Positions 1 to 64,000 of a stretch of DNA of 64,000 nucleotides are shown here, piece by piece. The notes under the pieces are model-generated. The model did no database searches. It was not told the origin of the DNA and worked only from the letters and a program-made list of their open reading frames with translations. Each line of letters starts with the position of its first letter. Positions within the stretch are counted from its first letter, which is position 1. The translations under genes were made by a program, and so were the position numbers. This DNA is from Asterias amurensis (Eukaryota > Echinodermata > Asteroidea > Forcipulatida > Asteriidae): the NCBI RefSeq assembly GCF_032118995.1, contig NC_092654.1, forward strand, positions 7,448,284 to 7,512,283, given 5' to 3'.

Positions 1-121
1 GACTCTTATATTAAAACATTCTGACAATGCAATGTACAAACTCAATTCTAAGCACGACAGCGAGTTACTTGTGTATCAGTACAACATTATTGATAATAGT
101 GATATGGCTAAACATACTAAC

Positions 122-3100
122 CTCCTAGATGGAGTGGTACATGTTGGATTCATCTCTGGGGTTCCACTCTCAGGATCCTCTTCCATGAAAGCATCCACTA
201 AGACAACATCACTGTTATTGTCTCTATACTTGGGATCCTGGGGCAACTCCTCAAGATGAGGTCGTCTACTTAATCGAGTGCTTGCACATGTGCTGTGAAG
301 ACACCTTGAAGACTTTCGCACTGACTTTCTTATAGAGGTACGATGGTTATACATAGATGAACGCTTCTTTGAGTGACTCACCACTGCTGAGGAACGACGT
401 GTGGAGCGACGAAGGTTCTTCTGGTAGCCTTGATGCAAAGACGACTGGTTTAGACTGTCATGGGAGATATTACTATGGCACAGACTATCCTCAGATATGT
501 TCTGTTGATCGAGACTGTCTATGGTCATGTTGCCTTGGTTCTGGATATGGTCATCTTGATTGACATTGTTCTTTTGGATCTCTTTCTCGTTTTCTTCCTT
601 GATGGGATCAGGTTCTAAGCTATCTTTAGCAATACTATGCTGCTCCAAGCTATTAATAGCAATACTATGCTGCTCCAAGCGATCAATAGCAATACTATGC
701 TGCTCCAAGCTATTAATAGCAATACTATGCTGCTCCAAGCTATCAACAGCAATACTAGGCTGTTCTATGCTATCTTTAGCAATACTAGGCTGTTCTAGAC
801 TATCTTTAGCAATACTAGGCTGCTCTAAGCTATCTTTAGCAATACAAGGCTGTTCTAAGCTTGATTTAGCAGCACTAGGCTGTTCTATGCTATCTTTAGC
901 AATACTAGGCTGTTCTAGACTATCTTTAGCAATACTAGGCTGCTCTAAGCTATCTTTAGCAATACAAGGCTGTTCTAAGCTTGATTTAGCAGCACTAGGC
1001 TGTTCTATGCTATCTTTAGCAATACTAGGCTGCTCTAAGCTTGATTTAGCAGCACTAGGCTGTTCTATGCTATCTTTAGCAATACAAGGCTGCTCTATGC
1101 TATCTTTAGCAATACTAGGCTGCTCTAAGCTTGATTTAGCAACACTCGGCAGATTAAGACTATCTTCTTCCATGTGCGTCTCTTCTTCATCTTCACAGAT
1201 CGAATCTATGGATGGTTTCAATTCTGAATCTTGGCTAACTTCTGGCTCTTTTGGGGAGTAAGATGCACTTTCCATGATTTTTACCGATGAGCCTCTTTTG
1301 CTTTGGGATACAGTCTCAATCGGCTTGTCTTGTATCTCAATTATTTCACCTTCATTGTTGGTTTGGGTGGACTGTTTAGGGCAGTTGTTTTCTGATAGAT
1401 GTGTCTTTTTAATTTGTGAGACAGCTTTATCATTTGATTGCTCTGTAACTATTTCCTCCTTTTCTTGTGTTTGTGATTTCAAATGCCTCTCCACACTCTT
1501 TGCTGTTTGTTTGGGTTTTCTGCCATTTTTACATGTACGTTTTGGGATGTTTGGGGATTGAAATTCCTCATCCGAGCTTGCGCTCACCTCTGAGATGAGG
1601 TGCTCATGGCGGTTGATGAGCCGCTTAACATGGTCTTTGTAGCGAGACGCAGCATTCTTTCGTTTAGGGCGTTTAGAGGGGGAACTCTCAGTAGGACCAA
1701 CTAAGTCAGGTTGTGATTGACCACTTGAGGGAATGCTCTGTGGATGTTTGCCAGCATCACAATCATCAGATGTATCGGAAATAGTTGAGATGCCTTCTCC
1801 ACTGTTTAGTCTCAACTTCTTTGCTTGTTGCTTTGCCCTCATTCCGGAGCTACGCTTTAAAATCTTCTGGTTTGGGGAGTTGAGTACACCAACGACGTCA
1901 TCTCCAGATGTTACTTTCGTTTTGCATTCATCAGTTTCCATGGGAGCGATTGTTGACATCTTCTCTGAACGCTTTGGTTTGACCTCATTGCTTGAAGAGA
2001 CACTCTCTGCATCCTCTGTGTCATCTGTGCAACTTCCTGTGTCGGTTGAATGTGCAACTGGTATCTGTTCTGAGCTGCCCTGGTGTTCCAACATAGTGAC
2101 TTTCTTGGAGGTGCGTGTGGATCTTGAACGGGTCGTGCGTTTGACATTGTTCTGTGTGGTGATTGTTGTGCGAGAGGCACGGGCGCTCCTTCGTACTGGA
2201 GCAATGGATTGAAGATCCTTAGACAGAATAGATGCTCTGCAGCTTCTGTTGGAATAATTACAGGAAAGACAAAACAAATTAGATACATGTACAGTCTATC
2301 TACACATCAGGGTTCTCTCTTAACAGTGGTCCAATTGCCAGTTAAATCACCTAGCAGGGACATGATTGTTTGTACATCGTACAAGTTCAAAATCCACGAA
2401 CTTTAAAAAGAAACCTTGAAATAGTGGACTAATGACAAATCTGTCTGACCAGCAAAATGACCAGCAAACTGGATCTGCTGGCCAGTCATTGAAAAGTTAG
2501 AGGCGTGATATTTGTTAAAAGGTAGGAACATTTGATTGAGTAGAAGAGCTCACCTGTACATGTATATAGTGCGGTGTAGGCCGGCTTTACATTAATAGAC
2601 TTTCAGGCTATTTTTTTTTTTTAAATCATATATTACAAGCAGGCCTGGGCAAATTATTTGAATATCCGGTTAATGGCGAATAGGTTTTCCTATCCGTAAC
2701 CGCGAATGCCTTTTTTGTCTTAACCGGATATCCGCATAGGGCGCAAATACCTATTTATAAACCGAATAGTTCTGTAATTACAACCAAGCAACCGGATATT
2801 CTTTTAATATCCGAATATCCGCGGACGTCGGGCAACAACTGATAGGAATGTTTTGTCTGAATCCCTATGAAACTTCTATTAAGACAGCATAAAACAGCAT
2901 AAATTAAGTATTTAACTATGCTCACCTCCGTGAAGAGTTCAACCAATGACATTTCTGACGTAATTTGTTCAAAGATTACGAAAGTTTTCATTCACGTAGA
3001 GTCGATCACGATCAAAAGAAAAAGCAAATCACCATCTTTGAATTAGATCCGGTTATTTTTATGAATGAACCGAGTGACACTAAAACTAATATCAATCCGC

Positions 3101-6100
3101 CCATACGATCTCATTCACAAACGAACAGCGCCCTCTAGCGGCAAAAAAATATTTTTAATATTTTTTTATTTTATTTTTTTATAGCGCCCTCTAGCGGCGA
3201 AAAAAACTATTCGAATATCCGGTTAATTTCGGATAGTTGGCCAGCGGTATCCAAATATCAAAATTTCACTATTCGCCCAGCACTTATTACAAGGGCAAAA
3301 AAATAATAATTGGAAATCATACCAAAACAGGAGCATGTCAGTTAGCACTGGGGGCCTTACATTTTGTGTACTACAGTGATGTCCTGGATATCAGGGTCCA
3401 TTTCTGGGGCAGACAATTTTCAAGGCTTTATAACTCAAATCTTACCAGCAAGAAGCCACTAATTTCAACAGATTCACACTCCATGGCAGCAAACATTTTT
3501 CTGAGGCGGGTTTTGGTCAGCATATTTTCTTCACAAATCTGTCATTTTTGGGAAATAATGCAGCTCCAAACGTTAACAAATTTACGTATGCAATAAACTC
3601 AGCATACTGATTACTTACCTCTTGTTTCTGACCGGAAGCTGATTCTCTACATCATCTGGGTGTATAGTAGACACCCTCTTGATTCGCTGTCGTCTCCTTT
3701 TCATAGCCGGTGTCTTAGGGAAGATGGCTACCTCTTCTCTGTTTTTAAAGAAATTTGAAAAGACACAGAAATGTGTGAACAACTTCTGAACAGCAATGAT
3801 TAAAGAGAACATTATGCATCACACTGCTCGCCTCACATGCTCAAATAACAAGCATCATTATCCACATGAAATGTATAAGGAAACAAATTTTAAAACAATG
3901 TTTTTGACTTTGAGGATTTCTTCTTTATTGTAAGCAGAATAATAAATGTTAAAAATCTTTACTCCAACCAGGAAACCGTTTCCTAAAAGTGTGATCTAAA
4001 TTTACCTGCCAAATTGTTGTTTTGCATCCTCTAAAACATCAGCCAACCATTTCATATTAGCGTTCCAACTCTCTTCAAATTTAAGTATTTTTGCTGACGC
4101 CATCAAGTGGAGGGAGAACCCTGGTAGTTCGTCCATGGTAAGTGCTGATGGTAGCATTGCTATAAAAAAAAACAGAGAACATTGGTATGAATAGTTGATA
4201 TAAATGTCAATGATACAAAAAATGACTTTCCAGACTTCAGATCCTTTTGGCAACAATGTAGGACAAACACAATGATTGACACAAACTATTAATAATACAT
4301 GGTGATTCTTAGACAAACTTTTGCAAGCTATTTCCTGATGCCTTGCTGCTTGCTAAAAGAAAATCAGGTGCACACCGTTCATGTAGATATGGATCATAGC
4401 AGGAAGGAAGGCTTGGCATGGGTTTAAACCTCCCAGCATCCACATGTTGTGCAGTGTACATGTATTTCTGTAGTTAGCAGTTAGAGCCACTAACTAACTA
4501 AAGGATTCGGGTACTTTTTCAAAATGTCCACAGATTTACATTAACAAAAACTAACAGGGTTTGAAGATAATGATAGTTGAAAGCTTCCCTTCAAATATAA
4601 CTAACTGAGGTTGTGTAGTTTTTGAGAAATGAGTAAAATAAGTCACAAAATAATTTTCGTCTCAGGAAGACGAAAACTATTTTAGCATGTAAAATCCCAT
4701 TAACCAATACCAAAACCATCGCATAACTGGTTAGTACGTTTTTACATGCTAAAACTGAGACGAAAATTATTTGTTTGACTCATTTCTCAAAAACTACAGC
4801 ACCTCAGTAAGTAAAATTTCAAGGGAAGCTTTCTACTATAATAATCTTCAAACTGTGTAAGTTTAATGTAAATCTGTAGACATTGTGTTTTGTGTCAGGA
4901 AAAAGTACATGACCCTTTTAAAAGCACCTGTCTCCAAGCCTGTCTAAAGGTAAGGCTAGTTGCCCGGTTAACACACAATTCATCAGATTAATAATAACCA
5001 CTAGTTGAGAACCGATTCAACACACTTTGATTCCCATTCATAAATACCTTTTCGGTCAAAAAACATTAACACTTCTTGGTAGTTCAGCGGTGCTTACGCG
5101 CTAAGCAGGTGCTTTTGTTTTGTTTCTTCTGCGTACCGACGAACAGGCTACACTAAACAGCATACCATATTCCACAAAATGAGTTTCCTTAACAACGGAT
5201 ATGGCACACGCCGTACGTGTGCCGTAACCCCGACTGTTTCCCATAACATCATAAAACATAAATAAGTGATTTGCATATATGATAGGAAGAAATAACCTTT
5301 CCACATAAAAATATTTCAAATCTACTATGGGGATTCAATAAAATAACAAAAATATACATTTTCTGAGACTTCAATTTTAGTACAAAAACGTAAAAATTTT
5401 CATCAAAAAACCTCTCGAAATATTTGTTTTAACTAATGATAAACAATTAGCCTGATCGATAGTGTAAACCTGTATGATCCTCAAAATTAACTCATTTATT
5501 TCATCAACATTGAGGGTTAGTTTTTATTTAATTTTTAAAAAGGACACCCACACCACAGTTCATTATGTACTCAAAACATGGGAAAAGTTTCCGTATGGCG
5601 CCACCACTTTTTCATTCGAAATAAAATAATATAGTATCTAATTTACCTCATTGACATATCCCTTTTTGTAAAAATGAGTGAAAAAGTGGTGGCTCCATAC
5701 GGAAAGTTATCCAAAACATGTTTTGGTGCGCGCATACCATGAATATTTGCAAAGAAACTAAAGCACTTTTTAAAATCCTATTAAAATTGATATATTTATT
5801 TATCGAGTCATCAATCCACCAACCATGCCAACCGGATAACTTTCCGTATGGCGCCACCACTTTTTCACTCATTTTTACAAAAAGGGATATATCAATCAGG
5901 TAAATTAGATACTATATTATTTTATTTTATTTTATTTCGAATGAAAAAGTGGTGGCGCCATACGGAAACTTTTCCATTTGCTTACCCATAAATTTATTCC
6001 ATTCCAAAAAAGTAGATGCACTAAATTTTAAAAATAAAACGGCCTCTGCTGATTCTGAATCTGATTGTCCGCCGTACGTTCTTAAAATCTAATCAATCGC

Positions 6101-6235
6101 GCTAAGTATTTGCTAAATATACTCCTAAAATAATGTCACAGCGTATATGATTTGGTCATGGGATATAGTATTACTACACAATAAGAAGAAATTGTTTCAA
6201 AATAAAGGCATTTTTGCTAAAAACTTACCTGTCAT
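122..6235 (-). CDS. INCENP: Inner centromere protein (INCENP-like), 5' part; runs off the left edge
   Basis: Scaffold of the chromosomal passenger complex; in the family the N-terminus binds survivin and borealin and a C-terminal IN-box binds Aurora B. Coding exons read from frame and splice sites: 6235-6229 (ATG plus 4 nt), 4159-4006, 3738-3619 and 2245-122, giving at least 801 codons. The donor at 121-120 (AG|GTTAGT) sends the rest, including the expected helical region and IN-box, outside the window. Residues 11-64 resemble the INCENP CEN box: an acidic amphipathic helix with WLADVLEDAKQQF, then GREEVAIFPKTP and a basic run KRRRQRIKR. The PKTP threonine (residue 63) aligns with the human CDK1 site T59. 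The rest is Ser/Lys/Arg-rich and low complexity, with a 10-residue tandem array. The methionine at 2277 lies in the intron and is not a start. Identity rests on the short N-terminus, so another coiled passenger-type protein cannot be excluded. Confidence 0.75.
606..1160 (-). repeat. In-frame 30-bp tandem repeat inside INCENP exon 4 (10-aa unit)
   Basis: About 17 units of exactly 30 bp follow each other with no indels. They encode variants of DSLEQPSIAK, alternating SLEQ/SIEQ, PS/PC/HS and AKD/AKS. The variants recur in blocks about 120 bp long, which implies several rounds of unequal exchange. The last units (606-760) change to SLEQHSIAI forms and grade into decayed copies (SLDQQNISEDSL) further downstream. 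Every unit keeps a Ser followed two residues later by Glu. Confidence 0.93.
2640..3285. mobile_element. Non-autonomous hAT-like DNA element with 8-bp target duplication
   Basis: The element begins CAGGCCTGGGC and ends with the inverse of AAGTGCTGGGC. It is flanked on both sides by the perfect direct repeat ATTACAAG (2632-2639 and 3286-3293). Subterminal 'gaatatccggttaa' motifs recur in both orientations. It has no transposase ORF. The 8-bp duplication and CAGG...CTGGGC ends fit hAT. It lies in INCENP intron 3 and carries two copies of GCGCCCTCTAGCGGC (3128-3142, 3184-3198). Confidence 0.75.
4500..4921. mobile_element. Palindromic MITE in the INCENP 5' intron
   Basis: The two arms are inverted copies of each other around about 4715. 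The left arm starts AAGGATTCGGGTAC and the right arm ends GTACATGACCCTTTTA. Shared blocks include CACAGATTTACAT and GAGACGAAAA. There is no coding capacity. A truncated relative lies at 52258-52400. Confidence 0.75.
5581..5975. mobile_element. Large foldback element (TTTCCGTATGGCGCC arms)
   Basis: It starts GGAAAAGTTTCCGTATGG and ends with the inverse at 5975. A second inverted pair of the same motif sits inside it (about 5694 and 5838), so the element is a double palindrome. A related half-element recurs at 61715-61910. It is non-coding. Confidence 0.8.
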
Positions 6236-6400
6236 CGCAGAGAAAAACGTCGATGGTCGACGGGGACGTCTTGTGTGTCCTTTCAAAATTCGTACATGAA
6301 GAGTACCAACCAATCAGATTGTGCTGTTCCTATGACGTATTCGTCAGATTTGTTATGCCCGTGTAGTTGGTGTCAGGTTTCCAAAGCCAGTACAGCGTTT
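6236..6400 (-). promoter_or_regulatory. Likely INCENP promoter with CCAAT box and CHR-like element
   Basis: Upstream of the ATG at 6235, reading the minus strand, there is a CHR-type TTTGAA at 6287-6282 and an inverted CCAAT (ATTGG) at 6314-6310, about 25 bp apart. A CRE-like TGACGT lies at 6333-6338. CCAAT boxes next to a CHR close to the start are typical of G2/M genes controlled by NF-Y and DREAM/MuvB, the class to which INCENP belongs. I see no TATA box. Such short motifs also arise by chance. Confidence 0.4.
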
Positions 6401-6540
6401 CGTACCCAAGATGTTCGATCTCCTTTAACGCACATACGCCGATAATCTGTGCACGCCAGAATCGATAAAGGTTGTCAAACCTCCGGGAGCTCGATTTCTC
6501 GATTTCTATTTGGCAAACCTGTGGTGGCCGCGAAAGATAC

Positions 6541-6571
6541 TATTTTTTTTTTTTTTGGGGGGGGGGGGGGC
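6541..6571. repeat. Poly-T followed by poly-G homopolymer run
   Basis: A run of about 16 T is followed by about 14 G and then a GC-rich tail (cgcgggcc). Prone to assembly or polymerase error. No function is inferred. Confidence 0.9.
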
Positions 6572-7006
6572 GCGGGCCGCACACAATTTTGTTTTTTGTA
6601 CACACTAGGCCCTATAATTGCCAATGGAGTGCTGCTTTTAAATCGATTCAAAAAGTAAATCCTTGGAAAAATCAGGAAAATGTTTTAGGATGGCAATAAT
6701 TTCATACTACAGAAACTTACTTGCAACCGGGCCTCCTTCTACACTAGAGCCATTGAGAAAAATTAGAGAGCCTATTTTCAGGCTGTTGTAGGCTTTGGTG
6801 ATTTGTGGGCTCAATTTCACAGAGCAGCTTTTTATTTTTAAGCTCAAAAGGTTGCTGAACAACAATGTGTTAAGTAGAATAAAGTTACCGGCCAAATACC
6901 ATACTTCCTCCCATTTGCTAAGTCGCATCCTTTCTGCTTATAAAAGCGCCTACAATTCTATGACATTTTGCCCTGGTAAGGTAGCTAGACCATACTCACA
7001 TTTGCA

Positions 7007-7388
7007 AAGACATTGGACACTATTGGTAATTGTCAAAGACCAGTCTCCTGACTTTGCGTATCTCAACATATGCATAAAATAACAAACCTGTAAAAATTTG
7101 AGCTCAATTGGTCTTCAAAGTTGCGAGATAATAATGAAAGAAAAAACACCCTTGTCACACGAAGTTGCGTGCATTTGGATGCTTGATTTCGTGACCTCAA
7201 ATTCAAATTCTGAGGTCTCAAAATCAAATTCGTGGATAATGACTTCTTTCTCGAAAACTACATCATTTCAGAGGGAGCAAATTCTCACACCATTTTATAC
7301 TAACAACCTCTCCCCATTACTCGTTACCAAGTAAGGTTTTATGCTAATAATTATTTTTGGTAATTACCAATAGTGTCCACTGCCTTTA
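7007..7388. mobile_element. Palindromic MITE, GGCAGTGGACACTATTGG family
   Basis: It starts with a form of CATTGGACACTATTGGTAAT and ends ATAGTGTCCACTGCCTTT, with inverted arms meeting at 'tcaaattctgaggtctcaaa'. Other copies in the window are at 15446-15802, 20411-20947, 33377-33762, 35848-36033 (half), 45185-45552, 62701-63081 and 63505-63790 (truncated). The degenerate half at 7500-7650 belongs to the same family. Confidence 0.85.
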
Positions 7389-8646
7389 ACACATACAAAT
7401 ATTGCCTTGGTAAAGCAGAAACAAGGTACTAGCCAAACAATTAAGTACCATGTCATTTACATATGTTGAAAGGTGCTAAGCAATATTTAAAGACTTTAGA
7501 AAGAAGGACATGTTTGACATTACTCTCTTGCAACTTCAAACCAACCGAGTCAAAATGTTCACAAGTTTGATATTCTGTGCATGTGTTAGGATACACCAAA
7601 TGAAAATACTGGTCTTTGACAATTACCAAAGTTACCAAGTGCCTTAACAAAGAGGTGTGTTTGCCAGTTGCGTCTGTACCTGGTTGGACTCCAACAGACT
7701 CCGACCTACTAGCTCAGCCTGCACAGGTAAATACCTGTATATACTGTAGGCCACTAAATACAACAGTGCTAACAAAACATCAAAAGAAAAATACACCATA
7801 TCACCTAGGTTTTATTTTGTGTAATTTTTCCTATATTTTATTTATTTCCTTTCAAAGTACAACTAGCTCAGTACATTTAATAATGACATTCTTTATTTTG
7901 GAGGTAAATATGAGATTGTTCAATGCTATTGGTTATGACAGGTAATGGACTTGAAACATTATCGGATGTTTTTACTTCAAGACAGGAAAAGACAGTGAGC
8001 ATAAAACTATAAAAAGAAAGAATCAAATATCACAGGATAACCATGTCAAGAAGACACACAAGAAGGGCAAAATTGACCCCCAAAATCTTTAAAAGGAAGA
8101 AACAATAGGTCTACTGGTTGGAAAGTTGTTTAATGTAGTAATATAATTAGAACAAAACTGAAATAAACTACACGGCTGCACATGATTTTGTGAAAACAGT
8201 ATGAGGTTTATACATGTAGTTTCAATTGTATATTAAAAGTTGCCCATATGCTAGTTGAATATATTTCTCAAAATAAATGAGAATGTTTCAAGTAAACACA
8301 CTTTGCAGATTAGCAGTTAGTGAGGATTCAAATACTTAACTAGAGTACAGGTTAATTAAACTACAACAGTTGATACATACACAACACAATACACCAACCA
8401 CAGGCACAATGCATGTTGATTTCTCAAACCAAATTCAAGTCTTTTAAGAAAACCTCACCTCCATTTCCACCACCAAAACTCTTTATCCCCTAAGCCCAAA
8501 GCATACTAAATTGAAACAAAATGGTTCAGTTGGTTATACTGACAAACCAAGGAGACATTATGACTAGAAAATGGTAAATAAACCCAGATTTTGGCTTCAA
8601 TGTTGCATGAAATAGCCAACCTTACCCCATAAATCTCCTCAATAAA

Positions 8647-8813
8647 GCCTGGTTCATACTCCTGCCAATGCAGATGCGATATGAATTTTGACGTCACAAA
8701 TTCGCAAAAGAATAATTAGAAAGAGTTGAAATGTGCTCAACTCCTGCGAAACATTCGCAGCGAAACAGGGCTGTGGCGTTGAAATTCACTTTGCATTCGC
8801 AGAAGTATGAACT
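8647..8813. mobile_element. Short foldback element (GGTTCATACT arms)
   Basis: The left end CCTGGTTCATACTCC pairs with the right end GAAGTATGAAC. Internal 'gcgaa/attcgc' and 'tgacgtca' blocks are shared with the foldback at 15802-15908, so both belong to one small palindromic family. Confidence 0.6.
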
Positions 8814-9295
8814 GGACTAAACCCTATGGCACAGTCCTGCACATGTCTTGTCCTCTAAACACCAAGACTACACATTCTATTATCACAATTCCTTCCTTGA
8901 GTTACTTGTTCGGGGGAAGTGTCAACATCAAGTGTTTTGGGGTTCCCATTGCGGGTGAACATTTATCTTCTCGAATAGTATTTTCTTTCTCACTTCATTA
9001 GGCACCATGGCTAATGTTCATCCAGGCAAACTTGACTTTCATAAATTTTTGCTTGTAGATATTTTAGAAAAAAGATGTTATAATTAGGCCGCTCATACTA
9101 TTAAGTGACCAATTTTTAAAAATCACAACATTTTGCAAATCATTTGTTATACAAACTATTCAAAAAAACCTAAAATAAAAAAAAATAGTATGAAAAAAAG
9201 TTGTTTGATTACTCAGGTTAGATCGGACGTGTAATAACAATCACATGCTTCTGTGTCAATGCAAGTGCAGTGAATCCAGCTAGGTGTGACCAGCT

Positions 9296-12200
9296 TTAGG
9301 ATCGAGATCCTTTATCCTTCTTCTGACTAAGGTTGATCTTATCCCCAAGACTCAATGCCATCCCTTGACTCTTAGCTCGGATGCGGATATGTCCACATAC
9401 TGCAGTCTCAGGGGACGAGTTACTAGGCTTCTCAATGCTCACATTAGCAAGGGCATCCTCACCAAAGATGGAACGAGCGTACAGGTTGGCTGCCATGAAA
9501 CCACATTCTCCTGAAATGGCCTGCAATACAAAAAGGAAACAACTGTCACTGAAGGAAAATGGGCATCTCAGTCACTTACTGTTACAGCCAACAGGGTCAT
9601 TAGTTAAACAGAAATTTATTTATGGACAATAAAAATTGTTTCAAAACGCATCAAAAACCTCTTCAGTATACTTCAAACTCACATGAGGTACACAGGAGAT
9701 GTTGCTGGTTAATGTGGAGATACGAATATTTCCCCCCAAAAAGATCAATTTTTGGCTAAAAATGATGCCTAAAATCCTCCGCTCACGACTTCAGCCTCTG
9801 TTGTTGAAGAGTCTTCGCTCGTGGAGCCCATTGAACAAATTTGCTAAACGAATCGGGACTAACTTGTGTGCAATGTGTGTTTTGCGCTCTGCCGAATTGT
9901 CTGCTGAATCTGCTGGGAGAGCAAAAGCGTGCGCAATCAACAAATTTGCGCTATGTTTGTACGGCAGCTCAAGTTGATGATTCTGATAAACTGCGTGCAA
10001 TCTGAAGACTGTGCAAACCTTGTAGATTGCGTTTTTTGTGTACACGTGCGCAATATGGCAATGCATACGGTCGTATTTTTTTTTTTTTTTTTTCCCGGTC
10101 TGGCCCCAATGCGTGAGAAAATGGTTGCTGTGTGTGTGAGCGTGAGACAGACCCCTAATGCATGAGTCTCACACCTAATGCGTGAGACTTGGTAGGTCTG
10201 AGCCTTGCCTGTTGTGGCTTTCCGATCCATCTCTGATCCCGACCAAGGACACCTCCTCGGATTGTAAAGAAACCTCCTCAAATTATATACACCTTTATCA
10301 AAAAAATAATCTCCATCTCTATCTATTTATTATATCCATCTCAAATCTTTGTATGCCATCTCTAAAAAGGTGCAATTATTATGTCATTCAAGACTTAGAG
10401 TGATGTTATGTACCATGCCGTTAGCAACGAACCTGATACTCCAACTATCAACCAACTCTTCAAAAGTGTAAATCACTGTGGTCCTTTGGAGTAATATCGA
10501 TGATTGCAGCATGTATTCAACTTTAGTCAGTACCTTGTCTGCTTTTTACCCAAAATGTTAGATCATTGGGACAATTTTTTGTAAAAAAAAGATTTTAAAA
10601 ACTCCAACCCCAATCCCCAGGGGAATGGTTCCATTAACGATTGGTAATCAAAATAAAACCCTAACAAGATGTGCACACATTCTGAAACGGCCATTTTGAA
10701 ACACTGCCTTGAACATCCATCTAAAATCTCACTACTCAAGATCCTGGTTAATATAAACTTGATACGAGTTAATAGGTGGAAATTTGCATCGGGAACAAAG
10801 AATTTTAATTTTGCTTTTTACTCATACAAACCGTATGTGTCTTAGCACTGTATACTCAGTACTTACCAGAGCTCTGCCAAAAAAATCACAGGCATATTAC
10901 TCCGGTAGCATGTAAACCCACAACCTTGCATTGTAGAGCAGTATCCTACCAACTAGACCACCGAGATTACCCAGTTACCTATATTTGATAGGAGTTCTTA
11001 CCTTTTCTGGAGTCAAGCAGCGCATATTGGTTGATCGCAGGACATGTTTCAAGTATTCATTCAGATCATTGATGTTGGTGTTGACCGTAACCTTAACAAA
11101 TGAAAGATATGATACAAGAATTAACCCAAAATATCTACAGAGAAACGTATAAATGGACAAAGAGTGGAGGATGAGGCTATTATTCAATATCACTTTAGAC
11201 CAACTTAATGGCAAGACTAACTTGGCATTCAAAGTTATTTATATTGTAACATTTCATAATAATAATAAAAATACATTTTCCAATGCTAATCAAGGCCTTT
11301 AAACATTTGATACAGGATGATATCTCACTGAACAAACATTTTCAAACTGAGAAATGGTGGACAATTTCTTTATATCTGTTTCAGAATTTTTTTGTAATGT
11401 CCCTCTATGGTTTGGTCGATCATGTCAGTTAATAATTACATCCAGACATTGTGATGGCATGTCATGGCCGCGACGTCTAGTTCACTGGACCCAAGCTCTG
11501 CATTCTGCTCTACCAGATAGGCTCCTAGTGGATTATACCAATGCCTACATCCTTACAGACTGTAAAAAGGGTAAATAACCCTGTTTCAGCACCAGGAGTA
11601 GGTGGTAATTGATTGGGGTTGATAGTCCATATTGGTTAAGTGTAGCCATCACTTTGTAGTGGCCTTCTGGCCTTATGCTGTAACAAAATTAAATTCACAA
11701 ATTACAGAAAAGTTATCACATATGCATAGTTGCTACCTTATTTTCCCACTCAAACTCGGCCCACATACTGCGGAATTCTTGGTCCGTACAGGAAGCAGGG
11801 ATGATGTAATCCATGATATCAATGTGAATATCATTCAAGACGACGACATTACGATCATTAGCAGCACCAGACACATCATACACTGAATAAAGAAATCACA
11901 TCAAGTCATGTTAATAGAAGTCTCAAAGCCCTCTTTTTAACCTCACTTTATGCAGAGAAAGAGAGTAAGCTTACCAACTAAATAATCAACAGAGAAACAT
12001 ACAATATGTCATCTGGCAACTTTAAAAATGCAAAAATATATAGAATTCAATAAAAAAAATTGCTTCATAAGCTTGTCAAAAATAATTAACAATAAAAGAA
12101 CCCATCCAATCAATGAAGACTTTAATGAGGTTGGATAGATTTCACATTGTTTGTAATATGTAAATGTAAACTTATTAGGTTCCAGGCGCCGAAATAACCC

Positions 12201-15200
12201 ACGGCAGACACGACAATAACCGTAGTGCCTGTGCTTTTTGTTTCAATGTTCCAATTCAATTGATATTTTCCTCATAGAAGTAGCCCTTACCAGAAGAAAA
12301 ATTGCTGTGCGCCTTCAAGAACAAAAATTCAAGGTATTAGGTTCAGTTAATTTTTAAGCCTTACCAATGTTTCCAAAGATGATTCCATTCTCTGTGGAGG
12401 CTACTTTGACATTTGCTTTGATGTTGCAGAAATCATGAGGTGCAAGCGTCAAGGGCTGAGGCTTCTCCACAAGTTTCAAATCACCTGAACCGGAAAATAA
12501 ACCTTTAAGATAAACTGCTTCACTAAAATTATAGTATAACTCATGATTATATTCCCTTTCGGACAAAAGCAACCAAGTCACTTTACAGAACACTTCCTGG
12601 GTCAACTTTCATGCTCAGAAAATAAAGACTAACTTAAAGCAAAAACATGTATGTCATTTGTTTTTTGCCCTACTGATGTAAGTGTAAAGGTGAAAGATTT
12701 AAGGGTAAAAACAAGTTCGTTATCCCTAATGCAAAATTAACATCTATTAACATCGTTGCGGAACATGCTCCTAACACATACGATTCAAACTGCCTCTATC
12801 CACCGGACTAGCTCGGTGGTCTAATGGCACCTGCTCTACCAAGGCAAAGGTTGTGGATTCCAATCCCACACAAGTGATTTGCCTGTGTGGATTTTGTTCA
12901 TAGATTTCAGGGAAAGTACGCAGCACATAGTGCTTAATACACAGGTAAAGGGGGTTTCAAACAGAAATTATGTACTTAATCCCCAATGCAAAATTAACAT
13001 CTCCAAAGACAGGTTATCAGCCAAAACAACAAGTCTCGATGGTGATTGTACTTGGCTTTGCCTTCTTTCTGCAGAGCAAACTGAATTTGTATATACATTT
13101 TCTGCTCTTTGATTGGGCTCTATTCTTGCTACTGCAATATTCCAAGCATTATGTTTACCCTATTCCTCAAGACTGAATTTGCAAACCAATATTAAGTGCT
13201 GTACTTACCCAGAGTAGCTAGTTCCAATGAGCAAGCTTGAAGTGTATCGGCAGTTTGATTGACAACCAGTACATCTAACACAATGTCATATTGATTGATA
13301 TTAATGTAAGCTTCTGCATACACTGGGTCTGAGAAACCAGTCAGTTGGGTGACCTGATCAAGTGGAAACAAACAACACAAGATAGAATATATGGTGTTAT
13401 ATAATTGAATGTCAGTGTGCAAGCTGTGATCAAACAAACCAAATAGTCAATTTCTGACCAGCAGAAGCTTACAAACCTTCCTCAATAAGTATTATCAAAC
13501 AAATTCCAAAACATGCAAATAGTTTAACATGTCGTGATTTATCAGGCCTGTCGAATACATTCAAATCTACAAAACCCAAGGGAAATCAAATGAATGAAAG
13601 GTCTCACATGGGGCTCAATAATAATAATAGTAATAGTATGTAGCGAGCATATCCATCAAGGCGCGATTGAGTTATGAGACCTACCCCATTTACATAGCAC
13701 CATGTAATGGTTTGCAAGGTGCTGTGGTGCAATATGCAGCCAATTAAACAAAGAACACAGGGGCGAACCCCTTCTCTTTTGAACAAGTCCACTGGGTTCT
13801 TGTACGTGCGTCACACAACACACAGGACCAATGGCTTTATGTCCCATCTGAAGGACTAATCATCATGGTTAAGCGTCTTGCTTAAGGTGTCACAACTTGG
13901 ATTCGAACCAACACTCTGCTGATCAGAAACACCAGAGCTTATTTCCGGTGCTTTTAACCGCTAGGCAACCACACGCCAAGGATTCCCTTGAATGCATTTC
14001 AACTGTTACGTCTTGGAAGTTGCAACTTGAAATCTTCATAATATCTTACCTTACTCAACTTGGATGCACTGATATCATGCATCTCCTTTTTGGCAGAAGC
14101 CCCCATAGTTGCCAAAGACAGACTCATAGTCAACTGGTCCTGTTAACATCAAGTACATTTACATGTTAATAACAAATACGTGTAGTACTAGAAATTCAGT
14201 CTTTGTGTTATCACAAACACTAGGTGTAACCCAACATCACATGGTAACCCAAAGTAGTTTTGGGGAAACTTTTGAATAAAACTTTCTATTCACAGAGAGT
14301 TTACAAACTCTTATCACAAATAAAATACTTTCTTCCTTTCAAATATCGTAAGTAACCCTACATGAAGTGGAAGTAAAGAAAAAATATCATGCCATTTGTC
14401 ACTTCAAATCTAATTCTTTAGGTTACAATATGGAAATATTGACTGCTATGAGGGGCTCAGTTAAAATTATAGGCCCAAGGTGATGTCAACGCTGAGGGCA
14501 TAGCCATGGTTTGACATCACCGAGGGCCTATAATTTTAACTGTTCCCCGATTACTAAGCAGTCGATATTTATTTTATATACCTAATAAAGATTCTTCTAA
14601 TCAACAACACTGGCTACGTGAAAGATTGTCTGCGGAGAAAGGTTGCGCCGTGGTGACACGGAACGCTTGTAGTACTTGTAAATATCACAGTGCACAAGAG
14701 CGACCTATTTGTGACAGTTATTTTCAGAGTGAGCACAGTCGATTGACTACATGTATGCCCCGGACAAAGTCAACTATGACGTCATCTTGATCGAAAAAGG
14801 GGGCATAGCTATTTCCATGAATCCCTTTTAACCAATCAGATTAGAGGATTCTATGTGAGGTATATAATGAAGGATACATACCTCTGTACTCCCATTGTCT
14901 GCCTTAGCAATCAACTGAAGGAAATTAATTGGATCATCTGCTTGAACTGAGACTTGTTTCTTATCAGATCCCTACACAGGAAACAAAACAGAATTTAAAC
15001 AATTCACCTTCTTAAATTGGGCAGTAACTTTAAAAGGGGTTTAGTAAAGATAACATGGAATCAGATATTAAAGTATTCCAAAGACCCACTGGACAGTGTT
15101 TCATCATTGGCTGTTTTCAGAGCATACAAATCTCTTCAGATCTTATCACACAGTGGCAATGCAAACCTCCTCTTATTTCTGTTTTTCTGTTCAAGCTTTA

Positions 15201-18200
15201 CTTTATTTTAGTATTCATCATCAAGAAAGTGAAGATTAGAGTCAAAGATCTGAAAAGGAGATAGATGTAAGAAAAATTAGGGGAGGTATTCACTTCAAAA
15301 TACAAAGAGAAGTGTCAAAAACAAAAATGGTGGTACATGTACATAAGCTGTCTGAAACAAGGTAATGTATGATAACAAAGTCCAGAATACAGAGTTTTCT
15401 AATACTTTAAAATATCACACAAGCGCGAGATGTATACGGAAAAAATAAAGGCAGTGGACACTATTGGTAATCACTCAAAATAATTATTAGCATAAAACCT
15501 TTCTTGGTGACCAGTAATGGGGAGAGGTTGATGGTATAAAACATTGTGAGAAATGGCTCCCTCTGAAGTGCCATAGTTTTCGAGAGAGAAGTAATTTTCC
15601 ACGAATTTGATTTCGAGACCTAAAATCAACTATGCACACAACTTCGTGTGACAAGGGTATTTTTTCTTTCATTATTATCTCGGAAGTTCGATGACCGATT
15701 GAGCTCAAATTTTCACAGGTTTGTTATTTTATGCATATGTTGAGATACAACAAGTGAGAAAACTGGTCTTTGATAATTACCAATAGTGTCCACTGCCTTT
15801 AAAGCCCGGTTAATACTTCCTGCGAACGAAATTCGCACTGAGTTGAGTTCAGGAGGGTTATGACGTCAAATTCATGTCAAATACGCAGGAAGTATGAACC
15901 GGGCTTAAAAGTGCAAAACACAGAGTTAGAACACACAAAACACAGGGTGTGATATGGGCTGCTCAATGTAAGTTTATATATCGCACTCCTTGTTGCTATG
16001 GATTGACCAATCAGAATCAACTTTTCAAGTCAGCTTGAAGATAATGATCTTTTCTCAGGTACAAGAGTTAGATCATTTTAATCCAGATTGAAGTACATAA
16101 TATTACATAAGAGGAGTCAAATTGGTCCCTAGACATCAAGAGAGATTAGTAGTCATCTAATGTAAACTGTGGAAGATTGTGACGTCAGAGAATCGGTGTC
16201 AACTTCGGTCTTCAAGTGGTCTCTCAAAACATTTTGTGTCCCACTGAGAGCAACTAGTATTTTTCTTTTGCAATGATTTCTACTAATGCCATTTTGTTTT
16301 TCTTGTGAGGCGCTGTGTTCATTGCAGAGCGCCATAGAACTGTTTACTATTGTTATATTATTATTGCAGATTGGCTTATAGCTTGTGATCTGTTCTTAGG
16401 TTGGTTCAACAATCCATCATGTCTTGACCAGCAACACATAATGTATGTGTGATTGAAAGTCTCTGTCTCCACTAGACAAACATGCTAAATGCATGATGTT
16501 TGTGTGGGATTCTCAGTCTTTGATGTCTGTTTAAGGTTCTCACCTTCTGTTGCTCCTTCTCCTCAGCCTGTTTAGTTAGAATCAATGTTTGCAATGAGTT
16601 GCGACATTCTTTACTGAAAATCTCTGACATCAGGGAATGACGTTCAGCCAGGACTCGAAGACAGGTTGCAATGCGATCCAAATCATCATCTGTAATGTTC
16701 TGATATCAATATACAATCTCCTTTATATCAATCCATCAAAGCGAACAAGTGAAGTACTTTAGGATTAATGCATTATGCTCCTATTAAACCACATAAAACA
16801 CAAACATTGGGCAGCTTTTTTTCAAAACAATCAAACAAACTTGAAAAACAATGTTTTTTAAAGTTGATTAATTACAGAGATGAGACGCTGCAGTTACACC
16901 GTGACTCAACTTGCTCATCAAAAATATTCCCAGATCGAAACACCATTTGTATTCCACTGTGTAAGAAACAGGCTTGTGGTTCTATGTAAATCAGGTCCTT
17001 GGTGTTTAAAAAGCATCTCACGTTAAGGCCTTTTGTGCTTTGGAAGCTGCTACATTTCCTAATTAGGAAGCCATGTAAACAGCATGGCCAACTCATTAAT
17101 TGATTATCAATTTCATCTAAATGAAAGGATTAAATGAGAACCATTGGTTTAGTATTAGTACATGCAAGAATAGATGATGGGATGATCGTATTCGATCTTT
17201 AATTCTACCACTTTTTGACTTGTTTTCAACACCATCGGCTGTCACAGCCGTATCCATGGTTTACAAGTAATCGTTCTTAGACAATCAAATAAAAATATGG
17301 GTGAAAATCACCTTGATGTCGGTTGATATAAAAACCGTAAAATTATGCAAAGCGTTTACCGCTTTACATGCTGTAGCGAATATGAGTGCGCATGCATTAC
17401 AAACATAACATTTCCACTCAACTTACTTTTTTGGCAAGTCCAGACTTTCCAAGGTGGATGACAGTTGCCATGATCAGCATAGCCTCGGCTAGGAATGCCT
17501 ACAATTAGCACACATCAAAGTTATACAAGTTAGCAATACTCAAACAAGCAGCCTGGGATATATTTAATTACATTTTCATTTAATATGCTAATGCAGATCC
17601 AGGCCTGTATGCTTCGTTTTTGAAAGGGCAAGGGCACCAAGGCATTTTCTCTGTGGCAAAGGGCACCCTATGATGAAATTGTAAATTTTTACTGGAGCAT
17701 TTCAAGGGCACCAAGGCAATGACAAGGGGCAACGGAGGCAATCAGGCCTGCAGATCAACAAAAACAACTTTGTACTGTATTCACTTTCTATACATACATT
17801 TTGTTTCTTGGTGTCTTTGTTGAGTTCAATGAATCGTAGAGCCAGCTTGGTTAACACTGTGGCTAAGGATGCTCCAACAAAGAATTCACCATTCATTAGA
17901 AAACCACGCAATGGAGGCCTGAACACAGGAAAAACAAAAAGATAATATTTGGGGATAATGTGATAGCTGGGGATAAAATAGTACATTACAACTGAGTCCA
18001 TGATGTATTCTTCCAGCCTTAGTAAGTCAACCGCAGTCTGGTATTCAAGCTCAAGCGTGTATGTAGACACTTGTGTCTAGAAGCAAGACACTTAACCATT
18101 ATTGCTTCCTCCTTCAGATGGGAAATAAAGCTGTTGGTCCTGCGTGTTGTGTCAGGCACATAAAAGAACCCAGTGAACTTATCGAAAAGAGAAGGGGTAT

Positions 18201-21200
18201 CGCCTCAGTGTTCCTCATCTGTCTGGCAGCATATTGCGCCACAGCACCTAACATAGAAATAGGTCTCACACAAAACGTGCTCCACATACCTTGCAGGAAA
18301 AAACATACTGAGCGTTTTGATAAGCCCATGGGGTGTGATATAGCGTTGTATATGAATAGTATGTATTATTTAGTATGTATTACTTAAAAGCAAAATGCTT
18401 GTGTACCTGGATTCAGCTTCTTTCTTGGGTGCTGTTGCACTGAGGGCACTTTGTGTAGCATACGTTCCCATCTCAGTCAATTGACGCTTCTGACTTGAGA
18501 TGGTGACAGTCTCCTCTGTTAACAAATACAAATATTGATCCATCTGTAATAACTTGAACAACGATTAAAACTACTAGTCTGTTGTGGAGACTGGAGACAA
18601 CAGTTTGATTTCCATAGAGTTGTGCATCATAAATAAATCCTGACGATGACTAGACTTAGCTAGTCGTGACAATGAGACCAATTAAGACCTCACTCCGCGG
18701 TAGTGAAGTTTATATTAAATGAGAAGTCCCCTCGATCCACTTAAGCTAAAGTAGTAGTCCCAGCTGATTTTCTACCTTCCGCCCAGGTAGTAGTTAAAAA
18801 TCGGGACAGTTCTTATCAGAAGTGAGAAATCTCCCGAATTCCAAAAAACTACTCAGCGGTAGAAGAATATAAAGCAAGACAAGTAGTTAATAGACCATCA
18901 TCTACATGGCAAGTAGATACACACATGGTGTTACCGCACACCAAATATATATTAATACCTCACCATGCATTGCCTCAAATCCCATAAATTGTATTTATTG
19001 TAGACATTTGGTTATAACATTAGGATCCACTCCTCCATTCCAAAACACATACTCCCTTCAAAAACTATTACTTAATACAATGGTTTACCTAAAATTACTA
19101 TTTTTGTAATGCTACCATTTTCTAATCTTTGTTTGTCTGATTTTTCCAAAGCAACATTGATAAAGCATAGGTTGTTATGTTGGATACCTTCAGTGTCTTC
19201 TCCTGCAGCTTTCCTCATTTCATCTTCCACGATGGGTATCTCACCCAGGGAGTTCCGAATCTCATTCATTAGACTCTGAATCTCTTCAGACGTAGTGCAA
19301 TACTCCCCAAGAATCCACAAGGCTGCACGGTGAATCCTGCAAGACACAAATCAGAATGCCTAATCAGCCTCAATCTCAACCCAGTAACAACCTAATTGGT
19401 AATAACTTGTCGATCATCAGTGTTACCAGAGCAGGGGTGGATGAGTCTCCCTGTACACATTAAGTTTATTGTGTGAGTTACATGATACACCAAGTTCATG
19501 CATTGTCCCTTGGTGAAAGCTGGTCGAACCATTTCAAGCAGATGTTCCATTTATAATTTATTCTTTTGCCTTGAGGTAAGAGCACCTCTACATGTATAAT
19601 ACCAAAATAAAGGATGACACGTGAAGAGTGTTTTACCAATCAAATTACAAGTATATGTGTGAAAATAGAATTAGCTGTTGCAAACTGCTTACCAACCAAA
19701 AGGACCAATGGTAAGCAGTTTCAAAATTACTTAATGGCCTGACATTTCGACCCTAGCAGAGTCTTTCTCGAAGGCGACATTTACATGTAGTCTTTGAGAA
19801 AGACTCTGCGAGGGGCGACACATCAGGCCATTAACTAAATAAAACAATTGATTAGAAACTACATTAGTATTGAATGGTTTGAGAGTAGTTACCTGACAGT
19901 CCTGATTGAAGGGAAGACTTCTAAGAGTTTATTGACAATCAATGGTTTGAGTTGCTCAAAGCGTTGGATTGCCTCACGGACAAAGACAAGGACATCAGCT
20001 GCTGCTAACTCATTAGTATCACTAAGAAACTCCATCAACTATCAAACAAAAGGACGTCAATTGACTGTTAGTTAAATACTGTGTAGAACATTAATGTTTG
20101 CTGAACAAAGGCATGGGATAAACTTCACAGACACGACAGAGCTGCTTAAGCACCAAAATTAGCTAAGCACAGCAAAATTATTATTATTATTATTAGTGTG
20201 CCTTGGTTTCCTCTTGGTTGAATTAGATGTGGTAGACTTCACCACAAAAACTATGATTTTCAATTAATATCTATGGCTTCTTCTTTTTTCTTTTACTAGA
20301 TACATATATTCAGACTCACAACAAAACTGGCAGTAAAAGAGACCTCTAACAAAAATATCAAATTGTACTGTAAATTGTCTATCTACTTAGAAAGTTGTAT
20401 TTCATGATGTTAAAGGCAGTGGACACTATTGGTAATTGTCAAAGACTAGCCTTCACAGTTGGTGTATCTCAACATATACATAAAATAACTAACCTGTGAA
20501 AATTTGAGCTCAATCGGTCATCGAAGTTGCAAGATAATAATGAAAAAAAAAAAACCTTTAAAGGTACTGGACACTATTTGAAATTACTAAAATATTGTCA
20601 AAATAATTGTGAGCATAAAAACTTACTTGGTAACAAGCAATGGAGAGCTGTACAAAACATTGTGAGAAACGACTCCCTCTGAAGGGACGTAGCTTTTTAG
20701 AAAGAAGTAATTTCTCACAAAAATAGTTGAATTTATTTTGAGACCTCAGCTGAGCTCTCGAATTCTCAAATTCAAGCATCTGAAAGCACACAACTTGTGC
20801 AACAAGGATGGGTTTTTTCTTTCATTATTCTCTTGCAGCTTCAACGAATAATTGAGTTCAAATTTTCACAGGCTTGTTATTTATGCATATGTTGAGATAC
20901 ACCAAGTGAGAAGACTGGTCTTTGACAAAGGTGTCCAGTGCCTTCAAAGTATTCAATCAATTCACACATTGATGCAAAAACTATGCTACCAACAAATGGC
21001 GTAGTAGAACATGAACTGGTAGATGTGGGATGACTAGACATGAACTGTTTACATACCAATGGAATAACTTGAGCAGCAACATCAGGGAACTTGACACTGC
21101 AAGAGTGGAGTGTTCTTACAAGGAGCTGACGATATTTACCAGTGTCCTCATGCTCACCAACATTATGTGTCTTACTGACTTCTTTCTTCATCACAAGGAC

Positions 21201-24200
21201 CATCTGCACAATAAGAGCGTGTTACAAGTAGTTCATAATAATAATAGGTTCTCATAGCGCTTTATCACACACTAAGGGTGTATCAAAGCGCTGCAAGGTA
21301 TGTGAAGTTACAGTATGTATTGAATTATGAGACCTCCTTTATAGCACCATGTAATAGTTGACAAGGTGCTGTGGCGCATTATGCTGCGACAAGACAAGGA
21401 ACACCGGAGCGAGGACCTTGTCAGTAGGATAAGTGCACTGGGTTCTTTTACGTGCATTACACGACACACAGAACCTACGACTTTACTTCAAATTTGAAGG
21501 GCGCTGCAATTATGGTCAAGTGTCTTGCTAAAGGACACAAATGGGACTCAAACCCACACTCAGTTCAACAGAAACACCAGAGCTTGAGTCGAGTGCTCTT
21601 ATCCACTCAGCTAGACACGCTAGTTGGATTCCTTTCAAAATCCAACTAGCGTACAAACTTGATGAGACGACAAATATTTTGCAGTCAAATCCATATTTTA
21701 GCAATTAATGCTGCCCTGTTTATTTGACACAAAAATAAATAACACATCACTATTTAGTTTATTCAGATAAAAACATGATTTAATTTCTATTACCTCTTCA
21801 ACGTTCCTAGATGACACCAGATCCATAGCAAGGTCCAAGGTCTTACGACGAACCTCCAGATCAGAGGCGGAGATAACACGTAGGATGTCCATTACAAGAT
21901 CCTAGTATACAAAACAGGATAAAGTCAACAATGAGTTTTGCAACCTGTATAAGCAGAACACCCAACATTTACATCTTGCAACCAGGGAGTTTTGCAGGAT
22001 AGTCAGGGACTTGTTTCAGCATAATAGAAGTTTCCACAATCAGGGAGATTTTCAAATTTGTTCTTCAGAACATGGAAAGATTGGTTTATTTTCAGGGAAC
22101 TTTCTGCAGAATCAGGGAGAGTTAGCAATTTGTTTGTTGAATTTAGTATGTCTCTTATACTACACAACTTACAGACAAAAAGCTTCATCAAACTGTAGTA
22201 CAATCAACAGTAAAGAATTTGAGAAAACGTCAATAGTATTGATTGTTTATTTTGTTGTCGATAATTGAAGTATTGTGTATTCTGAAAGTCAACAAAAATT
22301 AAGACAATTTCTTATGTTATGCACATGTAACTCAAACAACAACCATCAGCAAAACAAATAACGTAATAAAGATTAGGAATAAGGGAATTATACAAACTTA
22401 AAATTTAGGAACATCTGACAAAGTTAACAGAGTTTCACCACTGTCATTGGCATTTCTAGCCGAACATAACATCCCTAAACACTCATAGTTGTTTCCCATT
22501 ACACAAGTCTCCATCTCCATGGAGTCAGTGTCTCAGTGGAAGGAACCATAAAGCACCTTCTAACTAATCAAGGAGATGTTTTTACCTGAAGAACTTTCTC
22601 ATGAGCAGGGTCTTCCTTGAGAGCAATGAGTCGATCCAGTACGATGAGTTTGACATTGTTGTCACTCTCCTTAATGATCAGGTCAATATAACAGGATGCT
22701 GCTGCCTGCAATAAGGATAGAAATTGTATCTGCAATTATTGATCATGAAACTAAGCCTACATGTACTTAATAATATACCTCAATGTCAAGTTTTTAACAA
22801 TGCTTTACAATTTCCTAACTGCAACTTTCGGTTTAATTATTATTATTATTAAGGTTTTTTTTAGAGGGTGAAGGGCAACTGAAAACCAAAAGTACTTTTC
22901 ATCAACACAAAAGCAAATCAAGAAGTAAAATTTGGCAGAATAAAGAGTTTGGACAACTGAATTATAGAGAACTTTTGTTTTGTTTACCGATTGGCTTTTC
23001 ACAAATGCAGTTGTTACTAGGATAAGATCTGCGCCCACTAATGAAGACTATGATAGATTTACTTCAATTCTGATGTCAGTTAGAAGACGCTTGCAATGAT
23101 ACCCTTTTATCAATGAACTACACAGACACTTTAATAGATCACTCCATGTGTTCTCTTCTTTAACTCAGACTTAATGGCAAGTCACACTGCACAAATAACA
23201 AAAACAATAACGATCACATTAACAGTGCCACCCTCGATTGGATGAATAAGCGTGCGCGTATTCTGCGCGGAGCAATTCAACCAAAAGAATGTGTTCGCTT
23301 TGCAACGTAATCTTTACCGTTTTCGTTACCGCTGCAGTTTGACTGGCCAGGACGGAAGGACATATCTCACAATAAATATGTCAAATCCAACGTTACAGAA
23401 AAGAAGTTGTTAACATAATGACATGTTTTCTTATGCAATGGATTATGTACCATTGTTGTAAATGAACAAAGTATACAAGCATAGCAGGCATGGTATTTGG
23501 TCCTTGGAAAAAAGTAGGAATAGTTTTCGCAGTACAAGGGCTGACCTATATATGTACACATGGTGTAGGTTCTAATAGACTTATCATGCATTACTCATAA
23601 CAGTTTTACTGTTTTTTATGAGGGGAAACAAAATCGGAAAACAGACTAAAGTGGGAAGAATATCCTGCACAGCATAGACACAGACCTTAATAGCTGTAGG
23701 TGCACTAGAGAGTGTGACTAGTGTTCCAGCTGCTTCATAGCGTACAGCAGGGCTTGATGATTGAAGCAGGTTATAGATACATCGAATGAATCTGGCTCTC
23801 TCCGATGGATTGGTATGGCATACCTACACACAATTACAAAGTCACAATAATATATTAGAATCTCTACACATCTGTGCATGCAATAATTATGCTAGAAAGC
23901 CCAAACATAAGATGCTAGAAAACTGACAATACTTGTTTTACCTGCAGTCAGATGTCCCAAAGGAAAACAATTCAACAATAACGGTACCTTTTTCTTGTGT
24001 ACAAGAGCCAAATTCTTAAACTAAAAACTGTGACCTTCAGAAATGGCATTTGAGATATTATGGCTGTGCTGCATGCCATGTTGTGCACGTTAAATATTGT
24101 TATATCTGCTAAGTGTTATTCCTTCACTCTGAACTTATTTCTACACACCTTGTCAGCCCCCCCCCCCGCCCCCTTTATACACACCTTGTATACAAGCTCT

Positions 24201-27200
24201 ATAATCAGCACCCCCCGCCCCATTTATACACACCTTGTATACCAGCTCTACAATCAGCCCCCCCCCGCCCCTTTATACACACCTTGTATACCAGCTCTAC
24301 AATCAGCACCCCCCTGCCCCATTTATACACACCTTGTATACCAGCTCTACAATCAGCAACCCCCCCTGCCCCCTTTATACACACCTTGTATACCAGCTCT
24401 ACAATCAGCCCCCCCCCTGCCCCCTTTATACACACCTTGTATACCAGCTCTACAATCAGCACCCCCCTGCCCTCTTTATACACACCTTGTATACCAGCTC
24501 TACAATCAGCAACCCCCCCTGCCCCCTTTATACACACCTTGTATACCAGCTCTACAATCAACACCCCCCTGCCCCATTTATACACACCTTGTATACCAGC
24601 TCTACAATCAGCCCCCCCCCTGCCCCCTTTATACACACCTTGTATACCAGCTCTACAATCAGCCCCCCTGCCCCCTTTATACACACCTTGTATACCAGCT
24701 CTACAATCAGCCCCCCCCCTGCCCCCTTTATACACACCTTGTATACCAGCTCTACAATCAGCACCCCCCTGCCCTCTTTATACACACCTTGTATCCAAGC
24801 TCTACACTCAGCACCCCCCTGCCCCATTTATACACACCTTGTATACCAGCTCTACAATCAGCACCCCCCTGCCCTCTTTATACACACCTTGTATACCAGC
24901 TCTACACTCAAGACCCCCCTGCCCCCTTTATACACACCTTGTATACCAGCTCTACACTCAGCACCCCCCTGCCCCCTTTATACACACCTTGTATACCAGC
25001 TCTACAATCAGCACCCCCTTGCCCCCTTTATACACACCTTGTATACCAGCTCTACACTCAGCACCCCCCTGCCCCATTTATACACACCTTGTATACCAGC
25101 TCTACAATCAGCACCCCCCGCCCTCTTTATACACACCTTGTATACCAGCTCTACAATCAGCAACCCCCCCGCCCTCTTTATACACACCTTGTATACCAGC
25201 TCTACAATCAGCACCCCCCTGCCCCCTTTATACACACCTTGTATACCAGCTCTACAATCAGCACCCCCTGCCCTCTTTATACACACCTTGTATACCAGCT
25301 CTACAATCAGCACCCCCCCTGCCCTCTTTATACACACCTTGTATACCAGCTCTACACTCAGCACCCCCCTGCCCCCTTTATACACACCTTGTATACCAGC
25401 TCTACAATCAGCACCCCCCTGCCCTCTTTATACACACCTTGTATACCAGCTCTACAATCAGCACCCCCCCTGCCCTCTTTATACACACCTTGTATACCAG
25501 CTCTACACTCAGCACCCCCCTGCCCCCTTTATACACACCTTGTATACCAGCTCTACAATCAGCACCCCCCCGCCCTCTTTATACACACCTTGTATACCAG
25601 CTCTACAATCAGCAACCCCCCCTACCCTCTTTATACACACCTTGTATACCAGCTCTACAATCAGCACCCCCCCGCCCTCTTTATACACACCTTGTATACC
25701 AGCTCTACAATCAGCAACCCCCCCTGCCCTCTTTATACACACCTTGTATACCAGCTCTACAATCACACCCCCCTGCCCCCTTTATACACACCTTGTATAC
25801 CAGCTCTACAATCAGCACCCCCCTGCCCTCTTTATACACACCTTGTATACCAGCTCTACAATCAGCAACCCCCCTGCCCCCTTTATACACACCTTGTATA
25901 CCAGCTCTACAATCAGCACCCCCCTGCCCCATTTATACACACCTTGTATACCAGCTCTACAATCAGCACCCCCCCCCCCCCCGCCCTCTTTATACACACT
26001 TTGTATACCAGCTCTACAATCAGCACCCCCTTGCCCTCTTTATACACACCTTGTATACCAGCTCTACAATCAGCAACCCCCCTGCCCTCTTTATACACAC
26101 CTTGTATACCAGCTCTACAATCAGCACCCCCTTGCCCTCTTTATACACACCTTGTATACCAGCTCTACAATCAGCAACCCCCCCTGCCCTCTTTATACAC
26201 ACCTTGTATACCAGCTCTACAATCAGCACCCCCCCTGCCCTCTTTATACACACCTTGTATACCAGCTCTACAATCAGCACCCCCCTGCCCTCTTTATACA
26301 CACCTTGTATACCAGCTCTACACTCAGCACCCCCTGCCCTCTTTATACACACCTTGTATACCAGCTCTACAATCAGCAACCCCCCCTACCCTCTTTATAC
26401 ACACCTTGTATACCAGCTCTACAATCAGCACCCCCTGCCCTCTTTATACACACCTTGTATACCAGCTCTACAATCAGCAACCCCCCCCCCCCCCCGCCCT
26501 CTTTATACACACCTTGTATACCAGCTCTACAATCAGCACCCCCCTGCCCTCTTTATACACACCTTGTATACCAGCTCTACAATCAGCAACCCCCCCTGCC
26601 CTCTTTATACACACCTTGTATACCAGCTCTACAATCAGCACCCCCCCTGCCCCCTTTATACACACCTTGTATACCAGCTCTACAATCAGCACCCCCTGCC
26701 CTCTTTATACACACCTTGTATACCAGCTCTACAATCAGCAACCCCCCCTGCCCTCTTTATACACACCTTGTATACCAGCTCTACAATCAGCAACCCCCCT
26801 GCCCTCTTTATACACACCTTGTATACCAGCTCTACAATCAGCACCCCCTGCCCTCTTTATACACACCTTGTATACCAGCTCTACAATCAGCAACCCCCCT
26901 GCCCTCTTTATACACACCTTGTATACCAGCTCTACAATCAGCACCCCCCCCTGCCCCCTTTATACACACCTTGTATACCAGCTCTACAATCAGCAACCCC
27001 CCCTGCCCTCTTTATACACACCTTGTATACCAGCTCTACAATCAGCAACCCCCCCTGCCCTCTTTATACACACCTTGTATACCAGCTCTACAATCAGCAA
27101 CCCCCCTGCCCTCTTTATACACACCTTGTATACCAGCTCTACAATCAGCACCCCCTGCCCTCTTTATACACACCTTGTATACCAGCTCTACAATCAGCAA

Positions 27201-30200
27201 CCCCCCCTGCCCTCTTTATACACACCTTGTATACCAGCTCTACAATCAGCACCCCCCTGCCCTCTTTATACACACCTTGTATACCAGCTCTACAATCAGC
27301 CCCCCCCCCTGCCCCCTTTATACACACCTTGTATACCAGCTCTACAATCAGCACCTCCCTGCCCCCTTTATACACACCTTGTATACCAGCTCTACAATCA
27401 CCAGCTGTAGAATATCTCCAAAGGAATGAATCTGATCAATGCAAGTGCTTAGGTAATCCAGTGCACGATCTTGATCAACATGGATTAACATCATAAAGGC
27501 ATTCCGTTTGCAAGAAGCATCTTGTTCCTGCTCTAGGAAGGTGTGGATCAATTCTGGAGCATCCGGGATAAGGAAGTCAAAGTTCCTGCAAAAGAATACA
27601 TGTAATGAAATTTAGATCAAATATTTTGTTTGTCATGGCCACATGGTCCTGTGACACTACATATGTGTAAAAAGAATTCGGGAAAATATACTTTTGGTTT
27701 TGAAACCATTTGATTGTTGTAACCCTATATTAATGTTGATATATAGTAAAACTAAACAGTGAAAATTTCATTTCAAAAGGTGGTCGTGTTATTAAATATC
27801 GCCGCAAATTCGGAGCAGTTATGAAAACGTAGGAAGAATAATCCGTAATTTGAATACACAATCCGAGAAACTTATCTGAGATTCAAATTTTGGGGGATTT
27901 ATAAGTAAAACTGGTTTCTTTTTCCAAAACCACATTTACTCAAAGTAAAATGATTCTCAAAATGCTTTATACAATCGAAGGATGATGTACTTCTAACCAA
28001 GTAAGTTTGTATTGCCATTAGTTTAAAGGGTGATTACCAAATGTATACCTTCCCTTTAAATGAGATTGATTTCCAATCTTCTATTTCTACAAATAAATTA
28101 ACTCTCCAAATATCAACTACTGAGGTTTTGAATGATAGATAACATATGGCAGATAACATATACAGACCGATCCACTAAGCTCTGCCCCATTGCGTATTGA
28201 CCAATCACAACGCAACGAAGGTCCAACAAGTAAGGTCCGACATGCGTGCGTGTATCTTGACACGCGCGACAGAGTTGTGCAGAAAGGCATTGGAGAGCCC
28301 CATGTGTTTTTGCTCACACGCGCGTCGTGGGCGGAGCCTACTGGATCGGTCTATTGCAACTCAACATAGATCTATATCTGATTGTGTTTATTACAGCTGA
28401 TTAGCATTCAGTTTTCAGGGTTTGCACTCATGTTTTTAGTGACTGGCCAGCAGGACCAGTTAGCTTGTCATTATTCACTAGTCCGTTAGTTTTTTCACTG
28501 GTTAATCTTTCAAATGAAATAGTGATGCTTTTTAACACTGAACTAGCCAGCTTGACCACCAGAAGAGAATTCTGACTGGTCCATGGGTGTTTTATCGTGC
28601 ATTTGGCCAGCAGACCAATGTTAATGGTGAACACTGGTTATATACAAGTCAATCTCAACTAGAACTGGGACTCATTCCAGTCACTGAATATTCCAACTTT
28701 ACTCTATGTGACACTTTGTTGCAACAATATCTTACTTGTAAATGGTGAAGATGGCCATGACAGCATTCCGTCTCACATAGCTGTGACGATGCTCCAAGCA
28801 GAGTCGAATGGCTGGCATTAGAGGCTCTAGAAGCTCAGCTTCCTTCAGCTTACACAGGAAACGAAGAGTTGATCCTCGGATGAACTCATTAGGATGCTGA
28901 AGATCCTTCCTGTACGCATCACATACTAAGATCATCTCCTGTAGGAGTTTGCCATCCGGGTGTGTCTTGGGAACAATCTCCCAGAATATCAGGAGAAGCT
29001 TCTTAATGGTGTGGTCCTGAATAACAAACAGTTCAATACAGGGGTTGATTCCACTATAGCCAAAGTATGTGTCAAACTACAGGTCAATTTTGAATAGCAA
29101 CAATCCTATACAGTTTGTTTGGCATAACATGTTTTGGCAGTTTGGGGGGATTATGCATTGTTGTTTACACAGAAAAACAGGTGAATGTAAGATTGCAAGG
29201 TTTTGACTGCGAGTAGTACTGAGAGTTCTACTTTCAAGACACCCATCAACCCAAATGCTTTCCCTAACCCCCTAGCCATCCCCTAACAGATATGCCACAC
29301 AAGTTTATTACATACATGTCAAGTGCACTGTGGTTTATAAATCATGTTGACCGCTACCATGACTACATTCTATTCCATATCAATTGATGTTGGTTGTTGC
29401 TAATAAATAATTTTACTTTGTGCTTAGATTTTAGGTGTATATGTACACTCATCCCCAAAATCTGTTATTCTACAGAGTGCACAGCCAGGGACTATGTGGG
29501 ACTACGTTTGAATTATGAGAGCTACCCATTTTACTTAGCATCATGTTATGGTTTACAAGGTGCTGCGGCGCAATATGCTGCAAATCAAACCAAGAACACC
29601 GAGCAAACCCTTTCTCTTTTTGATAAGTGCACTGGGTTCTTTTACATGCATTACACAACACACTAAACCAACGGCTTTACGTCCCATCCGAAGGACAAAG
29701 CAACAGTTACGTGTCTTTCTAATGGACACAGGTGTTCTGACTGGGCGTCAAAGGTACACCTTCTGGAAATGGCAATCCAGCTAAGTTATGGCTGCTAGGG
29801 GCTAGGAATGAGATTTGGACATCAATCCTACCTGCATAGGGAGGAGGAATCTAATAACAGACATTAGCATGCCTGGCATCTTCTCTCCATTCAATATCAT
29901 GTAAATCAGATTCTTCAATGCATCAGTCCTTGCCTTTGTGTCACCATTCTCTGAGGAACAAACCATCAAACATTTCAGTGAAATCATTGAATATACTTTT
30001 TTGATAATGTCTCTATGCCCAAATAATACAATGTGGTATAGCTTATTTGTTACTTTTTTAAAGAAGAATTTTCTTTAAAATTATATTCAATAAACCAACA
30101 TCTTTCCACAAAAAGCTTTCAAAGCTTTCACATAATAAAAACTTAGTTTCACATCTAGATATTTACATGTATGTCATACTTTCAAAACAAAATTAACAAA

Positions 30201-30310
30201 AAGTTGTTTCCAAACTCACCAATGATTCCTTTGAGGGTTATTTCATTGGGAGGCTCTACATCCATGCTAATGTTGATCAATGTATAAGATGGGTGCTCCG
30301 ATGACGCCAT
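9296..30310 (-). CDS. COPB1: Coatomer subunit beta (beta-COP), complete, 21 coding exons, 956 aa
   Basis: Core subunit of the COPI coat for Golgi-to-ER and intra-Golgi vesicles. Exons: 30310-30220, 29950-29832, 29016-28736, 27585-27378, 23823-23686, 22705-22586, 21901-21794, 21203-21057, 20038-19893, 19336-19188, 18515-18407, 17918-17798, 17498-17427, 16699-16544, 14971-14882, 14139-14050, 13353-13209, 12484-12365, 11882-11737, 11091-11002, 9520-9296 (TAA). They sum to 2871 nt in one open frame; human beta-COP is 953 aa. Signatures: HEAT-repeat trunk with [20 protein letters not shown] (exon 3) and [20 protein letters not shown] (exon 5); appendage with [11 protein letters not shown] (exon 18); C-terminus [19 protein letters not shown]. 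Start: first ATG, in AAGATGGCG, with the typical TLINISMD N-terminus. All introns look GT-AG. Intron 4 (27377-23824) holds a huge minisatellite made of its own 5' splice site. Confidence 0.97.
10760..10985 (-). mobile_element. tRNA-derived SINE, copy 1
   Basis: Read on the minus strand, a tRNA-like head (TCTAGTTGGTAGGATACTGC) is followed by a tail containing ACTGAGTATACAGTGCTAA. It is the same family as the copy at 35275-35419, sharing 'agcactgtatactcagtact' on the plus strand. It lies in the intron before COPB1 exon 21. Confidence 0.65.
12806..12905 (+). mobile_element. tRNA-like SINE head
   Basis: An A-box-like segment (ACTAGCTCGGTGGTCTAATGG) and a B-box-like segment (GGTTGTGGATTCCAATCC) are spaced as in a tRNA. 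The cloverleaf is incomplete and the B box is mutated, so this reads as a SINE fragment in a COPB1 intron, not a tRNA gene. Confidence 0.5.
13620..13975. mobile_element. Dispersed SINE-like repeat ('GCACTGGGTTCTTTTACGTGC' family)
   Basis: It shares the blocks 'caccatgtaatggtttgcaaggtgctg', 'ctgggttcttgtacgtgc' and 'cccatctgaaggac' with copies at 18075-18330, 21270-21620 and 29480-29760. All four lie in COPB1 introns. It ends in a tRNA-like 'cttttaaccgctaggcaac'. Confidence 0.65.
14452..14548. repeat. Near-perfect palindrome (TTAAAATTATAGGCCC arms)
   Basis: The left arm GGGGCTCAGTTAAAATTATA pairs with the right arm TATAATTTTAACTGTTCCCC around 'gtgatgtcaa...ttgacatcac'. It is part of a larger palindromic element in COPB1 intron 15 that may extend toward 14870. 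Confidence 0.75.
15446..15802. mobile_element. Palindromic MITE, GGCAGTGGACACTATTGG family
   Basis: Full-length copy with 25-bp near-perfect termini, ending CCACTGCCT|TTAA. It is directly followed by the foldback at 15802-15908. Confidence 0.9.
15802..15908. mobile_element. Short foldback (AAGCCCGGTT arms) abutting the MITE
   Basis: AAGCCCGGTTAATACTTCC pairs with GGAAGTATGAACCGGGCTT. The core carries 'gacgtcaaattc'. It is related to the foldback at 8647-8813. Confidence 0.7.
17605..17750. repeat. Dispersed 'AAGGGCACCAAGGCA' repeat
   Basis: Copy in COPB1 intron 12, flanked by 'aggcctg' on both sides, with two internal 'aagggcaccaaggca' units. Confidence 0.65.
18075..18330. mobile_element. 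SINE-like repeat, same family as 13620-13975
   Basis: Contains 'cttcagatgggaaataaag', 'aagaacccagtgaactt' and 'gcagcatattgcgccacagc', the reverse-oriented counterparts of the blocks in the 13.6 kb copy. Confidence 0.6.
19685..19835. mobile_element. Palindromic element with TAATGGCCTGA arms
   Basis: 'cttaatggcctgacatttcg' pairs with 'cgacacatcaggccattaac', and 'gcagagtctttctcgaa' with 'tgagaaagactctgc'. It lies in COPB1 intron 9 and has no coding content. Confidence 0.65.
20411..20947. mobile_element. Two adjoining copies of the GGCAGTGGACACTATTGG MITE family
   Basis: A half copy starting TTAAAGGCAGTGGACAC runs to about 20557. A second, fuller copy then starts TTAAAGGTACTGGACAC and ends GTGTCCAGTGCCTTC. 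The junction near 20558 is again TTAA. Confidence 0.8.
21270..21620. mobile_element. SINE-like repeat, same family as 13620-13975
   Basis: Contains 'caccatgtaatagttgac', 'gtgcactgggttcttttac' and a tail resembling a tRNA gene end ('cttatccactcagctagac'). Confidence 0.6.
24142..27400 (-). repeat. Minisatellite of about 64 units copied from the COPB1 exon-4/intron-4 boundary
   Basis: Units of about 50 bp (C-run length varies) repeat head to tail. Read on the gene strand, each has the last 23 nt of exon 4 (ending GAGCTGGTATACAAG, encoding ELVYK), the donor GTGTGTATAAAG, then GGGGCAGGGGGG and a short linker. The first unit is the real exon end at 27378. The others run to about 24142, near the 3' end of the intron. 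Common variants are GGGGGC/AGAGGGC and CAATC/CACTC. Unit length is not a multiple of 3. On the plus strand no frame contains a stop for over 3 kb, which creates spurious ORFs above 1000 codons. On the gene strand a stop follows within the first intronic unit, so only the first donor preserves the protein. Confidence 0.97.
28164..28352. mobile_element. Foldback element with AGACCGATCCA arms
   Basis: AGACCGATCCACTAAGCTC pairs with the inverse of AGACCGATCCAGTAGGCTC. The core is GC-rich with GCGTGCGTG/CACGCGCG blocks. It lies in COPB1 intron 3. Confidence 0.7.
29480..29760. mobile_element. SINE-like repeat, same family as 13620-13975
   Basis: Contains 'catcatgttatggtttac', 'gtgcactgggttctttta' and 'acgtcccatccgaaggac'. 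It lies in COPB1 intron 2. Confidence 0.6.
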
Positions 30311-32330
30311 CTTGACTCTGGTGGTGACTGCAAGTCTACAATTTGTAAATTAAGAAAAGAAAATCAAAGGCATTACTGTTATGCAAAAATTTGACTGTCA
30401 AAGCTTAAGCCAATGTACTGACAGTCCAACAATGAAAAACCTACACACAGGTCAGGACAAACATTTGATCTTGTTTTCAGCATACTGTTTTGGGGTTGAA
30501 CAAAGACCAATTGACCTGAGTAGGATTTGAACCATTGACTACCGGATTAACGTGGCCAGTAACTTAGCTATCTGGCCCTATGTTGGCGGTGTCCCCATTT
30601 TATCAATATCTTTGTCCGAGGTGGGGGTTTTATAGAAAATAAACTTGTCAATTGTTGGGGCGGAGGTAATTGTTACACATGCATTTAAGGCGTTATTGAC
30701 CTTTCCATTGATTGAAATTAACTTAGTTTTGAGTTTCGAGTGTTGCAATACTGTTTATTAAACGATTAAGCTTAAAACGTTGACTCGCGTCTACAATCTT
30801 GTGCGCCAAACATAATTTTATATTACCTATAAAAATGAATAGGCTAGTATGAAGCATAATGTAGCATATTGAAGTCGGGGGGGGGGGGGGGGGGGCATGG
30901 GATGATGGGGGGGGTACTCCTAGAACTATGAGGTTCATTAGGAGTAATGGGGGGGGGGCAAGTTGACTGGAAAAGGCACAAACCCGTATTTTTGTTATAA
31001 ATTTAAATGAATTAAAGTAGGGACGGTCACTACCAATAGAGGATGCCCTTTGTTTTATTTGATGTTACACAGTTCATTCATGAGTCGAGAATAACCAGAT
31101 ATACTTTCAATTAGGCCTATGGCCTTTTTCTGATACCTTTTATGCCCATCGCAGAGAAATCAGACGAAATTTTTTGGTGGAGAAGAAAGACTGGTAAGCC
31201 TATGTGCACATTTGTACATTGATTTTATGGAAAAGTGCAAAATTGGAATTATAATGGAGACAATTGTCATGATTGTTGTCTGAATGACAATTCAAAATAG
31301 TTGAAACTAAGCTATCAAATGATTGTTTTTTCAAAACGTTTGGTCATTGTGGTCATTGCGATCGCCTTTTCAAGACAGTGATACTGCTGGGATTTTCCAA
31401 ACGGGTTGGGGTTGCGCTATGCCTGTGTTGATATAGTGTTTGGCCAACAGGTATGCTTGAACTTAATTACCAAACAAAACACAATGTTTGACTAAGTTTT
31501 GTATAATTTATTCACGATTATAACAAACAAATATACTCATTACAAAAAAAACGTAAAAATCTCAACTAAACAAATTTAATAGAATATAGAAAAAAAATTA
31601 CATGCATTTTTTTTTTTGCTACATAATTTCAGTACATAAAATCACATTTTTTATTAATGAAAAAAAAAAATTGCAAAGTTTTTGAACTTTGACCTGGCAT
31701 GACCCGACCCCAACAAATGAGGCGTCAAATTGAATGTTTACAAGAGACATATCCAGCTAGGCCTATGCCAAAATTAGTCTCATCAGATTATTTCAAAATT
31801 AGTGGATCTGCCTATTGAGTAATAATTTAGTAATTATAAATATTAATTAAATTTAAAGATGTGTTGCTGTAGTTGGTAGTGTAGTTAGTACTGTCTTAGT
31901 GTTGTTATGTTAATTATTTTGTACAACAAACCTCTAAGTCTAAACTAAACCATTGGAAACATAAAAACATAAGATTATTGATTTTTGTTAAAGTAATCTA
32001 TTAAATTTGCCCATTTTGCTATTTTGGCACAGTTTGACCATGGAGGTAGGATGGTTTAACATTGTCCGTAAACTGGCCCACCACTGCCTCTCTCTGATCT
32101 CTGATCATCTGAGTCTGAGCCGAGTGTGTGCGTCGCCTGTCGGTGGCACTGTCGGCTTTTTGGATGGGGTGTATTCGCTCAGTATCACTCATCAAACAGA
32201 ACTGCCCTGGCCAGATGACGTTTCATCACAAAATAGTTGTTTAAAAATAAACAAGAAAAATACAAAAGAACTTACCAAAAATGAGTATTTATATTGAATA
32301 AAAAGGCCCTCAGTCTCTCTTTACGAAGAT
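30220..32330 (-). promoter_or_regulatory. Possible COPB1 5' UTR splice junction and upstream region
   Basis: Just upstream of the COPB1 ATG the minus strand reads a pyrimidine-rich stretch ending TTGTAG, then about 25 nt to ATG, consistent with a 3' splice site in the 5' UTR. A matching strong donor (TTTTTG|GTAAGT) occurs on the same strand at 32276/32275. It is preceded by CCTTTTTATTC, which resembles a terminal pyrimidine start. The span between would be a ~1.95 kb 5' UTR intron. It includes a 19-G run near 30880. Transcript data are lacking. Confidence 0.3.
30878..30972. repeat. Poly-G-rich tract
   Basis: A run of about 19 G at 30878-30896 is followed by several 7-10 nt G runs up to 30958. 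Potential quadruplex former and assembly hazard. Confidence 0.85.
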
Positions 32331-32980
32331 CCTGTTTTTGTACGCGATGACACGTTGGCGAACAATATTTTTGTAAATGTCAATAGAGGGCGCATATAAT
32401 TTTAGAGTGGGTGGGGCGCCCGAGGGAGCGGGGCCATACAGCGAGTGGGGTTGGTACTCAGCTGCTTGATGCCGCGGTGAGGTCCAGTAAACAAAACGAA
32501 TACGTCGGATAACAATTGCCTTGGCAGCTACAGCCCCCACCTCCCCCCCCCCACAGCCCCCACCATCAGTAAGCGACAACCCCTACCTCCCTTTACACTT
32601 ACGGAGAAGCCCCTTTTATCCACTTATCTGTGTATAATGTCCCGGCCAATTTCCTTCACCACCCATCAGCAGGTAGTAGTTGCTAATAAAACAGCAGGAC
32701 ACGGTTCTTTATATCAGAACTATCATGTCTCCAATTAATTTCAAGATCTACGCTGCGGCAGTAAAATCCAATATCAAGACATGTTCTCAATCCAATATCA
32801 AGACATGTTCTCAAGAGATCGATTCAACACACTGAGAAAAATGGAATATGAACACGGACTATTGCGCAAACTAAATGCATGACATTAGATACTCTTTTGG
32901 TGCAATCAATTCTGACATTTCAGAAGCTTTTGATGGGCTTAATTATTTTTGTTTAACAAAAGTTAAAATATCTATATTGT
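30980..32980. other. AT-rich region without a recognised gene
   Basis: No ORF here has splice support or family resemblance. The GC-richer block at 32330-32600, with a TAGAGGGCGC motif (32384-32393), could be a promoter, possibly for COPB1 on the minus strand. The rest is low-complexity AT sequence. Confidence 0.5.
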
Positions 32981-32990
32981 AATTTGCCAC

Positions 32991-33380
32991 TTAAAGGAAC
33001 ACGTTGCCTTGGATCGGTCGAGTTGGTCTTTGAAAAGCGTTTGTAACCGTTTTTTATAAAATGCATATGGGTAGAAAGATGTTGTGAAAGTAGAATACAA
33101 TGATCCACACAAACATGCCTCGAAATTGCGTGGTTTTCCTTTTACCTTGTCGACTAACACGTCGGCCATTTATGGGGGTCAAAATTTTGACTCCCATAAA
33201 TGGCCGACCATGTTAGTTCGCACAGTAGAAGGAAAACCACGCAATTTCGAGGCAAACTTGTGTGGATCATTGTATTCTACTTTTAAAACATCTTTCCAGC
33301 CATATGCATTCTATAAAAAACGGTAACAAACGCTTTTGTTTTGACCAACTCGTCCGATCCAAGGCAACGTGTTCCTTTAA
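32991..33380. mobile_element. Foldback MITE, AGGAACACGTTGCC family, copy 1
   Basis: It starts TTAA|AGGAACACGTTGCCTTGG and ends CCAAGGCAACGTGTTCCT|TTAA. The arms are inverted over the whole ~390 bp and meet near 33190 (TTTGACTCCCATAAATGG). A second copy is at 34765-35095. Confidence 0.92.
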
Positions 33381-33762
33381 GGCAGTGGACACTAATGGTA
33401 ATTACTCAAAATACTTATCAGCATAAAACCTCACTTACGGTAACGAGTAATGGGGAGAGGTTGATAGTATAAAACATTGTGAGAAACGGCTCCCTTTGAA
33501 GTGACGTAGTTTTTGAGAAAGTAGAAATTTTCCACGAGTTTGATTCGAGACCTCAAGTTTACAATTTGAGGTCTCGAAATCAAGCATCTGAAAGCACACA
33601 ACTTCGCGTGACAAGGGTGTTTTTTTCTTTTATTATTATCTCGCAACTTCGTCCACCGATTGAGCTCAAATTTTCACAGGTTTGTTATTTTATGCATATG
33701 TTGAGATACACCAAGTGAGAAGACTGGTCTTCGACAATACCAATAGTGTCTAGTGTCTTTAA
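33377..33762. mobile_element. GGCAGTGGACACTATTGG-family MITE sharing a TTAA with the preceding element
   Basis: It begins right after the TTAA at 33377-33380 that ends the previous foldback, with GGCAGTGGACACTAATGG. It ends with ATAGTGTCTAGTGTCTTTAA. The arms meet at 'tcaagtttacaatttgag'. Confidence 0.88.
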
Positions 33763-34296
33763 TTCACTTTTCTTCAGTTAGTAACCAAAAATTAGCAATA
33801 ATGTTTCCAGCAAATCTGGGGAAAAAATTGGAAAGAAGCTGGTTTCAACTGATATTGGTAGGTATGGGTGTTTCCCCGGGGGGGGGGGGGGGGGGTTAAA
33901 ACCTGGAAGTTAATTACCCCAAATTTGCCTAAAGTATGTTGTGTTTGGTATCAAAATAAATGAAAGGACATTTAATTTTAAACTCTGTATGTGCTGTTTA
34001 TATTGTCATTTTATCATCATGTGAAAAGTTAAGCATGATTGAAGACATGGCGCTTGTTTACAGGCGATCAAAGAGGTCATTACACAAATTTCAATGTAAT
34101 TTTTTTTAAACTATCATTGCACGTTACTATGTATCTATTAAAGTGTATCACACTGTTTTAAGGCTCAGTTTGGTTCAAGACACGTTAAGTGGAAGTGCAA
34201 TGCTTTGATCAGTAAAACTACCGGGAACTCACAGGTCAAGAGTGACAGTAAGCTCATTAAAGACCCTACAAATTTGGCCAAAACAATCGGCTTGAA

Positions 34297-34542
34297 TTAT
34301 TCAGTTTCCTCTTCTACATCGCTCAGTTCTTCGGTGTCTGTAACTTCTGCTCCATTGGAGCAATGTCCACAGCACACTCCACATGCAGACACACATGACA
34401 TGCCAGACTTCATACAGCTACATTTCATCGTTTGGCACTGCCTCTCCCCTTCCTTACAGTTACAGCAAATTCCTTTTAACAGATTTTCTGGGGCAATACC
34501 TCCGACAAGCATCTTTGGTTTTAGTTTCTTGTTGCTATCCAT
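34297..34542 (-). CDS. Cys-rich 81-residue ORF, probably a transposon-derived CXC-type domain
   Basis: An intact ORF from ATG with the spacing CCNCKEGERQCQTMKCSCMK followed by three more Cys pairs and an acidic tail. Clusters of the type C-x-C-x6-C-x4-C-x-C-x5-C-x3-C-x2-C resemble Cys-rich termini seen on many invertebrate mobile-element proteins. That link is from general knowledge, not a search. It has no visible splice partner and could be an orphaned fragment, a terminal exon, or chance. Confidence 0.35.
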   Translation of the reverse strand: MDSNKKLKPKMLVGGIAPENLLKGICCNCKEGERQCQTMKCSCMKSGMSCVSACGVCCGHCSNGAEVTDTEELSDVEEETE

Positions 34543-34764
34543 CTCCCAGCGGGCGATAATAAGGAGCTGGGCGCGTCCGCCGCACCCACTTCACATCATG
34601 TCACCCATATCTGCTCCTACTCTTTTAACGTTTTAACACAAGGACAATTAGTTGCAAATGTTCGGCTTACCATCCCTGTCCCGTGCACGACTGCAAAGAA
34701 AGACTATTAAAAAAAACATTGGGTGCACTGCCTCAGCATGCTAAAAAGTGCAGGACTAAATTAC

Positions 34765-35095
34765 AGGAACACGTTGCCTTGGATCGGTCGAGTTGGTCTT
34801 TGAAAAGCGTTTGTAACCGTTTGTTATAAAATGCATATGGTTAGAAAGATGTTGTAAAAGTAGAATACGATGATCCACACACATTTGCCTCTAAATTGCG
34901 TGGGTTTCCTTTTACTTTGCGAACTAACACAGTCGGCCGTGTTCGTCGACGAGGTAAAAGGAAAACCACTCAATTTCGAGTAATACTTGTGTGGATTATA
35001 ATATCTTTCTAATCATAATTATGCATTTTATAACAAACGGTTACAAACGCTTTTCAAAGACCAACTCGACCGATCCAAGGCAACTTGTTCCTTTA
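34765..35095. mobile_element. Foldback MITE, AGGAACACGTTGCC family, copy 2
   Basis: The left end ACAGGAACACGTTGCCTTGG and right end CCAAGGCAACTTGTTCCT|TTAA are inverted. The core differs from copy 1 (GGCCGTGTTCGTCGACG). Confidence 0.88.
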
Positions 35096-35274
35096 ATGTT
35101 TTTTTTTTGTTTAGATATGAAATTTTTAAAATCATCTTTCGCTAATAACGTGCCGTTTTGATGATTTTTTTTGTACAGCAACCATCTATAAAAAACATTA
35201 GTTATGAATCTTCACCACTAAATTGCGTAAACGGTAAGCCGGTGTGCCCCTTTAAAAAAATTTTTTACCCATAG

Positions 35275-35700
35275 ACCGATGTGTGTTATTAGCACTGTAT
35301 ACTCAGTACTTTCCCGAGTCCTGTGGACAAGAATATCACAGGCATATTACTGGGGTGGGATTCGAACCAACGACCCTTGCAATTCTAGAGCAGTGTCTTA
35401 CCAACTAGACTACAGAGGTAGTCTTGGTGCAAGACGTTTCTCGTTTCCTTTTCACGCACACCGCGGCCAATTCACCGACAGCGCGCGCACCGACTCACCT
35501 GACTTATAAGTCCACTCACCGCCCGGAGTTTCTCCGGGGCGGTGAGTGGACTAAAAGTCAGGTGAGTAGGTGCGCGCGCTGTCGGTGAATTGGCCGCGGT
35601 GTGCGTGATAAGGAAACGAGAAACGTCTTGTACCAAGACTACTACAGAGGTTGCCCGGTAACTAGAGGCAGTTTGAATTCTATGTGTTGGCAGCGGGTAC
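35275..35700 (-). mobile_element. tRNA-derived SINE, copy 2, split by a foldback insertion
   Basis: On the minus strand a pol III A box (TAGTCTAGTTGGTAAGAC) and a textbook B box (GGTTCGAATCCC, plus-strand 35357-35368) stand at tRNA spacing, then a tail with ACTGAGTATACAGTGCTAA. The 221-bp foldback at 35420-35640 interrupts the head. The sequence right of it (35641 on) matches the other side of the SINE copy at 10760-10985. Confidence 0.8.
35420..35640. mobile_element. GC-rich foldback element with perfect 11-bp target duplication
   Basis: The arms AGTCTTGGTGCAAGACGTTT...and their inverse pair over nearly the entire 221 bp around TCCGGGGCGG at about 35532. The direct repeat ACTACAGAGGT flanks it exactly (35409-35419 and 35641-35651). 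It is inserted inside a SINE. Confidence 0.92.
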
Positions 35701-35847
35701 CAAAACGATATAATAATTATGTTAAATTTGCATCGGAGATAAAAAAATTTAATTCTGGCTTTTACTCATACATTAATTTGCTTTGTGGATCAATCGAGGA
35801 GCACTATCATCCTCTCTCAAAGATACTTCACTTTTCAGTGTGCCCTG

Positions 35848-36033
35848 TCAGGCATCTGAAAGCACACAACTTCGTGTGACCAGGGTGTTTTTTCTTTCAT
35901 TATTATATCGCAACTTCGACAACCAATAAATTGAGCTAAATTTTTTCACAGGTTTGTTATTTTATGCGTACGTTGAGAAACACCAAGTGAGTCGACTTGT
36001 CTTTGACAATTACCAATAGCGTCCACTGTCTTT
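35848..36033. mobile_element. Half copy of the GGCAGTGGACACTATTGG MITE
   Basis: Starts at the family's internal CATCTGAAAGCACACAACTT and runs to ATAGCGTCCACTGTCTTTAA. The left half is missing. Confidence 0.8.
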
Positions 36034-36100
36034 AATATTAATGTTCTAAGCATAGAGTAAGGAGCATACCAGAATGGCAACTGACCACATGGTTTACATT

Positions 36101-36538
<438 letters not shown>

Positions 36539-36557
36539 ATACTATAGTATTATGTAC

Positions 36558-39500
36558 TTATTTTTCTTGTATATTATGGGCAGGACTTACAAACACAACT
36601 TGCTTTGTACTAACAGAGACTGGACCGTGATTTTGAATTTCACTGAGTGATGTATTATTAACAGCAGTCTGATGAACGCCATTAGTGTCCCGGTTCCAGA
36701 TATGCAAATCTTGATATAACACCGGTCTTCTTGTCAGAGACTCAAAAGTTCCTACACTTATACTGTCGTCAATTTCTAATAATTTAACTGCTGGTTTGAT
36801 TTCGTCGCCTCGACTAGCTGATTGGCCGTCCGATAGCGTAATACGATCATCACTTATGGTGTATGCCACTTGGAGACGATCTGGCGTTGAGGGCTTTTCG
36901 TTGGTGGCAATAGATTGCAGGGTCTCGCGAGACTTTGTGAAGTCGGTGTCATCCCCATCTGCCTCCCCAGCCCTCTCTTGATGGAACGAGACTCGCTTAC
37001 GATTCCTACTAGATGTTCCAGTTGGGAAAACAACATTGATGGGGTCTTCAATAGGTGTCGGACCTTCGTGCGGACTCTCCTCAAATATATCTGCGAATCT
37101 CTTGGAATGAAGGTCAGTTCCGTAAGTGTTTGCATGAGAGACGGCATCAAGCGGATCCTCCTGAATTCTACCCAGACTTTTGGTTGTCGAATTCTCAAGT
37201 TGCTTTCCGTGTTCTGAAAAGTTCTCGTCAGCAGCAGAGCTGACAATGATGGTGGTGGGGATCGGCCTGGTGGTTAATTCGCTACCTAAATCATGGCTTT
37301 GACGACGTTCATCGGCAGGTGTTGTCGGTGGCTGCCTTGGAAAGTTTCTGGATGGGTTTAAGCCATCTCGACTGTCTGAACCGCTGATGCGTCTCAATGA
37401 ACTCGTCGGAGGAAGATCAATTACCTCCCCTTCTTTTGATATAGATTGTTTCCCGTGAATAAAATAGATCTTACCGTCTCGGTCTCGCCCAGCATCAGAG
37501 CCCCTTTTCACCTTAAATTTAAGTCTGAAATCGTCAGCACCACTTTGCGCGGGAAAGGTGCTATTGGACGGGAATAAAAACATATCACTTGAAATGCCAT
37601 TTTTGTTTCTCATAGGGTAGATGCCCTGAAGTTTGTCTCTTGACTGTAATGAGTTTATTCTTGCGACATTTTTTTCCCGTTCCTGTTCAACACGTGAGTC
37701 ATACATCGGATACAAGATTCGAAGCTCCTCTTTATCTTTGGTGAGGAAATTTTCCGGGAGTGACTCTCCAACGTCAATTTTTAAGGTAGTTACTTTGAGC
37801 CCACCTCGAGCATACAGCTTTTGCAACTCTGGTGGAAACCTTGTATTTGGCTCTTTGGCATAGATTCCAGTGTAGCTTGAGCTCGCTAGAGTGTTTGCAA
37901 CTGTGCCGTTTGAATCTGTGTTGAGGATATTCTGCTCTTGTGTCCACTGGTATCTATTATGTCGAGTAGCCTGCCTCTTTAGCTCAGGTATCGCCTGTTC
38001 CATACTTGTGGTTCGAACCCGTTTATCCCGAACTTTGTCAAGTTTAAAACTCGGGGCAAGAAGAGATACCCTTTTCAAGAACTCCGAATAAGGAATTCTA
38101 CCTGTTCGCACTGCTGAGTTCAGTTGGCAAAGCAATGCTTTCCGCTCAGCCTCGTCGTATGAAGACTGGATTGATTCGGCAGTGAGACGTGGGGACTGTT
38201 TTATTTGCGCTAGGGTACAAGTTGGTTCAAGTTCTGGTAAATAATCACCGGGGGATTTTGGTTGCTCGTCCAATTTAAGCGAAGCTGGAGAATCTGATGT
38301 TTCCTTTGAAGTGGGCCTATTATCAATGTCTGTATAATTGAACGGCTCTGCGACAGGGACCGTAATAGCAAGAGGTGTGTTCAAAGCTGTCTCGTTAGCC
38401 CTACCTCCTTGGTGACTTCCCTCCCCAGCATGCCCCATTACTGAAGCCCCAGGCGTCTTTGGAGGGGACCGATTTCCCATCGCACTTTGCTCTTCAAAAA
38501 GTTTACTGTCAAATCGAGCAGCTCTACTGGGGTGCCTGTTTTTGGAGCCGTCCTGTATAATCTTCCAGTTATTTCCACTGATGTCCATGATGTCCATGAT
38601 ATTCGGCAGTTTCAATTCCTCTTTTTCTTTCTCTGAAGCTCGAAGTCCTCCAAGAGGCTTCGATACCTGGGGTCGCTGTTTCAGAGTTACCCCAGTAAGT
38701 TTCTTGCTCTCACGTTCAAGGTGAACCTTTAAAGGGGAATTGCTTGCAGACTGTATTTCGATGGCTGCATTTTTAACGCCTGCCACATCATCAATGGGGG
38801 GAAGTGTTGTTGTATGTCTCCCTGTATTAGACGGACCAGTGTTTGAAGCAAAGAGGGCGGGGTTGCTCAATGTTCGTAGCTCATCTGTTGTGTACGTCTT
38901 CCCGGCACATGTACAGTTTTGTTTGTGGAGGGCGCGGTTGACACTGTTGGTAAATTGTTGAAGAAACAACCCTGTCTCAAGTCCCCTTTGGAAAGATGGT
39001 TCGTCTCGGAGATTGCTTAGCCACTGTCTGGAAATCGTCTCCTGAATGCTGTGGGGAAAAAATGAGTATTAAGAAACATGAGGTGTTTGTCAATTCTATA
39101 ACATCGTTTCATTCTGCATTTGGGGTCAAGATACCTGAATTCACATATTCGGAGACATAAACTTCATAAACCCCTTCGATTTCAGATGATTTTTGTAATC
39201 AGCTATAATAACATTATAACTTGATATAGAATTCCGAAGTTTAAAGGACGTTCACTTTTTTTCATTTATCTGGTTTGTGTGAAAATAATGCTGACATCAT
39301 GCATTGTTTTTAGTATTATTTACTTTTTTGATCTTTCGCCAATCAACACTTTGCCAAAGTCGTTTCATTCCATAAATTCGTCATTAGCCTCCATATACAT
39401 TATTTTTGAAATGTGTTCGGTTGCAGTGTTTAGGTAGCTGTTAATAGCATTAGCCCAAGAAAAGTTATATATTATATGCTCTCGATGTATACCACTACCG

Positions 39501-39929
39501 CAATTACGCGTGTTGTTTGTTTTCTCATCTTTGGGTGGCAATTGTTTTCTATCTATTTGTTTCATTTTTTTAACTCGGAGCTTGTTCCTTTAATTCTATA
39601 CCAAGTGCTTTATAAAGTAATATACATTGTTATTTTATTTTAAAAGAAAAAACGTTGTTATGGTAGGTATTGCATTAAACGTTGTGGATAATCCACAACG
39701 TTTAATTCAATAACTACTATAACAGCGTTTTTTCCTTTTGATTGCTTCAATAAAGTTACCAAAAGCTAAACACCTTATTTTGCAAAAACTTACTTGGCCT
39801 AAGCGAACAAAAACTAGATAGATTATGTAAAATAACGGAGTATCTTTGTCGCTATAATGACGTTACTATAATGTTGCGTATCTACCTGTCAGGGGGTAGG
39901 TGACCGGGTTCTGGAGATGCCTCATCCAT
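36558..39929 (-). CDS. Unrecognised two-exon protein of about 844 aa
   Basis: Exon 1 is 39929-39886 (MDEASPEPGHLPPD, donor AG|GTAGAT) and exon 2 is 39048-36558, after the acceptor TTCCCCACAG. The spliced frame is open for 845 codons. The N-terminus (QETISRQWLSNLRDEPSFQ...FTNSVNRALHKQ) looks helical and folded. A central stretch near ERKALLCQLNSAVRTGRIPY is another possible helical domain. The remainder is polar, low-complexity and probably disordered. I see no signal peptide, membrane segment or catalytic motif. A consensus donor (GTAAGT, 36590-36585) lies 11 codons before the stop in phase 0, so the last codons may instead be spliced to a further exon beyond the (GTT)n tract. I do not recognise the family. 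The long open frame and frame-preserving splice make it a real gene. Confidence 0.8.
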
Positions 39930-40225
39930 GATGTTCTCTTACTCAGAAGATGCCGTCCTTATCACAAAACTTCTCACAGCTCTTATATTCATAAGTTCAC
40001 AAAATGACTAACACAACTTCATTTTCTCCAATCATTATAGCGTAGATGAACATTTCATGGACTGAGATACATGGCCAGGATACATGCCACATCCCATACC
40101 GGCTTATTAGTGTCATTGATACACAGTGACTTTATAGATCAAATGCCCCTGGCTGAAATCGATTACAAAAACACATAAGTTCGTGGTGGGTTTGTTTGCT
40201 GTTCGCTGGTGTCTAAAATGTGACC

Positions 40226-40474
40226 ATGACGTATCGTACTGTTCAGCATAGCCACAGAACACGAGTCGTGGACCAGTCACCTGTTGCGGCCGCCACTGGA
40301 CAACGGCGGGGACCTTCCGAGGGGTGCAGTAGACTTTTTACCGGGAACCCTATACCTACAAACTTAAGATATGAGTTTAAAACGCACCAAAATTACATCA
40401 AAGAGAGAAACAAAGTAAAATCATTGATAAATCAAATCGTTAACCCGGTAGGCTTACATCCTGGTGCAGGGTGA
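40226..40474 (+). CDS. Small hypothetical ORF (82 aa), head to head with the 844-aa gene
   Basis: ATG at 40226 (context GACCATGA), 82 codons, basic. The C-terminal half (LRYEFKTHQNYIKERNKVKSL) has the mixed helical composition of a genuine protein. It starts about 300 bp from the oppositely oriented ATG at 39929, an arrangement that suggests a shared promoter. I do not recognise a family and no splice sites are needed. It may be a real small protein, a first exon, or chance. Confidence 0.35.
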   Translation: MTYRTVQHSHRTRVVDQSPVAAATGQRRGPSEGCSRLFTGNPIPTNLRYEFKTHQNYIKERNKVKSLINQIVNPVGLHPGAG

Positions 40475-40479
40475 TGGGT

Positions 40480-43400
40480 GAATTGAACAGGATGGACGAG
40501 GATTAGTTTTTGTTGGCTGTAATTATTAAAAGATAATCTTCGTAGGGCAAAGTCTGTAACATCATTAAAAAATATTATTTTACGAATGACGTAGCCTACA
40601 GTAAATCAATTGAACAGAAGTTCAGTAATGTGATTCACAGCAGCTAATCAAAATAAATACAGCTGACTAGGGTGGGCAAATAAGGATATGATTTTGTTTT
40701 TAAGTTCCGTTTCTAAAGGGAATCAGGGATAGTATCAAATTGTTTGGGAAATATGTTTGACTCAGTGTGATGGTTTTGTGATTGTTGTGTTGATTGTTTG
40801 CAGCAGATTTAAGTAAACAAGCAACAGTTTGTTTTTGTTTTAATCTTCGGAGAGTAAAACATCTTGCAATGACCAGGAGTAGTCCGGGGGTACAACAGCT
40901 TTACAAACGTTTTAAAAAAACGATGTCCTGGGTGATTTATACACCACGTATAAGCCTACGTTTTAATTTGTATACCTAGTGGTAACATGGCGCAATATTG
41001 TTCCAATAAAAATAGTTTACACCAAGTATTCTTGTTTTGAAATTTAGCAATCCATTATGTTTGACTCTTTAATCTCATTATGTTGCGTTGATGGCCTCGC
41101 AAACCGAAACAGACATTCTTCACAGTTGTATCTTATAATATTATGCACGCAACAGTAACGTTGCCACTGGCATTATTCTTTCATGACAGTTATATTCAAT
41201 GAACTTTAAATAATTCAAGGCCCACTTTGTTCGTTATTACATGAGGCTACTTTACTCCTTTGACAAGAACTTGTTAGAAACCTACTCTAAGGAGGCTGCT
41301 ATACACATAGACAACAAGAAGAGCACATGGTTGATTATTCATGCATCACTATGGCTAGTCCTTGTAAATGAATGGATTAATCAATTACGGATCAATTTGA
41401 GAACAGGTTGCTTGTTCAGTCATTATTTGTTCAGTATCGACCGCGGCATTGGAGGAAATGATAAAAGGTTCTTCGAAAGGAATGCTGCCGAGCGGTCACG
41501 ATGAATGAAATTAAGGTGGACCTTTATTCATAGGGTTCGGTAAAACCTTGATGGCGGTGAAGAAGTTTGATGCAACAATAAATAAAATATTGGTCTGGAA
41601 AAGACAACCCAGTATAACTTGGCTCTCTTAAACAGCATATGATGAAACGTTTAAGTAACAAACTTATGAAGCTTTCGACAACTTTCGGCAAAGTTTAATT
41701 GACAACGACAATGGACGTCTGAAAATTTAAGTAATAAATCTACATTACGGGTCTGCTAATTTCAACAATTTCCACGCCAACCCTTTTGTAATCCAAACCT
41801 ATTGAACTTGCATGATAAATGATATCGCTATCCCATTCAGTGACTCTCCAACACTGTTGACTTCTCACAATAAATTAAATCGTTACGTCTTACGAGTATG
41901 GTGTTATACGGCTGGGTTTTATGTTCGTAGTTTAATCAGGGCAGACAAGGTAGTTGACCAACATTAAGAAAAAAACGAACTTAGAATTAAAAAAATGCGT
42001 CAACAAACTGGTAATTAGGGGAGACCGCGAGGATATTTGTTCGAAATCCTCTTTATAGTAATACCTATTTTTCTTTTGTAAGTGAATTAACAAAAATACT
42101 GACAATCACCTTTCTTTTATATAGATTTTTGAATCTATTTATTACTCATATATTTTTCATGATTACAATCGAACATTAGTCGAAAATGTCTTCTCTCATT
42201 AACCTCTCACCGAATTTTATTTACACAATTTTGTTTTCAGTGTTTAGTTTTTAATAGAATGAACTTTAAACTTGTATTTAAAAATATCAATAATTAGAGG
42301 TTATGTGTCCACACATTCAAGGCACAAATGTTGAACTCATAGAGCTGCTAAGCATGAAATTTCTTCCTTTGATAAAAACAGGATTACCAACCAAACAAGA
42401 TTTTCAGGATAAGCAAACAACAGCTGAATACCAGTAACAAGCAATATGCAACAACAAGAAATTTTGTAATCTTGTTTCAGCTCTATGAAATTGGGCCTAG
42501 ATCATTCATAACAATAGCCTATCAGTGGGAAAGTAATGCTAATTGTTCATATAGAAGCTCACTGAATCCTTACATATCGCTGCCTTCACTTTTCACATAT
42601 GTACATCACACCATAATTAGTAAGAACTAAATTCAACCTTTTGAACATTTTTGAATCATTCATTCATATAAACTATCAGCACACAAAGAAAGTAAGACAT
42701 CAATTTTCATAAATTCTTCACAGTGCAACTTAATTTATATGTACCTGATAATTTGAATTAGCAATAAATAAATGCAATTATGTATGAAGGAACAATGGGT
42801 GTCAGAAAAAGGTCAACATGTAGTAAAAGCTCCTAGGATGAAAGGTTTGTTGCTTTGAAGAGATGACATTATATTAAACAAGCAGTTAGTACATTTTAGA
42901 TTAAAACTTGAAACAATTTTGCTGTTGATTACCAATTATTTTAATTTGGTAATGAGTATTTAGAAAATACATCAGTTTCCATCCCCAAATCAAGAGTCTT
43001 TCCATTTAATGCAAATATCTTGCAAAAGGGCCCTTAGGACTATTCAAATCACAACTAATGATCCCATCAATCAATTGGATACTTTTGCAAACTCTAGGTG
43101 GCAGCAGACTTACCAGGTAAATCCGTTGTTCTTGGAGAGCATGCCCAAAACAATGTAAACAATGGAAATCTACCTGGTAAGTTTGCTGCCACCTAGAGCA
43201 AGTTCGAGCAAGGGACTAATGTCAACCATTAGGCGACTTCGCTGGTACCCAGGATGTATTGCATGCATAGGTAACCATGGAACATTGACTAGTGGTTGAC
43301 TAATGGTCGCTGCTCCAACTTGCCCCACTATAGCTGTGTGGTCAACGCAAGGCCTAGAATTTCACAGAGGCCATGAAGGCTACATGTATAGCAAAGTTTG

Positions 43401-44085
43401 TTGTCCCAGTCCTTGTGTTTCTATGCACGACAAGATCTTGCCTACTAGAAGTACTTTTGGTAAAATCAACATGGCTTTACAAAGCTCCCAGTGATCACCT
43501 TCATCTGTTTGTAAAACCCTTTTCACACTGAATCTCTTATCCCCGTAGGATACAGCCATGGGGGGAGGCCCCAAGACTGTTTGTACCCAACATTTTACCC
43601 TGGCACACTTTCACACTGGTCCCTATTTCCCAGGGTTCCAGCTGCACATTTCAAGAATACCCCAGGGTTTTACCACTTACCCCTACTCTAGAGCAGGGGT
43701 GGCTATTCCCTGAGGTTTGCCGGTGATCATAATGTGAAAAGGCCAGCCGTTAATCCCTGGGGGGGCAAGAGTGTCAAAACGACTTAAGTAGGATTAAACA
43801 GAAGGTAACCCAAAAGGCATGCCGAGTGTTCATTTTCCAAAGAAAATTGCATCAAATGTCAAACGAACAGAGGGTGAAGTCGGGTTAACACTTCCGCAGA
43901 ATTTCCTGAGGAATGGCTTTGTGTAGTGTGAAAAGGGCTAAACTACTAATATTTTGCATTCAAATAAGAGTAGAGAGCCCCTTATCATTTTCTAAAAAGT
44001 TGGAGACTGTTCCTTCAAGGTCCTTTAACATGTCTTACTCAGACACATTCCATCAAGGGTATTTCAATTTGAATATAGAATATAT
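40480..44085. other. Long AT-rich interval without recognised genes
   Basis: No ORF above background and no frame-continuous exon pairs were seen. It contains a short CTCTAGGTGGCAG palindrome (43092-43198) and inverted 'ttcacact...gtgtgaaaa' segments between 43500 and 43930. The DERA 3' UTR must lie at its right end. Regulatory sequence is possible but not demonstrable by eye. Confidence 0.5.
43092..43198. repeat. Palindrome with CTAGGTGGCAGCA arms
   Basis: CTCTAGGTGGCAGCAGACTT and its inverse AAGTTTGCTGCCACCTAGAG flank a ~60-bp core. The arms also pair at ACCAGGTAAAT/ATCTACCTGGT. CTAGGTGGCAG fits the 3' part of the CTCF consensus, in convergent orientation. Confidence 0.8.
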
Positions 44086-47000
44086 TTATGCCATAGCAAA
44101 CTCATGAGCTGCAGCATATCGACCTGTTACACCATGGAAGAGCTGACGTTCAATATCACCCAGTAGAGAGCTTGCTCCTAGACGGAAGAGGTCTGGGGTT
44201 AACCAGTCATTACCAAGCTCTTCTTTCATAAGAGATAACCATGTACAAGCATCCTTAGCTGTACGGATACCCCCAGCTGGCTTGAAACCCACCTGGAAAG
44301 AAAAAAATATAAGATTGAAAACATAAATATTCACATATTTAAACGTGGGTGGGTGGGTCAAAGAAATAACGGAATATCAAATTCAAGCTCTGGTGATTCT
44401 GTTCAGCAGAGCGGGGTTCGAATCCTGGTCATTGACACGTGTGTCCCTGAGCAAGACACTTCACTATAATTGCTTCTCTCCACCCAGGGGTAAATGGGGT
44501 ACCTGTGAGGGCAGAGTTGGTTCTTGTGATGGATTAGCTTTGATGCGCTACATATTTGGCGGCACAGGCTGTATACTCCCCAGGGAGCTGAGATGGTTTA
44601 AGGAATGATTTAGGGCCCAGTGACCAGTGGTAATAATGTTGAAGCGCCATGAGTGTCACTGCGTGATGGACCTGAGCGCTACACAAGAAGCCACTTTTAT
44701 TATTATTATTATTATTAAATTTTGTTCAAATTGTTATTTAAATAATTATAAGCAAAATCAAAGAAGCAAAACTACCCAGCTGTCCAAGATCGCTAATTTC
44801 ATTCCTGATTAAACAACAAAGTTTTTTGCCTAAATTTCAACAAAGCCATCGAAATTTACTGATGCTGGAGACTTTTGATCTGAAGCTGGGTTCATTTGAG
44901 GCATTGTAATGTATTGTTCTTCAGTGTATGGATTATTTTATGAAGAGATTCAATATTTAAAAATCGAAATTTCTTTCTGAATGTCCCAATACATGATATT
45001 AAGATGATTTTAGTGGTAACTTTCACTTGACATATACTTTGCCTGAAATGCTATGGTGTTTGAGAATGTAGTGAAAAATTTGTTTTGATCTTCTGATTTT
45101 TTAAGAGAGGAGGAAAAAACATATCAGGTTTGTTTTCACCATTATCTTGTAACTCCGATGACTGATTAAAATAAACTTCAAACCTTAAAGGCAGTGGACA
45201 CTATTGGTAGTTAATCAAAATAATTGTTAGCATAAAAACTTACTTGGTAACAAGCAATGGATAGCTGTTGATAGTATAAAACATTGTGAGAAACGACTCC
45301 CTCTGAAGTAACGTAGTTTTCGAGAAAGAAGTAATTTTCCACGAATTTGATTTTGAGGTCCCAGAAATCAAGCATCTGAAAGCACACAACTTCGTGTGAC
45401 AAGGGTGGTTTTTTCTTCCATTATTATCTCGCAACTTCGACGACCAATTGAGTTCAAATTTTCACAGGCTTGTTATTTTATTTACACGTTGAGATTCACC
45501 AAGTGAGAAGACTGGTCTTTGACAATTACCAATAGTGTACAGTGTCTTTAAAGAACAATAATTTCTGTATAATTGTCACAATACGGCAAGATTTGGCTCA
45601 TATTGTTGGGGGGTTTAAAAAACATTTTTTCCAATACATATGAAAAAGGGATTTGGGGTTCTGTCAGAAATAATTGTTATATCTAGATAAAATGTCAACA
45701 ACAAAAAACATTGGTAAATATAACCTTAGGCCACAACCTTTGATTTTTGTTGTAGGCAAAATCTTGCCATTTGCAACTGCTATGGTCACTTTGGGCAAGC
45801 TGCTGTGGTCTTCAACGGTTTAAGCTTTCACAGGTTGGTTATTTCATGTATTTGTCAGGTCACTTGTTTTCTGTGAGCTTTACAAAGTTTTCTTGACAGC
45901 CTGTGAAAAATAATTTGTAAAACATTGTTCTCAGATGCTGCTTATTAAAATAATTGAGCCAGAAGTAAAGTATCTCAAAGCATACCAAGAAGTACTTCAA
46001 TCTGACATCCTTTTCAAGCCTTTGTAACAACCTTTAAACCTTTCGTTACTGATCATTTGTACAGTTCTTTGTCAAGGCCACTTTAATAGGTCATTTGAGT
46101 GTTAGGGATTTGAATATTGTCTGGTACAATTACATGCCTACCACTTAAATTTCACAAGTTACCACTTAAATTTGTAAATAAAATTGTAAATACTGTCTCA
46201 AAAAATCGTAAATCTGCCAACTGCTGGTGCTGGATGTCAGAACAAGAAATTGAAAAACAAGAAGTCATTGGGATATGACTCATTGGTAATCCTGATCACC
46301 TTGATGGGACAAGATAGCACCCACAATAGCATGCAACTTTACCCAGGACGTCGCTCAATAAACAAGGGTTCCCTTCACACGATGATGTAGCCTACGTCCT
46401 TGGTCAAAACCTCCGCTAGTGTTAGATTTTTTGTCCTTTCACACAAGGTACATTTTCAAAAAAATGTACAACCATGCTACAATTTAGCAAGGGACCCTTG
46501 CTAAATTGGTTTGCCCCTGTGTGAAAGGGCTTAAGCAAGTCATTGTACCAGACATTATTCAAATCTAATTTGCAAATGGCTAATTCCATCTATCTATCTG
46601 CCTCACTGCAAACCAATTTAATGGAAACAAATACATTAATCTACTATAGGTTTTCTCGGTCGAATTCGGCAAATGAGCAGCAAATTTCATTTTCATGCGT
46701 TCGAATTAAAGCTGTTTTGCCTCTCCAGTCGTTACTGCGTTTCAAATTCAGAATTCGGTCATTCAATTTCATCTTAAGTCGAGTCAAATTCCTTTAGCAT
46801 TCTGTTCAATTTAGCGAACCGTCATTCTTTTTCGTGACAAACACGCCTCAAGAAGCGTCTGCAAATTTGAATGCTGCTTGCAGCTTTGATGAATTGTTAA
46901 ATTGACTGATTATTTTGTTAAATTGAATGACGCAACATTACATTTGACTAATCACAAAACGAAATTGAATGTCCCTTTTCAGTAGAATTCGATTTCGTGC

Positions 47001-50000
47001 GAAATAGAATAGCTTGGTGGTTAAATTGGCTGCTCATTTGCCGAAATTGACCGAGAAAACCTATTTTTCAATTTAACATACCTTGACACCTGTTTTCTTA
47101 TAGTATTCTCTAATGGCTCGTACCATGACCAAGCCAACAGGTAGAATGGCATTCACTCCTTCTTTACCAGTAGAGGTTTTAATGAAGTCAGAGCCTGAAA
47201 GTTAAAGTAACAAAAAACAAAATTCACAGTAAAAGGCTTTGTCAGGCAAGAATTAGCTAGATCTGAAACAGTAAGTCAGAATGTGCAAAATATATAGCAA
47301 AAAAACTGAAAGAGACAAGCAACCTCAGGTAGACCATTTTGTAGATCCTAGTGAAACTACACCTAACAGTAAACAGGTCTAGGTTTTGACAACTACCCCA
47401 GCGCAGTAGAGAAATTGGAATGGTGGCAAGCCCTATACTTCACAGAGACAACAAAGGCGATTGCCTCCGTTGCCCCTGGTTGATACCTTGGTGCCCTTGA
47501 CATACTCCAATAGAAATTAACAATTTACTCATAGGATGCCCTTTACTAAGGAGAAAATGCCTTGGTGCCCTTGCCCTTTCAAAAATGTGGTTGAATTGCG
47601 TTAGTTTCATCAATCTACTTAATTAGTACATCTTGGTAGTCACATGATGTGTAAACAGATTCCTGATTGGCTAAGTTACCAGTAACTAGTGCCTTACCTG
47701 CCATCATAGCCACTAGGCTTGCTTTGTAGACATTTGTTAGTGATCCCAGTTCCCCCGTTGCTAGAATAGCCTTCATATGAGCTGGCCCACAGGCTTCGCG
47801 GAATGATTTCACCTCCTCATACACACCTAAGATAACAGACAGAAAAAGGACAACCTCTAAGTAAACTTTTTGTTGTCATGTCAGCTTTTATTAAAAGGTA
47901 TTCAACAATTTTCTTCCACGTAAACAAATACAGGGGTGAAAAGGAAGGCCACATTAAATCTAGGCCATATCAAGACTTGTCAAACCATCAAAACGAACTT
48001 AAAAACAATCTCTCTTGGATTTTACTATCAAACCCTTCATTTATTGTGACAAGAAATAATTTGTTGACTCGTCTGGTGGACTAGTTCAAAAAGCAAAAAG
48101 GATATGACTCGCCCACCGCTTCAAAAGTCAATTTGCCGAAGTCAGACATTTTAACAAGAATCAGAAAGTCGGAATTGAGAATCTCATCCCTGCAAACATG
48201 AAAAATGCAATGTATTATTAAATACAAAAGGTTTGTGAGGTTCATAAAAATAAAAAAAAAAAAAAAAATTATTGCTTAAGGAACTCCTTAAAATTTTAAC
48301 CAAGTCCTGCACCGAGAGTGACAATTTACTATCGTTGACAACACCCAACACCCAATCAGTTAATCGACACTTAGTTTAAGTACAAGTAGTAAATCATTTT
48401 GCTGGGTTAACATGCTGGGTGACATGTACAAATAAAATCTTCAAGGACACATTTACAGAGGGCTGGTAAAACCATTTTCAAAATGTCCATTGGATGCAGA
48501 CAGTTATCCAGAAATTAATGCCTTGGATGGGCTTGGAATTTTTTTTAGAATTCCCGTATCAAGGATGACTGATTTGGGACTTTAAGAAACTCACAACTCT
48601 TATACTGTAACAGGATCCAAATTGCGACTGTAAGCCATCTGACGATCTGAGAATGACTCCATGTGAACGACAGCAGTATATCCACATGTGGGAGTCACGC
48701 AACAAAGTGAACGACAGATGGTTAGTTCTGTATCCATGGAAACGAGATCCCAGAGAGCTGCCCAACAATAAGAAGCAATGTATGGCAAAACTGGTATCGA
48801 TTGAGCAGAAGAATGAGAACATTGCCATACTGTATGATGATCAGATGAAGGGAATGAAGGAAAATGGATTCTCCAGAAAGTTAAGATTTGAAGAGATGAA
48901 GAGCTACAAGTGTTCAGTTCACTATATTTCACTCCACCCAGTCATCCGTCCCGAGAAGAAAAGTACACCTGTGCGGATTGTATTTAACTCATCGGCTACC
49001 TTCAATGGTCATTCTCTGAATGAATAATGACAGAAAGGTCCAGACATTCTGAACGATCTCTTTGGAGTATTGTTGCGTTTTAGGCAACACCCAATTGCTA
49101 TATCAGGCGATATATCAAAAATGTACCACCAAGTCCAGATCCCAGAAGCAGACAAACACGTTCATAGGTTTCTGTGGAGGAGTTACGAGTCAAGAGAGCC
49201 TGATGTTTATGTAAAGGAAGTAGTGACCTTTGGTGACAAACCGGCCCCAGCTATGGCACTGACTACCCTGAGGTGAACAGCAGCAGAGGGTGCAAGTCAA
49301 TTTGAAGTCAATCTTCTGAAGTACAAGGTTAAACCAGTAGCAACAAGGACAAGGAACTAATGACAAAACGGATGGTGTTAAGTGAATTAGCAAAAGTCTT
49401 TGATCCAATTGGGTTCACTGGAGCACTACTGATCAGAGGCAAAATCTTGATGCAGAAACTGTGGCAAACTGGTATAGGCTGGAATATCCTTGTGTACTGA
49501 TGTTGGAACCGAGTGGAGAAAGTTCTTTTACTGAATTGGAACGACTGAATGGTTTATCTTCGGAGAGATGTCTAATGGCGAAAGCAATGAGGTCGATTGA
49601 GATTATGTTATTCTGTGATGGATCAGAAGATGCATTTGGTGCAGTTACTTAACATACAAGGTGGCAAGAGGATGATGGAACCCACAGCGTGAGATTCATT
49701 GCTGGGAGTCTCGTGTGGCACCACTGGGAAATCTGTCTGTGTCTCGATTTGAGTTACAAGCCGCTGTCGTTGCATCCAGACTGTAATGCAACGCTGAAGC
49801 AAGAATTGTCAGATTCAGGATGTACTTTCACTGTTGGTCCCTAGAAGAAAGTGGAACATAGACAGACGGAATGTGAAGGTGGATGATGTGGTTCTAGTAG
49901 CTGAGCAGAACCTGGTTCGCGGGCAATGGAAACTAGGCAGAATAACGGAAGTGTACCCAGGAAATGACTATCGAGTGCGGAACGTTCAGGTGAAAACCGC

Positions 50001-53000
50001 AAACAGCCTGCTACGTAGGCCTCTGACTAAAATTGTTGTTCTGCATCTATTTGAAGGATATGACTAGATTCGAGGCAACTGTATTGCTCTCTGGGGGAGG
50101 ATGTTTCGAGTAAAACTGAGATTGCTTAGTTTCAATAGTGGGTGCTCTTCCAAATGCAGGTTCTGAAGGCAGAACAAGATGGCAAGTCGCTGACGTGTAT
50201 GTTTGTTGAAATGAAATGAGCTGAAAGTACAGTTTGGGGCTATTTACCGCCGATAATGTTATGGTGAATTGTTGGGCGAGTTTTATGGAGTTGATTTATG
50301 TTATATGTAGTCTAATAATAATAATGGGTTATGTGATTGAGTGATAACTACGGAAAAGACACATTAACTTTCAGGCAAAATGTACACATACACAACGCTG
50401 TTTGTTTTACAATTGGTTTGTAGGGGGCCATCATTCTGTGCTGTTTTCTGGGTTCTGTCAAGCTTAATTTACATAAGTCATAGTTTTCCATGAATTATTT
50501 CTAGTGTAATATTTACATGACTGTGATAATTGTTTTGGATACATGTATTCATGTTGCTGTAAGTTGTGTTACGACAGGCTGTATGTACTGGGTGCATTCG
50601 ATTAGCTTCCCTGGGTCAACCCCGTGGTGCTCACTCAGGTGAGCCCCTGACAAGAGCTAATCGAACGATCACTCACCCTCTCGTGGTGCATTATGATCCA
50701 CTCCACAAGCAGGGCACTTGGGGCTGACCTGGGTAAACCCCTGGAATGAGGTCAAAGCTATTCGAACGGGGGCAGACCGGGGATCGACCCAGGGAAGCTT
50801 ATTGAATGCACTCATTGCTAACCTGCATGACCTTTGTGAAAGTGACCACATTGGTGTTTTCAGTGACTTTAACTGCATCCGGTCACAGTGGTACGTTTAT
50901 TGTACTCATTCAAGATAATTGAAGATAATACACTGTTTATATTTACATGTACATTGTATACAATTGGATTTTAAGTATAAGTTGATTCAATGGTTGACTT
51001 GTTATTGATTTGAGAATGTTAACAGTCATATGAAAGTTCCTGTATTTTCATAATTTATATAATAATTGTTTCAATGTAGAGAATTTCTGGAGAGTGGTTT
51101 TCAATCCACTCAAACTATTTTATTCATTCTTTACAGAATTGAATGGTGGTCAATAAAATTATCTCTCATACATTAGACCGGGTGTGAGTGTGCCAATTAC
51201 TTTGTCCTATGGAGCCTTCCAGTATGGGATTCTGGAATAAGAAAACCATAAGACTTTACTCACAGACTCTGTTGAACTGCTCAGCCAAACTGATCTTATT
51301 TAAGACTTTTGGAAACAAAACCTTATAGTGAGGTTAGGGGTAAATAAGAATAAATGACATGCCTTTCCAGTTTCCTGCCAGAGCATAAGCTCTGTTGATA
51401 ACGATATCAATTTCTCTTGCTCCATCTTCAACAGCGATTCTGATTTCAGCAAGCCTTGTCTTGATGTGTGTTTGACCGGCAGGGAAACCAGTAGCAACTG
51501 GAGAGAAACAAACACGAGAAGGAAAAACATGTTTTACAGAAGGTGAAACTTCCAGTTTTGATTGCAAATGATAAGAGTTTTGTCATACCAGTAATTGCAT
51601 TTTAATACAACTTGAAAGGTTCATAACTTGTAGGAAAAACAGTAACAGAAATAATGACCCTAGTCCTGTGATGTCGAATGAAATAGTATGCAATTAATTC
51701 TAATAACAGTGATAGCAGTTTCTCCTTGGTAAATGGCACCCTATGAGGAAATTGTGGTTATTTCTACAGGAGCATTTCAAGGGCAAAAAGGCAATGACCA
51801 GGGGGCATGGAGGCAATCGCCTTTGTGGGGGCATGAAGGCAATCGCCTTTGTTGCCTCCATGAAGTATCAGGCCTGCGTGGGGTTACGGTTTTAAAGACT
51901 AAATGGAAAAGAGTTAATGAAAATAAAAGAGTTGATCTTCAATTTAGAAAAGGCAATGACATTATTGATGAGGATGAATCAGTGCAAGAACAAGTTGTAG
52001 ATGTACAAGAGTGTTTGTATACCTGATGCAACCGGAATATGAGAAGCTCCCAGTCCTTTTAGTATTCTCACTGCATCAGCAACTCTTGCAGGATAGACAC
52101 AAACAGCACCAACTGTTAGACCTACACACACAAAATAAAAAAATAGAAAGAATATAGGCAACACTTAAGTTTGATTCTTCTTGAATTTTGTTGCAGGCAA
52201 GTTTGAACATTGACTTGGAATCGTTGGACTGTTTGCACTCTAAATTATAATATAAATCATTAAAGCCATTGGACACTTTCGGAACAGAAAGAAAAAAAGA
52301 GTTCACAGATTTACAAATGACTTACAGGGTTTACAGAAGGTAATGGTAAAAGACTTCTCTTGAAATATTATGCCATGAAATGCTTTACTTTTTGAGAAAA
52401 CTTTCAAACAATTATCTACCTAATACATGTACCTATAATTATAACTCAAAGCAAGACGACTGCTCTGTACAGAGTCAATGAAAACCTACCTTTCTTGTGC
52501 ATCTCAACTGCTTCCAGAAGGTCTCTCCTGATTGGTTGCTTTGCCTTGAAGCACAGTCTCTGCACATTAGTTTCTGTATCATCGCCAGACAGGGTTGTAA
52601 GGTCAATACAGGTCATTGCCTTCAGCAACCATGCAATCTGTCAACAGCAAAAACAATCACAGATTTTCAGCTTCTTAATTTGTTTTTCATTTATAACCCT
52701 TTGCCTATTGAAGGTAGATATTGTGGATGCGCATTCTGTCTCAACTAGCCTAGACTTGATGACAAGTCGTTAGGCGCTGCCTATTTGTCAGCCTTTCATG
52801 CAACAGTCACAGTGCAATGTTACACATGCAACAGTCGTAGGTAGCGCGAGGCAGCTCTAATTGCGACTGACTCACACACACATACTGGGATCGAGGGTGT
52901 GTTCATCGTCCCCGTAGCTACGCCGCGCTGTAACTACACACCGCGCTTAACAATTACCGTCTTGACTTCAAGACTACAACTAGCCCCACAATCCGGTTAA

Positions 53001-56000
53001 TCCGTATCATCACCAAGCATCACAGATTGCTATGACTTAAAGGGATGCTGCAGTGAATTCAAATAAAACAGTTAATTTTGCAGTCATTTATTTCTGATAT
53101 ATGTATTGAACATCAATAAAATGTGTTTTGTTTATTCCCGACATATCTGACTTGCGTAATTAGTGAATAAGTCATGCCCCCCCTTTTGTGGATTGTTACC
53201 GCCCCCCTACCATCGACGTCACGTCGGGAGTTCAAACATATCGTCGGCAAAAAGAGTCTGGTCCCTAACTACACGCGCCTAGGTACATGTACATGGCCAC
53301 ACAGTGCACACGTCTCTATATACACACAGCCAGGGGGCCCGACGGCTCGGGTTACCGACATGACGTCACGTTTATGCAAATGAAGGCTCCCTTTTAGGGG
53401 CGGGGTGGGTTCCCCTTATCTCATAAAAACCATTTTTAAAATACTTGCTCATTTAATAAAAAATAATTAAAAAATATTTCAGGTTTAAAAAGTCATGTTT
53501 AATCGTTTAAATGAAAAGAAAAAAAAACTGCAGCCACCCTTTAATTAAATATGGTTGGATCACATCCAATGTAAACTAGCTTAACTTACTGACAAGGCCT
53601 ATCGAAACATTATAAAACAACTCAAACACCAGTCATTCCTTGAAATGTTTACACTGACGGTACATTTAAAGATATTGGCCTGGAGCCAACGAAATCCCTG
53701 TCAACTACTGCAACCATTTTGTAAAACTAACCAAGATTACGGAAGACTTCCACGCATGGGCTGCTTAACAATGGGAATAGCTCCACGATGTAAACTTACC
53801 GTAACTGTCATGACTGTGATGTAAAACTAACCGAGGTTGCGGAAGACTTCCACGCATGGGCCGCTTAACCGGGCCGCTTAACCGAGCCGCTATAAGTACA
53901 ATGGGAATAGCTCCGCAATGTAAACTTACCGCGACCGTGCTGTAAAACGCCATACAAACATCGCGGAAGATAAGGTGGGACGCATGGTAGAATTACACCA
54001 AAGCCAGTCCAAAAACTTTCAGTGTGGCAGCAGAAGTGTATTTGGCTCACACATTCAAATCTTTGTCTTACACATCCAGGTCTTAAAGCAAAACAATTAA
54101 GTAACCTTGAAGGGGTATTTTGTCAAAATAAAGCTTTTGTCACTAAAATATGTGTTTTGATGAGTGGAATATGAATAAACAATTGATTAAAAAATTACTT
54201 TCCATGTTATTTACAAACTTGAAAATAAGCCCGACCCGAGAGGGCGCTGTTCGTGACGTCAATCGAGGCGCGATGAATCGTATGCAGTGCCAACACAAGA
54301 TAGTGACGTTTGGAGCAAGCTAAAAACATGCCTCAAAGTTGAAATACCTGTTTTTTTAGGTTAGGCAAATGCTCTTTTAGGTTCGTTACGCCTTTCAGGT
54401 ACCTTCTTCGACTTCCCCACTAGCTGGAAAAATTGTTGGGATGGTGTCATGTTTTAGAAAAGCACTTTTCTCTTCATGTCAAAATGTGTAGTGTATTCCG
54501 GATTCTCACAGCACGACGGCTCAAAGTGTTTGCTGCACAGCGCTGGAAAAGACGTTGGACCGGACCACTTTGCAAACTGACCCCACCTTTAGTTGTTTTG
54601 CTGCATCCAGCAGCAATACACCTGGTCGACATTGCCGGAAAAAACTTTTTTGAAACGTACAAACTCACGACTAGGACTTGAATGTACTTGCACGTACGTG
54701 TGTTCGATGTTCGATCGAGGCAAAGTCTACCTCGATTGACGTCACAAAAGGCCAGGGGTAGGCGGAGTCCCCCCTACACAACTTTATTATTATTTTTGTT
54801 TACATATAAATCGTTAAAAACAATTACTCAAAAAGTTATTTTATTGTTCAGAAACATACATGTATATAGAAAACAAATTCTATTTCCAGGTGACTTTATG
54901 GTTGTAACCTAACCAACCTTTTGTCTGGAGAATGTTTTTGAGGAACATACCTGGTAATTTTTCTTAACCCCTCTGCGTACTTTTAGCTCATCTGCCCTCT
55001 TGAAGCATGCTGGTTTATTGACTCTTACACTTTCAACCCATTCAAGATCTAACATCAGAAAACAAACAGACATAATATTGTTTAACAAAGAGCTTGTTGA
55101 CTCTAACTTGAAGATACTCCACATTAGCCAAGTTCGACTAGTTCATGATAACTTACCAATTTGCCAAATATGTTGATAATTAGTCTTTAATACCTAACTA
55201 ATACCAGTCTTGGTAGTAGCTTTAAATATATGACATTTTCAATTTTTCCCACTTTGTTTGGCTGCTGAGAAAACAAATTATATAAATTGTATTCATTCAA
55301 AACAACATACTAAGGAAAAGTTAAAGTTGAAAAATTGCATGAAGCAAACTTTAAACTGAAATATGTCCACTTACATGTATCAAAAGAAAAAGTCTTTTTA
55401 AAAAGCTTTCAAAGACCATCACTAGGTACGTGTACATGCAATTGGTATACAACCAGTAACACTACGTATACAGGCTAGGCCCAAGGGACATGATTACAAA
55501 GTGGATTGGCCCCATAATAGCCAAGGATGTCAATGTTTTATAACACCCGACTTTGGGTAAAAAAACAACTCTTACACAAAGGTTTTTGATTCCCACTCTG
55601 CCGTGACATGTTTTTTCTTTGCAAAACATTTATTCATATTACCATACAGAGGCTTAAAGAAGCCATGTGCCTTATATTATTTTCTAATATTTTTTGAGAT
55701 TTTTTTTAACCCTCGTATCAATATTATTATAAATATTAAAATTTAAACATCAGCTTGGTGATTCATTTATCACTTTTTACTTTTACGCTTTATTATAAAT
55801 ATTAAGTGGAATTTTTTTTATTAAAAATAAATAAAAATCAGATTTAAAAGCCAATAATTATTCACACTTTATTTTTTGCAAATTAGGCCCCCCCCCCACC
55901 ATGGTAATTTTTAAAATGTCATAAAAAATATTGTGAATAAAATGAAGACAACCCCTGGCTCTAGAGTCATACACAGCGTCTCACAGAACAATTGCAGTCA

Positions 56001-57101
56001 CTGCAAATATTTCTTCCACGTTATGGCTTCACCGGGAAACCATTCTTTCACATTTGCCTTTAAAACAGGAAAAACTCAAAACAAATGGGACCAGTTGAAG
56101 TCATTGAAGATCGGTGTGTGGTGTGAAAATTTCAATGTCCATCAAGTTTTAATTTATAATTGCATACTTAATATAAACAAATGAAGATAATTAGGGCATC
56201 GGTTGATATATCGCATCATTTTTCCCACTTCAAAGAAAAAGGCATTACCGTGAAAACTGGTAAGAGGAGTATATAACATTAAAAGATGGCGGCGCCCATG
56301 ACCGAGTCACGTCAAATGTAATTTTTGTACACGTTTGTTTTTGACCAATTTTCAAATCATCACATCTGGACAAAGTCATCAAACATCATTTAGTAAGCCC
56401 TGTTATTTGTCATAGTAACTCCACAAATGTAAGGAATAAAATTAGGTACGTTGCGGTCGTAGGAGTAGTAGGCCTATAAGACTTTTTTAAATGGGAGAAA
56501 TTTGCAATCAAACTACCAAGCATTTTGCGTCTTTGAAAACTTAGCGTTTAAGACATGTATCGAAGGTGGGCTGTAATGGCGACAGTGATGAGACCGATGT
56601 TAAAAGCGGAGCCATTAACAGCTCAACAAGGTGAGCTAACCGTCAAAAGGACTATTCAATTATAATTAAAAACAAAGTCTTTTTGGTTGTAATTCCAATG
56701 ACTGATGACAAACTTTTGTTTCTTATAAATAACTTAGCAATGACAAATACTACCTCCATCCACCATCCATCCATAATGGTTATGATTATTTAGGGATGAT
56801 GATAATCATGCAAGTAATTAGCCCACCTTGTTGAGCTGTTAATGGCTCCGCTTTTAACATCGGTCTCATCACTGTCACCGTAATGATGGTGACAGTGATG
56901 AGACCGATGTTAAAAGCGGAGCCATTAACACCTCAACAAGGTGGGCTAGCAAGTAATCATCTGATTCTGAAAAATGAACCGAGAAACACGTATATATTAT
57001 TTTTTATTAACAATTTTCGTATAAATTTATTTAAAACAACACTGATGTAAACCACACAAATTCAGTTTACCAAGCTCGGTGCCAGGGTTTCGAGCCGACA
57101 T
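44086..57101 (-). CDS. DERA: Deoxyribose-phosphate aldolase, complete, 8 exons, 319 aa
   Basis: Class I aldolase that splits 2-deoxy-D-ribose 5-phosphate into glyceraldehyde 3-phosphate and acetaldehyde, in deoxynucleoside catabolism. Exons: 57101-57071, 55048-54951, 52637-52490, 52121-52023, 51497-51363, 47826-47698, 47194-47082, 44292-44086 (TAA). They total 960 nt in one frame; the human enzyme has 318 aa. Exon 1 is only 31 nt (MSARNPGTEL) and was found from the family N-terminus and phase. The Schiff-base lysine is K219 in GSDFIKTSTGKE. The second active-site lysine is K255 in VGFKPAGGIR. The active-site aspartate is D156 in EIDIVINR. Intron 5 begins GC, not GT (AAAG|GCATGT). A decayed BEL/Pao element lies antisense in that intron. 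No broken exon is seen, so the enzyme should be functional. Confidence 0.97.
44385..44718 (+). mobile_element. tRNA-derived SINE with (TTA)n tail
   Basis: The pol III B box GGGGTTCGAATCC (44409-44421) follows a mutated head. The body carries 'gagcaagacacttcac' and 'gatggacctgagcgctaca', and the 3' end is (TTA)n at 44698-44717, the typical priming tail. It lies in DERA intron 7, antisense to the gene. Confidence 0.8.
45185..45552. mobile_element. GGCAGTGGACACTATTGG-family MITE in DERA intron 7
   Basis: Full copy, TTAA|AGGCAGTGGACACTATTGG to AGTGTACAGTGTC|TTTAA. The arms are inverted and meet near 45360. Confidence 0.9.
46648..47062. mobile_element. TIR element (AGGTTTTCTCGGTC ends) 19 bp from a DERA donor site
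   Basis: About 38 bp of near-perfect terminal inverted repeat: AGGTTTTCTCGGTCGAATTC... and the inverse of AGGTTTTCTCGGTCAATTTC.... It has no ORF. The right end at 47062 lies just downstream of the 5' splice site of DERA exon 7 (47081). Confidence 0.85.
47430..47585. repeat. Dispersed 'AAGGGCACCAAGGCA' repeat
   Basis: It shares 'ttgaaagggcaagggcaccaaggcatttt'-type blocks with 17605-17750 and 51722-51870, in both orientations, including 'gcctccgttgcccct'. Three copies in the window; a moderately repeated family of unknown class. Confidence 0.65.
48600..50075 (+). mobile_element. Decayed BEL/Pao LTR retrotransposon fragment
   Basis: Translated pieces in different frames match BEL/Pao pol in order: an N-terminal linker (48653-49027), the reverse-transcriptase core with SGDISKMYHQV and FGDKPAPAMA (49070-49276), the segment leading to RNase H (LAKVFDPIGF, about 49390), part of RNase H (CDGSEDAFGA, about 49610) and the C-terminal domain downstream of integrase (49834-50067). 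In-frame stops, frameshifts and large deletions, with protease and most of integrase missing, make it a dead copy. It lies antisense within DERA intron 5. Confidence 0.85.
50090..51230 (+). mobile_element. Possible 3' LTR of the BEL/Pao element
   Basis: A purine tract (CTGGGGGAGGATG, about 50090-50103) follows the pol remnant, as at BEL 3' ends. Further on there is an AATAAA (about 51152). No 5' LTR copy is in the window to confirm. The foldback at 50590-50813 interrupts it. Confidence 0.3.
50590..50813. mobile_element. Foldback element (GGGTGCATTCGATTAGCTTCC arms)
   Basis: The left end GTGCATTCGATTAGCTTCCC pairs with the right end GGGAAGCTTATTGAATGCAC. Inner blocks 'gtggtgc' and 'gagctaatcgaacg/ctattcgaacggg' repeat. 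It is non-coding. Confidence 0.75.
51722..51870. repeat. Dispersed 'AAGGGCACCAAGGCA' repeat
   Basis: Copy in DERA intron 4, including 'ggcaccctatgaggaaattg', 'tttcaagggcaaaaaggcaa' and 'gaggcaatcgcctttg'. Confidence 0.65.
52258..52400. mobile_element. Truncated MITE related to 4500-4921
   Basis: It starts TTAA|AGCCATTGGACACTTTCGG and shares 'cacagatttacaaatgac' and 'cagggtttacagaaggtaatg' with the 4.5 kb palindrome, but only one arm is present. Confidence 0.5.
53037..53544. mobile_element. TIR element with TTAA|AGGGATGCTGCAG ends
   Basis: The left end TTAA|AGGGATGCTGCAGTG and right end CTGCAGCCACCCT|TTAA are inverted. The ~500-bp interior has no coding evidence. It lies in DERA intron 2. 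Confidence 0.65.
56580..56948. repeat. Three copies of a ~58-bp exon-like unit, two forming a hairpin
   Basis: A unit running from GACAGTGATGAGACCGATG to CAACAAGGTGAGC occurs directly at 56580-56638, inverted at 56823-56878 and directly again at 56885-56948. The last two form a near-perfect palindrome centred near 56881. On the plus strand, copy 1 continues an open frame from ATG 56555 and ends CAACAAG|GTGAGC, a good 5' splice site; copy 3 ends CAACAAG|GTGGGC. It lies in DERA intron 1 on the opposite strand. It may be a first exon of an unidentified plus-strand gene with its donor duplicated, or a foldback element. Confidence 0.8.
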
Positions 57102-60100
57102 GGTTGGGATCGGTGTTTCCCTGTTTCTCTCGCCACTTGCTTATTTTGCTTCTTCTCGTCGCCTCCCCTTCGATCGCAGTCTCCCAGAGCTTGCTTGCTC
57201 TGTTTCTGCTTTGCGACCTCAAACTCCAGAGGTTGAGGTCAGTCACTGTTCAGGCTTCACCAGATTCTGTTATTTAATTAGTCCTGATATGTTGTCAAAA
57301 TTATATATTTTTAAATTAAAATATCACGAAATAATTATTCCTTTGTATTTTTGTTTTTTTATTGACTTGACAACAGCTCACAAACGTTGTATTTCTTTAA
57401 AAAATTAATACAAAAATCTTGCGAAGCGAGTGGATATATTCTACCCAATTATAGAATCAGCCTAACTATAGTAGACAAAAATCCCAACTTCAGTTATTGG
57501 GCCCAAGTCGCTCAAACGCCCACTCTGATCTGTGCACAACATCAAAACGGTCGCTTCAACGGAAGTTGGGCTAATTTGAACTATAGTTCGGTCTGCATCT
57601 GAAATAGGGACAGAACCTAGACCTGTCAACAATCCAATCAACGTCTCGGCTCTTTTTTTTAGTTGTGAAATGTCATTGTTTGTGATATTTTTATGGATAC
57701 ACACAACTTTTGATTTGAGCCATCAACTACTGCCACTGCAGTACTACAAACTGTTCGTGTACAAGTAAAGTGAGTATAAGCATGAGATTAGAGAAGTAAC
57801 TGGGGCTCTGTATCCGATCCTCCGATACCTGATACCCCAAATCTGCGCGTTACAAATTCCCGCAGGCACCTTTCCCGCCGCGTAACTTTTTGTTTACAAT
57901 ACCGTAAACGCAATGACATAATTTTTTGATTTCATGAAAGCATACAACATAATCTTCAATCTCCTGCAAAGATGGGACAAATCGTAGCCTTTCTGGTTGA
58001 TATTTTAGATAATCTTTAATTATAGTAGAAAAATCTTACCTTAAACACAAAATATGCCTAGCTAGAACTTGTAGAAGTAGGCTAGATAGAATGGTTGATA
58101 AAAACACTTAGGGTAAAACAATCATGAAAGTTCTTTGCGTTTGTTGTCTGCCATACTTCACTACTTCAATTACAAGTAGGCAGTTTCATCAAGTTGATTT
58201 TACGTGTACCAAAACACACACGCACACAGCCCCGAAAAAAAAGAACGAAATATATTAAATCATAACTCACATTTTGTACAACTCATAAATATGAGACATG
58301 ACAGCAGGCAGGAGCATTCTCTCCTCGTGCTTACATTTTAAAAATATTCGAAATCGGATGAATAGTTTCGGAGATATTGTAAAAAAAAGAGAGCAACGAC
58401 AAAAAAAAGAGGCTTGGCCTGGCGTGCAGCGCCCATTCGTTTGTGCATGACGTCAACTTTGAACCCCGTGGACAACGGATTTCGGAAATCTTCGGAAAGC
58501 GCCGAAGAAGCCCGAAGACGGTTTTTTGCGATGCGGGAGCACATGTTTACACAAAATGAGATAACGATTACATCATCGTGTAGCCGATAAAATTCCGCAC
58601 ATCGTACAGCTAGTCGCATAGCTTTTACCATAAAAACCTATTTTTGTCGGCGTTTTCCATTTTTTGAATCAAGATTTCTTCCAGAGACAATCATCAAAAT
58701 TGAATGCGACTTTGTCAGTGCTAATTCCCATACTTTTAAGTTAAACTTGTGAAAATTTGGTGTAATTTGATTATGTTTTCTTCTCCCGCAGAAAGGTTTT
58801 GTTAGACCATTTCTTGCAAAGTTGTCCTAAATACGCACGCTTGTACATGTACGTCGTACATCTTCGTGTTTCCGTGATGTGCCACCACAAGAGGGCGTGT
58901 GTTACAATAAGTTTGATAGGCCGGGGCTCTAATAATAGAAAGCTGGAAAGCTGCCCGATCTTGTTTCTTTGATAATTTCTACGTTCTGAATTGATAATAA
59001 CAGACTGCTCATCTTGAGTCAAAAGAAACTAGTATTGTTACATACTTTTAAAGGCCTATACTAATTGAAACGAAAGTTGAACAAAAAAATTGATTGTATA
59101 TAGCCATTGGTTTTTAGAAATTGTCTTTGTAAATATAACAAAAATAATCGATGTATACCAATGCCTTCATCCTCAAGTTTTTTAAAGATTGTTCTAAATT
59201 TTTACTGTGTTATGCTACAATTTTAAATCAAAGGATCAACTGATCTTAAATTAAAGAAAACACCAGTCATAAACTCTTTAATTTTATTCCATTCTGGTTA
59301 ATTTAATAATGCTATTTGTTGACATAATTAATAAAGAATATTCACACAAACACCTGCAAAACTTAACACATATTTAATTTTTATAGTTAACAATTTCCCC
59401 CACGATGCCGCTCCTTAGTTTTATTCACAAAATATCACTTTTTGCCGCGTTCATAAAAAATCATACTAGCGCCTCCTCAAAGCACAGTTTGTAAACCTCC
59501 CCAGTGATAGAGGGCGCTCGCCTAGTGTGCGCCCTCTATTGCCATAGGCTGTGCATTAAACTTGGCCGTGGCCGATATGAAGAAAAACATAAGAATTGAA
59601 CTTGAACACGGGTACGTTTTTTTCACGATCCTCGCTCATTAAAAACGGTATATCTCTGCAACCAAACATCCGATTTCAAAATTTTAAATTGATTTTTACT
59701 TCTAAGAATACACCTTAACAGACCACATCTTGTCAGAGAAAAAATCACCTGCATTAAATTTGACTGAAACAGCCTATTACAAGATCACATGATTTTTACA
59801 TGACAACAGAGGGGATACAAAAAACTGTGGATGGTTGAAGTGGACGTGTGCCTTATAGGCAAATTTCCAGAAATTAAGATTTTATTGTAAATTGCACGTG
59901 GGTTAAAAAAAACACCCCAAAAACATCAGAAGCCTTATTGATAAAAAATACGTTCATTTATTATTCATAATTTGTTATAATACAATTAACTATGAAAAAA
60001 CAGCATTTTTTTTAGTGTTGTCTAATTAGTTTTGTAAATTGATGGCTTCACCACAGGTTCGGCCGGGTGTAAGATAGGGGTTCAGCTAATTAGCCTGGTA

Positions 60101-60460
60101 GAAACCCAACAATTGATGGGGTAAATAGTTATAACTGGCAGTTTTGGCCTTCTAGTTTCCCTGCCGCACGGACTCGAGTGTTTAGAAGAAAAGGCGACAT
60201 AGATTGGGTCACCGTATTGACATTTGAAAACAAGTGCGTGAATTTATGTGACGCAAAACGTACGCTGACAAATTGGGGTCGTTTGCATACGAAGACCTCT
60301 GTTGTGCTTCGATGGCGTTCTACGGGCTTGAACTTCTCCTCTCAGGTGGGCTATGACATCGGACAAATAAAAATAAAGCTCAAAGTTGTTCTTGGTTCTG
60401 TTAATTAAACTAACTTTCTATCTCAAATCTTCAGTGCGTGAATACAGGGTACACGAGGAT
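57102..60460. other. DERA upstream region without recognised genes
   Basis: It should contain the DERA promoter (start at 57101), but I see no TATA box. Further right is AT-rich sequence with a TAGAGGGCGC/GCGCCCTCTA inverted pair at 59508-59538 and a CRE-like TGACGTCA at about 58448. No frame-continuous exons were found. Confidence 0.45.
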
Positions 60461-60463
60461 GTC

Positions 60464-61431
60464 ACGCCCCAACTTGATAATCGTCCCAACTATAGTTGGG
60501 ACTGGTCCCAACTTGAGTGTTAAAGTTGGAGCATCCCAACTGTAGTTGGGACAGTAATGCAGGGTACCAGCGCGTTGCAGGGCACCAGGGTTGTTTTCTG
60601 CTGCATGCTGCGTGGTGGTGGTTGACGTGAGTGTGTGCACAGCCTCGAGGTGTGAGCTAGTCTTGAAATCAAGTCGGTAGTTATTGTTCCAGTGTAGTTT
60701 AAGGGATGGTACTTTTGTGGCTGGAGCGTGGCGGTGCGTAGTAGAAGGGTTTGTTGAGTGGGTAAATTAATTATTCTCAAGAAATTCTTTATATAGTTTT
60801 ATGTTGAAAATTACAGTGTTACAGTTTGAGCCTTTGTACAAATAGAGATGAACTTGTGGGCATCAAACAAACAAACAAACAAACATGCCTGGGGCCAAGA
60901 CAACTTGAACAAGCGAAGTTAAGTTATTTCTGCAGTTGGGACTGGGGGTCCCAACTAGAGTAGTGACTTTCCCAACTGTACCAATGACTATCCCAAATAT
61001 AGTTGAGACCATCTCTACCAAATAAAATATTATAATATAAATTTGGTCTATCCCCACTACAGTTGGGACAGTCATTACTACAGTTGGGACTGGGGGTCCC
61101 AACTAGAGTAACAACTGTCCCATCTTCTATGAGGAGACCATCCCTACCACTCAGCTAAAATATTATCAACCCGGGCCTATCCCACAGACTAGACTGAGTT
61201 GGGACAGTTGCAACCCATTGGTACAGTTTGGGACGGCAGTCTGGTGATGCAGAGAAATAACAGCAGTCTCAGACTTGTAAGTCTACACAGTTTGGACCCG
61301 ACAGTACAGTAATCCACTTATGTACTGTTGAGCTCTATGTGAAATCCCAACTACAGTTGGGACGCCCCAACTTTAACACTCAAGTTGGGACCAGTCCCAA
61401 CTATAGTTAGGACAATTATCACGTTGGGACG
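60464..61431. mobile_element. ~970-bp DNA element built of AGTTGGGAC palindromes
   Basis: The terminal ~90 bp are inverted repeats: left CGCCCCAACTTGATAATCGT..., right the inverse of CGTCCCAACGTGATAATTGT.... Each arm contains CAACTATAGTTGGGAC and CAACTGTAGTTGGGAC palindromes and the phrase AACTTGAGTGTTAAAGTTGG. More such palindromes recur internally (60940-61110). There is no transposase ORF. A clear target duplication was not found. Confidence 0.82.
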
Positions 61432-61714
61432 GAACAAGGATACTCCTTTATTCGAAATGTTGTCATTGTCATTGACATAGTGAGTGAGTATTGAGTAAAT
61501 CATTGTCGGCCACCGAAATTTTGTCGATATTTAATGGCAAAATTTCAAAAAAATTGTACAGCGCCCCAGTTACTGGGTAGTAGTATTAAGTAAGATCTGT
61601 ACTTTTTTCTCATGTTGGGTTGGGCGCAGACTTCAAATCAATCCTCGCAGAAACTTCAGCCTCCGCTGAGCGCGCAAACTTGATGGCCTGATTGAAATTT
61701 GAGGAAAGTTTTGG

Positions 61715-61911
61715 TACGGCGGTACCACTTTTTCATTCGATATGAAATAATAAATTAATATAGTATCTAATATACTAGTTAGCTGCGATAACGTAACCCT
61801 CCTGCCGACGGCGGCAGGAGGGTTACGTTGTCGCAACTACTAATAGTACTAATTCACCTCATTGAGATATCCCTTTTTCTTTGTTGAGTGAAAAGGTAGG
61901 TGCGCCATACA
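61715..61911. mobile_element. Degenerate copy of the 5581-5975 foldback with a nested palindrome
   Basis: It shares 'accactttttcattcgatatgaaataat' and 'tagtatctaat' with the 5.6 kb element. It is split at 61784-61835 by a nearly perfect 52-bp hairpin (TGCGATAACGTAACCCTCCTG and its inverse). A single arm of that hairpin recurs at about 62608-62634. Confidence 0.75.
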
Positions 61912-62700
61912 GAAAAAATATCCTAAATTTTTGCACGCAGGTTTAACTTTTAAGCCTGCCGCACCAGATATTCCACGCAAATTTCAAGCCTTGTGCAAAT
62001 TTGGTGATGTAAAAAAAGGCTTTAGCTCAGCAGTGTCGAACGACGAATCAAAAGTCACTCCTGCAACTTAATATTCCACATCATAATTTTTCAAAAATAA
62101 TCTTTGAGAATTAAAAAGGCTCTTTACTAAAGTCCAAATGGCAATGTCCATGAACTGGGCAAGCAAGCTTACAGTTGAGTTACGCGGCACCAATGTTTAT
62201 TTATGCCGAGTAGTAGTTCACACTAGGATTTAGGAGCTTGGCCAAATGAAGTGCGCAAACTTCATCTGCTTGCGCAAATTTTCCTCACGCAAATTTTGCT
62301 CCCAAAAGCTTGAAGTTTGTGCAGCCCATCTTGAACCACACCAAGGCCCAATTTCATAAAACATCATGTTTTATCATGGAGGTTGAACTACCTCCATGGT
62401 TTTATGTAAGCAGCCGCTCTGATAAACTTTCCCCCCAGATAGAAATCTTCTGGCCAACGGGCTAGAAAAAAATGTTAGCAAGAAATTCCTCAAAACAGCC
62501 AGGAAAACCAGTATGAGGGGCCATTCCTTTAACGTGTGCAAACATACTCTAAACAAAAACATTGGGTGTAGACAAAACTTTTTCTCCCAAAGAATCACAA
62601 ATGGTTTTAATTGCGTTAACGTAACCCTCCTCCCGAACAGTCTACTAGTACCACAGTCTACCACAGCCAATAATGAGTAAATACCAAGACAGTGTTCAAG

Positions 62701-63081
62701 TTCAAAGAGACTGGACACTATTGTCAAAGGCTAGTCTTCTCACTTGCTGTATCTCAATATAAGCATAAAATAACAAACCTGTGAAAAATTAAGCTCAATC
62801 GGTCGTCGAAGTTGCGAGATATTAATGAAAGAAAAAAACGCCCTTGTCACACAAAGTTGTGTGCTTTCAGATGCTTGATTTCGAGACCTCAAATTCTAAA
62901 TCTGAGGTCTCAAAACCAAACTCGTGGAAAGTTGCTTCTTTCTCGAAAACTATATCACTTCAGAGAGAGCTGTTTCTCACAATGTTTTATACTATCAACC
63001 TCTCCCCATTACTCATAATCAAGAAAGTTTTTATGATAATAATTATTTTGAGTAATAACAATAATGTCCACTGCCTTCAAG
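62701..63081. mobile_element. GGCAGTGGACACTATTGG-family MITE upstream of TMEM138
   Basis: Inverted arms run from GAGACTGGACACTATTGTCAA to AATGTCCACTGCCTTCAAG and meet near 62900. The right end directly abuts the possible exon at 63082. Confidence 0.85.
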
Positions 63082-63170
63082 AAAGAGCTTGATGCCTACT
63101 TGAAGAAAAATGAGATAGGATATGGGGTCTCAAAGGCGGAAAACCTAATTAAATTTGTCCATCAATCGTA
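63082..63170 (+). other. Possible short exon upstream of TMEM138
   Basis: After CTGCCTTCAAG (acceptor-like, formed by the end of the MITE) an open stretch reads KELDAYLKKNEIGYGVSKAE and continues to a TAA at about 63170. A donor-like TC|GTAAGG overlaps the stop. It could be the last exon of a plus-strand gene, a 5' UTR exon of TMEM138, or chance. No family recognised. Confidence 0.3.
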
Positions 63171-63337
63171 AGGAAGTTCTTTTTTTGCCCCCCCCCCCCC
63201 CTATGATTGACGCCCATGCCATTTCGAGATCAGAGAATGTAGATATTCCAAAGTGCATAAATTAAAATTCAACATAGCTATGGTCAGTTAAAAATTAATG
63301 ATTAATTCTCACTTTTGCAGGTTGTGATAATTCCACC

Positions 63338-63462
63338 ATGAGGGAAAGTCAGTATCGCTGGGTGCTATACCTCCAGTATCTCCTAATATTTGTGGATTTA
63401 TTTGTCAATTCTTTTGCTGATCTTCTACGACTTGACAATGTTACTCAATTGGTCTTATTTAT
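63338..63462 (+). CDS. TMEM138: Transmembrane protein 138, first coding exon; gene runs off the right edge
   Basis: TMEM138 is a small four-pass membrane protein of the ciliary transition zone; in humans it is a Joubert syndrome gene. The exon starts after TTTTGCAG (63320), has its ATG at 63338 and ends at the donor AT|GTAAGT (63463), phase 2. The 41 complete codons encode a hydrophobic first membrane segment. YLQYLLIFVDLFVNSFADLL followed by TQLVLF aligns without gaps to the human N-terminus. The exon is too short to stand out as an ORF; recognition rests on protein similarity and splice sites. The remaining exons lie beyond 64000. Confidence 0.85.
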
Positions 63463-63504
63463 GTAAGTAACATATCTTTGTAGGTCTTTTTCACGTTTCA
63501 CGTA

Positions 63505-63790
63505 GGCCTTGGACACGTTTGGTAACTGTCAAAGACAAGTTTTCTCACTTGGTGTATCCATGTGTATCCCATCATACATGCATAAAATAACAAACCTGTG
63601 GAAATTTGGGCTATATTGTTAATCGAAGTTGCAAGAGAATAATGAAAGAAAAAACACCCTTTGTTGCACTTCATTGTTTGAGTGAGAAATAAACTCTTCC
63701 TCAAAAACTATGTTACTTCAGAGGGAGTGTCAACAGCTCTCCATTGCTCATTAAGTTTTGATGCTAACGACTAAAATGAGTAATACGATA
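63505..63790. mobile_element. Decayed GGCAGTGGACACTATTGG-family MITE in TMEM138 intron
   Basis: It begins GGCCTTGGACACGTTTGG and keeps the family's 'aaataacaaacctgtg', 'gttgcaagagaataatgaaag' and 'cttcagagggagt' blocks, but has no clean right end. Confidence 0.65.
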
Positions 63791-64000
63791 GTATCGTGTA
63801 TTTCACATTTTAAGTTAAGACTAGTTGATGCTTATGGCTGAGTAATTATTTCTATAACTCATTTGCCCTTCCTGCATACTTTTTTGTTTATCGAACCCAT
63901 TGCCAAACACATTCACAAATTGCAAACTACTCTGAAGCTTGGGGCCAATCTACGGGATCAATGGAAAAAACAACTTGACGTTTGTATCTTGTGCATCCCT

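Follow-up and report, generated by a model that had tools for sequence, protein, structure and literature searches.

In human ABCA7, the VNTR of intron 18 adjoins exon 18 and takes in its donor; alleles range from 298 to 10678 bp, and the first two bases of the 25-bp unit are the splice donor, according to the accessible part of the report on this repeat (PMC5954066). The same text describes an isoform retaining a single unit (2 +/- 1%), with a shifted frame and subject to NMD, a rise of PTC-bearing transcripts with cycloheximide, a 33% reduction in expression in the sample carrying the largest allele pair, relative to the smallest, and 3.2-fold higher exon 19 skipping with longer VNTR alleles, one-unit retention being unchanged by VNTR length (PMC5954066). 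In the human IFI6 (6-16/G1P3) minisatellite, two downstream repeat units act as donors, yielding three mRNA species, as stated in the available portion of one paper (PMC4526556), and Turri, Cuin and Porter (1995) are cited there and in the corresponding portion of another for the provision of multiple donors by this minisatellite (PMC4526556, PMC2572611). Furthermore, potential splice sites are copied when an intron is gained through tandem genomic duplication at AGGT, as reviewed in the excerpted text of PMC3443670.

Here, we analyze a 64,000-nt stretch of Asterias amurensis DNA (hereafter, the window), in which intron 4 of a gene assigned by sequence similarity to COPB1 is occupied by a minisatellite that takes in the donor of exon 4. 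With 65 donors, 23 exon nucleotides in each unit and a housekeeping gene as its host, this array is an extreme example of an already known arrangement. The preliminary description had regarded the arrangement as undescribed, a view that gives way before the ABCA7 VNTR, which includes the exon-18 donor (PMC5954066), and the IFI6 units that serve as donors (PMC4526556), as far as the accessible text of these papers goes. COPB1 was not named in the literature retrieved by our search, and we take no position on prior publication of the array.

To the extent that the cited accounts describe it, the ABCA7 VNTR, like the COPB1 array, lies directly beside an exon and takes in its donor, and the 3.2 kb of the COPB1 array fall within the ABCA7 range. 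In ABCA7, splicing from the next donor keeps one unit in the mRNA, shifts the frame and exposes the product to NMD, and in COPB1 the later donors lead to a stop for which NMD would be expected; the next exon can be skipped in frame in both genes (44 aa in ABCA7, 46 aa in COPB1). The two differ in that the ABCA7 unit is 25 bp counted from the donor GT, whereas COPB1 units are mostly 48-59 bp and carry 23 nt of exon. Gene and species also differ, and splicing was measured in ABCA7, whereas the COPB1 array is described here from genomic sequence. The IFI6 minisatellite has a unit of about 12 bp, much shorter than that of COPB1, and its downstream donors, in the passages available, encode isoforms, whereas every downstream donor of the COPB1 array meets a stop. 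With intron gain at AGGT, as reviewed in the part of the literature cited above, the array shares the tandem duplication of an AG|GT-bearing segment that copies potential splice sites; there, however, an exonic duplication gives rise to a new intron, whereas here an existing donor appears to have been multiplied inside an existing intron, the copies being added between exons 4 and 5, the joint peptide of which gives an ungapped alignment to coatomer beta.

Anatomy of the array in COPB1 intron 4

The peptide encoded by spliced exons 4 and 5 matches coatomer subunit beta in PDB over its full 115 aa (9qpq, 5a1u; E 4e-65) as well as Pfam Adaptin_N, and on this similarity the gene is identified as COPB1, on the minus strand. 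Coding exon 4 (27378-27585, minus strand; 208 nt), which is covered by the PDB coatomer beta match, ends in VELVYK|, and coding exon 5 (23686-23823, minus strand; 138 nt) is codon-complete at both ends, so that skipping it would remove 46 aa in frame; the frame is kept across the exon 4-5 junction, in ungapped alignment to coatomer beta.

Intron 4 (23824-27377, minus strand) is 3554 nt long, and 3230 nt of it belong to the minisatellite, which extends over 24161-27400 (minus strand) as delimited by Tandem Repeats Finder and a list of the units (~64 copies, mostly 48-59 bp). Tandem Repeats Finder reports a period of 50 with 63.9 copies and 92% matches, and also calls a period of 101. The units, near-identical and within the range of about 10-100 bp of a minisatellite, follow one another head-to-tail on the minus strand, each composed of the exon-4 end, the donor GTGTGTATAAA and a G-rich linker; the exon part equals the final 23 nt of exon 4, TGATTGTAGAGCTGGTATACAAG (27378-27400, minus strand). 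At the exon 4/intron 4 boundary, the sequence reads TGATTGTAGAGCTGGTATACAAG|GTGTGTATAAAG, and the 23 exon nucleotides, donor and linker recur as far as 24148. The authentic 5' splice site is itself part of the array, the first copy being the end of exon 4 with its own donor at 27377, and the earlier statements that the repeat begins at the true exon end and that the minisatellite was seeded by an exon/intron boundary are in agreement with these findings. Outside the array, AAGGTGTGT is absent from both strands of the 64-kb window.

In total, we count 65 donors in the same orientation, from the authentic one at 27377 (first six intron bases, 27372-27377, minus strand; AAG|GTGTGT) to the final one at 24148. 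The AAG|GTGTGT motif is intact at all but one of them, the exception being AAA|GTGTGT at 25999, and thus the proposal of some 64 tandem copies filling the intron, each with a correctly oriented donor, is borne out apart from this single substitution. The reported unit length of ~50 bp agrees with the period and can be refined: 63 of the 64 donor-to-donor units measure 48-59 bp, and the final one, which bears a deletion, 36 bp. In this degenerate last copy (24134-24156, minus strand; donor at 24148), most of the exon part is gone (CTGACAAG|GTGTGTAGAAATAAG). This intron-distal copy runs on as GTGTGTAGAAATAAG, compared with GTGTGTATAAAG at the authentic boundary, and it may retain the pre-array start of the intron. 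On the plus strand, all three forward frames are open over almost the whole array (24054-27496; 1074, 1118 and 1127 aa from stop to stop) because the repeat unit lacks a stop on that strand, and automatic annotation could take them for a gene.

Variation among the units and genome context

Among the 64 units, we distinguished 34 types, with most of the variation located in the linker. Units carrying AAAGAGGG number 38, of which 35 fall between units 4 and 46, and all six AAAT units fall between units 30 and 64, an uneven spread that is consistent with local growth. Block duplication among units was considered and dropped, as a unit-order test for repeated blocks gave no clear signal (161 of 2000 shuffled orders scored as high). 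The variety of unit types also bears on whether the assembly inflated the copy number or misplaced the array. The exact number of copies is uncertain in a homogeneous 3.2-kb array, but 34 distinct unit types, the continuation of COPB1 on both flanks, the location on a 24.8-Mb contig and the finding of no other matching locus in the assembly make such an artefact highly improbable.

Conservation was counted over the first 64 donor cores (34 nt each, 2176 cells), the deleted 65th being left out. Compared with the reference core, 12 of the 2176 cells are changed, 1/576 in the donor nonamer and 11/1600 in the rest of the copied core, an excess conservation of the nonamer that is not significant (Fisher p=0.20), with cells that are not independent, given that 7 of the 11 non-donor changes represent one variant common to seven units. 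Selection on the donors was dropped on this count, and the data neither require nor exclude it.

The sense strand of the array is rich in G, with a GC skew of 0.70 and 128 runs of three or more G, and the G4Hunter |score| is at least 1.5 in 722 of 3216 25-nt segments inside the array versus 211 of 60760 outside. The array contains 32 G-quadruplex motifs with loops of up to 40 nt and two non-overlapping ones with short loops; with only these two short-loop motifs, a G-quadruplex function was rejected, and G-quadruplex potential is a possible aid to instability of the array.

We searched the assembly (491.5 Mb, 23 contigs) with a 70-nt array query and obtained 64 matches, all inside this array; because the search passes over simple repeats and scores only its top candidates, the result does not prove that the array is absent elsewhere. 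With the 285 aa encoded by exons 3-7 as the query, six candidates were scored and five matches obtained, all to COPB1's own exons, and thus neither a paralogue nor a retrocopy was found by this protein query; the idea of a retrocopy serving as a natural cDNA record was abandoned accordingly. Because exons 3-7 match only themselves, COPB1 looks single-copy, and its correct splicing should therefore be frequent. COPB1 is essential where tested.

Tandem arrays are ordinary in this genome. In twenty sampled 10-kb stretches (200 kb, including 500 N), TRF with a period of at least 7 and overlapping rows dropped gave 12 arrays 300 bp or longer, seven of which have a period of at most 100, one of those reaching 1 kb, and the other five are long-period satellites; six of the 12 are at least 1 kb long, five of these six being long-period satellites. 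Four of the 20 stretches are almost entirely satellite, with periods of 189-495 bp. If the genome holds ~200,000 donors (an assumed, uncounted number), a random 50-bp seed would contain a donor ~2% of the time, and some donor-spanning arrays would be expected by chance unless removed by selection, an order-of-magnitude expectation drawn from one small sample.

The window contains a second minisatellite at 614-1166 (30-bp period, 18.4 copies) within a 739-aa minus-strand open frame (76-2295), where its units encode, in frame, a 10-aa repeat of the type SLEQPSIAKD. An 836-aa open frame on the minus strand (36558-39068) has, just past its 3' end, a (TTG)n microsatellite (36102-36538; about 146 copies, 99% matches). 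The only Rfam hit in the window at gathering thresholds lies outside the array and is to the tRNA-like RF00005 (35354-35413, minus strand, 32.4 bits), perhaps a tRNA-derived SINE.

We consider that the array probably represents a largely neutral, G-rich minisatellite that arose from a duplicated exon/intron boundary and is tolerated since the first donor is normally used. The seed would have been a tandem duplication of about 50 bp over the exon-4/intron-4 boundary (23 nt of exon and about 27 nt of intron), which could have grown to about 64 copies through slippage and unequal exchange, with homogeneity kept by continued turnover.

Choice among 65 donors and its consequences

The exon 4 donor has eight of the nine consensus bases, and its predicted U1 duplex is -8.1 kcal/mol, within the range of 15 hand-assigned COPB1 donors (-3.5 to -10.9). 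We found 17 U1 snRNA matches in the assembly and read eight of the loci, seven of which start with ATACTTACCTG, the canonical U1 5' end, and the eighth retains ACTTACCTG. Predicted U1 pairing within the COPB1 donor range, the canonical 5' end at seven of eight loci and the 64 intact donors out of 65 would suit a U1-binding platform, in which 65 U1 sites on the nascent intron serve as a decoy or prevent premature cleavage/polyadenylation, and are kept by selection. Nevertheless, conservation of the donor nonamer does not significantly exceed that of the remaining core (p=0.20), and the intron minus the array amounts to only about 324 nt (3554 minus 3230), leaving little for U1 sites to protect, so that we regard a selected platform of this kind as very unlikely.

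The array copies have the same core as the exon 4 donor, and thus core strength cannot explain a choice of the first. What differs is the context: a genuine exon lies upstream of the first donor only, and the later donors are flanked on both sides by G-rich linker. G-runs tend to enhance splicing if intronic and to silence it if exonic. This context would favour the first donor, which, on the reading of the array as a tolerated minisatellite, would be the one mostly spliced, with a real exon upstream and G-runs only downstream, the later donors lying between G-runs. If donors of equal strength are duplicated, the intron-proximal one can be preferred where U1 occupancy is high; such a preference would entail heavy misuse of the later donors, which counts against a tolerated array.

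The preliminary description held that use of any donor but the first adds an in-frame stop, and this is what we observed. Translated in the coatomer frame, the products of donors 2, 3, 4, 10 and 65 all reach one TGA, at the tenth codon past the authentic exon end; those of the remaining later donors must reach it too because they include the same stretch, and retention of intron 4 meets the same TGA. In the donor 2 product, junction and stop are 20 nt apart, and as more COPB1 junctions are downstream of the stop, NMD would be expected for this product, and likewise for later-donor or retained transcripts in general. Occasional use of a later donor, or retention, would thus end in the same premature stop and in nonsense-mediated decay, and with rare misspliced products removed in this way, the cost would be small and the array tolerated.

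The shared stop, together with an exon 5 that can be skipped in frame (46 aa), could also make the array a length-tunable brake, with more units leading to less functional COPB1 mRNA via later donors (NMD) or via exon 5 skipping. By analogy, longer ABCA7 VNTR alleles go with lower expression and more exon 19 skipping, which makes it plausible that array length affects COPB1 output. The one-unit-retention isoform of ABCA7 is, however, unaffected by VNTR length, which argues against later-donor diversion as the length-dependent step; the COPB1 donors are without significant excess conservation; and a length effect alone would not prove a selected function. We therefore consider a brake unlikely, and give somewhat less credence still to its most specific form, namely, a heritable, length-variable brake in which 64 extra U1 sites and G-runs would divert a share of COPB1 transcripts that depends on length to the shared NMD stop or to exon 5 skipping, with the copy number setting COPI dosage among individuals.

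Splicing within the array itself, through 14-nt microexons or recursively, relates to the earlier observation that each unit has a branch-point-like CTGAT and a TAG, the latter a potential acceptor bounding a would-be microexon of 14 nt. The motifs and the 14-nt segment are indeed present, with CTGAT, TAG and donor in most units, but the candidate acceptors are poor in pyrimidines (4-7 of 15 at positions -18..-4 at 56 array sites versus 8-12 at ten authentic acceptors), only about 6 nt separate the CTGAT adenine from the AG in the same unit, and the linker is G-rich. A PWM built from ten hand-assigned authentic COPB1 acceptors gives the array acceptors scores of -1.9 to 5.8 (median 4.2), inside the -4.7 to 7.2 spanned by the authentic sites in leave-one-out scoring, and since it fails to separate the two, the acceptor evidence against microexons is weak. 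Internal splicing was thus rejected on the scarcity of pyrimidines, albeit not strictly, and appears extremely improbable.

The COPB1 array offers a clean natural experiment on spliceosomal selection of one among 65 near-identical donors, and it is a counterpart, in another species, of the disease-linked human ABCA7 VNTR. If COPB1 output changes with the length of the array, repeats that span donors would be a recurrent cause of variation in expression.
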